The notes beneath the pieces are model-generated. The model saw only the letters and a program-made list of their open reading frames with translations, did no database searches and had not been told where the DNA came from. Shown here piece by piece: positions 1 through 64,000 of a DNA stretch of 64,000 nucleotides. The first letter of the stretch is position 1, and each line of letters begins with the position of its first letter. The stretch is from assembly GCA_944362765.1 (NCBI GenBank), contig CALVTP010000003.1, forward strand, positions 1-64,000. The letters are read 5' to 3'. Source of the DNA: an uncultured Clostridia bacterium (GTDB lineage: Bacteria > Bacillota > Clostridia > Christensenellales > DTU072). The position numbers and the translations under genes were made by a program.

Positions 1-106
1 TTTTCTGTTGCACTTTCCCTGGAGTTGCCTCCGGCAGGATTTCTCTGCCGCTCTGCCCTGTGATGCTCGGACTTTCCTCACCCGAAGGTGCGATCGCCCG
101 GCTAAC
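1..106 (-). ncRNA. rnpB: RNase P RNA (5' part, cut by the window edge)
   Basis: The reverse complement of this stretch carries bacterial RNase P RNA landmarks: GAGGAAAGTCCGAGC near the 5' end and CAGGGAAAGTGCAACAGAAA further in. RNase P RNA is the catalytic subunit that trims tRNA 5' leaders. Only about 106 nt of an expected 350-400 nt are present, and the rest lies left of the window. The 5' end is set from a consensus promoter just upstream (TTGACA, 17 nt, TATAAA). An open frame at 8-196 on the plus strand crosses it and is spurious. Confidence 0.9.
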
Positions 107-112
107 GCTAAA

Positions 113-141
113 TTTATACCATTATTCGCCCGCTGTGTCAA
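113..141 (-). promoter_or_regulatory. Sigma-A promoter of rnpB
   Basis: Read on the minus strand, a perfect TTGACA (136-141) is followed by 17 nt and TATAAA (113-118). The predicted transcription start near 106-109 matches the 5' end of the RNase P RNA. Confidence 0.85.
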
Positions 142-164
142 TCGTAGAACCGCTAAAATCATAA

Positions 165-194
165 TTGACTTTATACATTTATATATGTTAATAT
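165..194 (+). promoter_or_regulatory. Probable promoter of the rubrerythrin gene
   Basis: TTGACT (165-170) is followed by an AT-rich spacer of 18 nt and TAATAT (189-194). It is divergent from the rnpB promoter and leads to the AAGGAG ribosome site at 220-225. The -10 match is 4 of 6, so the exact register is uncertain. Confidence 0.55.
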
Positions 195-234
195 AGAACT
201 GCCCAAGGGCAATGAAATCAAGGAGAACACGAAT

Positions 235-768
235 ATGGAACTTAAAGGATCCAGGACAGAAAAGAATCTGTGGTACGCTTTCGCGGGCGAATCGCAAGCC
301 AGAAACAAGTACGACTACTTTGCTTCAGCCGCCAAAAAGGCGGGATACGAACAGATAGCCGCCATCTTCCAGGAGACGGCTCTCAATGAAAAAGAACACG
401 CAAAACTCTGGTTCAAGGCACTCGGAGGCATTGGCTCCCTCGAGGAAAACCTCGTTGCCGCCGCAGCGGGCGAGCACGAAGAGTGGACCGAGATGTATAA
501 AGAGTTTGCCGAAATCGCCGAAGAAGAAGGCTTTGTCGAACTCGCCGCCAGGTTCAAGGGCGTTGCCGCCGTAGAAAAGACGCACGAGGAACGTTATCTT
601 AAACTTCTTCAGAACGTCAAGGACGGAACCGTCTTCAAACGCGACGAAGTAAAAGTATGGCGTTGCAGAAATTGCGGACACCTCCATATCGGCAAGGAAG
701 CCCCCGAACTTTGCCCCGTATGCGCTCACCCCAAGGCGTACTTCGAGTTGGAAAAGGAAAATTATTAA
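235..768 (+). CDS. rbr: Rubrerythrin
   Basis: This is a 177-residue rubrerythrin, a cytosolic non-haem iron protein that reduces hydrogen peroxide in anaerobes. The N-terminal ferritin-like four-helix domain (about 1-135) shows the diiron ligand pattern with E19, E52-x-x-H55, E80/E83 and E114-x-x-H117. The C-terminal rubredoxin-like domain has two CxxC knuckles (C144/C147 and C160/C163) that would hold an FeS4 centre. The length is slightly short of the usual 180-195 residues. The start has an AAGGAG ribosome site 9 nt upstream. It suggests an anaerobic or microaerobic lifestyle. Downstream genes follow closely but are functionally unrelated. Confidence 0.93.
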
Positions 769-791
769 TCGGTCCGACAGGACAAAAAAAT

Positions 792-1628
792 ATGATTGAA
801 ATTAACGGACTGTCGAAAACTTATAAGGGGTCGGGCAGAAAAGCGCTCGATTCCCTTTCTCTTACTGTAAATGACGGCGAAATTTTCGGGTTTTTAGGAC
901 CTAACGGCGCGGGAAAGTCGACTGCAATCAAATGCATTACGGGCATTTTGAGCTTTACCGAAGGCAGTATCAAGGTCGGCGGCGTCGACATGTCGGAAGA
1001 TCCCGTCGCCTGCAAAAAAAAGATAGGATATGTGCCGGATGAGCACCTTCTGTACGATGGATTGACCGGACGGCAATATGTCGACTTTATTGCGGATATT
1101 TTCGGAGTCGAGAAAGCTCGCCGCGAGGAACTTACCAAAAAGTATGCCGAGGAGTTCGGTCTTCATGACAGATTGGACGAGACTATTTCCAACTACTCCC
1201 ACGGCATGAAGCAAAAAATTGCCGTCATCGCCGCCCTTGTTCACGAGCCCGAAGTTTTCATTCTGGACGAACCGATGCTGGGGCTCGATCCGAAGTCGGC
1301 GTTTATTCTGAAAAAGACGATGCGCCTCTATGCCGATTCGGGAAAAACGGTGTTTTTCTCGTCGCATATACTGGAGGTGGTGGAAAAAATCTGCGACCGC
1401 GTAGCCATCATCGACGGCGGAAAGCTTATAGCCGTCTGCGACATGCAGGAACTCAAAGAAAAGCGGAGCGATCTTACGTTGGAACAGCTCTTCCTTTCGC
1501 TTACCGGCGGAGAGGGCGCCTTTGATATCGAGGAAGAGGAGGGAAGCGAAGTCAAAGCTTCGTCCGTCTCACCGAAAGCCGGACGCGAGGGCGGCAAAGA
1601 AAACGAAGGGACGGTTTCGGAGGAATAG
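792..1628 (+). CDS. ABC transporter ATP-binding protein (ABC-2 type exporter)
   Basis: This is a 278-residue ABC ATPase that would power the permease encoded immediately downstream. Walker A GPNGAGKST lies at 36-44, the signature YSHGM at 135-139, Walker B FILDE at 156-160 and the H-loop histidine at about 192. A longer frame opens at 657 but overlaps the rubrerythrin gene. ATG 792 begins the standard MIEINGLSKTY start of the family, so I chose it. The last 45 residues are a charged, low-complexity tail of unknown role. The substrate cannot be read from the sequence; relatives export antibiotics, lantibiotics or other small molecules. Confidence 0.88.
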   Translation: MIEINGLSKTYKGSGRKALDSLSLTVNDGEIFGFLGPNGAGKSTAIKCITGILSFTEGSIKVGGVDMSEDPVACKKKIGYVPDEHLLYDGLTGRQYVDFIADIFGVEKARREELTKKYAEEFGLHDRLDETISNYSHGMKQKIAVIAALVHEPEVFILDEPMLGLDPKSAFILKKTMRLYADSGKTVFFSSHILEVVEKICDRVAIIDGGKLIAVCDMQELKEKRSDLTLEQLFLSLTGGEGAFDIEEEEGSEVKASSVSPKAGREGGKENEGTVSEE

Positions 1629-1629
1629 C

Positions 1630-3336
1630 ATGAATTTTAAATGCGCTTTCCGGCAATACGGAAAGCTTTTAAAAATTTATTACCTTAATGCCAAAGGCGA
1701 CAAAATAAAACGACAGCAGGAGTCGGTTTCCGCGAGGAAGGGACTCGGCAAGGCGGGCTATTGGATTCTTTTGGGTTTCGGAGTGCTGGCTATTTTGGTT
1801 TTCGAATTCAGCCTTGCGGCGCAGCTTGCCGTCGCCGCCGTAGCCGCGAATGCCGTTGAAAGCACCCTTTACGTACTTATCGGGATCACCCAATTGATAG
1901 TAATGTTCTTCGGGATATTGACGACGATGGGGTACCTGTATTTTTCTAAGGATCAGAAACTTTTAAGCACTCTTCCCTTCGAAAAAGGAGTCGTCTTTGC
2001 GGTCAAGACTACCGAGGCGTATCTGGGAGAACTTCTCATCAATTGCGTGGTGTTTATTCCCGTAACCGTTTCTTACGGCATAATCGCGGAAGTATCGGGA
2101 TATAGCCTTCCCTGGACGTATTATCCCGTGGCGGTGCTTGCATCGTTGATGACTCCCGCCGTACCGATGCTCGTGATAACGCTTATTTCTCTTCCGGTAA
2201 TGCGGCTTGCCGCTTTGTTACGGAAAAGGCGGGTCGGTAACGGCGTGGCGCTGGCGCTTTTGTATTTGATTTTTATGGCGGCGTACTTTGCGCTGATCGG
2301 CGTCAACGGTTCGGGCGACGGCATACAATTGGGCGCTAACGCTCTGGAAACATTCGACGGTATCAAAAAAGCCACGATTTTCAATTATCCGATCGTCAAT
2401 GCCATGCTCGGAAACAACGGCTTTGCGAACTTTTTCATATACCTTGCCGGAATCATAGTGCTTCTTGCGATAAGCGTCGCCATTTCTATGCTCTTTTACA
2501 ACAAAATACTCCGAGCGGGGGAAGAGTCGGGAGGCGAGGTCAAAAAGAAGACGAGTGCGAGTACCGCTCCGCGTTCCGTAGTCGGCAGTTTCTTTTTGAA
2601 GGAGTTCAAATCGCTTATAGCCACGCCGACCCTTTTGATGAACGTCATTTTAAGCGTCTTAATGCCGGTTTTGATGATGTTTTTCGTCAAGTTTGCCTTC
2701 TCCGATATTTCCACGGACGAAGAACCCGTGCCCTGGCTTATCGGAAATCTGGATATGTTTTCGATCGGCATGGTGACTTTTATGGCTGAAGTTATGAGTT
2801 CGTCTGCGGGCGGCGTCACTTCGGTAGGGTTTTCGCTGGAAGGTAAGAACTTATTGTTTTTGAAGTCGCTGCCGCTCTCGGCAAAACAGATAGTCAACAT
2901 AAAACTTGCGTTTTCGCTGTGCATAACGGCTCTTCAGGTCGTTCTGGTAGCGATATCCTTCCCGCTTATCATGGGTGTTCATAACGCAATAGCCATAGTA
3001 GGTATAATTTTGACGGTGGCGCTGATGGGAATCTTTGCTAACAGTATGCTGTTATATTCCGATCTCAAAAATCCGAATTACACCTGGAACAACATCAGCG
3101 AAATCACTAAGAACAACAAGCGCATCATGAAGCCGATGCTGATATTCATGGCGTTTTCGTTTGTCTATCTGGTGCTTGCGATAATTCTCGGAATCGCGGG
3201 AAAGAGCCTCGGAGAAGACGCGGCTCTTGCAATCTATTACGGTTCCGCCGTAGCAATACTTGCGGTTGCGGCATGGCTTCAGTTCAGAAAGCTCCACGAA
3301 CGCCCGGAGTACTACTTTGACGCGATAGGAGGTTAA
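1630..3336 (+). CDS. ABC-2 type exporter permease
   Basis: This is a 568-residue integral membrane protein whose ATG follows the ATPase stop by one base, with GGAGGAAT as ribosome site, so the pair is translationally coupled. Hydrophobic segments recur along its length: one group around 35-110, several more between 150 and 300, and a second group from about 335 to the end. A cytoplasmic Lys/Ser/Thr-rich linker near 300-320 splits it into two halves, as expected for a duplicated six-helix permease of the large ABC-2 exporter type. It would form the membrane pore for the ATPase. The substrate is unknown. Confidence 0.82.
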   Translation: MNFKCAFRQYGKLLKIYYLNAKGDKIKRQQESVSARKGLGKAGYWILLGFGVLAILVFEFSLAAQLAVAAVAANAVESTLYVLIGITQLIVMFFGILTTMGYLYFSKDQKLLSTLPFEKGVVFAVKTTEAYLGELLINCVVFIPVTVSYGIIAEVSGYSLPWTYYPVAVLASLMTPAVPMLVITLISLPVMRLAALLRKRRVGNGVALALLYLIFMAAYFALIGVNGSGDGIQLGANALETFDGIKKATIFNYPIVNAMLGNNGFANFFIYLAGIIVLLAISVAISMLFYNKILRAGEESGGEVKKKTSASTAPRSVVGSFFLKEFKSLIATPTLLMNVILSVLMPVLMMFFVKFAFSDISTDEEPVPWLIGNLDMFSIGMVTFMAEVMSSSAGGVTSVGFSLEGKNLLFLKSLPLSAKQIVNIKLAFSLCITALQVVLVAISFPLIMGVHNAIAIVGIILTVALMGIFANSMLLYSDLKNPNYTWNNISEITKNNKRIMKPMLIFMAFSFVYLVLAIILGIAGKSLGEDAALAIYYGSAVAILAVAAWLQFRKLHERPEYYFDAIGG

Positions 3337-3343
3337 AACCGGC

Positions 3344-3760
3344 ATGCGGAAACTTGCTTTGGATGTAGGGGACGTAAGGATAGGATTGGCGCTTTCGGAT
3401 ATCACTTCACTGATAGCCTCGGGGTACGAGACTTATGTAAGAAAGGGCGTTCCCGCCGACTACGAATATATCCGTGATTTTATCAAAAAAAATGCCGTTG
3501 ACGGCGTTGTCATAGGGCTTCCCGTCAATATGGACGGTTCGGAAGGAGCAAGAGTGGAAATAACCCGCGCTTTCGGTGAGGAATTAAAGGAATTTATTCC
3601 GGAAATTCCCGTAAGCTATCTCGATGAACGGCTGACTACCGTACAGGCGGAAAGGATGCTTATCGACGGCGGAGTGCGCCGCGAAAAACGTAAAAAGGTC
3701 ATAGATAAAGTCGCTGCGACACTGATACTTCAGGCTTATCTCGATCGCGGCTGCAAATAA
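3344..3760 (+). CDS. ruvX: Putative pre-16S rRNA nuclease / YqgF-type Holliday junction resolvase
   Basis: This 138-residue protein has the RNase H-like fold of the YqgF/RuvX family. The expected acidic residues are visible: D7 in LALDVGDVRIGLALSD, E95 in YLDERLTT and D121 in the VIDKVAA helix, plus the VVIGLP strand at 56-60. Family members mature the 5' end of 16S rRNA and have been proposed as Holliday junction resolvases. The AGGAGG ribosome site overlaps the end of the permease gene. The downstream DUF1292 gene is its usual partner (yrrK-yrzB order in Bacillus). Confidence 0.9.
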   Translation: MRKLALDVGDVRIGLALSDITSLIASGYETYVRKGVPADYEYIRDFIKKNAVDGVVIGLPVNMDGSEGARVEITRAFGEELKEFIPEIPVSYLDERLTTVQAERMLIDGGVRREKRKKVIDKVAATLILQAYLDRGCK

Positions 3761-3772
3761 AAGGAGAAAAAT

Positions 3773-4171
3773 ATGTCAATAACCGACGACAAGAACAAGG
3801 ATCTGTTTTTGGATGAGGACGAGGAGGTCATCGTTCTGAAAAACGAGGAAACCGGCGAAGAGGTTGAATTTACTCTCGTGGCGATGTTGGAAGACGAGGA
3901 TTCCGGCAAAGTCTACGCCTATCTGGAGCCGAATCAACCCGTCGAAGGCTTCGAAGAGGGAGATCTTCTCATAAACGAAGTCGTTTTCGACGAAGACGGC
4001 AACGAAAGCTATCTTCCGATAGAGTCGGAAGAGGAGCTGGACAGGGCGTTCAAGCTTTTTGACGACGACTACTACGAAACCTTCGGCATGCATTGCGACG
4101 GTTCCGACGGAGAGGACGATGAAGAAGACGACGAAGAGGAAGACGACGAGGGCGACGAGGAAGAGGAGTAA
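3773..4171 (+). CDS. DUF1292 family protein (YrzB-like)
   Basis: This is a 132-residue, very acidic protein of unknown function. The DUF1292 core (about 1-100) contains the ETGEEVEFTLVAML and YAYLEPN strands. It ends in a run of more than 20 Asp and Glu residues. An AAGGAG ribosome site lies 7 nt before ATG 3773. The acidic tail is encoded by GA-rich DNA whose +1 frame encodes the basic n-region of the signal peptide of the next gene. Family members sit beside ruvX in many Bacillota, but their biochemical role is not established. Confidence 0.85.
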   Translation: MSITDDKNKDLFLDEDEEVIVLKNEETGEEVEFTLVAMLEDEDSGKVYAYLEPNQPVEGFEEGDLLINEVVFDEDGNESYLPIESEEELDRAFKLFDDDYYETFGMHCDGSDGEDDEEDDEEEDDEGDEEEE

Positions 4172-4829
4172 AATACTTCTGACCTCGATTTTGCTTTTGA
4201 CGTGCTTACTTGCCGCCCCGGTAATTTCGGGCGGTTGCGTCGACGAAGACGAACGCGAAACAGTGAGTGAGGAAAACGACATGAATAATTACCCTACGGC
4301 CAATATGAAGATTCTCTCACAGACGGGGGAGGAACTGACCGTAAAAATCGAACTTTACCCCGACAAGGCGCCGAAGACGGTTGAAAATTTTATACGTCTT
4401 GCGAACTCCGGATTCTATGACGGAATGCATTTTCACAGGATAGTCCCCGGCGGCTGTTTACAGGGCGGAGGTTATAAATTCATTCAGACCGATTCGGGCT
4501 TGTCTATTGATGAATCCGTAGGAAAAGTTGCGCCGATAGAAGGCGAATTTGCGTCGAACGGGCACCCGGAAAACGATTTAAGGCATACCAAAGGCACAAT
4601 TTCGATGGCAAGAACGAGCGACCCGAATTCGGCGACTTCGCAATTTTTCCTTTGTGTGGGGGATTATCCGAGCTGGGACAGCGAATACGCCGCCTTCGGT
4701 ATGGCAAAGGACGAGGAAAGTCTTTTGGCGCTCGACAAACTGGCTTCGTCGAGGTATGTTTTCGCGGGTTACGCCTTTCAGACGCTGCCGTATCCGCTTA
4801 TTAAAATCGTTTCGGTTACGGTAGAGTGA
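4119..4829 (+). CDS. Lipoprotein peptidyl-prolyl cis-trans isomerase (cyclophilin type)
   Basis: This is a 236-residue cyclophilin that would speed proline isomerisation during folding outside the membrane. From ATG 4119 it has a very basic n-region (KKTTKRKTTRATRKRSK), a hydrophobic core (19-36) and a lipobox-like ISGGC with C40 as the predicted lipidated cysteine. The cyclophilin domain follows, with YPDKAPKTVENFIRL, FHRIVPGGCLQGGG and SQFFLCV. The start lies 53 nt inside the upstream gene; GGAGAGG sits only 3 nt before ATG, so initiation may rely on coupling. An alternative cytosolic start is ATG 4281. Other lipoproteins in the window have comparable signals, which favours the exported form. 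Confidence 0.78.
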   Translation: MKKTTKRKTTRATRKRSKILLTSILLLTCLLAAPVISGGCVDEDERETVSEENDMNNYPTANMKILSQTGEELTVKIELYPDKAPKTVENFIRLANSGFYDGMHFHRIVPGGCLQGGGYKFIQTDSGLSIDESVGKVAPIEGEFASNGHPENDLRHTKGTISMARTSDPNSATSQFFLCVGDYPSWDSEYAAFGMAKDEESLLALDKLASSRYVFAGYAFQTLPYPLIKIVSVTVE

Positions 4830-4883
4830 TTTTCCTTTGCGGCTTATAATCGCGCCGATTACGGTTTTTTCTAAAATTTGTAC

Positions 4884-4918
4884 TTGAAAACGCGCGCGTA
4901 TTATGGTAATCTAAAATT
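4884..4918 (+). promoter_or_regulatory. Promoter placing transcription at the start codon (leaderless candidate)
   Basis: TTGAAA (4884-4889) is followed by 17 nt and an extended -10, TGgTAATCT (hexamer 4907-4912). Six bases separate the hexamer from ATG 4919, so the predicted transcription start is the A of the ATG. No Shine-Dalgarno sequence is present. Confidence 0.6.
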
Positions 4919-6160
4919 ATGAAAAGAGCGGTTAGTACAATTTCGGTAATATTTTCGGCTGTTTTGTTGGCGGCATTGATTGTCGCTTTCGCTCTTTGTT
5001 CGACTCCTTCCCGCGAGGCGCATGCCGAGGAGAAAACTCCGGTCGTCATCCACGTTACCGGTTCCAACGTCTTTACGTACAGGGCAGCTGCCGTAGCAAG
5101 GCAGCAGATGGTTGACCGCCCGTTGAATCTTCCCGACGAATCTACTTTGCGGCTCAATGTCAGCTACACCAACGACGAAACGGGGGTAACGACCGAAGCT
5201 AACCCCGTCGACGCCGGCATATACAACATGAACTTTTCGCTGACCGAAGTCGACGCCGACGGTTTCCCGATTCCCGGAAGAAACGGCGAGGACGGTACAT
5301 CTTTGTATTATACTCCCGGCGAAATAATTGACGACCGCGTCGAAAACAAGTTTCGGATAGTCATTCAGCCCGCTACTTTAAAGGTATATGCCGACGACGT
5401 CAGCATGCCCGAGGGTGGCGTCGTGCCGGAGCTGACTTACAGGATTGAGGGATTTCTCGGAACCGATACCGTTGAAAACTCGTTGACATCGCTTCCGCGG
5501 GTTAACGCTCCCGCCACTTTGGAAGTGGGACAGCATCAATTGCTTCCCTCGGGCGGTTCGGCAAAAAATTACACCTTTGATTATATTGCCGGCACGCTGA
5601 CGGTGAATGCCACATCTGTCGTGGCGTCTCTCCCCGGCTCCGTAGTTAATGTCACCGTGAGCGGAGAGTTTGTGCCGGGTACTCAATACATAATGAATGT
5701 TTACGACAAGGACTCCGAACAGGTGAAAGATCTGAAGGAGCATATCCGTAACTACCGCGTAGCCAATTGGACTTCGCAATTAGAAGCCGTCTATTATTTC
5801 GGCGCTGCCGCCGGCGGTGACGCCACGGACGAACGCACTGCGCTGAAAATCAGCCTCGGCGGGCTTACTCTTCCTACCGATAAGGACTACTTCATAGTTC
5901 AGGTAGATTCTTACGGCGTCGTCACGAAAATAGAAAATTATCAATATTTTGACGGCGTTTTAAGCTTCGAATCATATTCCGCCGACGGCGCGATAATGAT
6001 TTATTCCGCCCATCAGAACGAAATAACGGTCACCTTTGTAATTGTTGCCGTCGTGCTGATACTCATTCTGCTTCTTATTGCGGCAAAAGTCAAATACTCG
6101 AACGACAGAAAGGACGCGCAAGACAGAAAGAAGGAGAAGAAACAAAAATTGAAGTGGTAA
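4919..6160 (+). CDS. Membrane-anchored surface protein with MBG domain
   Basis: This 413-residue protein is probably displayed outside the cell. A signal peptide covers 1-36 (probable cleavage after AHA). A single membrane helix lies near 370-390 and is followed by a very basic cytoplasmic tail rich in Lys, Arg and Asp, giving a type I topology. The middle (about 150-235) resembles an MBG (mostly bacterial beta-grasp) domain: TLKVYADDVSMPEGG, then YTFDYIAGTLTVNAT. The rest is not recognised. MBG domains occur in large surface proteins such as the one at the right end of this window. The promoter suggests a leaderless transcript. A bidirectional terminator follows. Confidence 0.72.
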   Translation: MKRAVSTISVIFSAVLLAALIVAFALCSTPSREAHAEEKTPVVIHVTGSNVFTYRAAAVARQQMVDRPLNLPDESTLRLNVSYTNDETGVTTEANPVDAGIYNMNFSLTEVDADGFPIPGRNGEDGTSLYYTPGEIIDDRVENKFRIVIQPATLKVYADDVSMPEGGVVPELTYRIEGFLGTDTVENSLTSLPRVNAPATLEVGQHQLLPSGGSAKNYTFDYIAGTLTVNATSVVASLPGSVVNVTVSGEFVPGTQYIMNVYDKDSEQVKDLKEHIRNYRVANWTSQLEAVYYFGAAAGGDATDERTALKISLGGLTLPTDKDYFIVQVDSYGVVTKIENYQYFDGVLSFESYSADGAIMIYSAHQNEITVTFVIVAVVLILILLLIAAKVKYSNDRKDAQDRKKEKKQKLKW

Positions 6161-6181
6161 CAAACGTGCTAAAAAAAGTTC

Positions 6182-6209
6182 AAAAGAGCGCCCGGACGGG
6201 CGCTCTTTT
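6182..6209. terminator. Bidirectional intrinsic terminator
   Basis: GAGCGCCC (6186-6193) pairs with GGGCGCTC (6198-6205) around a GGAC loop, extended by A:T pairs to 12 bp. T-rich sequence follows on the plus strand, and the A-run at 6173-6179 gives the U-run for the minus strand. It separates two convergent genes. Confidence 0.85.
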
Positions 6210-6265
6210 CAAAACAATTCGAGTAACGATAACGGAAAATTAATTCTCGTGCGGCGAATCGGATT

Positions 6266-7579
6266 TTACGAAGCGATCGCTCCGCCGTAAACGTATTGAT
6301 ACATCGTAACGTTTGAAGTGCTTTCCGAATAGGTGTAGTAGGTTTGGAAAATGCCCACCGAATGTCTTTCGCGAACTATCAGGTTGAAAGTTACGGTGTC
6401 TCCGATACGAACCGAATTCAATAAATCTTCCAATTGAAAGGACTCGTTGAAAGTTTTGGTTTCGCCGTTCACGGTGACGCTTTTAATTATATTTCCTGCC
6501 ATCGCGCCAGCCTGACCGCTTTTGGCAATAGAGCCGTATGCGCTCATTTCCGAGGCGGAGGAATTGACGTAATAGTAGTACTCGCCTTCATCGGGAGTTG
6601 AGGGAATGCTCGGGAAATTAGCCGAAACCTGCGCCGCGTTCAGCAGTGCAAAAGTCGCCCCGAGTCTGATTTCGCCGTCAATATATCCCAGTCCGCTGTA
6701 CTCCGGGTTTCCCGATGTCGAAATAAGGGAGTTGGCATTATATATGACGTCGTAAACGGGAATAGCGTATCCCATACCCTCAATGTTTTCGCCCGAAGAT
6801 TTGGCGTTTACCATGCCGATTAGGTAGCCCTGCGCGTCGAAGAGGGCTCCGCCGGAGTTGCCGCCGTTGACGGCGGCGTCGGTTTGTAAAAGAGTCATCG
6901 TTATGCCGTCCATCGAGACGGACTTGGAAGTACCGGAAATAATGCCCTGCGTTACGGAGATACCCGCTCCCAACGGGTTACCTATGGCGGTAGCCTTCTC
7001 TCCCAAGGCTATCGGCGCTTCGTCGGTATTTCTGAGTTTTGCGATGTCGTATTCGCCGTCGATTTTCAGTACAGCCACATCGGAAACGTCGTCCATTCCG
7101 ACCACTTCGGCGACCTCTTGTCTGTCGTTGGACGGGTCGGTGTCCCCGGTGTTGATTGCCACCAAAACTTCGGTAGCCGAATCTATGACGTGGCAGCACG
7201 TGATAATAAGAGTTGCCTTATTGCCCTCCGAGTCGGTCGCGTCACCGTAGAATACGCCCGCTCCGTTAGAGACCCAATCGGAGTCCGAAGATGTCTTCAC
7301 ATAGACGACGACAACGGTGTTGACGACATCGGCAACCATGTCCGAATATTCGGTGTAAACTTCGCTCGGAGTGCCGACTTCGGTAGTTACCGTATAGCTG
7401 TTATAAGTAGTTTTTTCGGAGGAGGGATTTTGCGAGGAAGATATCTTTCCGTCTTCGCCGCCGTTTATCTCGTCGAGGGCGCCGAAGTCGTTGCAGCCGA
7501 ACAATATTACTCCGAGCGACAGTGTCAGTAATAAGACTGTCATTATCAAAAGAGCCTTCTTTGCTGCCGATTTTTCCAT
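6266..7579 (-). CDS. Lipoprotein trypsin-like serine protease (HtrA/DegP-like)
   Basis: This 437-residue extracytoplasmic S1C-type protease likely acts in envelope protein quality control. The lipoprotein signal ends in the lipobox LFGC with C29 as the lipid attachment site. A polar linker rich in Ser and Glu follows. The chymotrypsin-like fold carries the triad H130 (ITCCHV), D167 (DVSDVAVL) and S242 (GGNSGGALFD). Residues about 330-420 look like a single PDZ-type domain (AGAMAGNIIKSVTVNG and VRIGDTVTFNL). Most bacterial HtrA proteins are anchored by a transmembrane helix, so lipid anchoring is somewhat unusual. The gene is monocistronic and convergent with the MBG protein gene. Confidence 0.88.
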   Translation of the reverse strand: MEKSAAKKALLIMTVLLLTLSLGVILFGCNDFGALDEINGGEDGKISSSQNPSSEKTTYNSYTVTTEVGTPSEVYTEYSDMVADVVNTVVVVYVKTSSDSDWVSNGAGVFYGDATDSEGNKATLIITCCHVIDSATEVLVAINTGDTDPSNDRQEVAEVVGMDDVSDVAVLKIDGEYDIAKLRNTDEAPIALGEKATAIGNPLGAGISVTQGIISGTSKSVSMDGITMTLLQTDAAVNGGNSGGALFDAQGYLIGMVNAKSSGENIEGMGYAIPVYDVIYNANSLISTSGNPEYSGLGYIDGEIRLGATFALLNAAQVSANFPSIPSTPDEGEYYYYVNSSASEMSAYGSIAKSGQAGAMAGNIIKSVTVNGETKTFNESFQLEDLLNSVRIGDTVTFNLIVRERHSVGIFQTYYTYSESTSNVTMYQYVYGGAIAS

Positions 7580-7612
7580 ACAGACTTACCTCGAAAATTT
7601 TCTTACTTTTAT

Positions 7613-7642
7613 ATTATAGCTCTTTTGTGTCAATATAGTGAA
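7613..7642 (-). promoter_or_regulatory. Probable promoter of the protease gene
   Basis: On the minus strand a perfect TATAAT (7613-7618) lies 18 nt downstream of TTCACT (7637-7642). A perfect TTGACA at 7628-7633 is only 9 nt from the -10 box and so is not its partner. Confidence 0.5.
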
Positions 7643-7688
7643 TTTTTTTGAAATGTTTATCCATAATGCTTCAATCGATAGTTGTGTT

Positions 7689-7695
7689 TTCGACA
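7689..7695. promoter_or_regulatory. Candidate Spo0A box upstream of spoIIA
   Basis: TTCGACA here is the reverse complement of TGTCGAA, an exact match to the 0A-box consensus TGNCGAA. It lies 68 nt before spoIIAA. In Bacillus the spoIIA promoter is Spo0A-activated and read by sigma H. I could not find a convincing sigma-H promoter beside it. Confidence 0.5.
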
Positions 7696-7762
7696 AAACA
7701 TTTTAAAAGCAAACAAATAATTCATATGGCGATTTGTTAACGTTATTTCATACGGAGGCAAT

Positions 7763-8065
7763 ATGCTTGACTACACTTTGACTTACAGGACATTGACGGT
7801 AAAACCCACCGGGGAAATCGATCATGCCAATGCGCCGGGGTTGAGAATTCAACTCGACAATATTATAAAGACGCAAAAATTCGATTGCTTCGTCTTTGAT
7901 CTGAGCGAAGTCGATTTTATGGACTCCACAGCCGTGGGGCTTATCATGGGAAGATATAAAAAGCTTAAGGATATGGGGAAAAAGGTGGCTTTCGGGAAGG
8001 CGTCACCCGCAGCGGATAAAGTACTGAAAGTCAGCGGGCTCTATTCGATAATAAATAAACTTTGA
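7763..8065 (+). CDS. spoIIAA: Anti-sigma F factor antagonist SpoIIAA
   Basis: This is a 100-residue single STAS-domain protein. Unphosphorylated SpoIIAA binds SpoIIAB and frees sigma F in the forespore. The phosphorylation site is S55 in the DFMDSTAVGLI motif, equivalent to the Bacillus MDSSGLG serine. The start has a GGAGG ribosome site. It is the first gene of a three-gene operon with spoIIAB (9-nt gap) and sigF, the standard arrangement. A candidate Spo0A box lies upstream. Confidence 0.92.
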   Translation: MLDYTLTYRTLTVKPTGEIDHANAPGLRIQLDNIIKTQKFDCFVFDLSEVDFMDSTAVGLIMGRYKKLKDMGKKVAFGKASPAADKVLKVSGLYSIINKL

Positions 8066-8073
8066 GGAGCGAT

Positions 8074-8493
8074 ATGGATACATTAACTATAAAGGTCAAC
8101 GCTTTGGAAGCAAACGAAAGTTTTTTAAGAAGCGCCGTCGGCGCTTACGCCTCCAGAATGAACCCCACTTTGGAGATAGTCTCCGATATCAAGACGGCTG
8201 TCTCGGAGGCTGTTACCAACGCCATAGTTCATGGCTACCGCATGGATCCGAAGGGGATAATCACCGTAAATTGCGAAATAGCGGAGGGAATGCTGACGGT
8301 TGAGGTGAACGATTCGGGAGAGGGGATCGCCGATGTTGAGGAAGCCATGCGCGATTTTTTCACGACAAAAGCGCACGAGGAAAGGAGCGGTCTCGGGTTC
8401 ACAATCATGAAAAGTTTCATGGATAAGCTGGAAGTTTATTCCGAACCCGGAGAAGGCACCACCGTCAAAATGGAAAAGAAGCTCTATGCCTGA
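8074..8493 (+). CDS. spoIIAB: Anti-sigma F factor / serine kinase SpoIIAB
   Basis: This is a 139-residue GHKL-type ATPase that binds sigma F and phosphorylates SpoIIAA. The N box SEAVTNAIVHGY, the G1 box NDSGEGI and the G2 box SGLGFTIMKS are intact. ATG 8074 is preceded by GAGGAG. An in-frame TTG at 8062 would overlap the spoIIAA stop and is less likely. The gene ends inside sigF with an 8-nt overlap, consistent with translational coupling of the regulator to its target. Confidence 0.92.
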   Translation: MDTLTIKVNALEANESFLRSAVGAYASRMNPTLEIVSDIKTAVSEAVTNAIVHGYRMDPKGIITVNCEIAEGMLTVEVNDSGEGIADVEEAMRDFFTTKAHEERSGLGFTIMKSFMDKLEVYSEPGEGTTVKMEKKLYA

Positions 8494-9202
8494 GATTCCC
8501 GCGGACGAAGTCCGGGAAAAATTAAGACGCGCCGTAGCAGGCGACAAGCAGGCGAAAGCCGAACTTGTCGAGGAAAACATGCCTCTTATCAAGAGCGTCG
8601 TCAGGCGCTACAAAAATTCTTTGACGGAATACGAAGACCTTGTACAACTCGGCACTTTGGGGCTGATAAAGGCTATAAACAATTTCGATTTAAGTTATTC
8701 AGTTAAATTTTCCACCTATGCGGTACCGATGATAGCAGGGGAAATAAAGCGCTTCATGCGTGACAACGGCGCAATAAAAGTAAGTCGTTCCGTCAAAGCG
8801 CGCGCACATGAGATGAATAAGTTTATCGATTGCTTCCTTGCCGAAAACCGCCGCTCTCCGACGATAAAGGAACTGGCGGAAAAATTTTCGTTGGAACCTG
8901 CCGAAGTGAGCTTCGTTCTGGAATCTGCAAGATGCCCGGTTTCGATGGACGCGGAAACCGACGACGATCTTTCCGTCGGCGACAGAATCGCAGATCCCGG
9001 CGACTTCAACGACACCCTCGACAAAATGCTTTTAAAAGAGGCTATAATGAAACTGAATGAAAGGGATAAAAAAATTATTATTTTAAGATATTTTAGAGAT
9101 AAAACGCAAAGTGAAGTAGCGGAGGAGTTGGGCGTTAGTCAGGTACAGATTTCAAGGCTTGAAAGTAAAATATTGTCGGAGTTCCGAAAAGAATTGAAAT
9201 AG
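8486..9202 (+). CDS. sigF: Sporulation sigma factor F
   Basis: This 238-residue sigma-70-family factor directs early forespore transcription. Region 2 is visible as MPLIKSVVRRYKN, DLVQLGTLGLIKAI and KFSTYAVPMIAGEIKRFMRD, region 3 as SPTIKELAEKF, and region 4 as the helix-turn-helix KTQSEVAEELGVSQVQISRLE. The third place in the spoIIA operon and close similarity to sigma F/G rather than sigma E/K region 2 support the assignment. The spoVA genes follow 105 nt later, so forespore genes are clustered here. Confidence 0.93.
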   Translation: MPEIPADEVREKLRRAVAGDKQAKAELVEENMPLIKSVVRRYKNSLTEYEDLVQLGTLGLIKAINNFDLSYSVKFSTYAVPMIAGEIKRFMRDNGAIKVSRSVKARAHEMNKFIDCFLAENRRSPTIKELAEKFSLEPAEVSFVLESARCPVSMDAETDDDLSVGDRIADPGDFNDTLDKMLLKEAIMKLNERDKKIIILRYFRDKTQSEVAEELGVSQVQISRLESKILSEFRKELK

Positions 9203-9306
9203 ACCGGTTAAAAGGCGCTTTCGGGCGCACAATACCGGTATGAGGAAAATACCCAAAATCAAAACTGAAATATACTCTCCCGAGATTGCCGACAAGGAGT
9301 TCAAGG

Positions 9307-9762
9307 ATGAACGCTCCCGATAAGGAATACCTTGCGCTAGTGAGGGAGAAAATGCCGAAATCCAAGCACCTGACGACTGTTTTCAGGGCTTTTTGGACGG
9401 GCGGCGTCATTTGTTGTATCGGCGAAGCGCTGAACGTCGCTTATTCAAGTGTTCCCGGCGATTTTTCGTCGGACGACGTTGCGGCGCTTACGACAATAAC
9501 GCTGATTTTGATGACGGCGATATTGACGGGCTTCGGAATCTACGACAAAATAGGGGCGTATGCGGGCGGAGGCAGCATAGTGCCCATCACGGGTTTTGCC
9601 AATTCCGTAGTTTCTTCGGCGATTGAACATAAACGCGAAGGAGTCGTCCTCGGATTATGTTCGAACATGTTTCAGGTCGCGGGGCCCGTCATCGTCTTCG
9701 GAATATCCTCTTCCGTAGTTGTGGGGATAATAGTGCTTATTTTTAAGGGAGCGTTCGCGTGA
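9307..9762 (+). CDS. spoVAC: Stage V sporulation protein AC
   Basis: This is a 151-residue inner spore membrane protein of the SpoVA channel, which moves Ca-dipicolinic acid into the forespore and out at germination. It has several hydrophobic helices, with conserved FRAFWTGGVICCIGEAL near 27-43 and GGGSIVPITGFANSVVSSA in the middle. ATG 9307 has AAGGAG at 9294-9299; an in-frame TTG at 9286 is less likely. SpoVAC is the mechanosensitive channel subunit in Bacillus. Here the operon holds only C, D and E, the short clostridial arrangement. Confidence 0.9.
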   Translation: MNAPDKEYLALVREKMPKSKHLTTVFRAFWTGGVICCIGEALNVAYSSVPGDFSSDDVAALTTITLILMTAILTGFGIYDKIGAYAGGGSIVPITGFANSVVSSAIEHKREGVVLGLCSNMFQVAGPVIVFGISSSVVVGIIVLIFKGAFA

Positions 9763-10760
9763 AAAGAGGATCGACTGTAAATTTTGACGGAGTCTATGTC
9801 GAAAATACGGCGTCCGTCGTCGGACCGAAGGAGGCGGAAGGTCCTCTCGGGAAGTACTTCGATAAGCAGGTAAAGGACGATCTGTTGGGTCAAAAAAGCC
9901 ATGAGCTTGCCGAAATCCGCTTTCATATCACTGCAATCCGATATCTGATGAACAAGTCGAGGCGGAAGGAGGAAGACGTCGATTTATGTATAGCGGGCGA
10001 CCTTCTGGATGAGATCACCGGCGCCAGCCTTACGATGCGCGAATTCGACGTTCCGTTTTTAGGCGCCTATAACGCCTGTGCCACGTTTGCGGAAAGCCTG
10101 ATTACAGCGGCGCTTTTTATTTCTTCCGGAAAATTTAAAAGGATAATTTCTTCTACTTCGAGCCACTTTTCGACGGCGGAAAGGCAGTATCGCTTCCCGT
10201 TGGAGCTCGGAAACCAGCGTACGCCGCTCGCGCAATGGACGGTGACGGCAGCAGGCGCGGTGATGCTGTCGGATATTCCTTCGAAAGTCGCCGTTAAAAG
10301 AGCTACTGTCGGCAAAGTCGTAGATTTTGGGGTCACGGACGGTAACGATATGGGCGCGTGCATGGCTCCCGCAGCGGCGGACACGATAGTCAGACATTTT
10401 TCGGAGAGCGGTTTAAAACCGGATTATTACGACTTGATCGCAACGGGCGACCTGGGGACGGCGGGCTCGGAATTGATGAAGGTCTTAGCCGAAAAGCGGG
10501 GAATAAAGCTCGGAAGTAACTATAACGATTGCGGAGCAATGATTTTCAACAGAGTCTGGCAGGACGTCGGGCAGGGCGGTTCGGGAGCCGCTTGCTCGTC
10601 TTCTGTTTTCAGCGGATATATTTACAAAAAGATGCTTTTGGGGGACTTTAAAAGGGTGCTTTTGGTACCCACCGGGGCGCTTTGTTCCAAAACAAGTATC
10701 CTCCAAGGGGAAAGTATCCCGGGGATTGCCCACGCGGTGGCATTCGAGGTGGTAAAATGA
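9759..10760 (+). CDS. spoVAD: Stage V sporulation protein AD
   Basis: This 333-residue protein has the thiolase-like fold of SpoVAD, which binds dipicolinic acid during its uptake into the spore. Family landmarks include EITGASLTMREFDVPFLGAY, ACATFAESL, SSTSSHFSTAERQYRFPLE and DLIATGDLGTAGS. The start is GTG 9759, overlapping the spoVAC stop by 4 nt (GTGA). It lacks transmembrane segments and is expected on the outer face of the inner spore membrane. It overlaps spoVAE by 4 nt, so the three genes form one translationally coupled unit. Confidence 0.92.
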   Translation: MKRGSTVNFDGVYVENTASVVGPKEAEGPLGKYFDKQVKDDLLGQKSHELAEIRFHITAIRYLMNKSRRKEEDVDLCIAGDLLDEITGASLTMREFDVPFLGAYNACATFAESLITAALFISSGKFKRIISSTSSHFSTAERQYRFPLELGNQRTPLAQWTVTAAGAVMLSDIPSKVAVKRATVGKVVDFGVTDGNDMGACMAPAAADTIVRHFSESGLKPDYYDLIATGDLGTAGSELMKVLAEKRGIKLGSNYNDCGAMIFNRVWQDVGQGGSGAACSSSVFSGYIYKKMLLGDFKRVLLVPTGALCSKTSILQGESIPGIAHAVAFEVVK

Positions 10761-11119
10761 TTTGGCTTGACTTTTTAAAGGCGTTTTTGGTGGGCGGAGC
10801 ATTCTGCGTCGTCGGACAAATCCTTATAAATACGACGAAAATGACTTCGGCACGCATTCTGGTGGGCTTTTTATTGGCGGGAGTGGTGTTGGAGTGCGTC
10901 GGCGTGTACGACTATATCCGTGACTTCGGCGGAGCGGGAGCGAGCGTTCCGATAATCGGGTTCGGCTCGTCTCTTGCGAAGGGAGCAATAGAAGGCGCTC
11001 TTGAAAACGGCATTCTCGGAGCGGTAGCGGGAGGTATCGAAGCGGCTGCGCCGGGTATAGCCGCAGTCATTTTTATCGCGTTTGTGGTCGGATTGGTGGC
11101 TACTCCGAAGACAAAATAG
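10757..11119 (+). CDS. spoVAE: Stage V sporulation protein AE
   Basis: This is a 120-residue membrane protein homologous to SpoVAEb and SpoVAC. It has three or four hydrophobic helices and the conserved FLKAFLVGGAFCVVGQIL start and GGAGASVPIIGFGSSLAKGA segment, matching the equivalent part of SpoVAC. ATG 10757 overlaps the spoVAD stop (ATGA); a longer frame beginning at 10682 lies within spoVAD and is rejected. It is the last spoVA gene here. Confidence 0.9.
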   Translation: MIWLDFLKAFLVGGAFCVVGQILINTTKMTSARILVGFLLAGVVLECVGVYDYIRDFGGAGASVPIIGFGSSLAKGAIEGALENGILGAVAGGIEAAAPGIAAVIFIAFVVGLVATPKTK

Positions 11120-11252
11120 CTTAATCTCGTGATATAGCTAACCTTCAATTAAATTATCGCATAAAAAACAATTCTTCTTTCAAGGACTAAGCGTCTCGGG
11201 AGCCGCTAAAACAGCTTTAATCCGAAAAATTTTTGCAGTAACACCGATATGT

Positions 11253-11281
11253 TTGACAAAATTCTCTTTTAGGAATATCAT
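11253..11281 (+). promoter_or_regulatory. Sigma-A promoter of the ECF transporter gene
   Basis: Perfect TTGACA (11253-11258), a 17-nt spacer and TATCAT (11276-11281, 5 of 6). It leads to a short leader with GGGAG before TTG 11311. I see no riboswitch-like structure between the predicted start and the gene; the 190-nt gap after spoVAE is otherwise unremarkable. Confidence 0.8.
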
Positions 11282-11310
11282 TTTATCATAAATTTCCCGG
11301 GAGTGTAAAA

Positions 11311-11919
11311 TTGTCCGCAAGAACCACTAAATCAAAAGACATCGCTTTTATCGGCATATTTTCGGCGCTTGTGGTAGTGCTCCAACTGCTTGCGGAACTT
11401 ACAAAGGCGTTGGGGCTTCCGTTGTCGATAGCTTTGGGGCTTATTCCCGTATTGGTGTCGGCGATGCTCGGCGGAATAAAGTCGGGAGCCGTAGTCGGAG
11501 GCGTATTCGGGCTGGTTTCGCTGGTTTTGTCGGCAATTTTGGCGTCATCGATGCCGAATTCGACGGCGACGGTCATAGTAAACCCGTTGGTGTCGCTGCT
11601 GCCGAGGATATTGGTCGGAGTGGTTACGGCGTTGGTTTACGGCGCTTTGACCAAGAAAAAGGAGCTTTCAAAGCGGAAAAAGTTCACTTTTGCGGCAATT
11701 TCGGGTCTTACGGGAGTGCTGACAAACACCGTTTTATTCCTTTCGATGTTTCTTTTGTTTTCCTATGGGAAGGTTTACGAGGACGCCACTATAGATTTTA
11801 CGTGGGTAATAACCGCGGTGGTTGCGGTCAATACATTGATTGAGGTCGTGGCGTTTCCGTTGATATCCGCGGGAGTGGTTCTTGGGGTAGAGGCTTACAG
11901 GAGAAGAGGAGGCGAGTGA
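11311..11919 (+). CDS. ECF transporter S component (vitamin-binding subunit), substrate unknown
   Basis: This 202-residue protein has about six hydrophobic helices and resembles S components of energy-coupling factor transporters, which bind a vitamin or related micronutrient and dock on a shared EcfAA'T module. The N-terminal AFIGIFSALVVVLQLL helix and the central NPLVSLLPRILVGVVTALVYG motif are typical of the general ECF S-component family. The start is TTG 11311 with GGGAG 7 nt upstream. No Ecf ATPase or T component is nearby, so it would use a distantly encoded module. The substrate cannot be deduced. Confidence 0.75.
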   Translation: MSARTTKSKDIAFIGIFSALVVVLQLLAELTKALGLPLSIALGLIPVLVSAMLGGIKSGAVVGGVFGLVSLVLSAILASSMPNSTATVIVNPLVSLLPRILVGVVTALVYGALTKKKELSKRKKFTFAAISGLTGVLTNTVLFLSMFLLFSYGKVYEDATIDFTWVITAVVAVNTLIEVVAFPLISAGVVLGVEAYRRRGGE

Positions 11920-12950
11920 TGAAACTTCCCGACGGATTGGAAGGTGCCGTCGTCACGACGGAATCAAATTTATTTTATCTCACGGGTTATCCGAACGCCG
12001 ACGCCGCTATAGCGCTTACACCCGACAAAAAGTACTATATAACCGATAAAAGGTGCTCGGAAGAGGCGGAAAAGCTGATAAAAGGTTTCGAAATCGTTGA
12101 TTCGGGCGGAATCGGCTACGCAGAAAAAGCCGCTCAAATATTGCAGGACTCGGGCGCAATCAATGTAGGGGCGGAGCTTGATGAGATAAGTTACCGCGAT
12201 TACCTTAAAATAAGCGCCTGTTTTAGCGGTATTTCGTCCGTTTCCGAATTTATAAGCGGACTTAGGGCGGTAAAAAACGAGGAGGAGCTCGGCAAAATCC
12301 GGCTTGCGCAGGAAATTACCGACAAAGTTTACGATAAAGTGTTGGAGTTTGTCTCCCCGGGCATGACGGAGAAGACTCTTAAAAGCTTCATCGATACCGA
12401 AATAGTTCGGCGGGGCGGTTATCCCGCGTTTGACACGATAGTGGCATTCGGAGAAAACACGTCGAAGCCGCATTGCCACGCGGGAGACAGAACGCTTAAA
12501 AGAGGGGACGCCGTCACAATCGACTTCGGCGCCAAACTTATGGGGTATTGTTCGGACATGACCCGCTCTTTTTGCGTAGGTTTTGTGCCCGACGGATACG
12601 CTGAAATTTACGAAGCCGTACTCAATGCCAAAAATTTAGCGCAAAAGACAATAAAGGCGGGAATGAGCGGAAAAAACTGCGATTTTGTGGCGCGCGAGTA
12701 TTTTGAAAAACTAGGTATTTCAGAATACTTTACTCACTCTTTGGGGCACTCTTTGGGTATCGATATCCACGAAAGCCCCAACCTTAGCCCAAGGGAGGAG
12801 CGTGTTATCCCGGAAGGCGCCGTTACCAGCGTAGAACCCGGAATCTATATCCCGAATAAATTCGGCGTTCGTATCGAAGATATCGTTGTTTTCAAAAATT
12901 CGGGCGTTGAGAACTTGACAAACTCTCCGGAAAATTTAATAATAGTATAG
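11919..12950 (+). CDS. M24 family aminopeptidase (Xaa-Pro aminopeptidase type)
   Basis: This 343-residue metallopeptidase has a creatinase-like N-terminal domain (about 1-120) and a pita-bread catalytic domain. The five metal ligands are visible: D202 (TIDFGA), D213 (CSDMTRSF), H277 (THSLGHSLG), E306 (SVEPGIY) and E320 (VRIEDIV). It probably removes N-terminal residues preceding proline. ATG 11919 overlaps the preceding stop codon by one base and has AGAGGAGG upstream. EF-P, which helps ribosomes through polyproline stretches, follows 24 nt later; an M24 peptidase next to efp is common in Bacillota. Confidence 0.88.
   Translation: MKLPDGLEGAVVTTESNLFYLTGYPNADAAIALTPDKKYYITDKRCSEEAEKLIKGFEIVDSGGIGYAEKAAQILQDSGAINVGAELDEISYRDYLKISACFSGISSVSEFISGLRAVKNEEELGKIRLAQEITDKVYDKVLEFVSPGMTEKTLKSFIDTEIVRRGGYPAFDTIVAFGENTSKPHCHAGDRTLKRGDAVTIDFGAKLMGYCSDMTRSFCVGFVPDGYAEIYEAVLNAKNLAQKTIKAGMSGKNCDFVAREYFEKLGISEYFTHSLGHSLGIDIHESPNLSPREERVIPEGAVTSVEPGIYIPNKFGVRIEDIVVFKNSGVENLTNSPENLIIV
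12915..12943 (+). promoter_or_regulatory. Internal promoter for efp
   Basis: TTGACA (12915-12920), a 17-nt spacer and AATAAT (12938-12943, 5 of 6) lie in the last codons of the peptidase gene. They would allow separate transcription of efp. Confidence 0.55.
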
Positions 12951-12974
12951 GAATAACACAGCGGAGGCAATTTT

Positions 12975-13538
12975 ATGGCAAACAGATTGGCAGGCGATCT
13001 CAGAAAAGGCGATACCTTCGAATTGGACGGAACCGTCCAGGTTGTCGTCGACTTCCAACACGTCAAGCCCGGTAAGGGCGCGGCATTCGTGCGCGTCAAG
13101 ATGCGCAACGTCATGACCGGCAGCGTTCTGGAACGCACCTTCAACCCCAGCGAAAAATTCGAACTCGCTTATATCGAGCGCAAGAAGATGACTTTCTCCT
13201 ACGCCGACGGGGATTTGTACTACTTCATGGACAACGAAACTTACGATATGCTCCCGATGAACCGCGAGCTTATCGAGGACGCTTTGCATTTTATAAAAGA
13301 GGATTCCGTTGTCGACGTCGCTTTCTACAAGGGGAGCCCCTTTTCGGTGGAGCCCGAAAACTTCGTCGTTTTGCAAGTCACTCAATGCGATCCCGGTATC
13401 CCCGGCGCAACCGCGCAGCCCGGCTCCAAGAGCGCCACGCTGGAAACGGGATATGCGATACAGGTACCGCTGTTTATTAACGAAGGCGATATGATCCGCG
13501 TCGATACGCGTACCGGCGAATATATGTCCAGGGCGTAA
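12975..13538 (+). CDS. efp: Elongation factor P
   Basis: This 187-residue translation factor binds between the P and E sites and relieves stalling at consecutive prolines. The KOW-like N-terminal domain carries the loop [11 protein letters not shown] with K34 at the tip, matching Gram-positive EF-Ps in which this lysine may be modified. Two OB domains follow, the last with [19 protein letters not shown] and [19 protein letters not shown]. The ribosome site is GGAGG. A hairpin and a strong terminator follow. Confidence 0.95.
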
Positions 13539-13543
13539 AGCGG

Positions 13544-13657
13544 CTGGCGGAAGAAATACAGCGACGCATCCGGTCGCCAGAAATTAATTTTTTAATTTAA
13601 TTACTTTATTAATAACTATAACCGAGAAAAAAGTCCGCAGCTCGAGCGGGCTTTTTT
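13544..13657 (+). terminator. Terminator region after efp
   Basis: A first hairpin pairs CTGGCG (13544-13549) with CGCCAG (13575-13580), then an AT-rich stretch with a T-run. A second, stronger one at 13627-13657 pairs AAAAAAGTCCGC with GCGGGCTTTTTT around AGCTCGA. The second is the more convincing intrinsic terminator. Confidence 0.8.
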
Positions 13658-13906
13658 GACGTTTAAAACTCAAAAGCAGAGAAAACGGTAATTTTTTCGG
13701 ATTGAAAATTATGTTCGATTTCATAACTGTTTTCTAAGTTAAATACCTGTATTCAATTAAAAATCGGGGGAATCTAAAAGTGGTTTTTTCATCGAATTAA
13801 TTGTTCGATAAAAAAATTCCTGGGATAAGTAATGTTTTGAAGAACGACAGGCAGAAAAACGATTGAAAATATAAAATATAAGTAATAATTTATTATAAGA
13901 AAACCG

Positions 13907-13935
13907 TTGACTAAATTTTTCTGACATAATATAAT
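13907..13935 (+). promoter_or_regulatory. Sigma-A promoter of the LRR lipoprotein gene
   Basis: TTGACT (13907-13912), 17-nt spacer, perfect TATAAT (13930-13935). The predicted leader is about 134 nt and begins with an imperfect 27-nt palindrome. Confidence 0.8.
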
Positions 13936-13951
13936 AAATGAAGAAAAAACC

Positions 13952-13978
13952 TTTCATTGAATAATTTATTCGATGAAA
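13952..13978. repeat. 27-nt palindrome in the leader (possible operator or hairpin)
   Basis: TTTCATTGAATAA (13952-13964) and TTATTCGATGAAA (13966-13978) are inverted repeats around a single T, with one T:G pair. With almost no loop it fits a protein-binding site better than an RNA hairpin. A related palindrome at 13784-13816 (TTTTTTCATCGAA, 7-nt centre, TTCGATAAAAAAA) shares the half-sites. Confidence 0.6.
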
Positions 13979-14075
13979 AACCGTTGTGGTATGGTAGGGG
14001 GAGAAACTTACTTGTTACGACCGACTTTTTAAATCCCCTTGACGTAAATATTTATTATCCTTATCGGAGGAGAGT

Positions 14076-15749
14076 ATGAAAAGAAAGTTTTCGCTCTTTG
14101 TAACGATTGTGGTTTGTCTCCTGATTGCAGCAGGCATTCTTTCCGCATGCAATGAAGAGGAGAAAAAGATAGCTTCCATCGATTTTGCCGACGGAGAATG
14201 GCAAACCAATTACTATTTGGGAGAGGTGTTCGAACCTTGCGTCGCCACCGTTACATATGAGGACGGCTCCACCGAAACGGTTGCCGTGACCCCCGAAATG
14301 GTAAAAGGTTTCGATACTTCGAAGCTCGGAAATTACAATATCGAAATTACGATAAACGGCGTTACAAAGGTAATGACGATTACCGTCGTTGAGAAGGGCG
14401 AGGAAGCGCACGTCCACTCGATGGAGTTGACAGCAGCTAAGGAAGCAACTTGTACGGAAGGCGGCAACAACGCCTACTATCATTGCTCCGGTTGCAATAA
14501 GTACTTCAAGGACGAAGCGGGCACGCAGGAGACCACCGTCGAGGCGGAGACAATCCCCGCGCGGCATAAAATTGTAGACGGGAAGTGCACAATTTGCGGG
14601 AAACTTTTTACCGTAGGCTTGAAGTATAGTCTTAGCGGCGATGGAGCTTACTACATAGTCACCGGTATCGGCACCGCCTCCGGCGATATCATTATCCCCG
14701 ATACCCATGAAGGGCTGCCGGTTAAAGAAATCGGAGACGATGCGTTCTATAATTGCAGCAGCCTGACATCGATAGAGATCCCCGCCGGGGTCACAAGTAT
14801 CGGAGGCTCTGCGTTCTATAATTGCAGTAATCTTGAAAGCGTTACATTTTCCGAAGGCAGTCAATTGACTAGTATCGGAGACTATGTGTTCCATGATTGC
14901 AGCAGCCTGACATCGATCGAGATCCCCGCAGGGGTTACTAGTATCGGAGACTATGCGTTCGACGGATGCAGCAATCTTGAAAGCGTCACCTTCGCCGAAG
15001 GAAGTCAATTGACTGGTATCGGAAGCGATGCGTTCTACGGATGCAGCAGCCTGACTTCGATAGAGATCCCTGCCGGGGTCACAAGTATCGGAAGTTCTGC
15101 GTTCGAGGATTGCAGTAATCTTGAAAGCGTTACCTTTGCCGAAGGAAGTCAGTTGACAAGTATAGGAGGCTCTGCCTTCTCCGGATGTAGCAGCCTTAAG
15201 TCGATAGAGATCCCCGCAGGGGTTACCAGTATCGGAAGCTTTGCGTTCTGGTATTGCAGCAATCTTGAAAGCGTAACCTTTGCCGAAGGAAGCCGGTTGA
15301 CTAGTATCGGAAGCTCTGCGTTCTCCGGATGCAGCAGCCTGACATCGATAGAGATCCCCGCAGGGGTTACCAGTATCGGAGACTATGCGTTCTCCGGATG
15401 CAGCAGCCTGACATCGATAGAGATCCCCGCAGGGGTCACTACTATCGGAAGCGATGCGTTCTACGGATGCAGCAGCCTTACATCGATAGAGATCCCCGCA
15501 GGGGTAACCAGTATCGGAAGCTCTGCGTTCTACTATTGCAGCAGCTTGACATCGATAGAGATCCCCGCAGGGGTCACAAGTATCGGAAGTAGAGCGTTCG
15601 AGTGGTGCAGCAATCTTGAAACCATTTACTACAACGGCACAGAGGAGCAATGGATTGAGATAGAAAAGGGTGCGAATTGGGACTATGGTTGCGGAAACTG
15701 TGTAGTTATATTCCTTGGAGACGCGGGCGCCGAGGGCGGAGAGGGGTAA
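14076..15749 (+). CDS. BspA-type leucine-rich repeat surface lipoprotein
   Basis: This 557-residue protein is predicted to be lipid-anchored outside the cell. Its signal peptide ends in ILSAC (C26). Next come a Big_3-like bacterial Ig domain (about 33-110, YYLGEVFEPCVATVTYEDGS), a Cys-rich segment with CSGC and CTIC pairs, and about 13 BspA-type leucine-rich repeats from residue 218 to 525. Two repeat subtypes appear: a 23-residue form (CSSLTSIEIPAGVTSIG) and a 25-residue form (CSNLESVTFAEGSQLTSIG). They alternate for the first eight units, then the short form repeats. BspA-type LRRs are often adhesins. A strong promoter precedes it and a terminator follows. Confidence 0.88.
   Translation: MKRKFSLFVTIVVCLLIAAGILSACNEEEKKIASIDFADGEWQTNYYLGEVFEPCVATVTYEDGSTETVAVTPEMVKGFDTSKLGNYNIEITINGVTKVMTITVVEKGEEAHVHSMELTAAKEATCTEGGNNAYYHCSGCNKYFKDEAGTQETTVEAETIPARHKIVDGKCTICGKLFTVGLKYSLSGDGAYYIVTGIGTASGDIIIPDTHEGLPVKEIGDDAFYNCSSLTSIEIPAGVTSIGGSAFYNCSNLESVTFSEGSQLTSIGDYVFHDCSSLTSIEIPAGVTSIGDYAFDGCSNLESVTFAEGSQLTGIGSDAFYGCSSLTSIEIPAGVTSIGSSAFEDCSNLESVTFAEGSQLTSIGGSAFSGCSSLKSIEIPAGVTSIGSFAFWYCSNLESVTFAEGSRLTSIGSSAFSGCSSLTSIEIPAGVTSIGDYAFSGCSSLTSIEIPAGVTTIGSDAFYGCSSLTSIEIPAGVTSIGSSAFYYCSSLTSIEIPAGVTSIGSRAFEWCSNLETIYYNGTEEQWIEIEKGANWDYGCGNCVVIFLGDAGAEGGEG
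14727..15620 (+). repeat. Tandem DNA repeats encoding the LRR array
   Basis: About 13 copies of 69- or 75-bp units are nearly identical at DNA level; for example CATCGATAGAGATCCCCGC recurs in most 69-bp units. The high identity suggests recent duplication or ongoing homogenisation and could allow changes in repeat number by recombination. A 529-codon antisense frame here is a by-product of this repetition. Confidence 0.85.
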
Positions 15750-15802
15750 AAAATCCGGGTCGTATTAGCCGAATGATTTAATCCTTAGTAGTTAAATTAG
15801 TG

Positions 15803-15838
15803 TTCCCCGTCGGAAAAGCTTCCGGCGGGGGATTTTTT
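15803..15838 (+). terminator. Intrinsic terminator after the LRR gene
   Basis: The hairpin pairs TTCCCCGTCGGAA with TTCCGGCGGGGGA around AAGC and is followed by six T residues (15833-15838). Confidence 0.85.
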
Positions 15839-15908
15839 AATTTACAGTTTGTGCGCGTTTTACATGGCGTATGAAATGCTTCGGAAGGCGGTTTTAATAA
15901 AAACACAA

Positions 15909-16050
15909 GCGGGTATATTAATATTTTTCTTCCCACACCAATATCTCCTTATAAAAAAGCCTGTATGGGCATATAAGGTTATTATAAGGTTCAGTTTTCG
16001 CGAAAAATAAAAGTTTTCTCACTTTAACTTTGTGGGAAGAAAATTAATGT
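15909..16050. repeat. Nested inverted-repeat element, copy A (~142 bp)
   Basis: Outer arms ATTAAT...CTTCCCACA (15917-15937) and TGTGGGAAGAAAATTAAT (16031-16048) enclose an inner hairpin CCTTATAA (15947-15954) / TTATAAGG (15982-15989). Copy B at 16333-16480 has the same plan. The copies share the GCGGGTATATTA start and the ACTTTAA-TTTTG-GGGAAGAAAATTA end. At two stem positions an A:T pair in A is a G:C pair in B, so pairing has been conserved. It could be a MITE-like element or a structured RNA. Confidence 0.7.
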
Positions 16051-16332
16051 AAACCTCACTATAAAATACCGCCGTCGAGATGTAGACGAGCGTGTAAAGA
16101 GCGAGATACGGAGCGGATTGGGGTAAGCAAAAGACCGAAGCCGTTTGAACAGGCAAAAGCCATGATTGCGTTAGTTTGCGGCGAAGCAACTAGCGGAGGC
16201 GGTAAAGCCTCCGCTAGTTGCGGTTTCGGTCGAAATTGTCGACGGGCTGTATACCATACGCTCCGAGACAACTCCTGGAGGGAGGAAACTTGTTTCTTTC
16301 GCCCGAAAGCGCCGTAAAATATGCCCCTAGCC
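16051..16332. other. Non-coding segment between the two elements, with a strong hairpin
   Basis: No convincing gene is present. It contains a perfect 15-bp hairpin: GCAACTAGCGGAGGC (16186-16200), loop GGTAAA, GCCTCCGCTAGTTGC (16207-16221). No T-run follows, so it is not an ordinary terminator. A 100-codon minus-strand frame (16059-16361) runs through it and into copy B and has no recognisable domain. A small RNA or a remnant of a mobile element is possible. Confidence 0.5.
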
Positions 16333-16480
16333 GCGGGTATATTATAATTTTCTTCCCGCATCAGGTCTTACCTTATGAAAAAAGTTTGTACGGGAATACG
16401 AACTTCTTCATAAGGATTTTGTTTAAGCGAGCGATTATAGTATTCCTACTTTAATTTTGCGGGAAGAAAATTATAATATC
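16333..16480. repeat. Nested inverted-repeat element, copy B (~148 bp)
   Basis: Terminal arms are perfect 22-bp inverted repeats at 16339-16360 and 16458-16479 (core TATAATTTTCTTCCCGCA). Inside, CCTTATGAA...AAGTTTGTA (16371-16390) pairs with TACGAACTTCTTCATAAGG (16397-16415) around CGGGAA. See copy A at 15909-16050. A TATAAT in the right arm (16472-16477) may serve as the -10 box for the following operon, although no good -35 box is visible. Confidence 0.75.
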
Positions 16481-16505
16481 TAAAAAAATGCTTCAAAGGG
16501 GCGGA

Positions 16506-17219
16506 ATGGCTCTTTTTTACATAGAATGGAGTATGAAGTACTTGGTTAAAGGGGAGGGGGAAGCGGTGGTGCTGCTCCACGGTTGGGGAGCCGATAAAGA
16601 GGCGATGGCGCCGCTTACGGAAGCGCTCTCCTCGGAGTACACCGTCATTGCGCCGGACCTTTACGGCTTCGGAGAGAGCCCCATAACAAGGGTAATGGCG
16701 TTGGAGGACTACGCCGAAGGGATAATCGGCATACTTAATAAAGAGGGGTTTTCCAGAGCTGCCGTAATCGGGCATTCCTTCGGGGGAAGAGTGGGAATAA
16801 GACTAGCCGTCCGTCACCGGGAGATGGTTTCCGGATTGGTTCTGGTCGACGCCGCCGGTCTGAAACCGCGCCCGGGAGTAAAACGCGCTTTAAGAAGACT
16901 CGGGAACGCTTTCGGAAAGGCGACGCACCTTTATAAGCCGAAAGGTTCCGCCGATTACGAGCATTCCTCGGGGTATCTCAGAGGCACTTTTTTGAATGTC
17001 ATCCACGACTTTCAGGAAGGTGAATGCCCGTTGATACGCTGCCCTACATTGTTGATTTGGGGGAGAAAGGACAGGGATACTCCGCCATATATGGCGCGCA
17101 GAATGAGACGGCTGATCCACGGGTCGCGTTTGGTGTGGATCCGGGATGGCGGGCACTTCAGCTACCTCGACGAAAGTACGCGCGTGGCGCTCCTCATCAA
17201 GGAATTTTTGGCGGAGTAA
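16506..17219 (+). CDS. Alpha/beta hydrolase
   Basis: This is a 237-residue alpha/beta-hydrolase-fold enzyme. The oxyanion segment LLHGWG, nucleophile elbow GHSFGG, acid loop WGRKDRDTP and catalytic histidine DGGHFSYLDE are present and in order, giving a Ser-Asp-His triad. The substrate is unknown. Three starts are possible: 16488 (no ribosome site), 16506 (AAGGGG upstream, chosen) and 16533 (TGGAGT upstream). The murF and ddl genes follow on the same strand, so it may belong to a peptidoglycan precursor operon. The right arm of repeat element B lies directly upstream. Confidence 0.8.
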   Translation: MALFYIEWSMKYLVKGEGEAVVLLHGWGADKEAMAPLTEALSSEYTVIAPDLYGFGESPITRVMALEDYAEGIIGILNKEGFSRAAVIGHSFGGRVGIRLAVRHREMVSGLVLVDAAGLKPRPGVKRALRRLGNAFGKATHLYKPKGSADYEHSSGYLRGTFLNVIHDFQEGECPLIRCPTLLIWGRKDRDTPPYMARRMRRLIHGSRLVWIRDGGHFSYLDESTRVALLIKEFLAE

Positions 17220-17301
17220 TTCATTCCGCCGAACGATGACGCATTTTCGCAGTCTGTTTCGAAAAGACACAATTTCGCCATCCGCAGCATATAAGTGAGT
17301 G

Positions 17302-18807
17302 ATGGTCACGGGGTTAATGGCGGCGGGCGCGGGCGTGGGTTGGATTGCGGCACTTCTGGGAGCGCTCAGAATGGCGGGGAGGGTGCAGCGCGCCAATTAC
17401 TACCTCGTGCGCTTTCCTGAGTGGACGGAGACGGCTTTCACGGTGTTGATTTCCACGCTGACGCTTTTGGCACTGAAAGAAGTTACTCTCGGAGCAGTCG
17501 CCTTTTTTACGACGGAGTGCGCAATGTGCGTCGTAAACGGCGTCAGATTCTTTTCGTTGAGGACGAAATTCGTGCCGACGGCGCGCGGATTGAGGCTGCT
17601 CGCCGGCTGGACGGTGATAAACGCTTCGTCCGTCGCCGTCTTAGCCCTTCCGGAAGCCTTCAGGGCGTTGTATCTTGCCGAAATTTTCGCGCTTTATCCC
17701 GTTACGACGGCGCTTGCGGTCGTCATTATCGAACCCTTCGAGCGACTAAAAAACGCCGCCTTTTTGAGGCGTGAAGCCGCGGAATATCAAAAACTTCCCG
17801 CCATAAAAATTGCCGTAACGGGAAGCTTCGGAAAGACTACGGTGAAGGAACTGATCAAGGCGGCGCTCGGACAAGACTATACTTCTCTTGCCACCGACGG
17901 TAACAAAAATACGCCATTCGGGATACTGGAAACCGTAAAAAGGTATTCCGGAGAGCAGATTTTGATAACCGAATTCGGAGCGCGGCGAAAGGGGGACATA
18001 GCGGAACTCATAAAGCTCTTTCCGCCCGATTTTGCCGTCATTACCGGAGTGACGGCGCAGCACCTAGAAAGCTTCAAAAGCCTCGAAAACATCACCCGGG
18101 AAAAATTCCTGCTTGCAAAAGCGGTGAGCGAGGAGCGCCTGATATTAAATGTCGACAACGATATCGTCCGTTCGGTTTCAAAGGAATTTCCGAGAGCTGT
18201 TACCGTCGGAAAGGAAGGCGTGTTCCGCATTTCGCACTACAGGGAGCGGGAAGACGGGTTCGATTTCGTGCTGAATTATGTGGTCGGCGGGAGGAAAGAG
18301 CGCCTTTTATTAAGTCTTCCGTTGCATGGGCGGCACAACGCCTCGAATGCCGCTTTGGCAGCCGTCGTATCTATCATGTTGGGGGTGCCGCCGCGCTCGG
18401 TCCGCGAGAGATTGGCTTCGTTTAAGGGGGTTCCTCACCGATTCGAAGTAAAAAAACATGGGGGGATTACTATAATTGACGACGGATATAACTCCAATAT
18501 CGAAGGGGTGCGCTCGGGAGCCGAGGCGTTTAAAAGGTTCGCAGGAAGGAAGGTGGCGGTAGCTCAAGGGCTTGTCGAGGCGGGGCGGGAGAGGACGGCG
18601 TTGAATACCTTGGCAGGAGCGGCTCTCGCAGGTTCCGACGTCGTCGTCGGGGTGGGGAGGAACGCGCGCTGCATCGAAAAAGGCTTGAAATCGGCAGGCT
18701 TTAACGGAGAGTTTCTGCGCTTTAAGAGTTTGAAAGCCGCCCAAAGAGCACTTCCGGCACTCCTCAGGGAAGGCGACGTCGTCTGGTTTCAAAACGACTT
18801 GCCATGA
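17302..18807 (+). CDS. murF: UDP-MurNAc-tripeptide-D-Ala-D-Ala ligase (MurF) with N-terminal membrane segment
   Basis: This is a 501-residue Mur ligase. MurF adds D-Ala-D-Ala to UDP-MurNAc-tripeptide in the cytoplasm. The ATP-binding loop VTGSFGKTTVKEL lies near 173-185, followed by TDGNKNTPFG, the magnesium-binding GVTAQHLESF, HGRHNASNAALA and DDGYNSN. It differs from the classical enzyme: the first ~155 residues hold several hydrophobic segments and replace the usual MurF N-terminal UMP-binding domain, so it may be membrane-tethered. The start is ATG 17302 (GTG 17299 adjacent). Placement before ddl, which makes its substrate, supports the role. Confidence 0.82.
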   Translation: MVTGLMAAGAGVGWIAALLGALRMAGRVQRANYYLVRFPEWTETAFTVLISTLTLLALKEVTLGAVAFFTTECAMCVVNGVRFFSLRTKFVPTARGLRLLAGWTVINASSVAVLALPEAFRALYLAEIFALYPVTTALAVVIIEPFERLKNAAFLRREAAEYQKLPAIKIAVTGSFGKTTVKELIKAALGQDYTSLATDGNKNTPFGILETVKRYSGEQILITEFGARRKGDIAELIKLFPPDFAVITGVTAQHLESFKSLENITREKFLLAKAVSEERLILNVDNDIVRSVSKEFPRAVTVGKEGVFRISHYREREDGFDFVLNYVVGGRKERLLLSLPLHGRHNASNAALAAVVSIMLGVPPRSVRERLASFKGVPHRFEVKKHGGITIIDDGYNSNIEGVRSGAEAFKRFAGRKVAVAQGLVEAGRERTALNTLAGAALAGSDVVVGVGRNARCIEKGLKSAGFNGEFLRFKSLKAAQRALPALLREGDVVWFQNDLP

Positions 18808-18811
18808 GGGG

Positions 18812-18858
18812 TACGGCGCTGAAACGAAGTCCGCAAAAAGGGGTTCTCTTGCGCCGTA
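18812..18858. repeat. Inverted repeat between murF and ddl
   Basis: TACGGCGC (18812-18819) and GCGCCGTA (18851-18858) form a perfect 8-bp stem with a 31-nt loop. GTTACTTTTTCTT follows, so it could act as an attenuator or weak terminator before ddl. Confidence 0.4.
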
Positions 18859-18906
18859 ACAGTTACTTTTTCTTGTAAACGTGCGGATATAAACAGGGGG
18901 TTTATT

Positions 18907-19977
18907 ATGATAAATTGCGCTTTGGTATACGGATTCGATTCGCCCGAACACGATGTTTCGGTGATGACCGCGCTCGAAATCATGCGGAACGCTCCGTCAA
19001 AAGGGATTCGTCTGAAACCCGTTTATGCGCGGGACGGGCGCTTTTTCGGCGGCGATGAATTGTCGGAAATCAAAGCCTATACGCCGTTCGAGGCGGGAAA
19101 ACACCCCGAAGTGTTCGTCCAGAGCGGAAGGCTTTGGCGGGTAAAACGCGGAAAGGCGCGAGCGGAGTGCGAACTTGACTGCGCGCTGATAGCGGCGCAC
19201 GGCGGCGCCGGAGAGAACGGGGCGCTTCAAGGTTTTTTGGAAGTTTCGGGCGTCAAGTATCTGTCAACGGGCGTTTTCGGCGCCGCGCTCGGGATGAGTA
19301 AGTGGGCTTCTAAGACGTTGATGAAGGCGGCGGGTGTGCCCGTACCCGAATTTACCGTCATCAAAAAGGGGGACGAATTGAAACCGCTCCTTGAAAAATC
19401 AAGCTACCCCGTGATAATAAAGCCCGACTCAGGCGGCTCTTCATTGGGAATCCGCGTTGCCGATTCTGCCCGTGAAGCGGTGAAAATGGTGGACACTGCT
19501 TTCAGATTCGGCGACAAGGTTATCATAGAGGAGTATTTAAAAGGTGCGGAAGACATAAATATCGCCGTGCTGAGTACCCCGGACACGTTCATCGTCTCGA
19601 AGCCCGAGCGCCCGTTACGTCACGGCGAGATACTCTCTTTCGACGATAAATATACCAGAAAAGACGGGAAAATTTCGGAATTTCCGGTAGATCTGGATGA
19701 AGAAACGGCGGCGGAGTTAAAAGAGTACGTGAAAATCGGCGTGGAAATTTTCGAGGTAAAGGGCGTCGCGCGCTTCGACTTTTTGCTGAGCGGCGGAAAG
19801 TTGTATTTTAACGAAGTCAATACCGTCCCGGGGTCGCTTGCGGGGTACCTTTTCCCGGAGATGTCCTTTTCCGCCTTTTTGCGTCGGCTTATAGAGGGAG
19901 CAACTTGCCGGGAAACGCGTCACTTCCCGGCGGGGGACAAGCTTTTGAATATAAAGCCTAAACGCCGTCAGCGTTAG
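18907..19977 (+). CDS. ddl: D-alanine--D-alanine ligase
   Basis: This 356-residue ATP-grasp enzyme joins two D-alanines for peptidoglycan. Visible motifs are AAHGGAGENGALQGFLE (Ddl signature 1), the ATP-grasp lysine segment YPVIIKPDSGGSSLGI, the EEYLKGAEDI strand and the metal-binding VARFDFLL...YFNEVNTVPGSLAGYLFPEM (signature 2). The start ATG 18907 has AGGGGG upstream. It follows murF by 99 nt. It is convergent with rqcH, with 18 nt between the stops. Confidence 0.9.
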   Translation: MINCALVYGFDSPEHDVSVMTALEIMRNAPSKGIRLKPVYARDGRFFGGDELSEIKAYTPFEAGKHPEVFVQSGRLWRVKRGKARAECELDCALIAAHGGAGENGALQGFLEVSGVKYLSTGVFGAALGMSKWASKTLMKAAGVPVPEFTVIKKGDELKPLLEKSSYPVIIKPDSGGSSLGIRVADSAREAVKMVDTAFRFGDKVIIEEYLKGAEDINIAVLSTPDTFIVSKPERPLRHGEILSFDDKYTRKDGKISEFPVDLDEETAAELKEYVKIGVEIFEVKGVARFDFLLSGGKLYFNEVNTVPGSLAGYLFPEMSFSAFLRRLIEGATCRETRHFPAGDKLLNIKPKRRQR

Positions 19978-19995
19978 ACCGGTCAAAGCGAACGC

Positions 19996-21633
19996 TCAGA
20001 GCTCTTCCTCTGCGGCAGGGGTGACGACGACCGTCTTATAGTCGGTGTAGGTGACCCTGACGCCCTTTAATCGCCTGACCCTTTTTCTCGGAGTGTAGTC
20101 GACTTCGACTTTCGGTGACTCGCGGTTCTCCGAAAAGCGCGCCACTATCGAAGCAGCCTTCGATATCACTTCTTCGGGAACGTCGCTCCCGTTGGTCACG
20201 ATGAGTCCGTGCCCGCCGTGAAAGTTTTTGGCATGCAGCCAGATATCCTCTCCGGAGGCGAGTTCGAAAGTCACCTTTTCGTTTTGAACGGAGTTCCTTC
20301 CGACGTATATCGTAAAGCCCATAAAGTCGGTGCGGTAGGGCGGAGTTTTTTTCGGGGTGCGCGCCTTTTTCGAAGTCGTCGGACGCTTTCCCGAAAGCGA
20401 TAAAATCTCCTCCTCGATTTCTTTGAACTCCGCTTCCGTCCTGCAATTTCTTATATAAGTTTTCAGTTCTTTGACGGAGTCGGAAAGCAATAACGACCGC
20501 TCCAGATCCTCTTTTGCAAAGCGTTCGGCACCTTTTGCTTTGGAATATAATTTAAAGTACCTTTCTATATTCTTTTTTGGAGAATAGGTGGGATTTAACG
20601 CAATTTCTATTTCACGATTATTATAAAAATCGTCACATTTTATAATACTCATACCTTTCTCCAAGCGGTGAAAATTGCATTTCAATATCTCTCCCGCCTC
20701 AAGATACCTTTCTTTTGTTCCTGCCGAGGCGAGCACCCGCTCGTCCTCTTCTATATGACGCTTCACCTTTTTTTCGAGCGAGGATAAAAGCTTCTCCGAG
20801 GTTCTCCGGCGGCGTGCGGTCTCCTTTTCCAGAACGGCTTTCCCGCGTGAAAAATCGATGGCTTCCGAAAGGGCGGAGAACTCCTTTACCTCGTTATCTC
20901 CGAAGTACTTACAGGCGTAGAAACCGTTCGGTGAGCCGGGTACCGCGACGGGGGAAAACGCCTCCGATGAATATATGTCATCCATTCTTTTCAATGCCTT
21001 ATCCGCACCGATTGTCTCCTTTAGATGTATCAGCTCTTTTGCCGATTCCTTCGAAAGTCCGTTAAGCTTGGAATAAACCTCTTCCGCAGTCACTTTGTTT
21101 TCGAGCACTTCCCGCGCTTCGGGCGCAGACAATAAAATTTTTCCGCGCGCCGGCGGGACATATTCCGCGCCGGGGTAGACGGGACGGGAATTTTCGTTTA
21201 TTATCCTTTTTACGGAGTCGGTTATCTTTCCTTCCGAGGTCAGTATGAGATTTGACGCACCGCCCATTATCTCGGCGTACAGAAGGTATTTTTTTGCGTC
21301 GTTTAATTCATTTTTGCTTAAAATCGCTATTTTTATTATCCTGTCTTCGTTTTCAATCGAAAAACCTTCTATAATCCCGCCGAGGATGTGTTTTCTTAAA
21401 GCCATCGTGAAGTTGTCGGGAACTTCGGTTGCCGGGTGCGTCCGGCGGGTAAGATATACTCCGGCGATATCGGACTTTGCCGACAGGAAGAGGGTGTGAT
21501 TGGCACCGCGCGCACGTATAGTAAACAGATAAGTGTCGTTTCCGATGGAAGCGATGCGGTTTATCCGCCCGGAGTTCAGCTCCTCCGACAGTTCGCGGCT
21601 TAACGCCTTCAAAGTTATCATATCGTTAGGCAT
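19996..21633 (-). CDS. rqcH: NFACT protein RqcH (ribosome quality control; FbpA/Rqc2 family)
   Basis: This 545-residue protein belongs to the NFACT family. Bacterial RqcH binds obstructed 50S subunits and recruits tRNA-Ala to add C-terminal alanine tails that mark stalled products for degradation. The NFACT-N domain (MITLKALSRELSEELNSGRI, then NFTMALRKHILGG), central helices with coiled-coil character (about 270-400) and the C-terminal NFACT-R domain (TIYVGRNSVQNE, ASGEDIWLHAKNFHGGHGLI) are all present. The start lies 6 nt after a TATAAT box with no SD, so the mRNA may be leaderless; ATG 21621 is an alternative. Confidence 0.9.
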   Translation of the reverse strand: MPNDMITLKALSRELSEELNSGRINRIASIGNDTYLFTIRARGANHTLFLSAKSDIAGVYLTRRTHPATEVPDNFTMALRKHILGGIIEGFSIENEDRIIKIAILSKNELNDAKKYLLYAEIMGGASNLILTSEGKITDSVKRIINENSRPVYPGAEYVPPARGKILLSAPEAREVLENKVTAEEVYSKLNGLSKESAKELIHLKETIGADKALKRMDDIYSSEAFSPVAVPGSPNGFYACKYFGDNEVKEFSALSEAIDFSRGKAVLEKETARRRRTSEKLLSSLEKKVKRHIEEDERVLASAGTKERYLEAGEILKCNFHRLEKGMSIIKCDDFYNNREIEIALNPTYSPKKNIERYFKLYSKAKGAERFAKEDLERSLLLSDSVKELKTYIRNCRTEAEFKEIEEEILSLSGKRPTTSKKARTPKKTPPYRTDFMGFTIYVGRNSVQNEKVTFELASGEDIWLHAKNFHGGHGLIVTNGSDVPEEVISKAASIVARFSENRESPKVEVDYTPRKRVRRLKGVRVTYTDYKTVVVTPAAEEEL

Positions 21634-21668
21634 ACTTTGATTATAGCCTAATTTTTGTCGGAGTTCAA
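21634..21668 (-). promoter_or_regulatory. Promoter placing transcription at the rqcH start codon
   Basis: On the minus strand TTGAAC (21663-21668), a 17-nt spacer and perfect TATAAT (21640-21645) are followed by CAAAGT and then ATG (21633). The expected +1 is the A of the start codon. No SD sequence is present. Confidence 0.7.
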
Positions 21669-21730
21669 CCGCTTTCGGGGTTCGGATGGCGTAACTTTCC
21701 CGAAAAGACTCTTTCCGCCCTTATACAATC

Positions 21731-21790
21731 TTCAAAACGTGCGATTCCGGGGCGGAAAGAGGGAAAAATTTCTCTTTCCGACGTTTTGAA
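21731..21790. repeat. Two-part hairpin between rqcH and tig
   Basis: The outer arms TTCAAAACGT (21731-21740) and ACGTTTTGAA (21781-21790) enclose an inner stem CGGAAAGAG (21753-21761) / CTCTTTCCG (21772-21780). It lies in the 368-nt divergent gap between rqcH and tig, upstream of both predicted transcription starts. The function is unknown. Confidence 0.55.
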
Positions 21791-21917
21791 TCGGTTTTTT
21801 TCGGATATTGTCGAAAACGCTCCGAAAATATTCCCGACCTTCTTTTCCGTTCCGAAACCGGCAGACATCATAAAAATTAATTAATATAAAATATTTTATT
21901 TTTATATATATATTCTA

Positions 21918-21946
21918 TTGATTTAATTTTTGCGCTGTGATAATAT
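21918..21946 (+). promoter_or_regulatory. Promoter of tig
   Basis: TTGATT (21918-21923), 17-nt spacer, extended -10 TGaTAATAT (hexamer 21941-21946). Confidence 0.65.
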
Positions 21947-22001
21947 AAGCAGGCACGAAAAATTATTCCACCGAAAAATTCAACTCACGGAGGCTAAAAA
22001 T

Positions 22002-23291
22002 ATGGAATATTCAATACAGAAACTCGACAACTCCAAAGTCGAAATCGCCGTAAGTCTCGACAAAGAGGAATGGCAGGGCTACGTCAAAAAGGCGTACGAC
22101 AAGACCAAACATCAATTTGCGATAGAAGGATTCCGCAAAGGGAAAGTGCCGTACAACGTCATCTGCAAGCGTTACGGCGAGGAGATATTCTACGAAGACG
22201 CCATGGAAATCGCCATCGGCGAACGCTACGAAGAGATAGTCGGAAAAGAAAAGCTCGACGTCGTCTCTTCTCCCGAGGTCTCGCTGACTTCCGTTGACGT
22301 CGACCATCTGAAATTCACCGCTACCGTCACCGTTTATCCCGAATTCGAACTCGGCAAATACACGGGACTCGACATCAAAAAGTCCGAGGTGAAGGAAGTT
22401 ACCGAGGAAGACGTCAGGCGCGTCATCGATTCCGATCTCAACGCCGCTGCACGCTTTGTCGACATTACCGACCGCGCCGCCGCATCGGGCGATATGGTCA
22501 CTATCGACTACTCGGGCTCCGTTGACGGCGAAAAGTTCGAAGGCGGCACCGCCGAGAAGTACTCGCTGACCCTCGGTTCCGGCACCTTTATCCCCGGCTT
22601 CGAAGATCAGGTTATCGGTCATAAGATCGGCGAGAATTTCGACGTCAAAGTGAAATTCCCGGATGATTATCATGCGGAAAATCTGAAAGGTAAAGACGCC
22701 GTGTTCAGCTGCCTCATCCACGAGATCAAGGTCAAGGAGCTCCCCGCCGAAGACGACGAGTTCGCAAAGGATCTCGGCGAATTCGACACCTTCGAGGAAT
22801 ATAAAAACGGCATAAAGGAAAGACTTAAAGCCGACGAACTCAAAAAAGCCGAGACCGCCGAAAACGACGCTTTAATCGAAGCCGTCGTCAAAGCCACCGA
22901 GCTGAAAGTCCCCGACGCCATGATAGACGACGAAGTTACCAGGAACTTAGAGGACATGAAGCACAGCATGTCGATGTACGGTTTGAAGTTCGAAGATTAT
23001 CTGCAATACACCTCGACTACGGAGGAGAAAATCCGCGAGGATATCCGTCCGAGAGCAGAAAACGAAGTCAAAACGGGCATGATAATGAACGCCATTATCA
23101 CCAAGGAAAAGCTCGTCCCCACTCCCGAGGAGCTCAAAGCCGAGCTCAAAAAGCGCGCGGGAGCGGCGGAAGACGCCAAGGAAGAGGATTACATGAAGGA
23201 TGTCAACGAGTACGAACTGAACTCTTTGATGCAGAGAATGACCTTCGATAAGCTTATTGCCTTCCTGAGGGCGAACAACAACATCGCCTGA
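22002..23291 (+). CDS. tig: Trigger factor
   Basis: This 429-residue ribosome-bound chaperone receives nascent chains at the exit tunnel. The ribosome-binding signature GFRKGKVP sits near 44-51. The FKBP-type prolyl isomerase domain spans about 160-245 (GDMVTIDYSGSVDGEKFEGG, GTFIPGFEDQVIG). The helical C-terminal chaperone arms follow. ATG 22002 has GGAGG upstream; a frame extending to 21930 has no ribosome site and is rejected. The order tig-clpP-clpX-lon is a conserved proteostasis block. Confidence 0.95.
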   Translation: MEYSIQKLDNSKVEIAVSLDKEEWQGYVKKAYDKTKHQFAIEGFRKGKVPYNVICKRYGEEIFYEDAMEIAIGERYEEIVGKEKLDVVSSPEVSLTSVDVDHLKFTATVTVYPEFELGKYTGLDIKKSEVKEVTEEDVRRVIDSDLNAAARFVDITDRAAASGDMVTIDYSGSVDGEKFEGGTAEKYSLTLGSGTFIPGFEDQVIGHKIGENFDVKVKFPDDYHAENLKGKDAVFSCLIHEIKVKELPAEDDEFAKDLGEFDTFEEYKNGIKERLKADELKKAETAENDALIEAVVKATELKVPDAMIDDEVTRNLEDMKHSMSMYGLKFEDYLQYTSTTEEKIREDIRPRAENEVKTGMIMNAIITKEKLVPTPEELKAELKKRAGAAEDAKEEDYMKDVNEYELNSLMQRMTFDKLIAFLRANNNIA

Positions 23292-23334
23292 GAGAAAAGG
23301 GAGTTGCGGCTTAAAACCAATTCCGAAGCGCTTC

Positions 23335-23361
23335 GGATATTCCGACCTCGTCGGGGTATCC
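23335..23361 (+). repeat. Hairpin between tig and clpP
   Basis: GGATATTCCGAC (23335-23346) pairs with GTCGGGGTATCC (23350-23361) around CTC, with two G:T pairs. No T-run follows directly. It may stabilise or process the tig-clpP transcript. The rest of the 204-nt gap shows nothing recognisable apart from the clpP ribosome site. Confidence 0.45.
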
Positions 23362-23495
23362 GGGGCGTCAACGCTTTTTAAAGCATAAAACCAATAAAAA
23401 ACCGGACTTTCGGCGGGAATGTCTTTGGAAGACGACGAAAAAGGAAGACTTCCGACACATTTCTGCCGTCGCCTTTCGGGCGAAAAGGAGAGTAT

Positions 23496-24101
23496 ATGGA
23501 AACCATAAAATCGGTAATGATGCCCATACCTACCGTCATAGAAAACACCAACCGCGGTTCCACCGCGTACGATCTTTATTCGAGGCTGCTTGAAGACAGG
23601 ATCGTCTTTTTGACGGGCGTCATCGACGACGCCACAGCCAATCTCGTCGTGGGACAGCTTCTGTACCTCGAAACCAAAGATCCCGATAAGGATATTTCGT
23701 TGTATATCAACTCCCCCGGGGGCTCGGTGACGGCGGGAATGGCTATTTTCGACACCATGAATTATATAAAGTGCGACGTTTCGACGATCTGTGTCGGCAT
23801 GGCGGCTTCGATGGGAGCCTTCCTGCTCGCGGCGGGCACGAAAGGGAAGCGGATCTGCCTTCCCAACTCCGAAGTCATGATCCACCAGCCTCTCGGCGGG
23901 GCGCAGGGGCAGGCTTCCGACATAAAAATCGTCGCCGATCACATACTTAAAACGCGCGAAAAGCTGAACAGATTTTTGGCTGAAGCTACAGGTAAGAGCG
24001 TCGAAGAGATAGCCCGCGACACCGACAGGGACAACTACATGTCCGCCGAGGAAGCCAAGGAATACGGGCTGGTCGACGTCGTTTATACCACTCGCGAATA
24101 A
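23496..24101 (+). CDS. clpP: ATP-dependent Clp protease proteolytic subunit
   Basis: This is a 201-residue ClpP peptidase, which forms a double heptameric barrel fed by ClpX or ClpC. The catalytic S105 lies in [11 protein letters not shown] and H130 in MIHQPLGG; the aspartate is in the [10 protein letters not shown] block. The oxyanion strand SPGGSVTAG is intact. The ribosome site AAAAGGAG precedes ATG 23496. clpX begins 10 nt after the stop. Confidence 0.95.
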
Positions 24102-24111
24102 AAGGAGTAAT

Positions 24112-25356
24112 ATGGCTGAATTCAAACCAATCCGCTGCAATTTTTGCGGAAGATCGGAATACGAAGTAGCGGCTGTTTTCGCAGGTCAGGGCGGAGCGTA
24201 TATCTGCTCGGACTGCATAAAGCGTTTAGGCGCGGAGCAAAAGCGGCTGGAAAAGGATGTGCTTAAAAGCGACGAAGGCTTCGAAGAGGTGCCTAAACCT
24301 ACCGCGATAAAAGCCGGGCTCGACAAATATATCGTCGGGCAGGAGGACGCCAAGCGCATTCTGTCCGTTGCCGTCTACAACCACTATAAGCGCCTCAAAT
24401 GCGCTCCGGGAGACTCCGTCAGGTTGGAAAAGTCGAATATTCTGATGCTGGGTCCCACCGGCTCGGGTAAGACTCTCCTTGCAAAGACTCTGGCGGATAT
24501 CATCAACGTACCTTTCGCCATTGCCGACGCCACCACGCTGACGGAAGCGGGTTATGTCGGAGAGGACGTCGAAAACGTGCTGCTGAAACTCATCAGGGCG
24601 GCGGATAACGACATTCAGAAAGCCGAGCGCGGTATCATCTATATCGACGAGATCGACAAGATCTGCCGTAAGTCCGAAAACATGTCGATAACCCGAGACG
24701 TCTCCGGAGAGGGGGTGCAGCAGGCGCTTTTGAAGATAATAGAGTCCACCGTCGCTTCCGTCCCGCCCACCGGCGGCAGAAAGCACCCTTATCAGGAGTG
24801 TATCCAGATAGACACCACCAATATATTGTTTATCTGCGGCGGAGCTTTTGTGGGGCTCGACAAAATCGTCGAGAAGCGTAAGGACGCATCCTCCATAGGC
24901 TTTACCGGGGCGTTGAAGAAGGGAGATGAAAGCTATTCGGAGTCCCTCAGGGAATTGCAGCCCGACGACCTTATAAAGTACGGACTGATCCCCGAATTCG
25001 TCGGCAGAGTGCCGATAGTCGCCACTCTTGACCCGCTCGATAAGGAGGCATTGATTAAAATCCTGACAGAGCCCGAAAACGCTCTTATCAGACAATATGA
25101 AAAGCTTTTCGAAATGGACGGCATGCGTTTAAGGTTCACCGACGCCGCGATAGAGGCTGTTGCCGAAAGGGCGATACTGCTGAAAACGGGGGCGAGAGGG
25201 CTGAGAACCGTCATCGAAAACGCTATGAAGAATATCATGTTCGAACTTCCCGATAAGGCGTCCGAAATCGAAGAGGTGACGATTACCGAGCTTACGATAA
25301 CCAAAGGGCAGGAGCCCGAAATAACTTACCGAAGATCGGGTGCCCAAGGGGCGTAA
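24112..25356 (+). CDS. clpX: ATP-dependent Clp protease ATP-binding subunit ClpX
   Basis: This 414-residue AAA+ unfoldase partners ClpP. The N-terminal zinc-binding domain has C9/C12 and C32/C35. Walker A GPTGSGKT lies at 114-121 and Walker [11 protein letters not shown] near 182-191. The GYVGEDVE pore loop, sensor and arginine-finger regions are present ([12 protein letters not shown]). A ClpP-binding IGF-like tripeptide is plausible at SIGFTG. An AAAGGAG site precedes the start. It is co-transcribed with clpP. Confidence 0.95.
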
Positions 25357-25412
25357 AGCCCTTTACGGGTGACGATCGGGGTGAAAAATTTGAGATCGAA
25401 AGAGGACGAAAC

Positions 25413-27722
25413 ATGGACGATTTAAAAGTTATTGCGATAGCCGTGCAGGATCCTGTTTTTCCGGGTGAGTCGGGTAAAAAGGAGTTAGACCCCGAATACA
25501 TCCCGGGAACGGAGGAGGCGCTGAAAACCAATCAAAGGGTTGCAGCGGTTGCCGTCAGCGACATACGCAGAAGGATAAAAAAAGGCGATCTTTGCACGAT
25601 TGCCGAGATACAACAATTTTTGAAGCTTTCGGGGGATCCGAAGTGCGTGGTGTTGTTTAACGCCTCGGGTCAGCGTTACCGCGTCGAAAGCGTCGAATTT
25701 TCGAAGGGCGTTTACAGAGTGGGGTTGAAACCGGTGCGCTTTACGGGGCTGAAGGCGGAAGAAGTCTCCGCGCTGTACGAAAGACTCTATATGATCTATA
25801 TGACGTACAGGCATTTTACCGCCGAACCCGCAAAGGACGGCGAACCCGCTCCGACCGATAATGACATATTCGCCCCGCCTCCGGTAACGCCCGCCGCTAT
25901 CAACGGCAGCATAGACCGGCTTGCTCCCTTACTGCATTTTACCGATACCGATCCGCTGTACTTCGAACTCGACACCTCGAAGCGCATTCTCGCTGCGATA
26001 CGCTGCCTTGCGGACGAAATCGAGATGATAAAGGTGGAAGAGAAGGTGATGGGAGAAGTGCAGGCGGCAATGGACGACAACCAGCGCGACTTCTACATCC
26101 GCGAACAGATAAAGGCGCTTTCAAAAGAAATAGACGAAGAGGACGAAGCCGATACATACCTTGAAAAGATAGACGCACTGAAAACTTCGGAGGAGAACAA
26201 GGAAAAGTTCCGCCGCGAAGTCAGGCGTCTGAACCGTACGGCGGCAGCCTCTCCCGACATGGCGCTCATTAAAAACTACCTCGATACCGTCATAGAGCTC
26301 CCCTGGGGGATTTATACCGATGACAACGAGGATCTGAAAGAAGCCGAAAGGGTGTTGAACGAAGATCACTACGGGCTCGAAAAGGTAAAGGAGCGGCTTA
26401 TCGAAGCTCTTGCCGTCAGAAAACTTTCCAAAGAGGGAAGAAGCCCGATAATCTGCCTTGTCGGTCCTCCCGGAGTGGGTAAAACCTCGATAGCTTCTTC
26501 TATAGCGAGGGCGATGAACAAAAAGTTCGTCCGCCTCTCTCTGGGCGGTATACGCGACGAAGCCGAGATCCGCGGGCACAGAAAGACCTATGTCGGAGCA
26601 ATGCCCGGACGCATAATAAACTCCGTTATGCAGGCAGGCAGCATGAACCCCGTCTTCCTGATGGATGAAATCGATAAAATGGCGGCGGATTACAAGGGCG
26701 ACCCCGCAAGCGCGCTGCTGGAAGTGTTGGATCCCGAACAGAACGTCGGCTTCCGCGACCACTTCATAGAAGTGCCGTTCGACCTGTCGAAAGTGCTCTT
26801 CATCACCACCGCAAACACGTTGGATCCCATCTCCAGACCGCTTCTTGACAGAATGGAAGTCATCGAGCTGGACGGCTATACCGACGTGGAAAAGCTGGAA
26901 ATCGCCAAACGTTACCTTGTCAAAAAAGCTTTGAAACAGAACGGAGTCGCTCCCGACTGGGTGGAGTTCACCGATGACGCCATTACCGAAATCATTCACG
27001 AATATACCCGCGAATCGGGAGTGAGGGCGCTCGAAAAGAACATCAATTCCGTAGTCAGAAAGGTGGCAAAGCGCTTTGTCGAAGCTCCCGACTCCGAAAA
27101 AGTCCGAGTGACCTCGGAAAATGTCTTTGAGTTTTTAGGCGAAGCCAAGTTTCCTTTCTCCTCGAAGCTGCGCCGTGATGAGACGGGCGTCGTGACGGGG
27201 CTTGCCTGGACGGCGACGGGAGGGGATACGCTGGAAGTCGAAGTTGCCGTCACCCGCGGAAAAGGCGAAACTCTTCTTACCGGAAACCTCGGCAACGTCA
27301 TGAAGGAATCCGCCAAGATCGCGATAAGTTACTGCCGCGCTTTCGGAAAGGAGTGGGGAATACCGGAGGATTACTTCGATCGCCACGACATACATATACA
27401 CGTTCCGGAAGGCGCCACTCCGAAAGACGGACCCAGCGCCGGAATCACCATCGTCACCGCCGTCTGCTCCGCAGTCACGGGAAAACCGGTAAAAGGGGAT
27501 GTCGCGATGACGGGAGAGCTGACTTTGCGCGGCAAAGTGCTTCCGATAGGCGGCTTGAAGGAAAAGTCGCTTGCGGCGCTGAGAGACGGCATAAAGACAA
27601 TATTCCTTCCCGAGGAAAACCGTCGCGATTATAAGGAACTCCCGGGAGCCGTCAAGGACAAAATCGATTTCCGGTTTGTCGGGAATGTAGGATCCGTTTT
27701 GAAAAACGCGATAGTTTGGTAA
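25413..27722 (+). CDS. lon: ATP-dependent protease Lon
   Basis: This 769-residue AAA+ serine protease degrades misfolded and regulatory proteins. The N-terminal substrate domain (about 1-200) is poorly conserved, followed by a coiled region, the AAA+ module with Walker A GPPGVGKTS and Walker B FLMDEIDK, and the C-terminal protease domain with serine in KDGPSAGIT and the lysine in GGLKEKSLAALR. The length is normal for LonA. A GGGGTG-rich leader of 56 nt separates it from clpX. Its position after clpX matches other Bacillota. Confidence 0.93.
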   Translation: MDDLKVIAIAVQDPVFPGESGKKELDPEYIPGTEEALKTNQRVAAVAVSDIRRRIKKGDLCTIAEIQQFLKLSGDPKCVVLFNASGQRYRVESVEFSKGVYRVGLKPVRFTGLKAEEVSALYERLYMIYMTYRHFTAEPAKDGEPAPTDNDIFAPPPVTPAAINGSIDRLAPLLHFTDTDPLYFELDTSKRILAAIRCLADEIEMIKVEEKVMGEVQAAMDDNQRDFYIREQIKALSKEIDEEDEADTYLEKIDALKTSEENKEKFRREVRRLNRTAAASPDMALIKNYLDTVIELPWGIYTDDNEDLKEAERVLNEDHYGLEKVKERLIEALAVRKLSKEGRSPIICLVGPPGVGKTSIASSIARAMNKKFVRLSLGGIRDEAEIRGHRKTYVGAMPGRIINSVMQAGSMNPVFLMDEIDKMAADYKGDPASALLEVLDPEQNVGFRDHFIEVPFDLSKVLFITTANTLDPISRPLLDRMEVIELDGYTDVEKLEIAKRYLVKKALKQNGVAPDWVEFTDDAITEIIHEYTRESGVRALEKNINSVVRKVAKRFVEAPDSEKVRVTSENVFEFLGEAKFPFSSKLRRDETGVVTGLAWTATGGDTLEVEVAVTRGKGETLLTGNLGNVMKESAKIAISYCRAFGKEWGIPEDYFDRHDIHIHVPEGATPKDGPSAGITIVTAVCSAVTGKPVKGDVAMTGELTLRGKVLPIGGLKEKSLAALRDGIKTIFLPEENRRDYKELPGAVKDKIDFRFVGNVGSVLKNAIVW

Positions 27723-27806
27723 ACCGTTTTCGGTCGCTCGGGAACCCTTTCACGGGCGCACCGTCTTCGATAACAAAAAATAAAGGGGAAACATAAGGGA
27801 GAAGCT

Positions 27807-28409
27807 ATGCCTATGAAAATCAAAAAAGCCGAATTTCTGTATTCAGCGGCAAGACCGGAGCAACTGAGGGAACCCGGAACTCCGGAGATAGCCGTCGCGG
27901 GGCGATCCAACGTCGGAAAGTCCTCATTTATAAACTTCGTTACCGGGAACGGCAAACTTGCCAAGACGTCGAAGGAACCGGGACGGACGAGGCTCGTCAA
28001 TTACTTTTACATAAACGGCGGCGAGTTTATGCTTGTCGATCTTCCGGGATACGGCTTTGCGAAGGTGTCGGACGAGGAAAAATTGAAGTGGGCAAAGCTC
28101 ATCGAGGCATATTTTAAGTCGCCCGCCGCGCTGAGACACGTTTTTTTGCTCATCGATATCCGCCGCGACCCCTCCGACGGGGACGTCAGAATGCTGAACT
28201 ATATGTATCACTACACCATACCGTTTACGGTAATTTTGACGAAAGCCGATAAGATCTCGCGTTCGCAGGCGCTGGATCGCAGGAGGAAGATAGCTTCGGC
28301 GCTGAAAATAGGCGCAGACAATATAATTATTTCCTCTTCCTACGCAAGACAGGGCAAAGAGGACATTCTGACCCGCATAGACGAGATTCTGTCTATAGAT
28401 ATGAACTGA
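27807..28409 (+). CDS. engB: Ribosome biogenesis GTP-binding protein EngB (YsxC)
   Basis: This 200-residue small GTPase is required for large-subunit assembly in Bacillota. G1 is GRSNVGKS (32-39), G2 is the conserved PGRTRLVNYF region, G3 is DLPGYGFA and G4 is TKAD. The start ATG 27807 has GGGAGAAG upstream; ATG 27813 is an alternative. The lon-engB order is conserved with Bacillus. A metallophosphoesterase gene begins one base after its stop. Confidence 0.93.
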   Translation: MPMKIKKAEFLYSAARPEQLREPGTPEIAVAGRSNVGKSSFINFVTGNGKLAKTSKEPGRTRLVNYFYINGGEFMLVDLPGYGFAKVSDEEKLKWAKLIEAYFKSPAALRHVFLLIDIRRDPSDGDVRMLNYMYHYTIPFTVILTKADKISRSQALDRRRKIASALKIGADNIIISSSYARQGKEDILTRIDEILSIDMN

Positions 28410-28410
28410 T

Positions 28411-29112
28411 ATGAAGGTATTTGCCGTCTCCGATCCCCATCTTTCCTTTACCGCCGATAAGCCGATGTCGGTTTTCGGCGCTGTGTGGGAAAACCATTGG
28501 GACGCCATCGCCGCCGATTGGCTCGAAAAGGTGGGGGAAGAGGACGTCGTGCTCATTCCGGGGGACATTTCCTGGGCTATGACGGTGGAGGAAGCCAAAA
28601 GCGACCTCGAAACAATCGGCGCGATGCCCGGCAAGAAAATCTATGTGAAAGGCAATCACGACTATTGGTGGGGAAGCCTGACTAAGGTTCGCGAGGCGCT
28701 TCCCGAAGGGAGCTACTGCATCCAGAACGACGCTGTAAAATTCGGCTCCTATGTCTTTTGCGGTACCAGGGGGTGGGTAGTTCCGGAGCCGGGCTCGAAG
28801 CTCGCGCCCGAGGACGAAAAGATATTATTGAGAGAGGGATTGAGACTGGAACTCAGTCTGAAAGCCGCCGATAAGCTGAGGGCGGAGGGGGACGAGTTGA
28901 TAGCGCTGACGCACTTTCCTCCGTTCGACACCAGAAAAAGCTCCAACCGCTTTACCGAACTGTTCAAAAGCTACGGCGTCTCCAAAGTCGTTTACGGGCA
29001 TCTTCACGGCTCCAGATGCCGCGCCGACCTTAAGGTTGTAAAAAACGGAGTGGAGTACTACCTCACCTCCTGCGATATCGTGAACAATAAATTGACGCTT
29101 ATAGCGGAGTAG
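28411..29112 (+). CDS. Calcineurin-type metallophosphoesterase
   Basis: This is a 233-residue cytosolic metallophosphoesterase. The family motifs are in order: D8-x-H10 (SDPHLSF), GDISWAM, GNHDYWWG, THFPPFD and GHLHG, which together bind two metal ions. The substrate is unknown; close relatives are annotated only as phosphohydrolases. The gene starts one base after the engB stop, so the two are probably co-expressed. Confidence 0.85.
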   Translation: MKVFAVSDPHLSFTADKPMSVFGAVWENHWDAIAADWLEKVGEEDVVLIPGDISWAMTVEEAKSDLETIGAMPGKKIYVKGNHDYWWGSLTKVREALPEGSYCIQNDAVKFGSYVFCGTRGWVVPEPGSKLAPEDEKILLREGLRLELSLKAADKLRAEGDELIALTHFPPFDTRKSSNRFTELFKSYGVSKVVYGHLHGSRCRADLKVVKNGVEYYLTSCDIVNNKLTLIAE

Positions 29113-29290
29113 AGACCCCGTTTCGGGTTTACGTACAACCGTAAAAACGGCAAATTACCCAAGTATGATTGACCGAAAGTTATACCTATCATATCTTATT
29201 ATAATATGGTAAATATATATACGCCGGGATGCCGTTCGGACGGCGTCGGGCGGCGTCGGTCGGCAAAGTACTTCGGATAAGGGTGTAGAA

Positions 29291-30832
29291 ATGACGAAGA
29301 AAGTTGCAATTTCAATTCTGTTTATTTTTATTCTGGCGGTCTGTCCGGCGTTGTCGGCGTGCGTAGAGGAGCCGCCGCATATCGTTTCTGCCGAGCCCGA
29401 CCCCGAATGCTGGACGAGCCGATACTATGTGGGCGACCCGTTCGATACTGAGAGCGGGTTTATCGTCACCTATTCCGACGGGAGTGTAAAAAAAGTCAAG
29501 GCTTCGGAAGGAACGGTGTCAGGCTTCGACTCCTCTTTTCCCGGGGAGAAGCCGCTGACGATTACATACGAAGGCTTTCTGTTTGAAGTGACGGTATCCG
29601 TTGTCGAATTGACCGAGGAGACCTTCCCCGAAATTCCCGCTCCGGCGGAGCCCGAAGAAGGAGAAATTCCCGAAGAGGAGGAAACTTCCCGACCCGCCCT
29701 CGGGCAAAGCGACGTCGCCGCGGCGCTCAATCGCCTTTTTGAACTCGCCGGGAGACCCGAAAACCTCGACATCGGCGCAATCGTCACTCCGAAATTTTAT
29801 CAATTTTTATCGGCAGCCGGCTGTGACAAGGAAACCTTCGACAACGCTTTTACGGCACTGTTTTCGGATGAGAAGTTTGTCGGACTCCTTGCGGGTGCCG
29901 CCGCCGAGTTCGATTTCGCCTCCGTCAACGGGGAGAATCTCAAAGACTTTGCCGCGGTACTCCTGAAAAACGCCGACGGCGAAAGCCTCGTAAAGCTGCT
30001 TTCCGCCGCAGGACAACTTTTTAAAAATTCCTTCTTCGACGGCGTTTCTTTGACGGAATTTGTCATACGTGAGGCGGTGATTGCGGGAAAAGGGGAGGAG
30101 GAGCTTGCCGCGGTCGAAGAATTTCTGAGCGGGAATAAGTACGTCTATTATATCGGAAGCGCCCTTAAAGAGGCTCTCGTTTCCTTCTTGAACTCCGAAA
30201 ACGAGCCTGAATCACCCGAAAATATTTTCGCAGTCGAATTTTTAAGGGACGTAACGCTGACGGCGCTGAACAAAAACGGCATGCAGCTTCTCAACCTCTT
30301 GTCGCTGGCAATAGACGAAAAGGGGGAGGAGTACCAATTGGGGCTCGGGAAATATATGCACGACGACCTTCTTTCGGCACTCGGCGCACTGGGAAGGAGC
30401 GGTGAATGGCTTTCGGCGCTTGCCGGGGACAAACGCTTTGTTTTTGCGGTAAGGAAAGTGGTGCTTTCGATGGTCGAAGCGGGGTATATCACGCCGGAAG
30501 GGGAGTTCGACGCGGCGGAATTTTCGGTTGACACCGCGGAACTCATTTACATCGCCGACTTCATTTTCAAATTGGCTTTAAAGGCGGAAGAGGGTATTCC
30601 GCAGGAGGCTTTGAGCAACCTCTCGCAGTGGATAATGCTTCCCTCCCTCGTAACGGAGGAAGTGCTGGACAAGAGTTTTAAAAAGCTTAACGCCTTCATC
30701 GACGACGTTTACTCGGAACTTCCCGAGCCGCAACAAGAGGCAATAGTTTCCTTTCTCGCCGGTGAAAGTTACTATTCCGAAGGCTTTTCTTCAAAAACAT
30801 TGGAAATTTTTTATAGAATAATCGAAGGATGA
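29291..30832 (+). CDS. Lipoprotein with Big_3-like domain and unknown helical domain
   Basis: This 513-residue protein is predicted to be exported and lipid-anchored: the signal ends in ALSAC (C24). Residues about 38-110 match the Big_3-like domain of the LRR lipoprotein in this window (RYYVGDPFDTESGFIVTYSDGS). A Pro/Glu-rich linker (about 115-140) follows. Residues 145-513 form a predominantly helical domain rich in Leu, Ala, Phe and Glu, with recurring LF-L-LL spacing, which I do not recognise. The ribosome site is AAGGGTG. It is flanked by non-coding DNA on both sides. Confidence 0.75.
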   Translation: MTKKVAISILFIFILAVCPALSACVEEPPHIVSAEPDPECWTSRYYVGDPFDTESGFIVTYSDGSVKKVKASEGTVSGFDSSFPGEKPLTITYEGFLFEVTVSVVELTEETFPEIPAPAEPEEGEIPEEEETSRPALGQSDVAAALNRLFELAGRPENLDIGAIVTPKFYQFLSAAGCDKETFDNAFTALFSDEKFVGLLAGAAAEFDFASVNGENLKDFAAVLLKNADGESLVKLLSAAGQLFKNSFFDGVSLTEFVIREAVIAGKGEEELAAVEEFLSGNKYVYYIGSALKEALVSFLNSENEPESPENIFAVEFLRDVTLTALNKNGMQLLNLLSLAIDEKGEEYQLGLGKYMHDDLLSALGALGRSGEWLSALAGDKRFVFAVRKVVLSMVEAGYITPEGEFDAAEFSVDTAELIYIADFIFKLALKAEEGIPQEALSNLSQWIMLPSLVTEEVLDKSFKKLNAFIDDVYSELPEPQQEAIVSFLAGESYYSEGFSSKTLEIFYRIIEG

Positions 30833-30896
30833 GCGCCTTAGGTTGGAGACGCCTTCGAAAGGTTTTTAATTTCTCTCCGGAAAATCACTGTTTTTA

Positions 30897-30924
30897 TTGA
30901 AACACTTCAAACCTATGGTATAAT
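30897..30924 (+). promoter_or_regulatory. Strong promoter upstream of the truncated ABC ATPase
   Basis: TTGAAA (30897-30902), 16-nt spacer and extended -10 TGgTATAAT (hexamer 30919-30924). Confidence 0.75.
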
Positions 30925-31019
30925 ACAAGAGAGCCGTCCGTAAATTTCCGGCGAATGCCGCAGGCGTTTTTCGGGCTTTTATTGCTTTAATAGAAGTGAC
31001 GGCGTGGAGAAGGGAAGAC

Positions 31020-31343
31020 ATGCTGAGAACGGAAAATGTCGTAAAAATATATGATCCGAAGCGCCCCGAAGTCAAGGCGCTTGCCGGAATAAGCCTGAAC
31101 TTTCCCGAAAAGGGAATGGTTTTTGTGGTGGGAAAGTCGGGTTCGGGAAAGTCGACCCTTATGAATATTCTGGGGTGTCTGGACTCGCCGAGTTCGGGCG
31201 AAGTTTATATCGACGGAAGAGCCGCTAAAGATAATAAAAGCCAAAGAGTAGCTTTGAGCGGTGCCTTTTATCTCGGAATTATTCGGCGTATGGCATATGA
31301 ATTTCATTTTATCGCCGCCTTTTTTAAGCCGCTTTTGAGGTGA
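31020..31343 (+). pseudogene. Truncated ABC transporter ATP-binding protein (MacB/LolD-like, N-terminal fragment)
   Basis: The 107-codon frame begins as a typical ABC ATPase: LRTENVVKIYDPKRPEVKAL, Walker A GKSGSGKST (about 42-50), then MNILGCLDSPSSGEVYIDG. After about residue 75 the similarity stops and 32 unrelated residues lead to a stop. The Q-loop, signature, Walker B and H-loop are absent, so it cannot work as an ATPase. The promoter and start are intact, which suggests 3' deletion or rearrangement. No downstream remnant or permease is seen. It may still be transcribed. Confidence 0.75.
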
Positions 31344-31763
31344 CGTTTTAGTTTATAAATCGTATTTATCGCTTTTTTACTCCGGGTCACGCGTTATCCG
31401 CAACTGTTTTATCGGCGGCTTTTGCCGTTAAGACACCTTTTATTTTTCCGTTTGCGTTGAAGTCGTCCGGGAGTCGAACCGATTGATCGGCGGCGCCGTT
31501 TTGTGATTCGGTTTATTTTCAGATTATTTTTCACCGTGCCCGACGGAGAATTGTCGCGGGAAGTCTTTTCCGGCGGACGAATTTTTTTCCGGGACTTCGA
31601 CGCAGCTTTCCCGCGCGGGGTATCTGACGACGACTGAAATTTTTACCCTTCGGGTGTCCGCAGAGAGGGGAAATGAGAACATCCGTTCGTATTGTGCCCG
31701 TAAGCAAGCCTTTTGGGAGCCTCAAATCCCAAAAATTTTAATAAATTTTCAAAAATTTTTATC
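31344..31763. other. Non-coding region, probable rearrangement scar
   Basis: About 420 nt with no supported gene. I looked for remnants of the ABC signature or permease in the three forward frames and saw none. It contains several short GC-rich inverted repeats and becomes AT-rich before the mraZ promoter. Confidence 0.5.
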
Positions 31764-31789
31764 AAAGTGGTTGAAAGTGGTTAAAGTAT
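31764..31789 (+). promoter_or_regulatory. MraZ-binding boxes
   Basis: AAAGTGG occurs at 31764-31770 and 31774-31780 (10-bp period), followed by a degenerate AAAGTAT at 31783-31789. MraZ of several bacteria binds arrays of AAAGTG(G/T) separated by three bases upstream of its own operon. The array overlaps the -35 box and spacer, so binding would be expected to repress. Confidence 0.75.
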
Positions 31790-31799
31790 ACTTTATAAT
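31771..31799 (+). promoter_or_regulatory. Promoter of the dcw cluster (Pmra)
   Basis: TTGAAA (31771-31776), 17-nt spacer, perfect TATAAT (31794-31799). It overlaps the MraZ boxes. The predicted leader to mraZ is about 150 nt. Confidence 0.8.
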
Positions 31800-31822
31800 A
31801 TAAGTAACAAATTCGGAGGTCT

Positions 31823-31843
31823 ATGTCGTGGAGAGGGCTTTAA
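31823..31843 (+). CDS. Possible leader peptide before mraZ (6 codons)
   Basis: A GGAGG at 31815-31819 precedes ATG 31823 and the six-codon frame MSWRGL ending at TAA 31843, early in the mraZ leader. A small hairpin TCTCCT / AGGAGA follows. The 3-nt spacing is short for efficient initiation, so translation is uncertain; it could equally be a decayed start. Confidence 0.3.
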   Translation: MSWRGL

Positions 31844-31958
31844 GTTCTTCTCCTGCGGGCGAAGGAGAGCCGACGCCACGCGTGTGACTTCCCGAAGATC
31901 GCCACGAAATCACCCGAAAGGGGAACGCCGGCGGCGAAAACGCAAAAGGACGGAGAAG

Positions 31959-32390
31959 ATGAACTATTGTTTCCTCGGAAAATTCAATCTCGCTTTGGAC
32001 GACAAGTGCAGAATGCGCCTGCCGGCGAAGCTGAGACAGGCGATCGGCACCGGCTACGTCGTCATGTACGGCGCGGAGTCGTTGACGGTCATGCCGAAAG
32101 AAGATTTCGAGGCGCTGAACGAAAAATTCAGGGCTATTCCGTACTCCGACATCGCCGCGCGCCGCGCCGTTTCCGATATTCTCGGCACCGCTTTCGAACC
32201 GGAAGAGGATGCGCAGGGGCGTTTCGTAATTCCGAAACATTCCCGTGACTATGCCGAGATAGTCAAAAACGTCGTCGTGGTGGGCGCAGGAAACGTCATA
32301 GAAATATGGTCGGAGGAGCGTTACGAAGCCACGCATGCCGTCACAAGCTACGCCGAAAAGCTGAAGGCGCTTCAGCAATATGGAATTTAA
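31959..32390 (+). CDS. mraZ: Division/cell wall cluster transcriptional repressor MraZ
   Basis: This 143-residue protein has two SpoVT/AbrB-like half domains, each with the DxxxR signature: LDDKCRMRLPAKLR near 12-25 and DAQGRFVIPKHSRDYA near 83-98. MraZ binds repeats upstream of its own gene and tunes the dcw operon. ATG 31959 has GGAG upstream; an earlier in-frame ATG at 31884 gives an arginine-rich extension absent from the family and is rejected. rsmH overlaps its end by 11 nt. Confidence 0.93.
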   Translation: MNYCFLGKFNLALDDKCRMRLPAKLRQAIGTGYVVMYGAESLTVMPKEDFEALNEKFRAIPYSDIAARRAVSDILGTAFEPEEDAQGRFVIPKHSRDYAEIVKNVVVVGAGNVIEIWSEERYEATHAVTSYAEKLKALQQYGI

Positions 32391-33309
32391 CCATATTCCC
32401 GTTATGCTAAGCGAGGCTGTCGAAGGGCTTTCGGTCAAGCCCGGAGGCGTTTACGTCGACGCGACGCTGGGGGGAGGCGGGCACTCCGCAAAGATTTTGT
32501 CGGAATTGGGGGAAGGAAGACTTATAGCTTTCGACCTCGACGAATGGGCTTTGAATAACGCCCGGGAACGCTTCGCGGGAGAGGAAAGAATAACACTCGT
32601 AAACGACAATTTCAAGCGGATCCCCGAAGTGCTGACCGACATGGGAATTGATAAGATTGACGGGGCAATATTTGATTTGGGTATCTCAAGTCCGCAAATC
32701 GATACCCCGGAACGCGGATTCAGCTACATGCACGACGCACCGCTCGACATGAGAATGGATCTGAATGCAACTAAAAACGCCTATGATGTCGTCAACGGAT
32801 ATTCCGAGGAAGCACTGACCGGAGTGTTCAGGGAGTACGGCGAAGAGAAGGCGGCTTACCGGATTGCCGAGGACATCGTGCGGACAAGAAAGGTGAAGCC
32901 CATAGAGAGCACCTTCGAACTCGTAAAAATCGTCGAGCGACATTATCCCGCTAACCCCCGGAAGCGTTCGGGGCATCCCGCAAAAAGAGTGTTCCAGGCG
33001 CTGAGGATAGAGGTGAACGACGAACTTGACGGGCTTTCCGAAGCCATCGAAAAGACGACGCTGAGGCTGAAACCGGGCGGAAGGATAGCGGTTATAACCT
33101 TTCACTCTTTGGAAGACAGAATAGTAAAAAACGTCTTTAAAGAGCTGGAAAAAGATTGCACCTGTCCCAAAAATTTCCCCGTTTGCGTGTGCGGAAAACG
33201 TAAGGAAATAGAGGTATTGACCAAAAAACCTATTACGGCAGGCGAGGAAGAGCTGACTAAAAATCCGCGTGCTGCGAGCGCAAAGCTCAGAATAGCGGAA
33301 AGAGTATAA
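32380..33309 (+). CDS. rsmH: 16S rRNA (cytosine(1402)-N4)-methyltransferase RsmH
   Basis: This 309-residue SAM-dependent methyltransferase modifies C1402 in the decoding centre. Visible motifs are the N-terminal HIPVMLSEAVEGL, the SAM loop DATLGGGGHS, FDLDEWAL, the conserved DGAIFDLGISSPQID and the C-terminal GGRIAVITFHSLEDRIVK. It overlaps mraZ, the standard mraZ-mraW order. Confidence 0.95.
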   Translation: MEFNHIPVMLSEAVEGLSVKPGGVYVDATLGGGGHSAKILSELGEGRLIAFDLDEWALNNARERFAGEERITLVNDNFKRIPEVLTDMGIDKIDGAIFDLGISSPQIDTPERGFSYMHDAPLDMRMDLNATKNAYDVVNGYSEEALTGVFREYGEEKAAYRIAEDIVRTRKVKPIESTFELVKIVERHYPANPRKRSGHPAKRVFQALRIEVNDELDGLSEAIEKTTLRLKPGGRIAVITFHSLEDRIVKNVFKELEKDCTCPKNFPVCVCGKRKEIEVLTKKPITAGEEELTKNPRAASAKLRIAERV

Positions 33310-33334
33310 ATCGGAATAATATAAGGAGAGAGAC

Positions 33335-33859
33335 ATGGTAACGCTAAGAAGAGACATATCGGAATCGGAATCCAACTATATATCGGCTCCGCACGGCGAG
33401 ATGACGGACTATGACAGATTTATGCTCGGCAAGCGTTCCTCCGAAGCGGTAATCGAATGTTCGGGCTCCCGTAACTATGCTTACGGTACATCCGAATCTA
33501 AAAATTCCGACGCAGAATACCGCGACTATATGCTAAGGCAGCTGAACAGAGATCACCCCGAAACCATGGTGACGAAAGAGCAGTTTTATATGGATCGTTT
33601 TGTTTCCGGACACGCCTCCGTGCCGGCAAGAAAGCCCTTCCGTAAGATGACCAAAGCAGGGAAAATTTTTACGGCGGTTTACGTTCTTATCTTCGTCGCT
33701 CTTGCATCTATTATTATTGCGGTAAACGCGGGCGGCGCCAAAGAACCGGTTGCCGAAGCCGTAGCAACGGGAGGGGAGATAGAGGCACTGCAAATCGAAC
33801 AGAATGCCGTCGAAGGCAGCGCATACGACGATTTTCTGGACGCTTTGACAAATAAATGA
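33335..33859 (+). CDS. Single-pass membrane protein in the FtsL position
   Basis: This 174-residue protein sits between rsmH and the penicillin-binding protein gene, where ftsL is found. It has one membrane helix (about 112-132, FTAVYVLIFVALASIIIAVN). The cytoplasmic part is unusually long (about 110 residues, polar, with Tyr, Ser and Arg), and only about 40 residues lie outside. Classical FtsL has a short cytoplasmic tail and a longer external coiled coil. Sequence similarity to FtsL is not evident, so the assignment rests on position and topology. The ribosome site is AAGGAGAG. Confidence 0.5.
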   Translation: MVTLRRDISESESNYISAPHGEMTDYDRFMLGKRSSEAVIECSGSRNYAYGTSESKNSDAEYRDYMLRQLNRDHPETMVTKEQFYMDRFVSGHASVPARKPFRKMTKAGKIFTAVYVLIFVALASIIIAVNAGGAKEPVAEAVATGGEIEALQIEQNAVEGSAYDDFLDALTNK

Positions 33860-33947
33860 CGCTCCCGTCCGGGAGGACGATACGGGACTTAAAACAGTCG
33901 GAAAAATTACATCTTATCGACAAAAGAGAAGGTTATCGGCGATATTT

Positions 33948-35591
33948 TTGCTGATAACCTTTTTGTTTGTCGCGGTGACGGCAAAGCTTGTATATATTGC
34001 CGCGGTGAGCGCCGGTTCTTTAAGGGTGAAGGCGTTGGAGCAGTGGTACAGAGACGTTCCGATACGCGCGGAGCGCGGCGCCATTTCAGACAGGAACGGC
34101 GTCGCTTTGGCTAAGTCGGAGAGCGCGTACACCCTCTATGCCCGTCCCGTAGAGATACCGTTGAAGGAGCAGGCTGCGAGAATTTTATCCGAAAAGCTGG
34201 AACTGAACTACGCCCGACTCAAAGAAAAGCTGAACTCCAAGTCCTCGGAAATCACCTTAAAAAGAGGGGTAACCAAGGAAAAAATGTTGGAAATAATCGA
34301 TTCCGGCGTACCCGGGATATATGTTTCGGAGGACTTGAAGCGCGTCTATCCGTACGGCGATTTTCTGACGCAGGTATTGGGATTTACCTCTTCCGACGTC
34401 GTCGGACAGACGGGGCTTGAAAGGTATCTGGAAAACTATCTGAAAGGCGTTGACGGCGCGGTGCTGACGGCTTCCGATCTTGTCGGTAGGCGGCTTCCCG
34501 ATGGGGAGACTTATTACCGGGAAGGGGTAAAAGGGGCGGACGTCACACTTAATATCGACGCAAATATCCAAAGTATCGTCGAAAACGCAGTCAAGAGAGC
34601 GATGCTGAACCATTCGGCAAAGGGAGTCGGGGCGATAGTCATGGAGTGCGACACGGGCGCCGTTCTTGCGATGGCGGAGAGCCCTTCATTCGACCTCAAC
34701 GCCGTGCCTCGCGACGACGTATCGCTGCTCCTCGAAGTCTCCCGTCCGAAGCTTATTTCCGACGTCTTCGAACCGGGTTCCACCTTCAAGATAGTGACCT
34801 CTGCGCTGGCGATAGAGGCGGGGTTGGTCAACGACGAAAAAAGATACTATTGCGGCGGCTCGGTAACGGTCGACAACCAAAAGATCCGTTGTTGGAGGGC
34901 GAAAGGGCACGGCAGTCAAACGTTTACGGAGGGGGTCAAAAACTCCTGTAACTGCGTCTTCGTACAGGCGGCGCTGGAGCTGGGGCTCGACAGATTTTAC
35001 GACGGTATGGAGGCATTCGGCGTCACCGAGAAGACGGGAATAGAACTTCCCGGCGAAGGAACGGGGCTGACTATCCCGAAGGGGAGCGTAAAAAATGTCG
35101 ATCTTGCCAGAATAGGGTTCGGGCAGGCGGTGGCAATGACGCCGATAGAGCTTCTGTCGGCCTCTTGCACGGCAGTGAACGGGGGATATAAAGTCACTCC
35201 GAAATTGGTGGCAAAAATAGAAGACGAAAGCGGCATACTATATACGTGCGGGAGCGATAAAGGAAAAAGAGTGATAAGCGAAAGCACTTCAAAGACCCTT
35301 CGCGCCATGCTCGAAGCGGTGGTGCTGGAAGGCTCCGGAAAGAACGCAGCCGTCGACGGAGTGCGCGTAGGCGGAAAGACGGGTACGGCTCAGAAGTACG
35401 AGGACGGAAAGATCGCCCGCGGCAAGTACGTCTCGACATTCATCGGATTTGCTCCCGCCGACGAACCGAAGTATATCGCACTGTTTATGGTGGATGAGCC
35501 GGTAGGCGCCTATTACGGCGGAGTGGTGGCGGCGCCGTACGTCGGTGAAATTTACCAAAATATGTTTGAATACCTGGGGTATATGTCATAA
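33948..35591 (+). CDS. Division/sporulation penicillin-binding protein (FtsI/SpoVD class B transpeptidase)
   Basis: This is a class B PBP that cross-links peptidoglycan, at the position of pbpB/spoVD. After one membrane helix come the dimerisation domain (about 35-200) and the transpeptidase domain with SxxK in PGSTFKIV, SxN as SCN and KTG in GGKTGTAQ. No PASTA domain follows. The start is problematic: TTG 33948 lies inside the membrane helix, but the frame is open back to 33861 and encodes KITSYRQKRRLSAIF, an ideal basic cytoplasmic tail, without any ATG, GTG or TTG. ATT 33906 is a candidate start. Confidence 0.88.
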   Translation: MLITFLFVAVTAKLVYIAAVSAGSLRVKALEQWYRDVPIRAERGAISDRNGVALAKSESAYTLYARPVEIPLKEQAARILSEKLELNYARLKEKLNSKSSEITLKRGVTKEKMLEIIDSGVPGIYVSEDLKRVYPYGDFLTQVLGFTSSDVVGQTGLERYLENYLKGVDGAVLTASDLVGRRLPDGETYYREGVKGADVTLNIDANIQSIVENAVKRAMLNHSAKGVGAIVMECDTGAVLAMAESPSFDLNAVPRDDVSLLLEVSRPKLISDVFEPGSTFKIVTSALAIEAGLVNDEKRYYCGGSVTVDNQKIRCWRAKGHGSQTFTEGVKNSCNCVFVQAALELGLDRFYDGMEAFGVTEKTGIELPGEGTGLTIPKGSVKNVDLARIGFGQAVAMTPIELLSASCTAVNGGYKVTPKLVAKIEDESGILYTCGSDKGKRVISESTSKTLRAMLEAVVLEGSGKNAAVDGVRVGGKTGTAQKYEDGKIARGKYVSTFIGFAPADEPKYIALFMVDEPVGAYYGGVVAAPYVGEIYQNMFEYLGYMS

Positions 35592-35614
35592 ATATTACCC
35601 TTTTGGAGGAGAAG

Positions 35615-37066
35615 ATGATATTAAAAGAGCTTGTATCCGGCGTGGAGCATGAACTTACTTCGGATGTCGGCGTGTACGAAACGGAGATAGAGTTTTTGAC
35701 TCATAACTCTTCGGAATGCGGGAAAGGCGCGCTGTTTTTTGCGATCAACGGAAGTCGTACCGACGGAGGGGCGTTCATCGCCGAGGCGGAAAGAAAGGGT
35801 GCCGCGGCGTATGTTTCGGAAAGAAAGCTTCCCTCGTTACTTCCGGGGATCATCGTCGGGGACGTCAGGGAAGCGATGGCTCTTATGGCGGGCAATTTTT
35901 ATTACAACGCCCACAGGAAGCTTAAAATAATAGCCGTCGTCGGCACCAACGGCAAGACCACCACGGCGCATATGACGGCGGAAATTTTGAAGGAAGCGGG
36001 AGAGTCTGTCGCCGTATTCGGAACCTCCGGCGTCGATATTTCCGGAAGAAGCTACCCTTCGCGGCTGACCACTCCCGACCCGATAGAGCTCCATCGCCTG
36101 TTCCAGCTTGCCTACTTATCGGGTGCGAAATATGTCGTGATGGAAGTTTCCGCCCACGCGATCGCGCTGAAAAAACTTAGCGGAGTACGCGTAAAAATTG
36201 CTATTTTTACCAATTTCAGTCGCGACCACCTCGATTTTTTCCGAGATATGGAAAGCTATAAAAAGGTCAAAGCCGGCTACTTCACTCCGGAGCACGCCGA
36301 GTTTCAGGTAATCAACGCAGACGACGAAACGGGGCGGGAGATAGCTTCCCGCGAAGCCCTTCCGACGGCAACTTACGGTACAGAAAATCCGGCGGACGTT
36401 TTTGCGATAGATTTTGACTATTCCTCGCGGTTGAGATGTATTGTCAACTGTTTCGACGACATCTTCGAGCTGGAAGCTCCGTTTGCCGGGCGTTTCAATC
36501 TCTATAACGCGCTGGCTGCGACGACGGCGGTCAGGCTTCTGGGAGTGGAGAGCGGGGTCATCATGCGGGCATTCAGGTGTATGAGCGAAGTAGAAGGACG
36601 TTTCAATATTCTGGATTCGGGGCGGCGGGCGATTATCGACTACGCGCATACCCCGGACGGGCTGACAAATCTTTTGGACTCCGCGCGTAAGCTGGTTCCG
36701 GCGGGCGGCAGGTTGATTTCGGTATTCGGCTGCGGCGGCGACAGGGACATGGGAAAACGCAGCGAAATGGGGAGAATCTCCTCCAGACTAGCCGATTTTA
36801 CCGTTTTAACGTCCGATAACCCCCGCTCCGAAGACCCGGAGGCTATCATCCGCGATATAGAAGCGGGCGTCGACAAAGGCGCGGAATATATCGTCATCGC
36901 AGAGCGCGCCGAGGCAATCGCATACGCTTTGTTGACGGCGGGAAAGCGCGACGTCGTCGTCATCTCCGGAAAGGGCGGAGAGAACTACACCGAGGTCAAA
37001 GGAGAGCGGATAAGGTACTCCGACCGCGCCGAAGTGCTGGAATCTTTCAGGAGATATAACTTATGA
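35615..37066 (+). CDS. murE: UDP-MurNAc-L-Ala-D-Glu:meso-diaminopimelate ligase
   Basis: This 483-residue Mur ligase adds the third stem-peptide residue. The ATP loop GTNGKTTTAHM lies near 112-122, with the carbamylated lysine region and EVSAHAIAL also visible. The acceptor motif DNPRSEDP is the DNPR form that selects meso-diaminopimelate rather than L-lysine, so this organism's peptidoglycan is predicted to be DAP-type. ATG 35615 follows GGAGGAG. mraY overlaps its stop by 4 nt. Confidence 0.94.
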   Translation: MILKELVSGVEHELTSDVGVYETEIEFLTHNSSECGKGALFFAINGSRTDGGAFIAEAERKGAAAYVSERKLPSLLPGIIVGDVREAMALMAGNFYYNAHRKLKIIAVVGTNGKTTTAHMTAEILKEAGESVAVFGTSGVDISGRSYPSRLTTPDPIELHRLFQLAYLSGAKYVVMEVSAHAIALKKLSGVRVKIAIFTNFSRDHLDFFRDMESYKKVKAGYFTPEHAEFQVINADDETGREIASREALPTATYGTENPADVFAIDFDYSSRLRCIVNCFDDIFELEAPFAGRFNLYNALAATTAVRLLGVESGVIMRAFRCMSEVEGRFNILDSGRRAIIDYAHTPDGLTNLLDSARKLVPAGGRLISVFGCGGDRDMGKRSEMGRISSRLADFTVLTSDNPRSEDPEAIIRDIEAGVDKGAEYIVIAERAEAIAYALLTAGKRDVVVISGKGGENYTEVKGERIRYSDRAEVLESFRRYNL

Positions 37067-38061
37067 ACGGCTTTCCGACCGCTGTACTGACCGCTTTGGG
37101 TTCCTTTTTTGCGGCGATGCTCATCGCGCCGCTTGTCATTAAGCTTGCAAAGGGACGGGCGGAACAGACCGTACTCGGTTACGTCACACAGCACGAAGGG
37201 AAGGCGGGTACGCCCACTTTCGGCGGTCTGATTTTTATAATCTCCTCGGTTGCGGCGGCTTCCGTCGCCGGCGTTTTTTCCTATGAGCTGGGAAGGATGC
37301 TGATGCTTGTCTTTGTCGGTTACGGACTTATAGGCTTCACCGACGACTTCATCAAGATAAAGTTAAAACGCAACAAAGGGCTGGCGGCTTGGCAGAAGAT
37401 AATTTTCCAGCTCGGAGCCGGTTTTCTGGCGGCGTGGTTTTCCTATAAAAGCCAATTTGTCGGTTCCTCGGTGGCGCTGAATTTCGGACTCGGGGAGTGG
37501 GAGCTCGGGGTATGGTATATTCCGTTTGCCGCGTTGGTATTCGTCGCCATGTCGAACGCCGTCAACCTGACGGACGGTCTGGACGGGCTGGCGGGAGGTA
37601 CCGGTGCCGTATACGTGTCGTTTTTTGCGGTGATAACGGCGCTAGCCGCACTCAAAGCCGAAGCGCTCGGCATGACGACCTACGCAAAGGAATTAAACTC
37701 CGTCGTATATTCCGCAACGGCGCTTTTAGGAGGTTTATTGGCGTTTTTGTGGTTCAATTCCCCGAAAGCTTCTGTTTTCATGGGGGATACCGGTTCGCTT
37801 GCGCTCGGGGCGTTCTTCGCGGCGCTGGCGCTGTTTTCGAAAAATCCGTTTATCTCCGTCGTCATCGGAATAATGTATGTCCTCAGCTGCATATCGGTAA
37901 TTATACAGGTTGCCTCTTTTAAGCTGACCGGGAAGCGGGTGCTGAGAATGTCTCCTCTTCATCACCATCTCGAACTCGGCGGGATGCCGGAAAGCAAGAT
38001 CACCGCAAGATATATGATAATAACTTTCGTCGGAGGGCTGGTTGCGCTCGCGATAATTTAA
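37063..38061 (+). CDS. mraY: Phospho-MurNAc-pentapeptide transferase
   Basis: This is a 332-residue polytopic enzyme that attaches phospho-MurNAc-pentapeptide to undecaprenyl phosphate, making lipid I. About ten membrane helices are seen. Conserved cytoplasmic loops include GTPTFGG, the aspartate pair in GFTDDFIKI, NAVNLTDGLDGLAGG, FMGDTGSLALG and the histidine-rich PLHHHLELGG. The start overlaps murE (ATGA). Confidence 0.95.
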   Translation: MNGFPTAVLTALGSFFAAMLIAPLVIKLAKGRAEQTVLGYVTQHEGKAGTPTFGGLIFIISSVAAASVAGVFSYELGRMLMLVFVGYGLIGFTDDFIKIKLKRNKGLAAWQKIIFQLGAGFLAAWFSYKSQFVGSSVALNFGLGEWELGVWYIPFAALVFVAMSNAVNLTDGLDGLAGGTGAVYVSFFAVITALAALKAEALGMTTYAKELNSVVYSATALLGGLLAFLWFNSPKASVFMGDTGSLALGAFFAALALFSKNPFISVVIGIMYVLSCISVIIQVASFKLTGKRVLRMSPLHHHLELGGMPESKITARYMIITFVGGLVALAII

Positions 38062-38075
38062 AGAGAGGGGAAAAT

Positions 38076-39347
38076 ATGAAAAAAGCCATAGTCATCGGAA
38101 TGCGTTTAAGCGGCACCGCTGCCGCGGCGTTGCTGGAAAGGGAGGGTTACGAGGTATTCAGGTGCGACGACGATCCTTCGATAGCTCCGGAAAGCCCCGG
38201 TATACCGCTGTCGGAGTGCGAACTTATAGTCGCTTCTCCGTCAATCCCCGCCGGTCATCCGCTGATTGCGGAAGCCGAAGCCTCCGGCGTCCCGGTGATT
38301 TCAGAAGTCGAACTCGGTTCCGGAAAACTTACCGGAAAAATCGTCGCCGTCACCGGCACGAACGGCAAGACCACCGTCACCGATATGATCGACCGCGCCC
38401 TGAAGTGCTCGGGAATAAGTTCTTTTGCGATGGGGAACATCGGCTATCCCGTCTCTCAGGCGGCGCTGGACGGAAAAGAAAGAGCGGTAAACGTCATAGA
38501 AGTCTCTTCCTTCCAGGCGGAGCGCTGTTTTAAGTTCCGACCTGACATGGCGGTATTTACGAACATTGCGCCCGACCACCTGGACAGGTACCCGGATTTT
38601 GAAAGTTACTTTGCGGCGAAGAAGCGGATTTTCAGGTTGCAGACGGCTTCCGACGTTGCCGTTCTGAACTACGACGACAAACGCATAAGGGAATTCGGTG
38701 CCCATATTTCAGCCGAAACGGTATGGGTGAGCATGACCGAACCCGTCGGCGATGCTTACATAAAAAACAACGCCTATTATCTTAACGGAGAGGCGCTGGC
38801 GTCGTTGAAGGAAACGAGAATCCGCGGCGAATTCAACCGCTTCAACATGCTGACGGCGCTTGCGGCGGCGTCCCGCCTCGGAGCAGGTAAAGAGGGTCTG
38901 AAAAAATTTATAAGAGAGTACCGCCCCCTTCCTCACAGGACGGAATACGTCGGAGTGCTGGACGGCAGGCGCTGTTTCAACGACTCCAAAGGCACCAACT
39001 CGGCGGCGACGCTTGCAGCACTCGGCGCGATGGAAGGGAAGGTGGCACTGATAATGGGCGGTTCCGACAAAAAGGAAGATTTTTGCGAGTTTTTCCTGAG
39101 TGTTCCGGAAAACCTCGTTTTTGTAGCTGCTACGGGCGCCAATGCCGAAAAAATATACGGTTCGGCGTTGAAGGTGGGCTTTAACGACATCGTCGTGACA
39201 AAGGATCTTGAGGGGGCGCTCGACCTCGCGAAAGCCTCGCCTGCGGACGTCATACTGTTTTCTCCGGCTTCCGCCTCTTTCGACCGTTACGCCGGCTATA
39301 AAGAGAGGGGTGAAAGCTTCAAAAATCTGGTCTCTTCAATGAAATAA
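38076..39347 (+). CDS. murD: UDP-MurNAc-L-alanine:D-glutamate ligase
   Basis: This 423-residue Mur ligase adds D-glutamate as the second stem residue. It has a short Rossmann-like N-terminal domain, the ATP loop VTGTNGKTTVTDMI near 92-105, EVSSFQAERC, NIAPDHLDRY and the C-terminal FNDSKGTNSAATLAAL. The start follows GAGAGGGG. It lies between mraY and ftsW as in most dcw clusters. Confidence 0.93.
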   Translation: MKKAIVIGMRLSGTAAAALLEREGYEVFRCDDDPSIAPESPGIPLSECELIVASPSIPAGHPLIAEAEASGVPVISEVELGSGKLTGKIVAVTGTNGKTTVTDMIDRALKCSGISSFAMGNIGYPVSQAALDGKERAVNVIEVSSFQAERCFKFRPDMAVFTNIAPDHLDRYPDFESYFAAKKRIFRLQTASDVAVLNYDDKRIREFGAHISAETVWVSMTEPVGDAYIKNNAYYLNGEALASLKETRIRGEFNRFNMLTALAAASRLGAGKEGLKKFIREYRPLPHRTEYVGVLDGRRCFNDSKGTNSAATLAALGAMEGKVALIMGGSDKKEDFCEFFLSVPENLVFVAATGANAEKIYGSALKVGFNDIVVTKDLEGALDLAKASPADVILFSPASASFDRYAGYKERGESFKNLVSSMK

Positions 39348-39349
39348 CA

Positions 39350-40588
39350 GTGAAAACACCGAAAAAGCTGCCGAAAATTTCCGATTTCAGGGCGAAAACA
39401 GCGCCTGAAAAGGCTGTCGCGTTGAAGGTCGTGCCGGGAAGCTTTCCGTCCGTAAAGAAAGCGTCGCGGGAGGACGCCGAGCGCCGGAAGCTGCGGGCAA
39501 TGATAATCGTTCCCGCCGTGGCGCTTTCTCTTCTCGGACTGGTGATGATTTATTCGGCGAGTTCCTATTCCGCTTTACTCAGTTACGGCGATCGGTTTTT
39601 TTATGTAAAAAAGCAGCTTCTCGGTCTCATTCCGGGACTTCTGATGATGTATTTCGGGTACAAATTTCCGAAGGAGCGCCTTAAAAAACTGTCCGGGTGG
39701 CTGTTGGCGGCGTCGGTCATCCTTCTCGCAGCGGTGTTTATTCCGGGACTCGGTCAGACGAGCTACGGCGCCACAAGATGGATAAATCTCGGGTTCATCA
39801 CCTTTCAGCCCTCGGAGCTTGCAAAGTTCGCGCTGGCGTTGTTTTTGGCGAAACGCTATGCTTCAAAGCCGCCCCGCTCCGCAAAAGATCTGATTGTTCC
39901 GTTCGCCGCCGTGGCAGCGGTACTTGCTCTTATCATGGCGGAGCCGAATATGTCGGTCACTCTTGCCATAGCCGCTTCGGTGCTGCTTATTACCGTTGCG
40001 GCAGGGCTCGACAATAAATTTATCGTCGTTTTGACGATATTTGCGCTGGCGGCGGTTCCCGCGCTTATAATAGCCGAACCGTACCGGGTAAGAAGACTGC
40101 TTGCCTTTCTGGATCCCTGGGAAAATCCGCGCGACGAAGGGTATCAGCTCATTCAGTCCTACTATGCGATAGGGGGAGGAGGCTTTTTCGGAAGAGGACT
40201 GTTCAACAGCCGTCAAAAATATCTTTTCCTGCCGTTTGCCGAATCCGATTTTATTTTTTCGGTGGTTGCCGAGGAGCTGGGAGTCCCGGGATGTCTTCTT
40301 GTGATTGCGCTTTTTATAGTTTTTATATACGCCGGGATAAAGACGGCTTATCTGCAAACGGACGCCTTCCGCCGCCTTGCCGCCTTCGGAATGACCGCCG
40401 TCATCGCAGTGCAGGCACTGATGAATATTGCCGTGGTCACCGGTTCGGTGCCTCCGACGGGACTGCCGCTTCCCTTCATGTCTGCGGGCGGGAGTTCTCT
40501 TATGGTATTTCTGACCGCGGCGGGGGTGATAGCGGGCTTTCAGAAGAGGGAGCCCTCGGAAAGTCACAATCGGTTCGGCTCGTCATAG
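39350..40588 (+). CDS. ftsW: SEDS-family peptidoglycan polymerase (FtsW/SpoVE)
   Basis: This 412-residue membrane protein has about ten helices and the SEDS signature: MIYSASSYSALL, TRWINLGFITFQPSELAKF, EPNMSVTL, GYQLIQSYYAIGGGGFFGRGL, FLPFAESDFIFSVVAEELG and PPTGLPLPFMSAGGSSL. SEDS proteins polymerise glycan strands with a class B PBP partner, here probably the upstream transpeptidase. A basic ~50-residue cytoplasmic extension precedes the first helix. It starts at GTG 39350, 2 nt after murD, with no clear SD, suggesting coupling. Whether it is the vegetative FtsW or sporulation SpoVE cannot be told. Confidence 0.9.
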   Translation: MKTPKKLPKISDFRAKTAPEKAVALKVVPGSFPSVKKASREDAERRKLRAMIIVPAVALSLLGLVMIYSASSYSALLSYGDRFFYVKKQLLGLIPGLLMMYFGYKFPKERLKKLSGWLLAASVILLAAVFIPGLGQTSYGATRWINLGFITFQPSELAKFALALFLAKRYASKPPRSAKDLIVPFAAVAAVLALIMAEPNMSVTLAIAASVLLITVAAGLDNKFIVVLTIFALAAVPALIIAEPYRVRRLLAFLDPWENPRDEGYQLIQSYYAIGGGGFFGRGLFNSRQKYLFLPFAESDFIFSVVAEELGVPGCLLVIALFIVFIYAGIKTAYLQTDAFRRLAAFGMTAVIAVQALMNIAVVTGSVPPTGLPLPFMSAGGSSLMVFLTAAGVIAGFQKREPSESHNRFGSS

Positions 40589-40596
40589 AATGTGGT

Positions 40597-41856
40597 GTGA
40601 GTAAGTACATAATAGCAAACGGCGATAAACCCGCCGCTTTAAAGGGTAAAGTTAAGGTTCAGGGCTCCAAAAACGGTGCCTTGCCGCTTATTGCCGCGGC
40701 AGCGCTCACCGACAGAGAGGTGGTTCTGAATAACTGCCCGGATATTCTCGACGTCGAAAATATGCTGAGGATTTACGCCTCCCTCGGCGGAAACTACGAG
40801 CGACGCGGGCATGAGGTGCGCCTGAAAATGGAATACATGAACTCTCACGAGATAGCCTCTTCCCTTGCGGGGGAGCTGAGAAGTTCCGTATTTATGCTTG
40901 GCGCCATTCTTTCGCGTGCAAAGAAGGCTGCCGTGGCGTATCCCGGGGGCTGCGATATCGGACTCAGACCCATAGACCTTCACCTGAAAGCCTTCCGCGA
41001 GATGGGGGTCAGGATCCGCGACAGATACGGCTATATTCAATGCGACGCTTCGAATACGTCGGCAGCAGAAATCGACCTTGACTATCCGAGCGTCGGAGCT
41101 ACCGAAAACATTATGATGCTGGCGGCGGGTACAAAAGGTACTACCACCATAAAAAACGCCGCGGGCGAGCCGGAAATAATAGCCCTTCAGGAGTTCATAA
41201 ACGCTTTGGGCGGCTCCGTTTCGGGGGCGGGAAGCTCGGTGGTGAGAGTAAAAGGGACGGAAGACTTCGGTTCCGCAACCGTCGACGTCGACTTTGACAG
41301 GATTGTCGCAGGTACATACATGATAGCCGTCGCCATGTGCGGGGGAGAGGTGATTTTCGAAGGAGCGGACGGAGGACAACTGACCGCTCTTATTTCAAAG
41401 CTGAAGGCGGCGGGCGCGGAGATAGACGCCGGGCAGAAGGCGATAAAGATAGCCTCCGACGGCTTGCCGCGGGCGGTGGGATCCGTCGAAACGGGCGCAT
41501 ATCCCGGGTTTCCTACGGACTTGCAGGCACCCTTTGGAGCGCTTGCCGCCGTCTCCTCGGGAAGTACGGTCATTGTCGAAAATATCTTCGAAACGAGATT
41601 TAAATATCTTGCGGAGTTGACAAAAATGGGCGCTTCGGTTAAAGTAAAAGACAGAGTTGCCGTACTTACAGGCACGGGACGCCTTACCGGAGCTTCCGTA
41701 AAAGCGATGGATCTCAGGGGAGGAGCCGCCCTGATGCTTGCGGGATTGAAGGCGGAAGGCGTTACCGTCATCGAAAACGGCAGACATATCATGCGGGGTT
41801 ACGAAGCCCCGGAGGAGGTTTTAAGCGCTCTCGGCGCTTCCGTTACAAAAGTATAA
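40597..41856 (+). CDS. murA: UDP-N-acetylglucosamine 1-carboxyvinyltransferase
   Basis: This 419-residue enzyme transfers enolpyruvate from PEP to UDP-GlcNAc, the first committed step of peptidoglycan synthesis. KVQGSKNGALPL carries the N-terminal catalytic lysine, and the active-site loop YPGGCDIGLRPIDLHL retains the cysteine targeted by fosfomycin. The start is GTG 40597, giving the canonical SKYIIANGD-like N-terminus; the larger open frame from 40291 lies within ftsW. murG would normally lie between ftsW and here but is absent. Confidence 0.93.
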   Translation: MSKYIIANGDKPAALKGKVKVQGSKNGALPLIAAAALTDREVVLNNCPDILDVENMLRIYASLGGNYERRGHEVRLKMEYMNSHEIASSLAGELRSSVFMLGAILSRAKKAAVAYPGGCDIGLRPIDLHLKAFREMGVRIRDRYGYIQCDASNTSAAEIDLDYPSVGATENIMMLAAGTKGTTTIKNAAGEPEIIALQEFINALGGSVSGAGSSVVRVKGTEDFGSATVDVDFDRIVAGTYMIAVAMCGGEVIFEGADGGQLTALISKLKAAGAEIDAGQKAIKIASDGLPRAVGSVETGAYPGFPTDLQAPFGALAAVSSGSTVIVENIFETRFKYLAELTKMGASVKVKDRVAVLTGTGRLTGASVKAMDLRGGAALMLAGLKAEGVTVIENGRHIMRGYEAPEEVLSALGASVTKV

Positions 41857-42524
41857 TGAAAGGCAAACTCGTTTCCGTAGTCGTTGCAGTCCTCATCATT
41901 ATAGGTATCGCCGTCTTCGGAAACATCATGAGAATTCAAAAAGTGGACGTCTTCTTCTCCGAAAACGTCCCGTCGGCAAAAGCCGACGAAATTTACGACG
42001 TGCTCGGCATTGAAACGGGCACTTCCGTGTTGTCCGTAAACGAAACCGATTTCGTAACGCGCGTGTCTAACGCATACCCCGACCGCTCGGTGCTGGTTGT
42101 CGACGTCGTCAGGGGCTTTCCCGATAAGATGACCGTCTACATAGATTATAACCCGGGAGTTGTTGCCGTACCGACAAAAGATGGCTCCGGCTACGTCGTC
42201 ACAGACACCGAGTTCCAGTCGAACACCCCGAAAACGGAAGAGGAGCTTGTGAAATCCGAACTTCTCATATTGAAAGGAACAGCCGTCGGGGGCAGTTTCA
42301 ATGTCGACGAGTTCCGCTTCCTTTACGAACTGTTTTCCTCGTTGAAGACGGCGGGGTTGACGGCGGAAAAGCTGCCGGAAGTCTTTTCTTCGCTTGAACT
42401 GAAAGAGGGAAAATACATTTTCGTTTCCCGCCGGAACCCCGATAAGACGCTTACCGTACCCGAATCGGAGAGGGGAAACGCCGCGGAATATTACCGTGAC
42501 TTCGTCTCGGAGCTTGTCGGCTGA
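41856..42524 (+). CDS. ftsQ: Cell division protein FtsQ/DivIB-like
   Basis: This is a 222-residue bitopic protein with a short cytoplasmic N-terminus, one membrane helix (about 5-25), and an extracytoplasmic region that begins like a POTRA domain (IQKVDVFFSENVPSAKADEIYDVLGIETGTSVLSV). FtsQ/DivIB scaffolds the FtsL-FtsB-FtsW-FtsI complex. It overlaps the murA stop by one base (TAATG). Sequence conservation is low, but the position before ftsA-ftsZ and the domain layout are standard. Confidence 0.82.
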   Translation: MKGKLVSVVVAVLIIIGIAVFGNIMRIQKVDVFFSENVPSAKADEIYDVLGIETGTSVLSVNETDFVTRVSNAYPDRSVLVVDVVRGFPDKMTVYIDYNPGVVAVPTKDGSGYVVTDTEFQSNTPKTEEELVKSELLILKGTAVGGSFNVDEFRFLYELFSSLKTAGLTAEKLPEVFSSLELKEGKYIFVSRRNPDKTLTVPESERGNAAEYYRDFVSELVG

Positions 42525-42652
42525 GTGCGGGACGGTTTGTAACGAAAAATATCAAAAAACGACGTAACAGGCAAAAATTACCCGATTTAAGAAATTTTTT
42601 ATTCTGAAAAGTCGATTAATTTATAATAATCGCAGGAAAAGCAAATTTTCCG

Positions 42653-42681
42653 TTGACAATTTATTACTAGTATTTTATAAT
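42653..42681 (+). promoter_or_regulatory. Consensus promoter of ftsA-ftsZ
   Basis: Perfect TTGACA (42653-42658), 17-nt spacer, perfect TATAAT (42676-42681). This is the only fully consensus promoter seen in the window. It gives ftsAZ independent high-level transcription. The preceding 130 nt are AT-rich without other features. Confidence 0.9.
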
Positions 42682-42724
42682 TTATTTATTATATTGCGCG
42701 TGAGCGCGAGGAGAACTCCGGACA

Positions 42725-43897
42725 ATGTACAGCAAAAAGACGGCGGTTTTGGATATCGCTTCGGATACGATAACGCTTGTGATGCAGGACAGGAAGTTTT
42801 CCGGAAGTTTTGCCTTCCATGACTCCTGTTCCTATTCGGGCTTCCAGGACGGCGAATTTTTGGATAAGGATGAACTTATCGGTGCCATCCGCTCTCTTAT
42901 AGACCGCTGCAGAAAGACCACATTTTCCGATATCGACGAGATAATGGTCGGGGTTCCGGCGGAGTTCAGTCTCGCCACGCTTGCCGAAAAGGAAGTCGAT
43001 TTTTCGCTTCCCAGAAAGGTGACGGAAAAGGACGTGGACGATCTCATTTCCGACCCGCCCGCTTCCAATGAAGAATACACCGTCATTTCGGCGGCTCCCG
43101 TATGGTTTATTGCCGATTCCGGCAGGGCGGAAATCACCCCTTACGGCATTACGACGACAAAATTGAAGTGCATGATGAGTTACGTTTATTGCGTCAATTC
43201 CTTTATTGCGCTTTTCGATAAAATCGCGGAGTACGCCGGCGTAAAATTCGAATATATGTCCGATATGCTTGCGGAAGTGATCTATGTCGTTCCCGAATCC
43301 CTCCGCGACACCGGCGCGCTGGTCGTCGACGCAGGGTATATTTCCACCGGAGTGGCTTACGCCTATGGCGACGGACTTTTGGGATTGAAGGCTTTTTCGT
43401 CGGGGAAGGGGCACATCGCGGCGGAGCTTACGCTGGAAGCGGGGATCCCTTACGACGCGGCGCTGACGCTTGTAGGGAAGCTCAACTTCAACCTGCATCC
43501 CGTGGGCGGAGAGAAGTATTTCGTCACAACCAATGACGGAAACAAGGAATATGATATTTCCAAAATCAACGAAATCGCGGGAAGAAAGGTGGAGGAGCTT
43601 GCAAAAGGCATACTGTCCGCCGCCGATTCCTTTGCTTTTGCGCTTCCCGAGGACGCAAAGATTATTCTGACCGGTTCGTGCTTTGAAAACATGCCGGGCG
43701 CAAAAGAGATAATAGAGCGGGTGACCGGGCGCTCCGTGGAACGGGTGCAGCCGACCGTCGCTCCCTTCAACAAGGCGGCTTATTCGTCGCTTGCGGGGCT
43801 TATAAACGCGCAGACCAAGAAAATAACGAGACGGGATAACCCGCTCGGAAAAATATCCACATTCTTCGATAAACTCTTAAGGAGGCTTTCAAAATGA
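42725..43897 (+). CDS. ftsA: Cell division protein FtsA
   Basis: This 390-residue actin-fold protein tethers FtsZ to the membrane. It has phosphate-binding elements (AVLDIASDTITLVM at the start, ALVVDAGYISTGVAYAYGDGLLG in the middle) and ends in an amphipathic helix (GKISTFFDKLLRRLSK), the expected membrane-targeting sequence. It is more divergent than many FtsA proteins. The 4-nt overlap with ftsZ supports the identity. GAGGAG precedes ATG 42725. Confidence 0.85.
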   Translation: MYSKKTAVLDIASDTITLVMQDRKFSGSFAFHDSCSYSGFQDGEFLDKDELIGAIRSLIDRCRKTTFSDIDEIMVGVPAEFSLATLAEKEVDFSLPRKVTEKDVDDLISDPPASNEEYTVISAAPVWFIADSGRAEITPYGITTTKLKCMMSYVYCVNSFIALFDKIAEYAGVKFEYMSDMLAEVIYVVPESLRDTGALVVDAGYISTGVAYAYGDGLLGLKAFSSGKGHIAAELTLEAGIPYDAALTLVGKLNFNLHPVGGEKYFVTTNDGNKEYDISKINEIAGRKVEELAKGILSAADSFAFALPEDAKIILTGSCFENMPGAKEIIERVTGRSVERVQPTVAPFNKAAYSSLAGLINAQTKKITRRDNPLGKISTFFDKLLRRLSK

Positions 43898-45093
43898 GCG
43901 ATACTTACGGCATGGGGGACGGTTTGGGACTCCCGACGACGATGGGAGGAAATAACGGTTTCGGTATGGCGAGAATAAAAGTTATAGGCGTCGGCGGAGG
44001 TGGCGGCAACGCCGTCAACCGCATGATTCTGGCGGGAGTCACTTCCTGCACTTTCATTGCGGCGAATACCGACATGCAGGCATTGAATTTAAGCCGCGCG
44101 CCTTATAAGATACAGCTCGGGTCGGCTCTGACGAAGGGCTTGGGCGCGGGCGCCGACCCCGAAATCGGCGCAAGAGCGGCTGAGGAGTCCAAAGACGCCA
44201 TCGCAGAGGTGCTGAAGGACACCGACTTGTTGTTCATCGCGGCGGGTATGGGCGGAGGTACCGGCACGGGTGCCGCTCCCGTCATCGCAAAGATGGCAAA
44301 GGACATGAATATTCTGACGATAGCCGTCGTCACCAAACCTTTCGAGACCTTCGAAGGTAAGATCAGAATGGAAAACGCCAACGCGGGAATAGATAAGCTT
44401 CGCGGCGTGGTGGATACCCTTCTGGTAATTCCGAACGAAAAAATACAATATTACGTTCCGAAGGGCACTCCGCTGGTGCAGGCGTTCAAGGTTGCCGACG
44501 ACGTATTGAAACAGGGCATTCTCGGCATCACCGAAATAATTCAGACTCCGGCGCTGATAAACCTCGACTTTGCCGACATCAAGGCGATAATGAAGGCGAA
44601 AGGCAACGCCCATATCGGTATCGGCAAGGGGAAGGGCGACAACCGCACGCTGGACGCCGTACGTCAGGCGGTGCAGTCGCCGCTGCTGGAGACCAACATC
44701 AAGGGCGCTACCGGCGTCATCGTCTATGTCTCGGGCGACGCTACAATAACGATAGACGAAGTGACCAACTCGGTGGCTTTGGTCAGAGAGGTCGTCGATC
44801 CGAACGCCAAGATTATCTTCGGAACGGGCATAGACGAGGCTTTGGACGACGAAGTCATGATAACCATCATCGCGACGGGATTCGAGTCTCCCGAAGAAAA
44901 CACATCTTTCTATCAGGCGCCGCGTTCGATGCTGAATCCGATGCGGCAGGAGGACATGAGAAGGGTGGATTCGATGTACGGCTTCAATTCCGAGGAAAGT
45001 AAACCGGCTAAGCCCGAACCGCAGGCATACCGCGACGCTCCTTCGGCAAAGGACGTGCCGCCCTTCCTGCAAAGGCTCCGCGACAAAAAATAG
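43894..45093 (+). CDS. ftsZ: Cell division protein FtsZ
   Basis: This 399-residue tubulin homologue forms the Z ring. The nucleotide-binding segment GVGGGGGNAVNRM, tubulin signature GMGGGTGTGAAPVIA and T7 loop NLDFADIKAIM are intact. A flexible linker of about 50 residues leads to the conserved C-terminal peptide DVPPFLQRLRDKK, which binds FtsA and other partners. It is translationally coupled to ftsA and followed by a hairpin terminator. Confidence 0.97.
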   Translation: MSDTYGMGDGLGLPTTMGGNNGFGMARIKVIGVGGGGGNAVNRMILAGVTSCTFIAANTDMQALNLSRAPYKIQLGSALTKGLGAGADPEIGARAAEESKDAIAEVLKDTDLLFIAAGMGGGTGTGAAPVIAKMAKDMNILTIAVVTKPFETFEGKIRMENANAGIDKLRGVVDTLLVIPNEKIQYYVPKGTPLVQAFKVADDVLKQGILGITEIIQTPALINLDFADIKAIMKAKGNAHIGIGKGKGDNRTLDAVRQAVQSPLLETNIKGATGVIVYVSGDATITIDEVTNSVALVREVVDPNAKIIFGTGIDEALDDEVMITIIATGFESPEENTSFYQAPRSMLNPMRQEDMRRVDSMYGFNSEESKPAKPEPQAYRDAPSAKDVPPFLQRLRDKK

Positions 45094-45126
45094 TAACCGC
45101 ATAACAAAAAAATAATCATTTTTACC

Positions 45127-45160
45127 AAAGAAGAGTGCGAGCGATGTTCGCCTCTTTTTT
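45127..45160 (+). terminator. Terminator between ftsZ and spoIIGA
   Basis: AAGAGtGCGA pairs with TCGCCTCTT (one bulged T) and is followed by six T residues. The spoIIGA start codon lies only 3 nt after the T-run. Confidence 0.6.
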
Positions 45161-45163
45161 CTT

Positions 45164-45934
45164 ATGGAAATAAACATATTAGACGCCTTCGGGAGCTTTA
45201 CCGTGGCGTTCCTGACAATTTATGCTGCGGCTATGCCGCTTAACGGAAGCCTTGCGGGAGAGCTTTTCGCGGCGGTTTTAATTGTGCTCGGCAGGGCTGA
45301 CATCCCGTCGTTATCTCCGTTGGTTTTCAGGCTGTCGATGACTTTAAGTGCGCTTTTAGTGGTAAAAAAAGAGTTCGTTTTCAGCGAATTTACACGCCTT
45401 GTCCTAAATTTTATTATAATTTCTCTTGCGGTGTTCGGCGCGGGATTTCTTCGGGAGGAGCTTAACGCTCCCGAAGAGTGGCGCTATGTATTCGAAGGCG
45501 CGGTGCCCGCCGTGACGGCGTTGACTTATGATGCGGGACGGCGGATATCCCGGGAGCGGCTGCACCTCACAGTAGCTTTTCCGACGGAAAACGGCGAAAG
45601 ATTTTTCAAGGGCTTTCTGGACACGGGAAACGGGCTTTATTCGGGCGGCGAACCGGTTATCGTCATATCTGAAAAAGTTGCGGGAAAGCTCGGCATCGAG
45701 CCTGCAGGGGAGATCTATGTCCGCACCGTGGCGGGGATAAAAGCTCTTCCGCTGGGAAGGGCGGAGTATAAGATATATTACGACAAAAATAAACATAAGC
45801 TATACAGTACTCCCGTGGCGATTTCCGATAAAATGGGCTTCGGGCAGGAAGTGCTGCTGCACAGAGACATGATTGAGGCGCTTCAAAAGGAGGACAAATG
45901 CTTAAAATATTCCAAAAATTCAAAGACATTATAA
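45164..45934 (+). CDS. spoIIGA: Pro-sigma-E processing peptidase SpoIIGA
   Basis: This 256-residue membrane aspartic protease cleaves the pro-sequence of sigma E in the mother cell after a forespore signal. The N-terminal ~120 residues contain about five hydrophobic helices. The C-terminal domain carries the catalytic aspartate in GFLDTGNGLY, the motif typical of SpoIIGA. The gene overlaps sigE by 37 nt, the conserved spoIIG order. ATG 45164 has no SD and directly follows a terminator T-run; the initiation mechanism is unclear. Confidence 0.88.
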   Translation: MEINILDAFGSFTVAFLTIYAAAMPLNGSLAGELFAAVLIVLGRADIPSLSPLVFRLSMTLSALLVVKKEFVFSEFTRLVLNFIIISLAVFGAGFLREELNAPEEWRYVFEGAVPAVTALTYDAGRRISRERLHLTVAFPTENGERFFKGFLDTGNGLYSGGEPVIVISEKVAGKLGIEPAGEIYVRTVAGIKALPLGRAEYKIYYDKNKHKLYSTPVAISDKMGFGQEVLLHRDMIEALQKEDKCLKYSKNSKTL

Positions 45935-46608
45935 AAAGCCTGCTGTCGATGGACGGCGTCGATTATATGGTGGCTTTGCCGAGCCCTCTCAGCACCGAGG
46001 AGGAGCAGAAGTTTTTAAAATTGAACGCCGAAGGGGATAAGGAAGCGTTCAACACCCTGATAGAGCACAATCTCCGACTGGTGGTGTATATCGCAAAGCG
46101 CTTCGACAACACCGGCGTCGACCAGGAAGAATTGATTTCGGTGGGGACTATGGGGCTTATAAAGGCGGTGAGATCGTATAACGGCGACAAGAAGATAAAG
46201 CTTGCGACATACGCTTCGCGGTGCATAGAAAACGAGATATTGATGTATCTGAGAAAGATGCTGAGAACGCGAAACGAGTTGAGCCTGGACGAGCCGTTGA
46301 ACGTCGATTGGGAGGGGAATAAGCTGTTGCTTTCGGACGTGCTCGGTACGGACGGCGGAGAAGTTTATAAGGAACTCGAATCCGAAGTGGAGACGGAACT
46401 TGTGAGGGAACTGTATACGGGGCTGGACGAACGGGACAGGGCTATAGTCAAAATGCGTTACGGACTCTTCGGCGAAAAGGAACGCACACAAAAGGAGATA
46501 GCCGATATGATGAGTATTTCTCAGTCCTACATATCCCGCCTCGAAAAGCGCATAATCGACAAATTAAAAACCGAATATTTAAAACGTCAGGAAAAATGGA
46601 ATAATTGA
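45898..46608 (+). CDS. sigE: Sporulation sigma factor E (pro-sigma-E)
   Basis: This 236-residue sigma factor controls early mother-cell genes. The first ~25 residues form an amphipathic, basic pro-sequence (MLKIFQKFKDIIKSLLSMDG) expected to bind membrane and be removed by SpoIIGA. Region 2 has NLRLVVYIAKRF, EELISVGTMGLIKAV and KLATYASRCIENEILMYLRK; the sigma-E-typical DEPLNVDWEGNKLLLSDVLG follows; region 4 ends with KTQKEIADMMSISQSYISRLEKR-type residues (here RTQKEIADMM). It overlaps spoIIGA. Confidence 0.95.
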   Translation: MLKIFQKFKDIIKSLLSMDGVDYMVALPSPLSTEEEQKFLKLNAEGDKEAFNTLIEHNLRLVVYIAKRFDNTGVDQEELISVGTMGLIKAVRSYNGDKKIKLATYASRCIENEILMYLRKMLRTRNELSLDEPLNVDWEGNKLLLSDVLGTDGGEVYKELESEVETELVRELYTGLDERDRAIVKMRYGLFGEKERTQKEIADMMSISQSYISRLEKRIIDKLKTEYLKRQEKWNN

Positions 46609-46657
46609 TAATAAAAATTTTTGGCGGGAGCATACTTACCGCATAGGAGGCATCCCT

Positions 46658-47422
46658 GTGGTAAGAAAAGTAACGGGAATCAAGACCGAAAATCTTCCCG
46701 CCATGAACAGGCAGGAACAACAGGAAACGCTGAAGCTGATAAAGAGCGGCAGAACAGATTTAAGAGAGAAATTTCTCTTAGCCAATGCCGGATTGGTTTT
46801 AAGCGCCGTTCAACGATTTCGGTCGGCAAAGCAGAGCCCCGACGAACTTTTCCAGGTGGGAATGCTCGGACTTATGAAGTCTCTGGACAATTTCAACTCC
46901 GCTTTGGGGGTCAGGTTCTCGACTTATGCAATACCGATGATACTCGGAGAAATACGCAGATTTATCCGGGAATCGACGGCGTTCAAGGTAGGAAGAAATG
47001 TCAGGGATTTAGCGTACAGAGCAGTGCAGGCAAGAGAGTCGCTGGAAGCGAGATGCCCGCACGAGGCGGGACTGAACGAGATAGCCGACGAGCTCGGAGT
47101 GTCGCGTTATGAAGTCGTCAGCGCTCTTGACGCATTGACGGAGCCGCAGTCATTGTATTCCGTAGCTTACGGAGACGAGGACTCCACCGAGCTTATCGAC
47201 CTTGTCAAAGACCCCGCGTGCGAAAAGGACTACTCGGAGAGGATAGTTCTGAAAGAGGGCGTCGAATCTTTACCGGAAAGGGAGAAAAAGGTCATCGTGC
47301 TCCGATATTATTCGGGTGCCACCCAAACGGAAATAGCACGGGCTCTGGGAATGTCTCAGGCACAGGTCAGTCGTCTCGAAAAATCGGCTTTGGAAAGACT
47401 TAAAGCGTCCTTCGAGGTTTAG
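46658..47422 (+). CDS. sigG: Sporulation sigma factor G
   Basis: This 254-residue sigma factor drives late forespore transcription. It has the SigG-type N-terminal anti-sigma contact region (VRKVTGIKTENLPAMNRQEQ), region 2 (VLSAVQRFRSAKQSPDELFQVGMLGLMKSLDNF-like core, FSTYAIPMILGEIRRFIRE) and region 4 (ATQTEIARALGMSQAQVSRLEKSAL). GTG 46658 is preceded by AGGAGG at 46645-46650. It lies 49 nt after sigE, as in most endospore formers. I could not identify a sigma-F promoter in the gap with confidence. Confidence 0.94.
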   Translation: MVRKVTGIKTENLPAMNRQEQQETLKLIKSGRTDLREKFLLANAGLVLSAVQRFRSAKQSPDELFQVGMLGLMKSLDNFNSALGVRFSTYAIPMILGEIRRFIRESTAFKVGRNVRDLAYRAVQARESLEARCPHEAGLNEIADELGVSRYEVVSALDALTEPQSLYSVAYGDEDSTELIDLVKDPACEKDYSERIVLKEGVESLPEREKKVIVLRYYSGATQTEIARALGMSQAQVSRLEKSALERLKASFEV

Positions 47423-47476
47423 TTCTGACCCGGGCTCCGCCTGCATACAATAGTGTATCGAGCGGAGTTTACATAG

Positions 47477-47746
47477 ATGAATGAAGGAATTGACTATACC
47501 TTTTGCGAGTTAAGGGAAAAAGACGTCGTCAACATATCCGACGGCAAGCAGCTCGGGCGCATAGCCGATATAGCCATCCATTGCTCGGGGAAGGTCGTCG
47601 GCTTGGTGGCGGCGGGCGAGAAGAAGTTTTTCAAGAATTTTTCGGGCGGCGAATCGATTTTCATACCGTGGAGCAACATCGTCAAAATCGGTGATGACGT
47701 CATTTTGGCGGAACTGAAACCGATTGGCAGGGAATTAGCCAAATAA
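47477..47746 (+). CDS. YlmC/YmxH family PRC-barrel sporulation protein
   Basis: This 89-residue protein is a single PRC-barrel-like domain of the YlmC/YmxH family (FCELREKDVVNISDGKQLG near the start, ESIFIPWSNIVKIGDDVIL near the end). Members are conserved in endospore formers, but the molecular role is not established. It begins 54 nt after sigG with GCGGAG upstream; the gene after sigG in many Bacillota is the same. A palindrome ATACA-ATAG-TGTAT lies just before it. Confidence 0.8.
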   Translation: MNEGIDYTFCELREKDVVNISDGKQLGRIADIAIHCSGKVVGLVAAGEKKFFKNFSGGESIFIPWSNIVKIGDDVILAELKPIGRELAK

Positions 47747-47748
47747 TC

Positions 47749-47777
47749 TTTACATTTTATCGACTTTTTGATACAAT
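47749..47777 (+). promoter_or_regulatory. Promoter of nrdR
   Basis: TTTACA (47749-47754, 5 of 6), 17-nt spacer, TACAAT (47772-47777, 5 of 6), followed by AAGGAAGAG and ATG 47807. Confidence 0.7.
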
Positions 47778-47806
47778 AAATACATTAACAAAAGGAAGAG
47801 TGAGCT

Positions 47807-48280
47807 ATGAAGTGCCCGTATTGCGGTAACATGGACAGCAAAGTCGTCGATTCGAGATTGTCCGACGACGGCGCCTCGATAAGAAGGCGCAGGGAGTGCA
47901 CCTCCTGCGGTAAGCGCTACACTACATACGAAAAAGTGGAGTCTACGCCGATTTTGGTGATAAAAAACAACGGAAACCGCCAAATCTTTGATATAAACAA
48001 GATAAAAAACGGTATAATAAAGGCTTGCGAAAAGCGTCCCGTTCCGATGGCGAAAATCGAAAAAATGGTCTCCGACATCGAAAAACAGGTCAACAACACG
48101 CTGGCGCAGGAGATCTCCTCTAAAAAGATCGGTGAGATGGTGATGGAGGGGCTTAAAGAGCTTGACGAGGTCGCCTATGTGCGGTTTGCTTCCGTGCACA
48201 GACAGTTCAAAGACATCAACACCTTGCTGGAAGAAATAAAAAAACTTACCCAGGCGGACGCTCTGAAAAAGGGGGAGTAG
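47807..48280 (+). CDS. nrdR: Transcriptional repressor NrdR
   Basis: This 157-residue regulator of ribonucleotide reductase genes has an N-terminal zinc ribbon (CPYCG at 3-7, CTSCGKRY at 31-38) and an ATP-cone domain ([20 protein letters not shown] onward) that senses ATP/dATP. The length matches the family. No nrd genes are in the window, so its targets lie elsewhere. Confidence 0.94.
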
Positions 48281-48281
48281 C

Positions 48282-49112
48282 TTGAAATCCTTTATCTATA
48301 AAGGCGCAAAGAGCGTGAAACTCGGCAGATTTTTAACGGAGATGCTCCCGGGGCTCCGTTTTTCTTCTTTAAGGAGGATGTTGGGAGAGGGGCGGATCGC
48401 CGTCAATACGAGGCGCGTAAAAAAGGAAGTAAATCTGAATCCCGGCGACGAAGTCAGAGTTTACGGAGAGGAAGGCATATCGGCATTCCGCTCGGAAAGG
48501 CTGTACGATGACGAAAACATCTCGATAGCGGTCAAACCGAGAGGGGTGGAGACGAAAAATTTTGCGGTGCTTGTGTCGGAAGAGCTGGGAGAAAATATAG
48601 TTCCCGTACACAGACTCGATACCAATACCCGCGGTATTCTGATGATGGCAAAAAACGAGCGAGCTTTTAAAGACGCCGTGGCGCTTTTCAAAAAAGGGCT
48701 CGTCGAAAAGTACTACATGGCGCTGTTATGCGGCTCTTTCGAAAGAGAGGGGATCTTCACGGCGTACCTGAAAAAACATTCTTCCGGCGGCATTGTCGAA
48801 ATCTCGCCGTGCGCCAAGCCCGGCTTCGAAGAAATCCGGACGGGGATCGTCCCCGTCGAAAAAAGAGAGGGGTTTACTCTCGTGAAAATCCGTCTTTACA
48901 CCGGAAAGACGCACCAGATCCGCGCACATACCGCGTTTTTGGGCTGCCCCGTCCTCGGGGACACCAAGTACGGAAATTTCGAATTAAACAGGCTTGCAAG
49001 GGCTAAGCGCCAATATCTTACAGCCGTCGAACTTTCTTTCGGGAGCATTCCGAAAGGGAACACACTGAATTACCTTTCCGGGAAGCGGTTTGAAATCCGG
49101 TGCGATTTTTAG
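48282..49112 (+). CDS. RluA-family 23S rRNA pseudouridine synthase
   Basis: This 276-residue enzyme has an N-terminal S4 RNA-binding domain (FSSLRRMLGEGRIAVNTRRV) and a pseudouridine synthase domain with the catalytic aspartate in VHRLDTNTRGILM, plus KTHQIRAHTAFLGCPVLGDTKYG. The start is TTG 48282 behind GGGGGAG. RNA target positions cannot be told from sequence. Its stop codon directly abuts the stop of sigK on the other strand. Confidence 0.88.
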   Translation: MKSFIYKGAKSVKLGRFLTEMLPGLRFSSLRRMLGEGRIAVNTRRVKKEVNLNPGDEVRVYGEEGISAFRSERLYDDENISIAVKPRGVETKNFAVLVSEELGENIVPVHRLDTNTRGILMMAKNERAFKDAVALFKKGLVEKYYMALLCGSFEREGIFTAYLKKHSSGGIVEISPCAKPGFEEIRTGIVPVEKREGFTLVKIRLYTGKTHQIRAHTAFLGCPVLGDTKYGNFELNRLARAKRQYLTAVELSFGSIPKGNTLNYLSGKRFEIRCDF

Positions 49113-49814
49113 TCAGAACTCCAATTTATCCCTTTTGATGGCGGCGCGGAGTTTTTCCAAAGCCGCTTTTTCTATTCTAGAGACGTAGCTTCTCGAAATA
49201 CCCATGAGTTTTGCCGTTTCCTGCTGCGTTTTTTGGGTTTCGCCGTCCAGACCGAATCGCGCGCGTATCAAAAAACGTTCCCGCTCCGACAGTTGTTCGG
49301 AGACAAGTTTTCCGAGGAGCTCCTTCAAAAAACCTCTCTCGGCGCCTGCCCAGACGGAGTCTTCGTCCACGCTCAGCATGTCTGCCAGCGTGACGTCGCC
49401 TTCCTCGCGGTCGGTTCCCACTTTTTCATAAATGGAGATGTCGTTCCGCCTTTTTTTGTAGCCGCGCATAGCCATCAGAATTTCGTTTTCGATGCAGCGC
49501 GAGGCATATGTCGCAAGCGTCGCCGACTTTTCGGGAGTATAGGAATTGATGGCTTTTATAAGCCCGACAGTGCCGACGGAGACGAGTTCGTCTTTGTCGG
49601 GATAATTGACATACTTTTTTGCGATGTATGCGACAAGTCTCAGATTGTGTTTGACTAGAGCGTCGCGCGCTTCTCTGTCGCCCGCGGCTGCTTTTAAAAG
49701 GAACTCCTTTTCCCTTTCTTTCGAGAGCGGCTGCGGAAAGGAATTGCCGGTGTCTATCCCCGCGGAGAGTATCATAATGTTACTTAAAAGCGCGAAAAAT
49801 CCCTCTAATATCAT
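49113..49814 (-). CDS. sigK: Sporulation sigma factor K (pro-sigma-K)
   Basis: This 233-residue sigma factor drives late mother-cell genes. From ATG 49814 the N-terminus MILEGFFALLSNIMILSAG aligns well with the Bacillus pro-sequence, followed by SFPQPLSKEREKEFLLKAA. Region 2 (NLRLVAYIAKKY, DELVSVGTVGLIKAI, TLATYASRCIENEILMAMR) and region 4 (KTQQETAKLMGISRSYVSRIEK) are intact. The gene is uninterrupted, with no skin-type element. A longer frame to 49931 is rejected. CATATACT lies 6 nt before the ATG, resembling a sigma-E/K -10 box, and no SD is present. Confidence 0.92.
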   Translation of the reverse strand: MILEGFFALLSNIMILSAGIDTGNSFPQPLSKEREKEFLLKAAAGDREARDALVKHNLRLVAYIAKKYVNYPDKDELVSVGTVGLIKAINSYTPEKSATLATYASRCIENEILMAMRGYKKRRNDISIYEKVGTDREEGDVTLADMLSVDEDSVWAGAERGFLKELLGKLVSEQLSERERFLIRARFGLDGETQKTQQETAKLMGISRSYVSRIEKAALEKLRAAIKRDKLEF

Positions 49815-49820
49815 AATTGA

Positions 49821-49828
49821 AGTATATG
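49821..49828 (-). promoter_or_regulatory. Candidate sigma-E/K type -10 box of sigK
   Basis: CATATACT on the minus strand fits the CATAnnnT pattern of sigma E and sigma K -10 elements. Six bases then lead to ATG 49814. A matching -35 was not identified. In Bacillus sigK is transcribed by sigma E and then sigma K. Confidence 0.4.
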
Positions 49829-49942
49829 CCGCGAGGATGGGGAACGTGCGGAATTTGTCGAAAGGAATAACATTTTTCAGGTAACCGTCGTCGCGCATTT
49901 TCGGCGGGGAGTGTCCTCTACGAAAAATCATCCGAAGTTTAT

Positions 49943-49971
49943 TTGCATATTTTCCGGGAGTATGCTATACT
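49943..49971 (+). promoter_or_regulatory. Promoter of the OLE RNA
   Basis: TTGCAT (49943-49948), 17-nt spacer and extended -10 TGcTATACT (hexamer 49966-49971). The predicted start near 49978 lies just before the 5' arm of the RNA's closing stem at 49983. Confidence 0.65.
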
Positions 49972-49977
49972 ATATAC

Positions 49978-50580
49978 AAACTGAATAATGGTGGTGCAGT
50001 ATTCTAGTCAGGTGCGGTACAATCGAAGGCGGGGTTAAAATACCGTTAAAGAGCATATCGATGAAGTTTCTTGTGTTTGCTTACGTTGCCCAAACGTGGG
50101 TTGATGCTGGGAGTTAAGGTTCTTGGGCGACCGATAACGGCATATCGGTGACGACCCAATTACCGTGGAGACCTATATCGGTGGAGGAAGGGCAATATTC
50201 GGCCCGCACTCTACTGAATGGGATTAAACCTGCAATGCGGTACTCAAATGCTGTGTGCAGTGTAGCTTGCCTTGAGTGAAGTCGCGTGAATTAGGGTATC
50301 GGATCGATAAGGGTTCGCGATTCTTGTCGGTCTCTGCTTATGAAACCTTCTTTGCAAAAGAGGATAGATTGTACCTAATCTGTAAAAGAAATTTTCTAGA
50401 CTGTTTTAAGCCGAGGATTATAGTGTGCACTAAGTGGCGATTCGGTTATACGCTGAGTAATCACGGATTGCAGCCCTTAAAAGGAAACTGCTCGGGCGGC
50501 GACGACGAGTGGGCTGTAGGGAAATCCTACCGAACCTGATGGCGCAAGGTTTACTGGGCTTATTGCCACCATTATTCCGT
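49978..50580 (+). ncRNA. ole: OLE RNA (ornate, large, extremophilic RNA)
   Basis: A ~600-nt non-coding stretch begins right after a promoter. Its ends are complementary: GAATAATGGTGG (49983-49994) pairs perfectly with CCACCATTATTC (50566-50577) over 12 bp. Internal stems include ACCGATA / TATCGGT (50130-50149), enclosed by TTGGG / CCCAA (50123-50159). Size, complementary ends, lack of a credible frame and the OapA-like gene 26 nt downstream match OLE RNA, a membrane-associated RNP known from Bacillota and linked to stress tolerance. The neighbouring tlyA-nadK-argR-recN order also fits known OLE loci. The identity is inferred from architecture and context, not from an alignment. Confidence 0.85.
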
Positions 50581-50605
50581 AATAATCTCAATTCTTTTAA
50601 GGGAT

Positions 50606-51508
50606 ATGTCTGAGAATCTGGAAAGCAACAGCCGAACAAAGTTAAACGCCCCGGAAGGGGAGGCAGCTTCGGAGCCTTCTTCCGAAGCCGTTCCGTTATC
50701 TTCGGAAACTTCGAAAACACCTTTGCATGAGGGCGGGGACAAGCCGTTAAGCGACGAAAAGCCCGATAAATCCGACAAAAAGTCACACGAGAAACCCCCT
50801 AAAAAAGGTCTCAAAAAAAGTACGATCTGGACTATCCGCATAACCGTCGTCACGCTGTTTTTAAGCTGCTTTTTCTCGTTTGTATCGGAGCTTGCTTCGA
50901 CGAAGGCGCATTTCAGCATAATGATAATTCTGCTGTTTTTCCTTATTACGCTGTCGATAGCTGCGGACGCGATAGGCGTTGCGGCGACGTCTTGCGACCT
51001 GGCGCCGCTGCTTGCCATGGCGTCCAGAAAGGAACCCGGAAGTAAACAAGCCATTATGCTTGTAAAAAACGCCGAACGCGTCTCCAATATCTGCTGTGAC
51101 GTAATTGGCGATATCTGCAGCATCGTTTCGGGTGCGTGCGCGCTTGCGATAGTCATCAAAATCACAGAGGGCATGAACGAAACGCTGAATATGGTGATAT
51201 CGATACTCGTTTCGGGTATAGTCAGCGCGATGACGGTGGGCGGTAAATCGATGTTCAAAAACGTCGCCGTCAATAACTCCAAGGAGCTTATAATGCTGGC
51301 GGCGCGGTTCATAAGCGTCTTTTCTCCGAAGGACAGAAAGGAAAAAGCCAAACAAAAGCAAAAAGCCATAAAACAGGACAAATCCGACAAGCCTTCCGAC
51401 AAGAACAAGGTTAAATCCGATAATCCCGCAAGACCCGTTTCCGCAGCCGATGAAGACGGCAGGAAAGAGGGCTTGGCGGAGACTGGATCCCGCGGAAATG
51501 AGGCTTGA
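50606..51508 (+). CDS. oapA: OLE RNA-associated membrane protein OapA
   Basis: This 300-residue protein matches the OLE-associated protein family, which binds OLE RNA and holds it at the membrane. Four helices are predicted at about 73-94, 103-127, 160-185 and 194-213. The core has DAIGVAATSCDLAPLLAMAS, KNAERVSNICCDVIGDIC with a DVIGD motif, and the short loop between. Both tails are unusually long and charged: residues 1-72 are rich in Glu, Ser, Asp and Lys, and 240-275 are strongly Lys-rich. The ribosome site is AAGGG, close to ATG 50606. tlyA overlaps the end. Confidence 0.85.
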   Translation: MSENLESNSRTKLNAPEGEAASEPSSEAVPLSSETSKTPLHEGGDKPLSDEKPDKSDKKSHEKPPKKGLKKSTIWTIRITVVTLFLSCFFSFVSELASTKAHFSIMIILLFFLITLSIAADAIGVAATSCDLAPLLAMASRKEPGSKQAIMLVKNAERVSNICCDVIGDICSIVSGACALAIVIKITEGMNETLNMVISILVSGIVSAMTVGGKSMFKNVAVNNSKELIMLAARFISVFSPKDRKEKAKQKQKAIKQDKSDKPSDKNKVKSDNPARPVSAADEDGRKEGLAETGSRGNEA

Positions 51509-52229
51509 CAACTACTTATCCGAAGCGGGGCTTGCAAAAAGCCGTACCCGCGCAAAAAACCTTATTCTGACGGGGAAGGTATCCGTCGACGGCTTGGTCG
51601 TGCGCAAAGCCTCTTTCGAAATTCAGCCCGGACAGTCGGTCTCGGTGAATTCGGAAGAGGATTTTTCTTCTTTGGGCGGAATAAAGCTGAAAAATGCCCT
51701 CGAAAAGTTCAATATTTCTCCCGAAGGCAAGGTTTGTATCGATATCGGCGCTTCGAACGGCGGTTTTACCGACGTCATGCTGAGGGCGGGTGCAAAGAAG
51801 GTTTATTGCGTCGATGTCGGCGAATGCGCTCTTCCTGCGGACATGCTGGCGGACGACAGGGTGGAGGTCAGGGACAGGCTGAACGCGAGATTCATTTCCT
51901 TTGAAGATATCGGCATTCGGGCGGAACTTATCACCGTCGACGTATCGTTTATTTCGTTGAAATTGATTCTTCCGGCGCTTAAACAGTTCATGAACGAGGA
52001 TACCGCTCTCATTGCACTGATAAAACCGCAGTTCGAGGTAGGGAGAGCGTTGCTTTCGAAATCCGGAGTCGTCAAAAATCCCCGCGAAGCCGAAAAAGCC
52101 GTTTCGGAAGTGGTGGCATTTGCCGCCTCGATAGGGCTGAAAGGCTTGGGAGTAGTCGAAATCCCCCGCCTTTTCAAAGACAAAAACCGCGAATATACGG
52201 CGTATTTCAAGCTTCGGAAAGAGGAATAA
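51498..52229 (+). CDS. tlyA: TlyA family rRNA (cytidine-2'-O)-methyltransferase
   Basis: This 243-residue protein joins an S4 RNA-binding domain (MRLDNYLSEAGLAKSRTRAK) to an FtsJ-type SAM methyltransferase domain (VCIDIGASNGGFTDVMLRAG, VDVGECAL, ITVDVSFISL, IKPQFEVG). TlyA proteins methylate ribosomal RNA 2'-hydroxyls. ATG 51498 overlaps oapA by 11 nt; the longer frame from 51450 lacks family similarity. tlyA is the usual neighbour of argR and recN in Bacillota. Confidence 0.9.
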   Translation: MRLDNYLSEAGLAKSRTRAKNLILTGKVSVDGLVVRKASFEIQPGQSVSVNSEEDFSSLGGIKLKNALEKFNISPEGKVCIDIGASNGGFTDVMLRAGAKKVYCVDVGECALPADMLADDRVEVRDRLNARFISFEDIGIRAELITVDVSFISLKLILPALKQFMNEDTALIALIKPQFEVGRALLSKSGVVKNPREAEKAVSEVVAFAASIGLKGLGVVEIPRLFKDKNREYTAYFKLRKEE

Positions 52230-52343
52230 CCTCTCCTTTATTCGTCGTTTTTCAGCTACGGCAGTCATTTTTTATGCATTTTAACGACGGAACATTTCTT
52301 TGAAAATTTTTATCGGAAATATTGAATTCAAGATAAAATTTAA

Positions 52344-52378
52344 TTGCTTTTACATCGCCGAAATATTATAATGAACTT
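52344..52378 (+). promoter_or_regulatory. Promoter placing transcription at the nadK start codon
   Basis: TTGCTT (52344-52349), 17-nt spacer, perfect TATAAT (52367-52372), then GAACTT and ATG 52379. The expected +1 is the start codon, and no SD is present. Confidence 0.65.
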
Positions 52379-53230
52379 ATGAAGATCGGAATTTATGCAA
52401 ATTTATTCAGAGATATCGGCGGCAAGATTACTCGCGGACTCTATGAAGAGCTCGAAAAGGAAGGAGTTGACATCTTGCTTTCCGACGAACTGCGCTCTTT
52501 GGGGCTTCCCGGGAGATATTTGAGCCGCATGGCACTGGCGGGCGAAGCCGACGTCATCGTCGTTTTGGGCGGCGACGGCACCGTTTTAAGGATAGCAAAG
52601 GAATGCGCAAGGCAGGACGCGAAGCTCTTTTCAGTCAATCTCGGTCACAGGGGCTTCCTCGCCGAGACCGAAAAACCGGGTTTTGTGCGCGGCATGATAA
52701 AGGAAGTGCTGCACGGCGAATATATCGTAGACACGCGCTCTTTTTTGGAAGCGAGAGTCAAGGGTAACAAATTTTACGCGCTGAACGAAGTCGTCGTGGC
52801 AAGAGGTTCAAGGACGCGCGTCGTAAAATGCGAAGTCAGGATAGACGGCGGATTGATGGATAAATATATCGCCGACGGCGTCATTGTTTCGACGCCTACC
52901 GGTTCCACCGGTTACAACCTGTCTGCTGGCGGTCCCATCGTATCTCCGGACGTCGAAGCGCTGGTCATAACTCCGATAAGCGCGCACTCGATGCATTCAA
53001 GACCGATTGTCGTCAACGACAGAAGCGAGGTTTGGATAGAGATACAGCATGCCGAGCCCCATGCCCACCTGAATATAGACGGCGAGGACGTACTCAACCT
53101 TGCGGACGGCGATTCCGTCACGGTCACTCATTCCGACCTTAAAATCGGGTTTGTGCGCCTGAAAGGATACAACTACTACGAAAGATTATTGGATAAAATG
53201 CGTTATTGGAACGCCTTCGACAACGATTAA
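52379..53230 (+). CDS. nadK: NAD kinase
   Basis: This 283-residue enzyme phosphorylates NAD to NADP. The GGDGTVLRIAKE motif, NLGHRGFLAE, the NE-type NEVVVARG segment and STPTGSTGYNLSAGGPIV are all present. It lacks an SD sequence and starts 6 nt after a TATAAT box, so its mRNA may be leaderless. It lies between tlyA and argR, as in many clostridia. Confidence 0.94.
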   Translation: MKIGIYANLFRDIGGKITRGLYEELEKEGVDILLSDELRSLGLPGRYLSRMALAGEADVIVVLGGDGTVLRIAKECARQDAKLFSVNLGHRGFLAETEKPGFVRGMIKEVLHGEYIVDTRSFLEARVKGNKFYALNEVVVARGSRTRVVKCEVRIDGGLMDKYIADGVIVSTPTGSTGYNLSAGGPIVSPDVEALVITPISAHSMHSRPIVVNDRSEVWIEIQHAEPHAHLNIDGEDVLNLADGDSVTVTHSDLKIGFVRLKGYNYYERLLDKMRYWNAFDND

Positions 53231-53244
53231 AGAGGAATGTTTTT

Positions 53245-53718
53245 ATGGTTCGCGACAATTCAGGAAACAACAAAACCGACAGAAAAAACTATATAAAGAT
53301 AGCCGTCGCCGAGGCGGGAATAGGTACCCAGCGCGAAATCGTGGAGTTTTTAAGGCGCGCGGGTTTTCAGGCGACGCAAGCCACGGTCTCGAGAGATATC
53401 CAGGAACTCGGGCTGGTCAAAGAGGGGCAGCCCGGCGGAGGCTTCCGCTACGTCATGCCGCCCGATCCGAAGATTCAGAAGCTGCGTACTCTTTTCAGCG
53501 AATCGGTTGTAAAGATAGATTTCAGCGAAAATTTCATCGTCGTTCATACGCTTTCCGGTTCCGCGAACACTGCCGCATCGCTGATAGATGAACTTAAAGA
53601 GGACTCCGTCATGGGCTCCATAGCGGGCGACGATACCATTCTTATAATGATAAAAGACAAACAAAAAACGGCTTCTATTGCCGACAAATTAAAGGAAATC
53701 GCTCTGCAAACGAAATGA
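53245..53718 (+). CDS. argR: Arginine repressor ArgR/AhrC
   Basis: This 157-residue regulator senses arginine and controls arginine synthesis and catabolism. The N-terminal winged helix (GTQREIVEFLRRAGFQATQATVSRDIQELGL-like core, residues about 27-60) and the C-terminal hexamerisation/arginine-binding domain (TLSGSANTAASLIDEL, GSIAGDDTILIMI) are intact. ATG 53245 follows GAGG; an earlier in-frame ATG at 53206 lies inside nadK. recN overlaps its stop by 4 nt. Confidence 0.93.
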   Translation: MVRDNSGNNKTDRKNYIKIAVAEAGIGTQREIVEFLRRAGFQATQATVSRDIQELGLVKEGQPGGGFRYVMPPDPKIQKLRTLFSESVVKIDFSENFIVVHTLSGSANTAASLIDELKEDSVMGSIAGDDTILIMIKDKQKTASIADKLKEIALQTK

Positions 53719-55418
53719 TTACCAATCTTTACGTCAAAAATATAGCTTTGATAAAGGAGCTGGAGCTCGAACTCGGCGAGGGGTTGAACGTGCTGACGGG
53801 AGAAACGGGCGCCGGGAAATCGATAATCATCGATTCGCTGAATTTCGTTTTGGGAGACCGCGCCGACAGGAGCCTTATAAGTCACGGCGAAGCTTCCGCC
53901 TCCGTCTCCGTTACCTTCTGGGACAAAAAGGGGGCGGCGAAGCAGGTGCTGGAGGAGTACGGTATAGAATCCGACGATTCTATAACGGTAAGGCGCACCA
54001 TGCACGAAAACGGACGCGGTGAAGCGCGCGTCAACAACATCCCCGTCACCGTTCAGCAGCTCAGAAAATTGATGGCGCGACTGGTGTCCGTGCATTCGCA
54101 GCACGAAAGTCAGCGCGCGCTGGACGAAAACAGTCATCTCGAAATTCTGGATAAGTTCCGCGCAAAAGGCTCTCAGGATCGGCTTTTGTCGGCGTATAAA
54201 AACGCCTTTTCGCTCTTTAAATCGGCTTCCGAACGCCTTAGAAGCTTCGGGAACGCCGCGGAGCGCGAAAGAAGAGCGGAAATGCTGAGGTACGAAATCG
54301 AGGAAATCAACGCAGTGGATCCGAAGCCCGGCGAGGAAGAGGAGCTTCTTTCGCGCAGGATGAAGGCAAGAAACTCCGAGCGCATAGTCTCCGGGATACA
54401 GGCGGCACTGACGCTTCTGGAGGGTTCCGACGAAAGTTTCGGCGCTCTCAGCGCGGTGCGTTATGCGTTGAGGGAACTCGGCGCAATGGAAAGATTTGCC
54501 GATTTTTCGGAGTATTCGGAGCGGCTTGAAAGCGTTTCTACGGAAATCGATGACCTTGCCCGAGCGTTGAGAGCCGAGGCGGACTCCGTCGATATGGACC
54601 CCGAAGAAGCCGAGCAAGTGGATAAACGCCTTGAAGACGTAAGACGCATAAAACGTCGTTACGGCGCGAGCGAAGAGCTCCCCGCTTACCTTAAAAAAGC
54701 TTCAGACGAGCTAAACGAACTGGAAAACGCCGAGGAAACCATCCGTGAACTTATGAAAACGCGGGAAGAAGCGTTGGAACAGTGCCGCGATCTATCGGCG
54801 AAGCTGCACGCCGCAAGAGAGGAGGCGGGAAAAGAATTTGCCGCCAAAATCACCGAAAATCTAAGGGAGCTCGGCATGAAGAACGCCGAATTCAAAGCCG
54901 ACGTCGTTTTCTCGGAGTGCGGCGAGAACGGAGCGGGTCTTGCCGAAAACGGTTCCGACACCGTCAGATTTCTGATTTCTCCGAATCTGGGCGAGCCGCT
55001 GAAACCTCTTGCCAAAATCGCGTCGGGCGGCGAGGCGTCACGCTTCATGCTCGGACTGAAAAGAGTTACTGCGGAGCTTGAAGAAATCGACTCGCTGGTT
55101 TTTGACGAAATCGATACCGGGATCTCCGGGAAAATTGCGATGGTCGTTTCCGAAAAGCTCGTCGATATTTCACGCTCGAGACAGGTCGTCGCCGTCACCC
55201 ACCTTGCACAGCTCGGGGCGATGGCAGACATACACTTTCTTATCGAAAAGCACGAAAAGGGTGGCAGGACGTTCACGGAAATTTCCCGCCTCGACAGGGA
55301 CGGGGAGCTGAAAGAGCTCGTCAGACTGATGGGCGGAGTGGGTCCCGACAAGCTTTCGACTGAAAACGCAAAAGAGCTTAAAAAGTGGGCTGATAGCTAT
55401 AAAAGCAATATAAAATAA
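53715..55418 (+). CDS. recN: DNA repair protein RecN
   Basis: This 567-residue SMC-like ATPase acts early in double-strand break repair. Walker A GETGAGKSIIID lies near 29-40, long coiled coils run through the middle (about 155-370), and the C-terminal lobe has the signature KIASGGEASRFML, Walker B LVFDEIDTGISG and AVTHLAQLGAMAD. The argR-recN coupling is conserved in Bacillota. spoIVB follows 104 nt later. Confidence 0.95.
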   Translation: MITNLYVKNIALIKELELELGEGLNVLTGETGAGKSIIIDSLNFVLGDRADRSLISHGEASASVSVTFWDKKGAAKQVLEEYGIESDDSITVRRTMHENGRGEARVNNIPVTVQQLRKLMARLVSVHSQHESQRALDENSHLEILDKFRAKGSQDRLLSAYKNAFSLFKSASERLRSFGNAAERERRAEMLRYEIEEINAVDPKPGEEEELLSRRMKARNSERIVSGIQAALTLLEGSDESFGALSAVRYALRELGAMERFADFSEYSERLESVSTEIDDLARALRAEADSVDMDPEEAEQVDKRLEDVRRIKRRYGASEELPAYLKKASDELNELENAEETIRELMKTREEALEQCRDLSAKLHAAREEAGKEFAAKITENLRELGMKNAEFKADVVFSECGENGAGLAENGSDTVRFLISPNLGEPLKPLAKIASGGEASRFMLGLKRVTAELEEIDSLVFDEIDTGISGKIAMVVSEKLVDISRSRQVVAVTHLAQLGAMADIHFLIEKHEKGGRTFTEISRLDRDGELKELVRLMGGVGPDKLSTENAKELKKWADSYKSNIK

Positions 55419-55474
55419 GCTATTTTATGAATTAAGTATTATATAAATTACCTTATTTTAGAATACTCGACACA

Positions 55475-55503
55475 GAATATTACACTGCAAATACCGCAAA
55501 ATA
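55475..55503 (+). promoter_or_regulatory. Candidate forespore (sigma F/G) promoter of spoIVB
   Basis: GAATA (55475-55479), 17-nt spacer, CAAAATA (55497-55503). These resemble the sigma-G consensus TGAATA / CATAMTA (6 of 7 at -10). spoIVB is a forespore gene in Bacillus, so this is plausible. Confidence 0.45.
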
Positions 55504-55522
55504 GCCATTAGAGGTATTTGCC

Positions 55523-56863
55523 ATGTTTGTGTTTAAACGGCACGGCTTGAAGTACGTGCCTATAATTTTGACCGTTTTGATTTTCGCGTCTTTAATGACG
55601 GGTGCCGTATCGGGTTTCGGTCTCACCAATGGTGTCTTCGTCGGCTATGCCGAAGGATCGGGTGGATGCGAGCGCGCGTTTGTAAATCATGCCGAAGGGT
55701 TCGGGTACAACGAATACGCTTTCGTTAGTCATGCCGAAGGATTAAGGAATGCGGGATGTAATTACACCGGTCAAGCCGAAGCGTCGGGTGGCGCCGAAAG
55801 CGCCTCCTTTGCTCGTTTCGAAGGATTGGGGGACAACGAAAGTACTTTGTTGAACTCCGCTGAGTTTTCGGAATATGCGGTCCCGGAGACACTTCGGATT
55901 GACGAATCTTTCAAAAGAGGCGTGGACGAAGAAGCCGTCGAGGGCGGTGAAAGCGTATTTTTAGGCGGTATGCCGATAGGGCTGAATCTTCAATCTTCTT
56001 CTCCGGTTTGTAAGGATTTCGTCGTTATTGTCACCAAAGAGGGCACCAGAACGCCCGCCCTTGACGCAGGTATCAAAAAGGGGGATATGCTGACGGAGCT
56101 GAACGGGCATAAGTTAAACTCCGTTTCCGATATCGGCGAGGCGCTGAAAAACGTATCGGGCGCCGTCTCTTTTAAAGCACTGCGTGACGGCAAACTCGTC
56201 GAGGGGAGCATTCTTCCTGCCCTTGACGCCGCCACCGGCGCCATGAAAATCGGCGTAATCGTCAAAGACGGCATCTCGGGAGTGGGGACGGTGACTTTTG
56301 TCAAGGAAAACGGCGACGTCTGCACCCTCGGGCACCGCATTTCTGACGGCGACGAAGCCTCAGGATACTTCTCGACCGGTTCATTTTTCGAGTGCAAAAT
56401 TTTAGGCGTTCACAAGAGCTCAAAAGGGGAGCCGGGCGCGCTGAAAGGAGCCTTCAATCCTGCCTCGACTCCTATCGGAAAGATAGATAAAAACACTGAT
56501 TTTGGCGTTTACGGTAATATATCCGACAAAAATTTCTACTCCGGTCTCAGAAAAATTTTACTTGATTCTTCCGGAGTGATGCCCGGGAAAGCCACCGTTT
56601 TCACAACCCTTTCCGGGACGGAACCTAAGGAGTATGACGTCGAGATAGTCACCGTATCCGGGCAGCGTTCCCCGGCGATAAAGAGCATGGTCATCCGCGT
56701 CACCGACCCCGAACTGAAGGACGTCGCAGGCGGCATCGTGCAGGGGATGTCTGGGTCTCCCGTCGTGCAGAACGGAAAGCTTGTCGGAGCCGTCACTCAC
56801 GTTTTCGTCAACGACCCGATTTTGGGGTACGGTATCTATGCCGAATGGCTGAAAGCGGGCTGA
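55523..56863 (+). CDS. spoIVB: SpoIVB serine peptidase with N-terminal 14-residue repeats
   Basis: This 446-residue S55-family protease is secreted from the forespore and triggers pro-sigma-K processing. A signal/membrane helix covers about 10-30. A PDZ domain lies near 165-225 (TRTPALDAGIKKGDMLTELNG). The peptidase domain has LGHRISDGD with the histidine and GMSGSPVV with the catalytic serine. Residues 39-108 hold five tandem 14-residue repeats of the form FVxHAEGxGxxExA, with degenerate copies on both sides; I do not know this insert from other SpoIVB proteins. In Bacillus spo0A follows spoIVB; here it does not. Confidence 0.9.
   Translation: MFVFKRHGLKYVPIILTVLIFASLMTGAVSGFGLTNGVFVGYAEGSGGCERAFVNHAEGFGYNEYAFVSHAEGLRNAGCNYTGQAEASGGAESASFARFEGLGDNESTLLNSAEFSEYAVPETLRIDESFKRGVDEEAVEGGESVFLGGMPIGLNLQSSSPVCKDFVVIVTKEGTRTPALDAGIKKGDMLTELNGHKLNSVSDIGEALKNVSGAVSFKALRDGKLVEGSILPALDAATGAMKIGVIVKDGISGVGTVTFVKENGDVCTLGHRISDGDEASGYFSTGSFFECKILGVHKSSKGEPGALKGAFNPASTPIGKIDKNTDFGVYGNISDKNFYSGLRKILLDSSGVMPGKATVFTTLSGTEPKEYDVEIVTVSGQRSPAIKSMVIRVTDPELKDVAGGIVQGMSGSPVVQNGKLVGAVTHVFVNDPILGYGIYAEWLKAG
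55637..55846 (+). repeat. Five 42-bp coding repeats in spoIVB
   Basis: Codons 39-108 form five units of exactly 14 residues: FVGYAEGSGGCERA, FVNHAEGFGYNEYA, FVSHAEGLRNAGCN, YTGQAEASGGAESA and SFARFEGLGDNEST. GCCGAAG recurs at fixed positions. A degenerate sixth unit follows, and a weak unit precedes within the signal region. Confidence 0.8.
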
Positions 56864-56905
56864 GAAAATTGGCATATTTTGCCGGGAAAGCGCATATTTT
56901 TAGGT

Positions 56906-57520
56906 ATGTTAGCGAAACTCGGCTGTTACATAAAAGAGTTAATTTCCGACATAAAAAAGGAAGTTTCGGAAAACAAATATCACTTTTATCTTATTGTCGG
57001 TTCATTTGCGCTGGGGCTTTTGGCGGCTTTGGCGTTCGATTATTCCTCCGTCACCACCACCAACAATTTCGTCTTCGTCATGATCGAAGGAGCGACCTCG
57101 CCCATACCGGAGTTTTTACGGCTGACGCTGACGCTTGCGACGGTTTACGGCGTACTGTTTTTCGCTACAGCCACGATTTATACTTATTATGCCGCCGTCT
57201 ATATCGGACCGGGAATTGCTTCTTATATCGTATTCAGGCGGGCGTTCGGAGCCGTTGCCGTTCAGGCGACCTCAGGACTTATATACACGATTTTGTTTGT
57301 TTTGCCGCTTTCGGCGTTCACTTTGGTAGCTTTTTCGGTACTTTCTGCCGAAATCAAGCCGATAGTGCTCTCTTCCGGGCGCGGAAAGAGTCGTCTTCCG
57401 GTAAAATGCAACGCCGCCGCACTTTGGGCAAAATTCAAGCCGGTTCTGATTTTAAACGCTGCAATAATATTTGCTTTTTGGTTGATTTTTTATTTGATAC
57501 TGCTCTTTTTTGTTAAATAA
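56906..57520 (+). CDS. SpoIIM-like membrane protein
   Basis: This is a 204-residue protein with about five hydrophobic helices (around 21-42, 65-90, 95-115, 120-150 and 180-203). Size, topology and position after spoIVB and before a D,D-carboxypeptidase, site-2 protease and scpAB resemble stage II sporulation protein M, which acts in forespore engulfment with SpoIID and SpoIIP. Clear sequence motifs are not visible, so the call is tentative. ATG 56906 is chosen over TTG 56879. GCATA (56872-56876), 16 nt and CATATTT (56893-56899) resemble a forespore promoter that would start at the ATG. Confidence 0.55.
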   Translation: MLAKLGCYIKELISDIKKEVSENKYHFYLIVGSFALGLLAALAFDYSSVTTTNNFVFVMIEGATSPIPEFLRLTLTLATVYGVLFFATATIYTYYAAVYIGPGIASYIVFRRAFGAVAVQATSGLIYTILFVLPLSAFTLVAFSVLSAEIKPIVLSSGRGKSRLPVKCNAAALWAKFKPVLILNAAIIFAFWLIFYLILLFFVK

Positions 57521-57598
57521 CTTCAAAAAAATCTTTCGGCGTTCACTCTTTGCATAAAACGGAGATTTTTCGAGAAACTACTTGCGAGGTGAAATGCT

Positions 57599-58810
57599 AT
57601 GACAAAAACGAGAATGCTTTCCGTTTTCGGAAAAATTGCATTGATTATTGCGATGTTTGCGGTGCTTTTTGCAGGTTTTTCTATTTTTTCGTCGGGCGGA
57701 ATCGCCAGCGCAAAAGGAGAGAAATCGCTTGGCGAATATACTTCGCGCGCCGCTTATCTTATCGATTACGACTCCGGAGAAGTGCTGTTTGAACGCAATG
57801 CCGACAGTCGCTACCCGATTGCAAGTATGGTTAAAATCATGACTCTGTCATTGGTTTTTGATGAAATTCAGAAGGGAAATCTTACTGTCGATAAGGTGGT
57901 GACGGTCAGTGAAGAGGCGGCTTCGATGGGCGGTTCCCAGATGTTTCTGGACGCCGGCAGCAACTACAAAATCGGCGATCTGATAAAGGGCGTCGTCGTG
58001 GCTTCGGCAAACGACGCATCGGTGGCTCTCGCCGAGGAAGTAGCCGGTTCAAAAGAGGCTTTTGTGGAGCTGATGAACGAAAAGGCGGCGGAAGCGGGGC
58101 TTGAAAACACCCGTTTTATAAACGTCACGGGGCTTCCCGGCGAAGGTCAGTATTCTTCTGCAAAGGATGTCACAAAAATGCTCTCTTATCTCATAAAACA
58201 TCCCGTTTATTTTGATTATTCGACGATTTATATGGAAAACTTCACTCATCCGAGCGGCAGGATTTCCGAACTTGTCAACACCAATAAGCTGGTCAGGTTC
58301 TATAAGGGATGTGACGGCGGCAAGACGGGCTTCACTTCCGACGCCATGTATTGTCTTTCGGCTACCGCAAAGCGCGGCGACATGCGTGTCATCGCGACGG
58401 TTCTCGGAGCCGAGAGCTCTGCCGTCAGGAACAAGGAAGTTTCCTCGCTTTTCAACTATGCTTTCGGCAATTATAACTCGGTTTGCTACCTGAAAAAAGG
58501 GGAACCCGTCACTTTGGAACTCAATATAAAGGGGGCGAAGGATAAGTTGTTCGAAGTGGGAGCAGAAAAGACGCTCGCGGTGCTTGAAAAGAGAGGCGAA
58601 AAGGGACAGTATACTTTGGAATACTCCGTTGACCAAAATCTCGCGGCTCCGCTGAAAGCGGGCGACAAAGTGGGTACGGTCAGATTGGTGTCTGTCCGCA
58701 CGAAGGACGTCCGATGCCAAGCCGCACTCATATTGCTTTCCGACGCAGACAAAATGAGCTACGGAGATTCGCTGGATAAAATTTTCGACGACTGGTTCAT
58801 GGGAATATAA
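57599..58810 (+). CDS. D-alanyl-D-alanine carboxypeptidase (PBP5/DacF family)
   Basis: This is a 403-residue class C penicillin-binding protein that trims the terminal D-alanine of stem peptides. It has a signal peptide (about 1-39), the active-site S76-x-x-K79 (ASMVK), S136-A-N138 and K242-T-G244 (GGKTGFTS), then the C-terminal PBP5-like beta domain and a final hydrophobic/amphipathic stretch (SLDKIFDDWFMGI) for membrane contact. In Bacillus dacF is a sigma-F gene. Here GCATA (57552-57556) followed 16 nt later by AGAAACTA weakly resembles such a promoter. GAGGTG precedes the start. A strong terminator follows. Confidence 0.9.
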   Translation: MTKTRMLSVFGKIALIIAMFAVLFAGFSIFSSGGIASAKGEKSLGEYTSRAAYLIDYDSGEVLFERNADSRYPIASMVKIMTLSLVFDEIQKGNLTVDKVVTVSEEAASMGGSQMFLDAGSNYKIGDLIKGVVVASANDASVALAEEVAGSKEAFVELMNEKAAEAGLENTRFINVTGLPGEGQYSSAKDVTKMLSYLIKHPVYFDYSTIYMENFTHPSGRISELVNTNKLVRFYKGCDGGKTGFTSDAMYCLSATAKRGDMRVIATVLGAESSAVRNKEVSSLFNYAFGNYNSVCYLKKGEPVTLELNIKGAKDKLFEVGAEKTLAVLEKRGEKGQYTLEYSVDQNLAAPLKAGDKVGTVRLVSVRTKDVRCQAALILLSDADKMSYGDSLDKIFDDWFMGI

Positions 58811-58826
58811 ATAGAGAAAATTACAA

Positions 58827-58854
58827 AAGACCGCGGCTCGGACCGCGGTTTTTT
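58827..58854 (+). terminator. Intrinsic terminator
   Basis: ACCGCGG (58830-58836) pairs with CCGCGGT (58843-58849) around CTCGGA, extended by A:T pairs, with a T-run at 58849-58854. Confidence 0.85.
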
Positions 58855-58988
58855 CGTACGTAAGGTGCTGCAAAAGTGGGATATTCACCCGAAACTTTCT
58901 TTTTACCCGATATTTTCAGCCCGGCGCTTCGCCGCTCTCTGAGCGAACAAAAGCGCGAATAAAAATAAGTAAAATCACGGACACGCTA

Positions 58989-59017
58989 TTGACGGGCATA
59001 TTAATTATATATATAAT
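58989..59017 (+). promoter_or_regulatory. Promoter of the site-2 protease-scpAB operon
   Basis: TTGACG (58989-58994), 17-nt spacer, perfect TATAAT (59012-59017). The first in-frame ATG is at 59022, only 4 nt after the -10 box. Confidence 0.75.
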
Positions 59018-59021
59018 AAAA

Positions 59022-59783
59022 ATGCAGATTGAGTTCTGCGTGTTGCGGCAACATATGTTTATTTACCAGGTTATGATGATCGACGGCGATTTCGTCGTCA
59101 AGATAGTTTTGATATTGGCATTCGTGCTTGCGGCGATGACAGCCATCGTGGTGCACGAATTTTCTCATGCCTTTGTTGCGAAACTGAACGGAGACTATAC
59201 CGCCAAGCTTGCCGGCAGAATGACGTTGAATCCCGTCAAACATTTTGATCCGATAGGGCTTCTGATGATGCTTTTGGTAGGGTTCGGCTGGGCAAAGCCC
59301 GTTCCGATAAATTCCGATAATTTCACAAGGTACAGACGGGGAATGCTTACCGTTTCCGCCGCGGGAGTGACGGCGAACCTTCTGATGGCGGGAGCGGGGC
59401 TTCTTTTGCTGTTCCTGCTGATGCCGATGCTCTATGTTGCATTCGCGGGCAGCGCCTTCGTCGTCTATATTCAATACTTCGTCCGCTATTTTCTGGAGTT
59501 TTCGGTGGTGTTCGACTTTATGCTGGCGCTTTTCAATCTGCTGCCTGTCTATCCGCTGGACGGATACAATATTGTCGCCACTCTTTTTCCGAAAGCCACC
59601 GGTTACCGCAATTTCATGGTGCGCTACGGCACCTGGATATTGCTCGGATATATCGTTTTGTCGAACGTTTTCGACGCGTTGGGGCTGTGGTATCTCGACA
59701 TCTTCGGAATGTTCAATTCGGTGATCTACGATCTGATGGGACTGGTTGAGCGGGCGTCCCTGGCCATCTTTTTGCAGGTGTAA
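59022..59783 (+). CDS. Site-2 protease family protein (M50)
   Basis: This 253-residue intramembrane metalloprotease has the zinc motif H45-E46-x-x-H49 (VHEFSHAF) in a membrane helix and the third ligand aspartate in NLLPVYPLDGYN, with five or six helices. It belongs to the short YwhC-like group (GWAKPVPIN), which lacks PDZ and CBS domains, so it is not an obvious SpoIVFB. The start is uncertain: ATG 59022 would be almost leaderless, while 59055, 59073 and 59076 are further in-frame ATGs without good SDs. Position before scpA is typical in clostridia. Confidence 0.82.
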   Translation: MQIEFCVLRQHMFIYQVMMIDGDFVVKIVLILAFVLAAMTAIVVHEFSHAFVAKLNGDYTAKLAGRMTLNPVKHFDPIGLLMMLLVGFGWAKPVPINSDNFTRYRRGMLTVSAAGVTANLLMAGAGLLLLFLLMPMLYVAFAGSAFVVYIQYFVRYFLEFSVVFDFMLALFNLLPVYPLDGYNIVATLFPKATGYRNFMVRYGTWILLGYIVLSNVFDALGLWYLDIFGMFNSVIYDLMGLVERASLAIFLQV

Positions 59784-59784
59784 A

Positions 59785-60648
59785 ATGAGCGAATACACAG
59801 ATACTTTACCAATCGAAGACGACCTTCCCGAACTCCCCGCCGAGAACGAGGAGAATTCGCAGCTGTCCTCTTTGAGCTATCACCTGTATGACGAGGACGT
59901 CGCGCTGGACGTACTCCTCGACATGTGCAAAAAAGAGAGGGTGGATATAAAGGACATTTTTGTCTCGAAAATCACCGACCAATATTTAAGCTACGTCTCT
60001 TCCCTCGCCGCCGAAGACAAAGATTACGACGAGATATGCGGGTTTCTGGTGCTGGCGGCGACGCTTCTCTTATTGAAGTCGGGCTCTCTTCTTCCGCGGC
60101 CGCCCGTTTTCGAGGACGACTACGAAGAGGATGAATACATAAATCAGGAAATCTTCATTGCGCGCGTCAACGAATACAAGATGCTCCGCGAAGCTTCCGA
60201 AAAGTTGGGGGAGATGGAGCGGCTGAACAGGTTCTACCGCGAGCCGGTGTTTTCGGAAGACGACTACAAACTCGTAATCAAGAATTTTTCTCTCGACAAG
60301 CTGGTGGCTGCGTTCGTGCAGATGCTGGAAAACGCCGAGATCCGCGAAAAAGCCGCTCCCGAAAAGATGATCCCGAAGGAACGCTTTTCTGTTTCGGACA
60401 GGATGATAGCCATCGTGCAATTGCTGAGGGAGAAAGGGAAACTTACGTTGGATGAACTGATTGAGGAAGGGTATTCGAAACTTGAAATCATCAACACCTT
60501 CCTTGCGGTATTGGAGCTTGTCAAAAAGCAGGTCACCGAGGTCGTGCAGGAAGAAGGCTTCGGCGAAGTTTTTCTGACGCACAGACCCGATACCGACAAC
60601 TTTAACTTCGAGGAGGACGCATTCACGGATGCTGACGGATATAATTGA
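59785..60648 (+). CDS. scpA: Segregation and condensation protein A
   Basis: This 287-residue kleisin joins SMC and ScpB to condense and separate chromosomes. The N-terminal SMC-neck-binding region is YHLYDEDVALDVLLDMCKKERVDIKDI, followed by LVLAATLLLLKSGSLLPRP, and the C-terminal winged helix (ERFSVSDRMIAIVQLLREKGKLTLDELI) binds the SMC head. ATG 59785 follows the protease stop by one base. The first ~30 residues are acidic and longer than usual. Confidence 0.92.
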   Translation: MSEYTDTLPIEDDLPELPAENEENSQLSSLSYHLYDEDVALDVLLDMCKKERVDIKDIFVSKITDQYLSYVSSLAAEDKDYDEICGFLVLAATLLLLKSGSLLPRPPVFEDDYEEDEYINQEIFIARVNEYKMLREASEKLGEMERLNRFYREPVFSEDDYKLVIKNFSLDKLVAAFVQMLENAEIREKAAPEKMIPKERFSVSDRMIAIVQLLREKGKLTLDELIEEGYSKLEIINTFLAVLELVKKQVTEVVQEEGFGEVFLTHRPDTDNFNFEEDAFTDADGYN

Positions 60649-61354
60649 GGCGATAATATTCGCTTCCGGAAAAGGTATCACCAAAAGGGCGCTCGTAAAC
60701 GGATTGCGGGACTACAACGCAAAGGACATAGAAAAGTCGCTTGCGGAGCTTGAAAAACGCTATTCGGGCGAAGAGCGCGGCGTAAGACTGATACGCTTCA
60801 ATGACTCCTATCAGTTCGAAACCAACCCCGCTTACGGCGGTACGCTTTCCGATATATTGATGGAGACGAAGGAAAGGGAGCTCAGCAAGACCCTCCTTCA
60901 GGTGCTTGCGATAATCGCCTACAAGCAGCCCGTTACCAGACTGGAAATCGAGGATCTGAGAGGGGTGGGCTCCGATTACGTATTGGGGATGCTTTTAAAA
61001 CTCGGGCTGATTGACGTTGTCGGCAGGAAGGAGACGCTCGGCAGACCGCTCCTCTACGGAACCACCGACGAGTTCCTGAAAAAGTTCGGGCTCCGCAGCC
61101 TTGAGGAGCTCCCCGATTACGACGAATTGATGCATATGATACGCGAGAACTTCGATAAGTACTACAAATCGGCGTCGCTCTACCGCGAAAGGGAGATAGA
61201 CGACTCCGAACCCGATATCGGGCTTGTCGACGTAAACGAACATATTGTCCGCCGCGAAACCGAGTCGAAAGAGGACGACGAGGACTTTTTCGGCGAAGAT
61301 TCCGACGACGACGCCGGATTTATGTCCGGTGACGACTTCATAGAGATAGAGTAG
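60629..61354 (+). CDS. scpB: Segregation and condensation protein B
   Basis: This 241-residue protein forms dimers on ScpA. It has two winged-helix domains (IIEAIIFASGKGITKRALV near the start; LLQVLAIIAYKQPVTRLEIEDLRGVGSDYVL and GRPLLYGTTDEFLKKFGL later). The C-terminal ~60 residues are an acidic tail rich in Asp and Glu, longer than in most ScpB proteins. It overlaps scpA by 20 nt. Confidence 0.93.
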   Translation: MLTDIIEAIIFASGKGITKRALVNGLRDYNAKDIEKSLAELEKRYSGEERGVRLIRFNDSYQFETNPAYGGTLSDILMETKERELSKTLLQVLAIIAYKQPVTRLEIEDLRGVGSDYVLGMLLKLGLIDVVGRKETLGRPLLYGTTDEFLKKFGLRSLEELPDYDELMHMIRENFDKYYKSASLYREREIDDSEPDIGLVDVNEHIVRRETESKEDDEDFFGEDSDDDAGFMSGDDFIEIE

Positions 61355-61366
61355 GAAGGTTTTGAC

Positions 61367-64000
61367 ATGAGAGGTCCGACTATGAGGAAAACGATTTCGA
61401 AAACCTATAAAAGAAGGCTTTGGTTGACGGTTTTTTCGGCAATCATGATAGTTGCGGCGATCGCCGTGCTTTCCGTAACCGTATTTACCGAACGGAGTGC
61501 GCCCGACAAAACGGCAGGCGCCGCGGTGCTTACAAGCTGGAACGTTTCTTCCAACGGAAATTACGAACTTAATTCGGGTATCTCGGTTACGGCTTCGGCA
61601 AGGACGAACAGCCTCAGCAACGTAACGATAGACGGAAAGGGGCACACCATCACTATTAACGGCAACGGGAATATTTACGACCAGACAAGAAGCGGAGGCG
61701 AATCGCTTTCCGCGGGAATACTGTTCGGCTCGGTAAACGGGCTGACGCTGAAAAACGTTACAATAAACTATAATGCCACGGTTTCTTTTACCGGCAGGAA
61801 TAATGCGAGCAGACCCTCAGATACCAGTGACGACGCGGCATCGAGGAGCACAATCCTTTATGCCGGGATAATAGCGGGAAGCATGACAGGCACGAACACA
61901 TTCGAAAACGTTACGCTGAACATGACTTCCTCTTCTAGATTCGCCGCAATCGGCATCGACAACGGTGATAACGGTGCAGAAAAATTCGGACCGGGTCAGG
62001 GTACCGCCGCAGGATTTATCGCCGGGAGTCTTACGGGAACAACTGAAATTAAAGGCATGAGCTTTACCAATGACGGGCTCATCCATTCCCGCGCCGCATC
62101 AAAAAATATTGGCAATACATATACGTATGGTACTTGGGGGAATCAAGTTGTGCCGGTATTGAAGCCAACCGACAGGGTCACCTCCAATGCGGGGGGGCTT
62201 TTCGGCGTAATAGGTGCATACAGCACAGAAAGCAGCGGAACGTTAAATGTGCAAAACCTTGAAATTCTGGGGAGCGGTGCCGTGGGTACGTACACGAACC
62301 TGAACGGCAATCCTCGTACCATGAAAGAATATTGTCTTGATTATTCCGGCGGTCTTGTGGGCAGAGTACTGGAAGGCAGCGTTGATTTGGAAGACTTGTA
62401 TTACAGAGCCGGTCTTCAGATTTACGGCAGTCGCGGCTTTAGCGCCGCAAAGCTTCTGGTCGGCAGCGGTACGTTTTCTTTAAACGGTATCTGGTTTAAC
62501 CCCGATAACGGAACGGTAAAAAGTTCCCGCTGGAACGGCGCTTGGAACTCAAACACAGAACAGACTCTCGGTTCGTTGACAAAACCCGCAAATGTCGGCG
62601 GCGGCTCGTTTAACGGCTATTCTTCTTTCGGGGACGACGGTGCCACCGGCATACGGAGTTACAATACGACCGTAAAATACGAGGGCAGCAAAAACGTCAG
62701 CGGTTACAGTATGGATATCACTGGTTTTGCAAGGAATAGCGGCGCAATAACCGATTATATGAATCTCGAAATAACCCTCGGCAACACTGCCGACGTTATA
62801 TTGTCGTATGTCGAAAAGAACGGGTCGGTCACCCGCGATTACTTCGAGGAAAAGTTAAACAACCAAAAGATTAATATCACCGACTTCATAGGCGACAGAA
62901 TCAACAGCTTCAATAATACCGCACAGTTCGAAGTCATGCTGGCGGATACCTATACAATAAATTATGGAAATATCGGGAAAACGGACAATCGTAACGGCGA
63001 CGTAACTTATGCCGGGACATCTCCGGGAGTGCCCCATGAATTGTCTTTGGTTCCGGTATCCGGTTCTACAACGGAAGGTTGGGAGATTGATTACAGATGG
63101 AAGTCCGAACACTTCTTTATCAATTCGGCGGGCGAGTATTATCTGAATGAAGACAGAACTCTTCAACAAAAAAATTATACTTATACCGAAACCATCGGCG
63201 ATGAAGTGATTCTGCATGAAGGTACCGATACGGGAAACCCGCATTATGACACTTACTCCGTCTTTGGCTCGAATGCGATAACAACCTCGCCGTATGCGGG
63301 TATATACCGGGTCAGTCTTGTCGACAATGCCGGCAATGCTCCCGCTTCAGGAGCGCTGGTGGCAAGGAACACGAACAAAACCGCATTTTATTATTTCGAC
63401 GATTCTTCAGACTATCTCCAATATAAAATATTGCGCAGAAAATTGATGGTGGAACCGGTTACGGACGCTTCCGCAATAACGAAGACATACGACGGCACTA
63501 ATGAGGTTCCTTCCTCCAGCATCATTGCGGGGACGCATTATTCTACGACGCGTATACTCGATGACAACTCCCAATTGAGCGGCGTCTACTCAAACGATGA
63601 CACCCGCGTAGGTCTTGAAATGACCGAGGGCGGTTTCAGCGGAGTAAATGTCGGTGCTGCGGCTGTAAATGTAAAATTCAGGATCTCCGACACTTCAGAC
63701 TATGTCCAGGTAGATAACACCGGGAAGCCGACTTCGGAGGAGATTTCGCTTGATATTAACGGACGGATAGATAAGCGTGCGCTCATGGTCACGTACGGAG
63801 AGTCGTCGCTTGTTTATCTCGGGCAGAACGTGGCGCCGACGCCGTCGGTCAAAGGCTTCTATCTGTACGGTATCGACGAAACGGATGATTTGTATATAAG
63901 GCTGAAAGAGGAAATCGACGGATTGTTTTCGGGTGGCGGGTATGTCGTCGAAACTTTTTCCGAACATTCGGAGGCGGCAAACCGCATCGCAGAATTCAAC
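61367..64000 (+). CDS. Large secreted protein with YDG/MBG-type domains (3' end outside the window)
   Basis: A single open frame runs from ATG 61367 to the right edge: 878 codons without a stop. GGAAGG precedes the start; ATG 61382 is an alternative. The N-terminus is basic, then hydrophobic (about 18-42), a signal or anchor. Residues about 60-400 are Gly, Asn, Ser and Thr-rich with glycan-surface-like beta repeats (NVTIDGKGHTITINGNG, GLTLKNVTINY). From about residue 700, TKTYDGTNEVPSS marks a YDG domain, and near 805 an MBG-like domain starts (LMVTYGESSLVYLGQNVAP). Such proteins are usually adhesins or S-layer-associated. It follows scpB by 12 nt. Confidence 0.8.
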   Translation, partial: MRGPTMRKTISKTYKRRLWLTVFSAIMIVAAIAVLSVTVFTERSAPDKTAGAAVLTSWNVSSNGNYELNSGISVTASARTNSLSNVTIDGKGHTITINGNGNIYDQTRSGGESLSAGILFGSVNGLTLKNVTINYNATVSFTGRNNASRPSDTSDDAASRSTILYAGIIAGSMTGTNTFENVTLNMTSSSRFAAIGIDNGDNGAEKFGPGQGTAAGFIAGSLTGTTEIKGMSFTNDGLIHSRAASKNIGNTYTYGTWGNQVVPVLKPTDRVTSNAGGLFGVIGAYSTESSGTLNVQNLEILGSGAVGTYTNLNGNPRTMKEYCLDYSGGLVGRVLEGSVDLEDLYYRAGLQIYGSRGFSAAKLLVGSGTFSLNGIWFNPDNGTVKSSRWNGAWNSNTEQTLGSLTKPANVGGGSFNGYSSFGDDGATGIRSYNTTVKYEGSKNVSGYSMDITGFARNSGAITDYMNLEITLGNTADVILSYVEKNGSVTRDYFEEKLNNQKINITDFIGDRINSFNNTAQFEVMLADTYTINYGNIGKTDNRNGDVTYAGTSPGVPHELSLVPVSGSTTEGWEIDYRWKSEHFFINSAGEYYLNEDRTLQQKNYTYTETIGDEVILHEGTDTGNPHYDTYSVFGSNAITTSPYAGIYRVSLVDNAGNAPASGALVARNTNKTAFYYFDDSSDYLQYKILRRKLMVEPVTDASAITKTYDGTNEVPSSSIIAGTHYSTTRILDDNSQLSGVYSNDDTRVGLEMTEGGFSGVNVGAAAVNVKFRISDTSDYVQVDNTGKPTSEEISLDINGRIDKRALMVTYGESSLVYLGQNVAPTPSVKGFYLYGIDETDDLYIRLKEEIDGLFSGGGYVVETFSEHSEAANRIAEFN

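Follow-up and report, generated by a model that had tools for sequence, protein, structure and literature searches.

The window, the whole 64-kb stretch of DNA analysed here, carries an OLE RNA followed directly by oapA. Judged from sequence, and with a probability of about 0.7, this is an OLE RNP locus in which the TM2-TM3 loop of OapA is the predicted dock for OLE and the OapA core would be able to work without the RNA. In the proposed mechanism, OLE would close its terminal helix and be kept at the membrane by OapA, a putative four-helix relative of the CNNM metal transporters. The TM2-TM3 loop (residues 134-147, P...MA..K..G.K), on the side of the basic tails, would dock OLE, and D121, the DxxxD motif, K214 and K218 would keep the core functional without RNA, their conservation suggesting an ion path. 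The OLE RNP would tune metal handling by OapA and stress responses, as is known for Halalkalibacterium halodurans, and in some relatives OapA would persist without OLE, its loop decayed.

For almost 20 years the biochemical function of OLE RNA has remained an open question. OapA lineages without OLE would offer a natural experiment on the role of OapA alone versus the contribution of the RNA, and would name a few residues to mutate in the H. halodurans model. These lineages, and the loop that they expose, are the worthwhile lead here, as a prediction based on draft genomes and alignments. This side finding is weightier than one more gut OLE locus and bears on two published ideas: that OLE and OapA may never occur one without the other, and that MpfA takes the place of the OLE machine.

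The OLE locus of the window

The following features were assigned (window positions):

49113-49931, minus strand: sigK-like gene, divergent and upstream of OLE (NF004471); true start probably inside the frame
49943-49948, plus strand: -35-like hexamer TTGCAT; same hexamer with 17-bp spacing in 10/10 same-genus OLE loci
49963-49971, plus strand: extended -10, TGC-TATACT (TATACT at 49966-49971); TGn in 9/10 same-genus loci
49975-50585, plus strand: OLE RNA, span of the Rfam model (RF01071, 433.3 bits, model 1-616 of 616)
49983-49994, plus strand: terminal helix, 5' strand, GAATAATGGTGG, complementary to 50566-50577; inner pairs covary
50498-50503, plus strand: GGCGAC loop of the 3' hairpin, conserved in the OLE model (covariance alignment)
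50566-50577, plus strand: terminal helix, 3' strand, CCACCATTATTC, complementary to 49983-49994
50606-51508, plus strand: oapA, 300 aa, four hydrophobic helices (aligned with 15 relatives, 32-68% identity)
50993-51049, plus strand: oapA codons 130-148, TM2-TM3 loop, predicted OLE dock, decayed in OLE-free OapA
51098-51112, plus strand: oapA codons 165-169, DVIGD, the DxxxD signature (alignment; motif in PMC11332333)
51498-52229, plus strand: tlyA-like gene (TIGR00478, 204 bits against a cut-off of 185.8); start by reading

A preliminary description, made from the letters alone, had proposed an OLE RNA with 12-bp complementary ends and named a covariance search as the check. That search was run, and RF01071 matched significantly on the plus strand (gathering score 50, E 6.5e-124) with the whole model covered. 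A second OLE was found neither in the window nor in the rest of its genome (G000; a 1.71-Mb draft in 68 contigs, 92% completeness) in the covariance search with RF01071. The OLE transcript would be expected to start near 49978. The GGCGAC loop is presumably the end of P13, probably the OapB binding site, an assignment taken from the model alignment. A divergent and enlarged OLE (736 nt, 256 bits) was seen in another genome of the window's family (G018, L194:557-1292).

The complementary ends were present as described, and their pairing was compared across 87 gathered OLE sequences, of which 62 with both anchors were used and 25 dropped, against 200 partner shuffles; the 3' anchor was picked for best pairing, which biases the pair counts upwards. 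The first pair outside GTGG/CCAC formed in 61/62 OLEs (shuffles: mean 52.0, best 55) and the second in 49/62 (mean 23.8, best 34), the latter in all four Watson-Crick types (A-T 13, C-G 13, T-A 12, G-C 10). The third pair formed in 34/62 OLEs against 36 in the best shuffle, and pairing further out drops towards shuffled values, so that the long terminal helix is a feature of the window's lineage. By these counts, pairing of the terminal helix is beyond chance and its inner pairs covary.

The -35 hexamer of the OLE promoter is weak (3/6 matches to TTGACA), and a promoter scan favoured TTTGCA with 18-bp spacing (9/12 matches), returning 5 promoter-like sites against 2.0 expected. The TTGCAT-17 promoter was accepted despite its weak -35 because a TTGCAT-17-TATAAT-like promoter is conserved at all ten same-genus OLE loci; in three further members of the genus, with genomes 60-78% complete, OLE was not found. 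The alignments thus support a housekeeping-type promoter belonging to OLE itself, and the extended -10 promoter of the preliminary description stands. The oapA start lies 21 nt past the OLE model end, adjacent and on the same strand. A terminator scan of 49850-51600 gave 2 terminator-like sites against 2.3 expected and none between OLE and oapA; ole and oapA are likely to share a transcript. The likely start of the tlyA-like gene, chosen by reading, overlaps the 3' end of oapA by 11 bp. Among 30 OLE-locus neighbourhoods, an ispA-like gene was present in 15 and a sigK-like gene in 3. The divergent sigK-like arrangement was confined to the window and two sister species (L018, L025).

The four-helix protein 3' of OLE had been taken for OapA, and the comparisons agree: by alignment and motif, the 300-aa product is OapA. 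Hydropathy peaks lie at about 79-97, 105-123, 166-184 and 194-212, and the DxxxD residues are D165 and D169, a motif given as distinctive of OapA in an excerpt of PMC11332333. The Pfam CNNM model scored 22.4 bits, under its cut-off of 28.4; no CBS or CorC_HlyC domain was matched in Pfam, and there was no NCBIfam match. If the basic tails are cytoplasmic, the TM2-TM3 loop would lie on the same side and would also be cytoplasmic.

OapA genes without OLE

An order-wide sample of 197 genomes (90% completeness requested) was searched for OLE, which was found in 93, and for OapA. The OapA profile matched 120 genomes; four weak hits in frames of 446-468 aa (G068, G080, G153, G161) were MpfA-sized and were removed from the count, leaving 116 genomes, 92 with OLE and 24 without. 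G069 was the sole OLE-positive genome of the 93 without an OapA match; its OLE scored 355.8 bits. OLE-free OapA occurred in 12 genomes of family f6 (G038, G065, G084, G112, G123, G134, G156, G164, G173, G182, G199, G214), in 9 genomes of f26 (G058, G094, G118, G129, G151, G160, G168, G177, G203), in G025 and G033 of the window's own family (f1), and in G040 (f8). The loci of these 24 genomes are L188-L191 and L197-L216.

OLE was not found near any of the 24 oapA genes in permissive covariance searches of 4, 11 and 9 loci; OLE-bearing loci were included in the 4-locus and 9-locus searches and were recovered there, and the 11-locus search ran without a positive control. In G025, G033, G038 and G040 no OLE was found up to E = 10 in a laxer whole-genome search (no positive control), and the other 20 genomes were covered by the strict whole-genome scan, in which few candidates were scored. 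MpfA was considered as the identity of these OapAs and was ruled out by score, size and motif: OLE-free OapAs scored 137-240 bits with the OapA profile, six MpfA-type proteins scored 5-12 bits, and DxxxD was present in 26/26 OLE-free OapA rows.

In f1, f6 and f8 (15 loci) an ispA-like gene precedes oapA by 102 bp or less, with an overlap at one locus whose start is uncertain; the ispA, dxs and tlyA genes beside these oapA genes are presumed such from reading of the ORFs. In f26, 9 of 11 OLE-free loci match the L20 leader, under its gathering score. Two of these loci are second copies in G078 and G140, genomes that each hold one OLE-bound OapA and one OLE-free copy beside the L20-leader-like element (L217, L218 versus L219, L220). 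In a quick tree of 86 OapAs (SH-aLRT only, midpoint root) OLE status has to change about 4 times, and well-supported branches force 3 of these changes; because OLE-OapA pairs are widespread, we infer that the changes are losses of OLE rather than gains.

Of the 60 named loci scanned (60 of 80 kept, of at least 582 found, with a search motif that favours typical OapAs), 59 have OLE immediately upstream of OapA. The 60th, in Anaerofustis stercorihominis DSM 28733 (L110), has OapA, and the roughly 3 kb to each side of it contain no OLE; it was left out of the OLE-free count. According to an excerpt of a 2024 survey, OLE and OapA perhaps never occur independently, and oapA is called exclusive to ole-containing organisms in an excerpt of PMC9723947. 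No report of OLE-free OapA clades was recognised among the papers listed by searches of the open-licence PMC literature (main texts).

Gene co-occurrence was tabulated in 58 neighbouring genomes, 44 of which have OLE. OapA was found in 43/44 OLE-positive and 4/14 OLE-negative genomes, OapB in 40/44 and 12/14, and an L7Ae-family match, which may be OapC or YlxQ, in 39/44 and 8/14. CorC_HlyC (MpfA type) was found in 8/44 OLE-positive and 11/14 OLE-negative genomes (p 7e-5, a guide only, the genomes being related), and in 7/33 and 9/10, respectively, of genomes at least 90% complete. The lower frequency of CorC_HlyC with OLE agrees with the published anticorrelation of OLE and MpfA. A CorC_HlyC gene was also present in 4/4 OLE-free OapA genomes examined for it (of the 24), a result that bears on the published idea of MpfA as a replacement for the OLE machine.

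The TM2-TM3 loop and the tails of OapA

Columns conserved in at least 85% of 103 OLE-positive OapAs were scored, 4 in the TM2-TM3 loop (134, 138, 139, 145) and 20 elsewhere; as columns and sequences are non-independent, the resulting counts are descriptive. The cells kept were:

OLE-positive OapAs (n=103): loop 382/412, elsewhere 1969/2060
20 lowest-scoring OLE-positive OapAs: loop 72/80, elsewhere 378/400
five OLE-positive OapAs of f26: loop 19/20, elsewhere 81/100
OLE-free OapAs of f6: loop 5/48, elsewhere 215/240
OLE-free OapAs of f26: loop 11/44, elsewhere 179/220
three OLE-free OapAs of f1 and f8: loop 6/12, elsewhere 57/60

An independent MAFFT alignment (23 columns) gave 7/48 and 203/228 for f6 and 11/44 and 179/209 for f26; of 8855 possible choices of four columns in it, 5 (f6) and 44 (f26) were as decayed as the loop. 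D121, D165, G168, D169, G176, K214 and K218 were intact in 26/26 OLE-free rows. Decay was also seen outside the loop, at A126 and I170 in OLE-free f6 and at G212 and G213 in OLE-free f26, and the loop column G145 was retained in 10/11 OLE-free f26 rows. In these alignments, the four loop positions decay in OLE-free OapA and most other conserved positions stay. Read with somewhat better than even confidence, these data mean that OapA is viable without OLE: the RNA would have been lost in several lineages, and one family would hold an RNA-free second copy, with loop 134-147 released and the core intact. OapA would then be the transporter itself, with OLE as a detachable regulator that docks on the loop.

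A possible but less favoured explanation is that the loop touches another protein, as in an OapA-OapA or OapA-OapC contact, and is required for this within the OLE complex only, so that OLE loss would release it too. M138 and A139 would be atypical RNA contacts, which counts against an RNA dock, and an L7Ae-family (OapC-type) match was found in 0/4 OLE-free OapA genomes examined (G025, G033, G038, G040); such a match is missing, however, in 5/44 OLE-positive genomes as well. Basic residues moreover go with the loop: position 142 is basic in 98/103 OLE-positive and 8/26 OLE-free OapAs, and position 147 in 92/103 and 11/26, which argues for RNA. A basic cytoplasmic cluster of OapA is speculated to bind OLE in an excerpt of PMC12265935, again against a purely protein contact.

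A reading of the OLE-free OapAs as diverged paralogues that serve another function, in which the loop changed along with the whole protein, is rather unlikely. Their lower scores (137-240 bits) and the second OLE-free copy beside the OLE-bound one in G078 and G140 would fit such an origin, yet equally low-scoring OLE-positive OapAs retain the loop (72/80 cells), DxxxD is intact in all OLE-free rows, and in f1, f6 and f8 oapA is in its usual place, beside ispA and then dxs or tlyA (by reading).

The comparisons point to the TM2-TM3 loop, as predicted dock, rather than to the tails that the preliminary description had singled out as unusually charged, acidic/Ser-rich at the N-terminus and Lys-rich at the C-terminus, and as possible RNA or protein contacts. 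The tails are long, but their net charge is only -1 (N-tail, 74 aa before W75; 13 K/R and 14 D/E in residues 1-74) and +5 (C-tail, 61 aa). The N-tail is indeed acidic/Ser-rich distal to the membrane, but it is Lys-rich near the membrane and neutral overall. Among 154 distinct complete OapAs, with start codons chosen automatically and the window's own counted, an N-tail of this length or more is present in 14 and such a C-tail in 5; the longest N-tail, of 208 residues, is that of G035 (L023:2116-3273). Against the two nearest species (G005, G006) the tails are 41-52% identical and the core 91-92%, and only the Lys-rich stretches beside the membrane look conserved across the three sister species. 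The case for charged tails that add RNA or protein contacts is weak. That the long tails are a special feature adding such contacts, perhaps substituting for OapB, is very improbable: their rarity and the flanking Lys-rich stretches would speak for it, but the distal tails diverge far more than the core, and OapB is present in 10/12 other genomes of the genus, including the long-C-tail sisters G005 and G006.

Host, partner proteins and known systems

The closest named OapAs are those of Candidatus Stercoripulliclostridium merdigallinarum (74% identity) and S. pullicola (63%), a genus named in a chicken-gut metagenome paper (PMC8035907, excerpt). These matches support a gut-associated host close to Candidatus Stercoripulliclostridium, as had been suspected, and its gut origin would imply mesophily. 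The host had also been called a spore former; in keeping with this, the divergent sigK-like gene scored 255.9 bits with NF004471 (cut-off 252), though it fell short of the threshold for the SigK equivalog TIGR02846, and genes at 45898 and 46658 are presumably sigE-like and sigG-like, respectively, from reading of their translations.

An OapC candidate (YbxF, L7Ae family) is encoded before rpsL (25.6 bits against a cut-off of 22.1) and is ordinary in alignment. The idea that weak OapC scores in G000, G005 and G006 are tied to long OapA C-tails was dropped, as the OapCs are ordinary when aligned and the genomes are sisters. A profile built from the map-infA gene found no OapB in the window's genome, and infA was not found there either. 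In relatives oapB sits between map and infA, which in G003 is about 6 kb past rplX, whereas the rplX contig of the window's genome ends about 5 kb past that gene. If gene order is the same, OapB is probably missing because this contig stops before the map-infA site, that is, through an assembly gap. Gene order and this profile overturned a first reading of OapB as absent. The KOW profile PF00467 was tried as an OapB test and rejected, since it missed the map-infA gene in 14 genomes tested; the weak third PF00467 match from the window's genome (L061) falls within what reads as a yajC-like gene, next to a tgt-like one. Surveys using PF00467 would undercount OapB, since it missed the map-infA genes at L062:9039-9308 and L065:6675-6947. 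Of the full OLE system claimed in the preliminary description, OLE, the adjacent oapA and the OapC candidate were recovered, and OapB was not found in a draft that is also without infA; a full system in this genome is nearly shown.

The locus is a further member of the OLE group, and OLE in gut Bacillota was already known. Its OLE resembles that of the TANB77/RF39 gut clades (variants 1 and 2 in an excerpt of PMC11332333) in belonging to uncultured gut Bacillota. It differs in matching the model from end to end, at 433 bits, and in having OapC encoded, whereas those clades have shortened stems and are largely without OapB and OapC in the same excerpt, whose score classes use another model and are not directly applicable to 433.3 bits. 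The membrane domain of OapA is related to that of MpfA/CorB/CorC (CNNM + CBS + CorC_HlyC), with CNNM under cut-off in the window's protein; unlike these, OapA matched neither CBS nor CorC_HlyC and has DxxxD. A close parallel is the OLE RNP of H. halodurans (OapA, OapB/YbzG, OapC/YbxF), shared features being the whole RNA model, oapA directly downstream, DxxxD and the OapC candidate. Unlike H. halodurans, the window's host is gut-associated, its promoter lies beside a divergent sigK-like gene and OapB was not found in the draft; its OapA, at 300 aa with long tails, also contrasts with the protein of about 21 kDa given for H. halodurans in an excerpt of PMC9723947.
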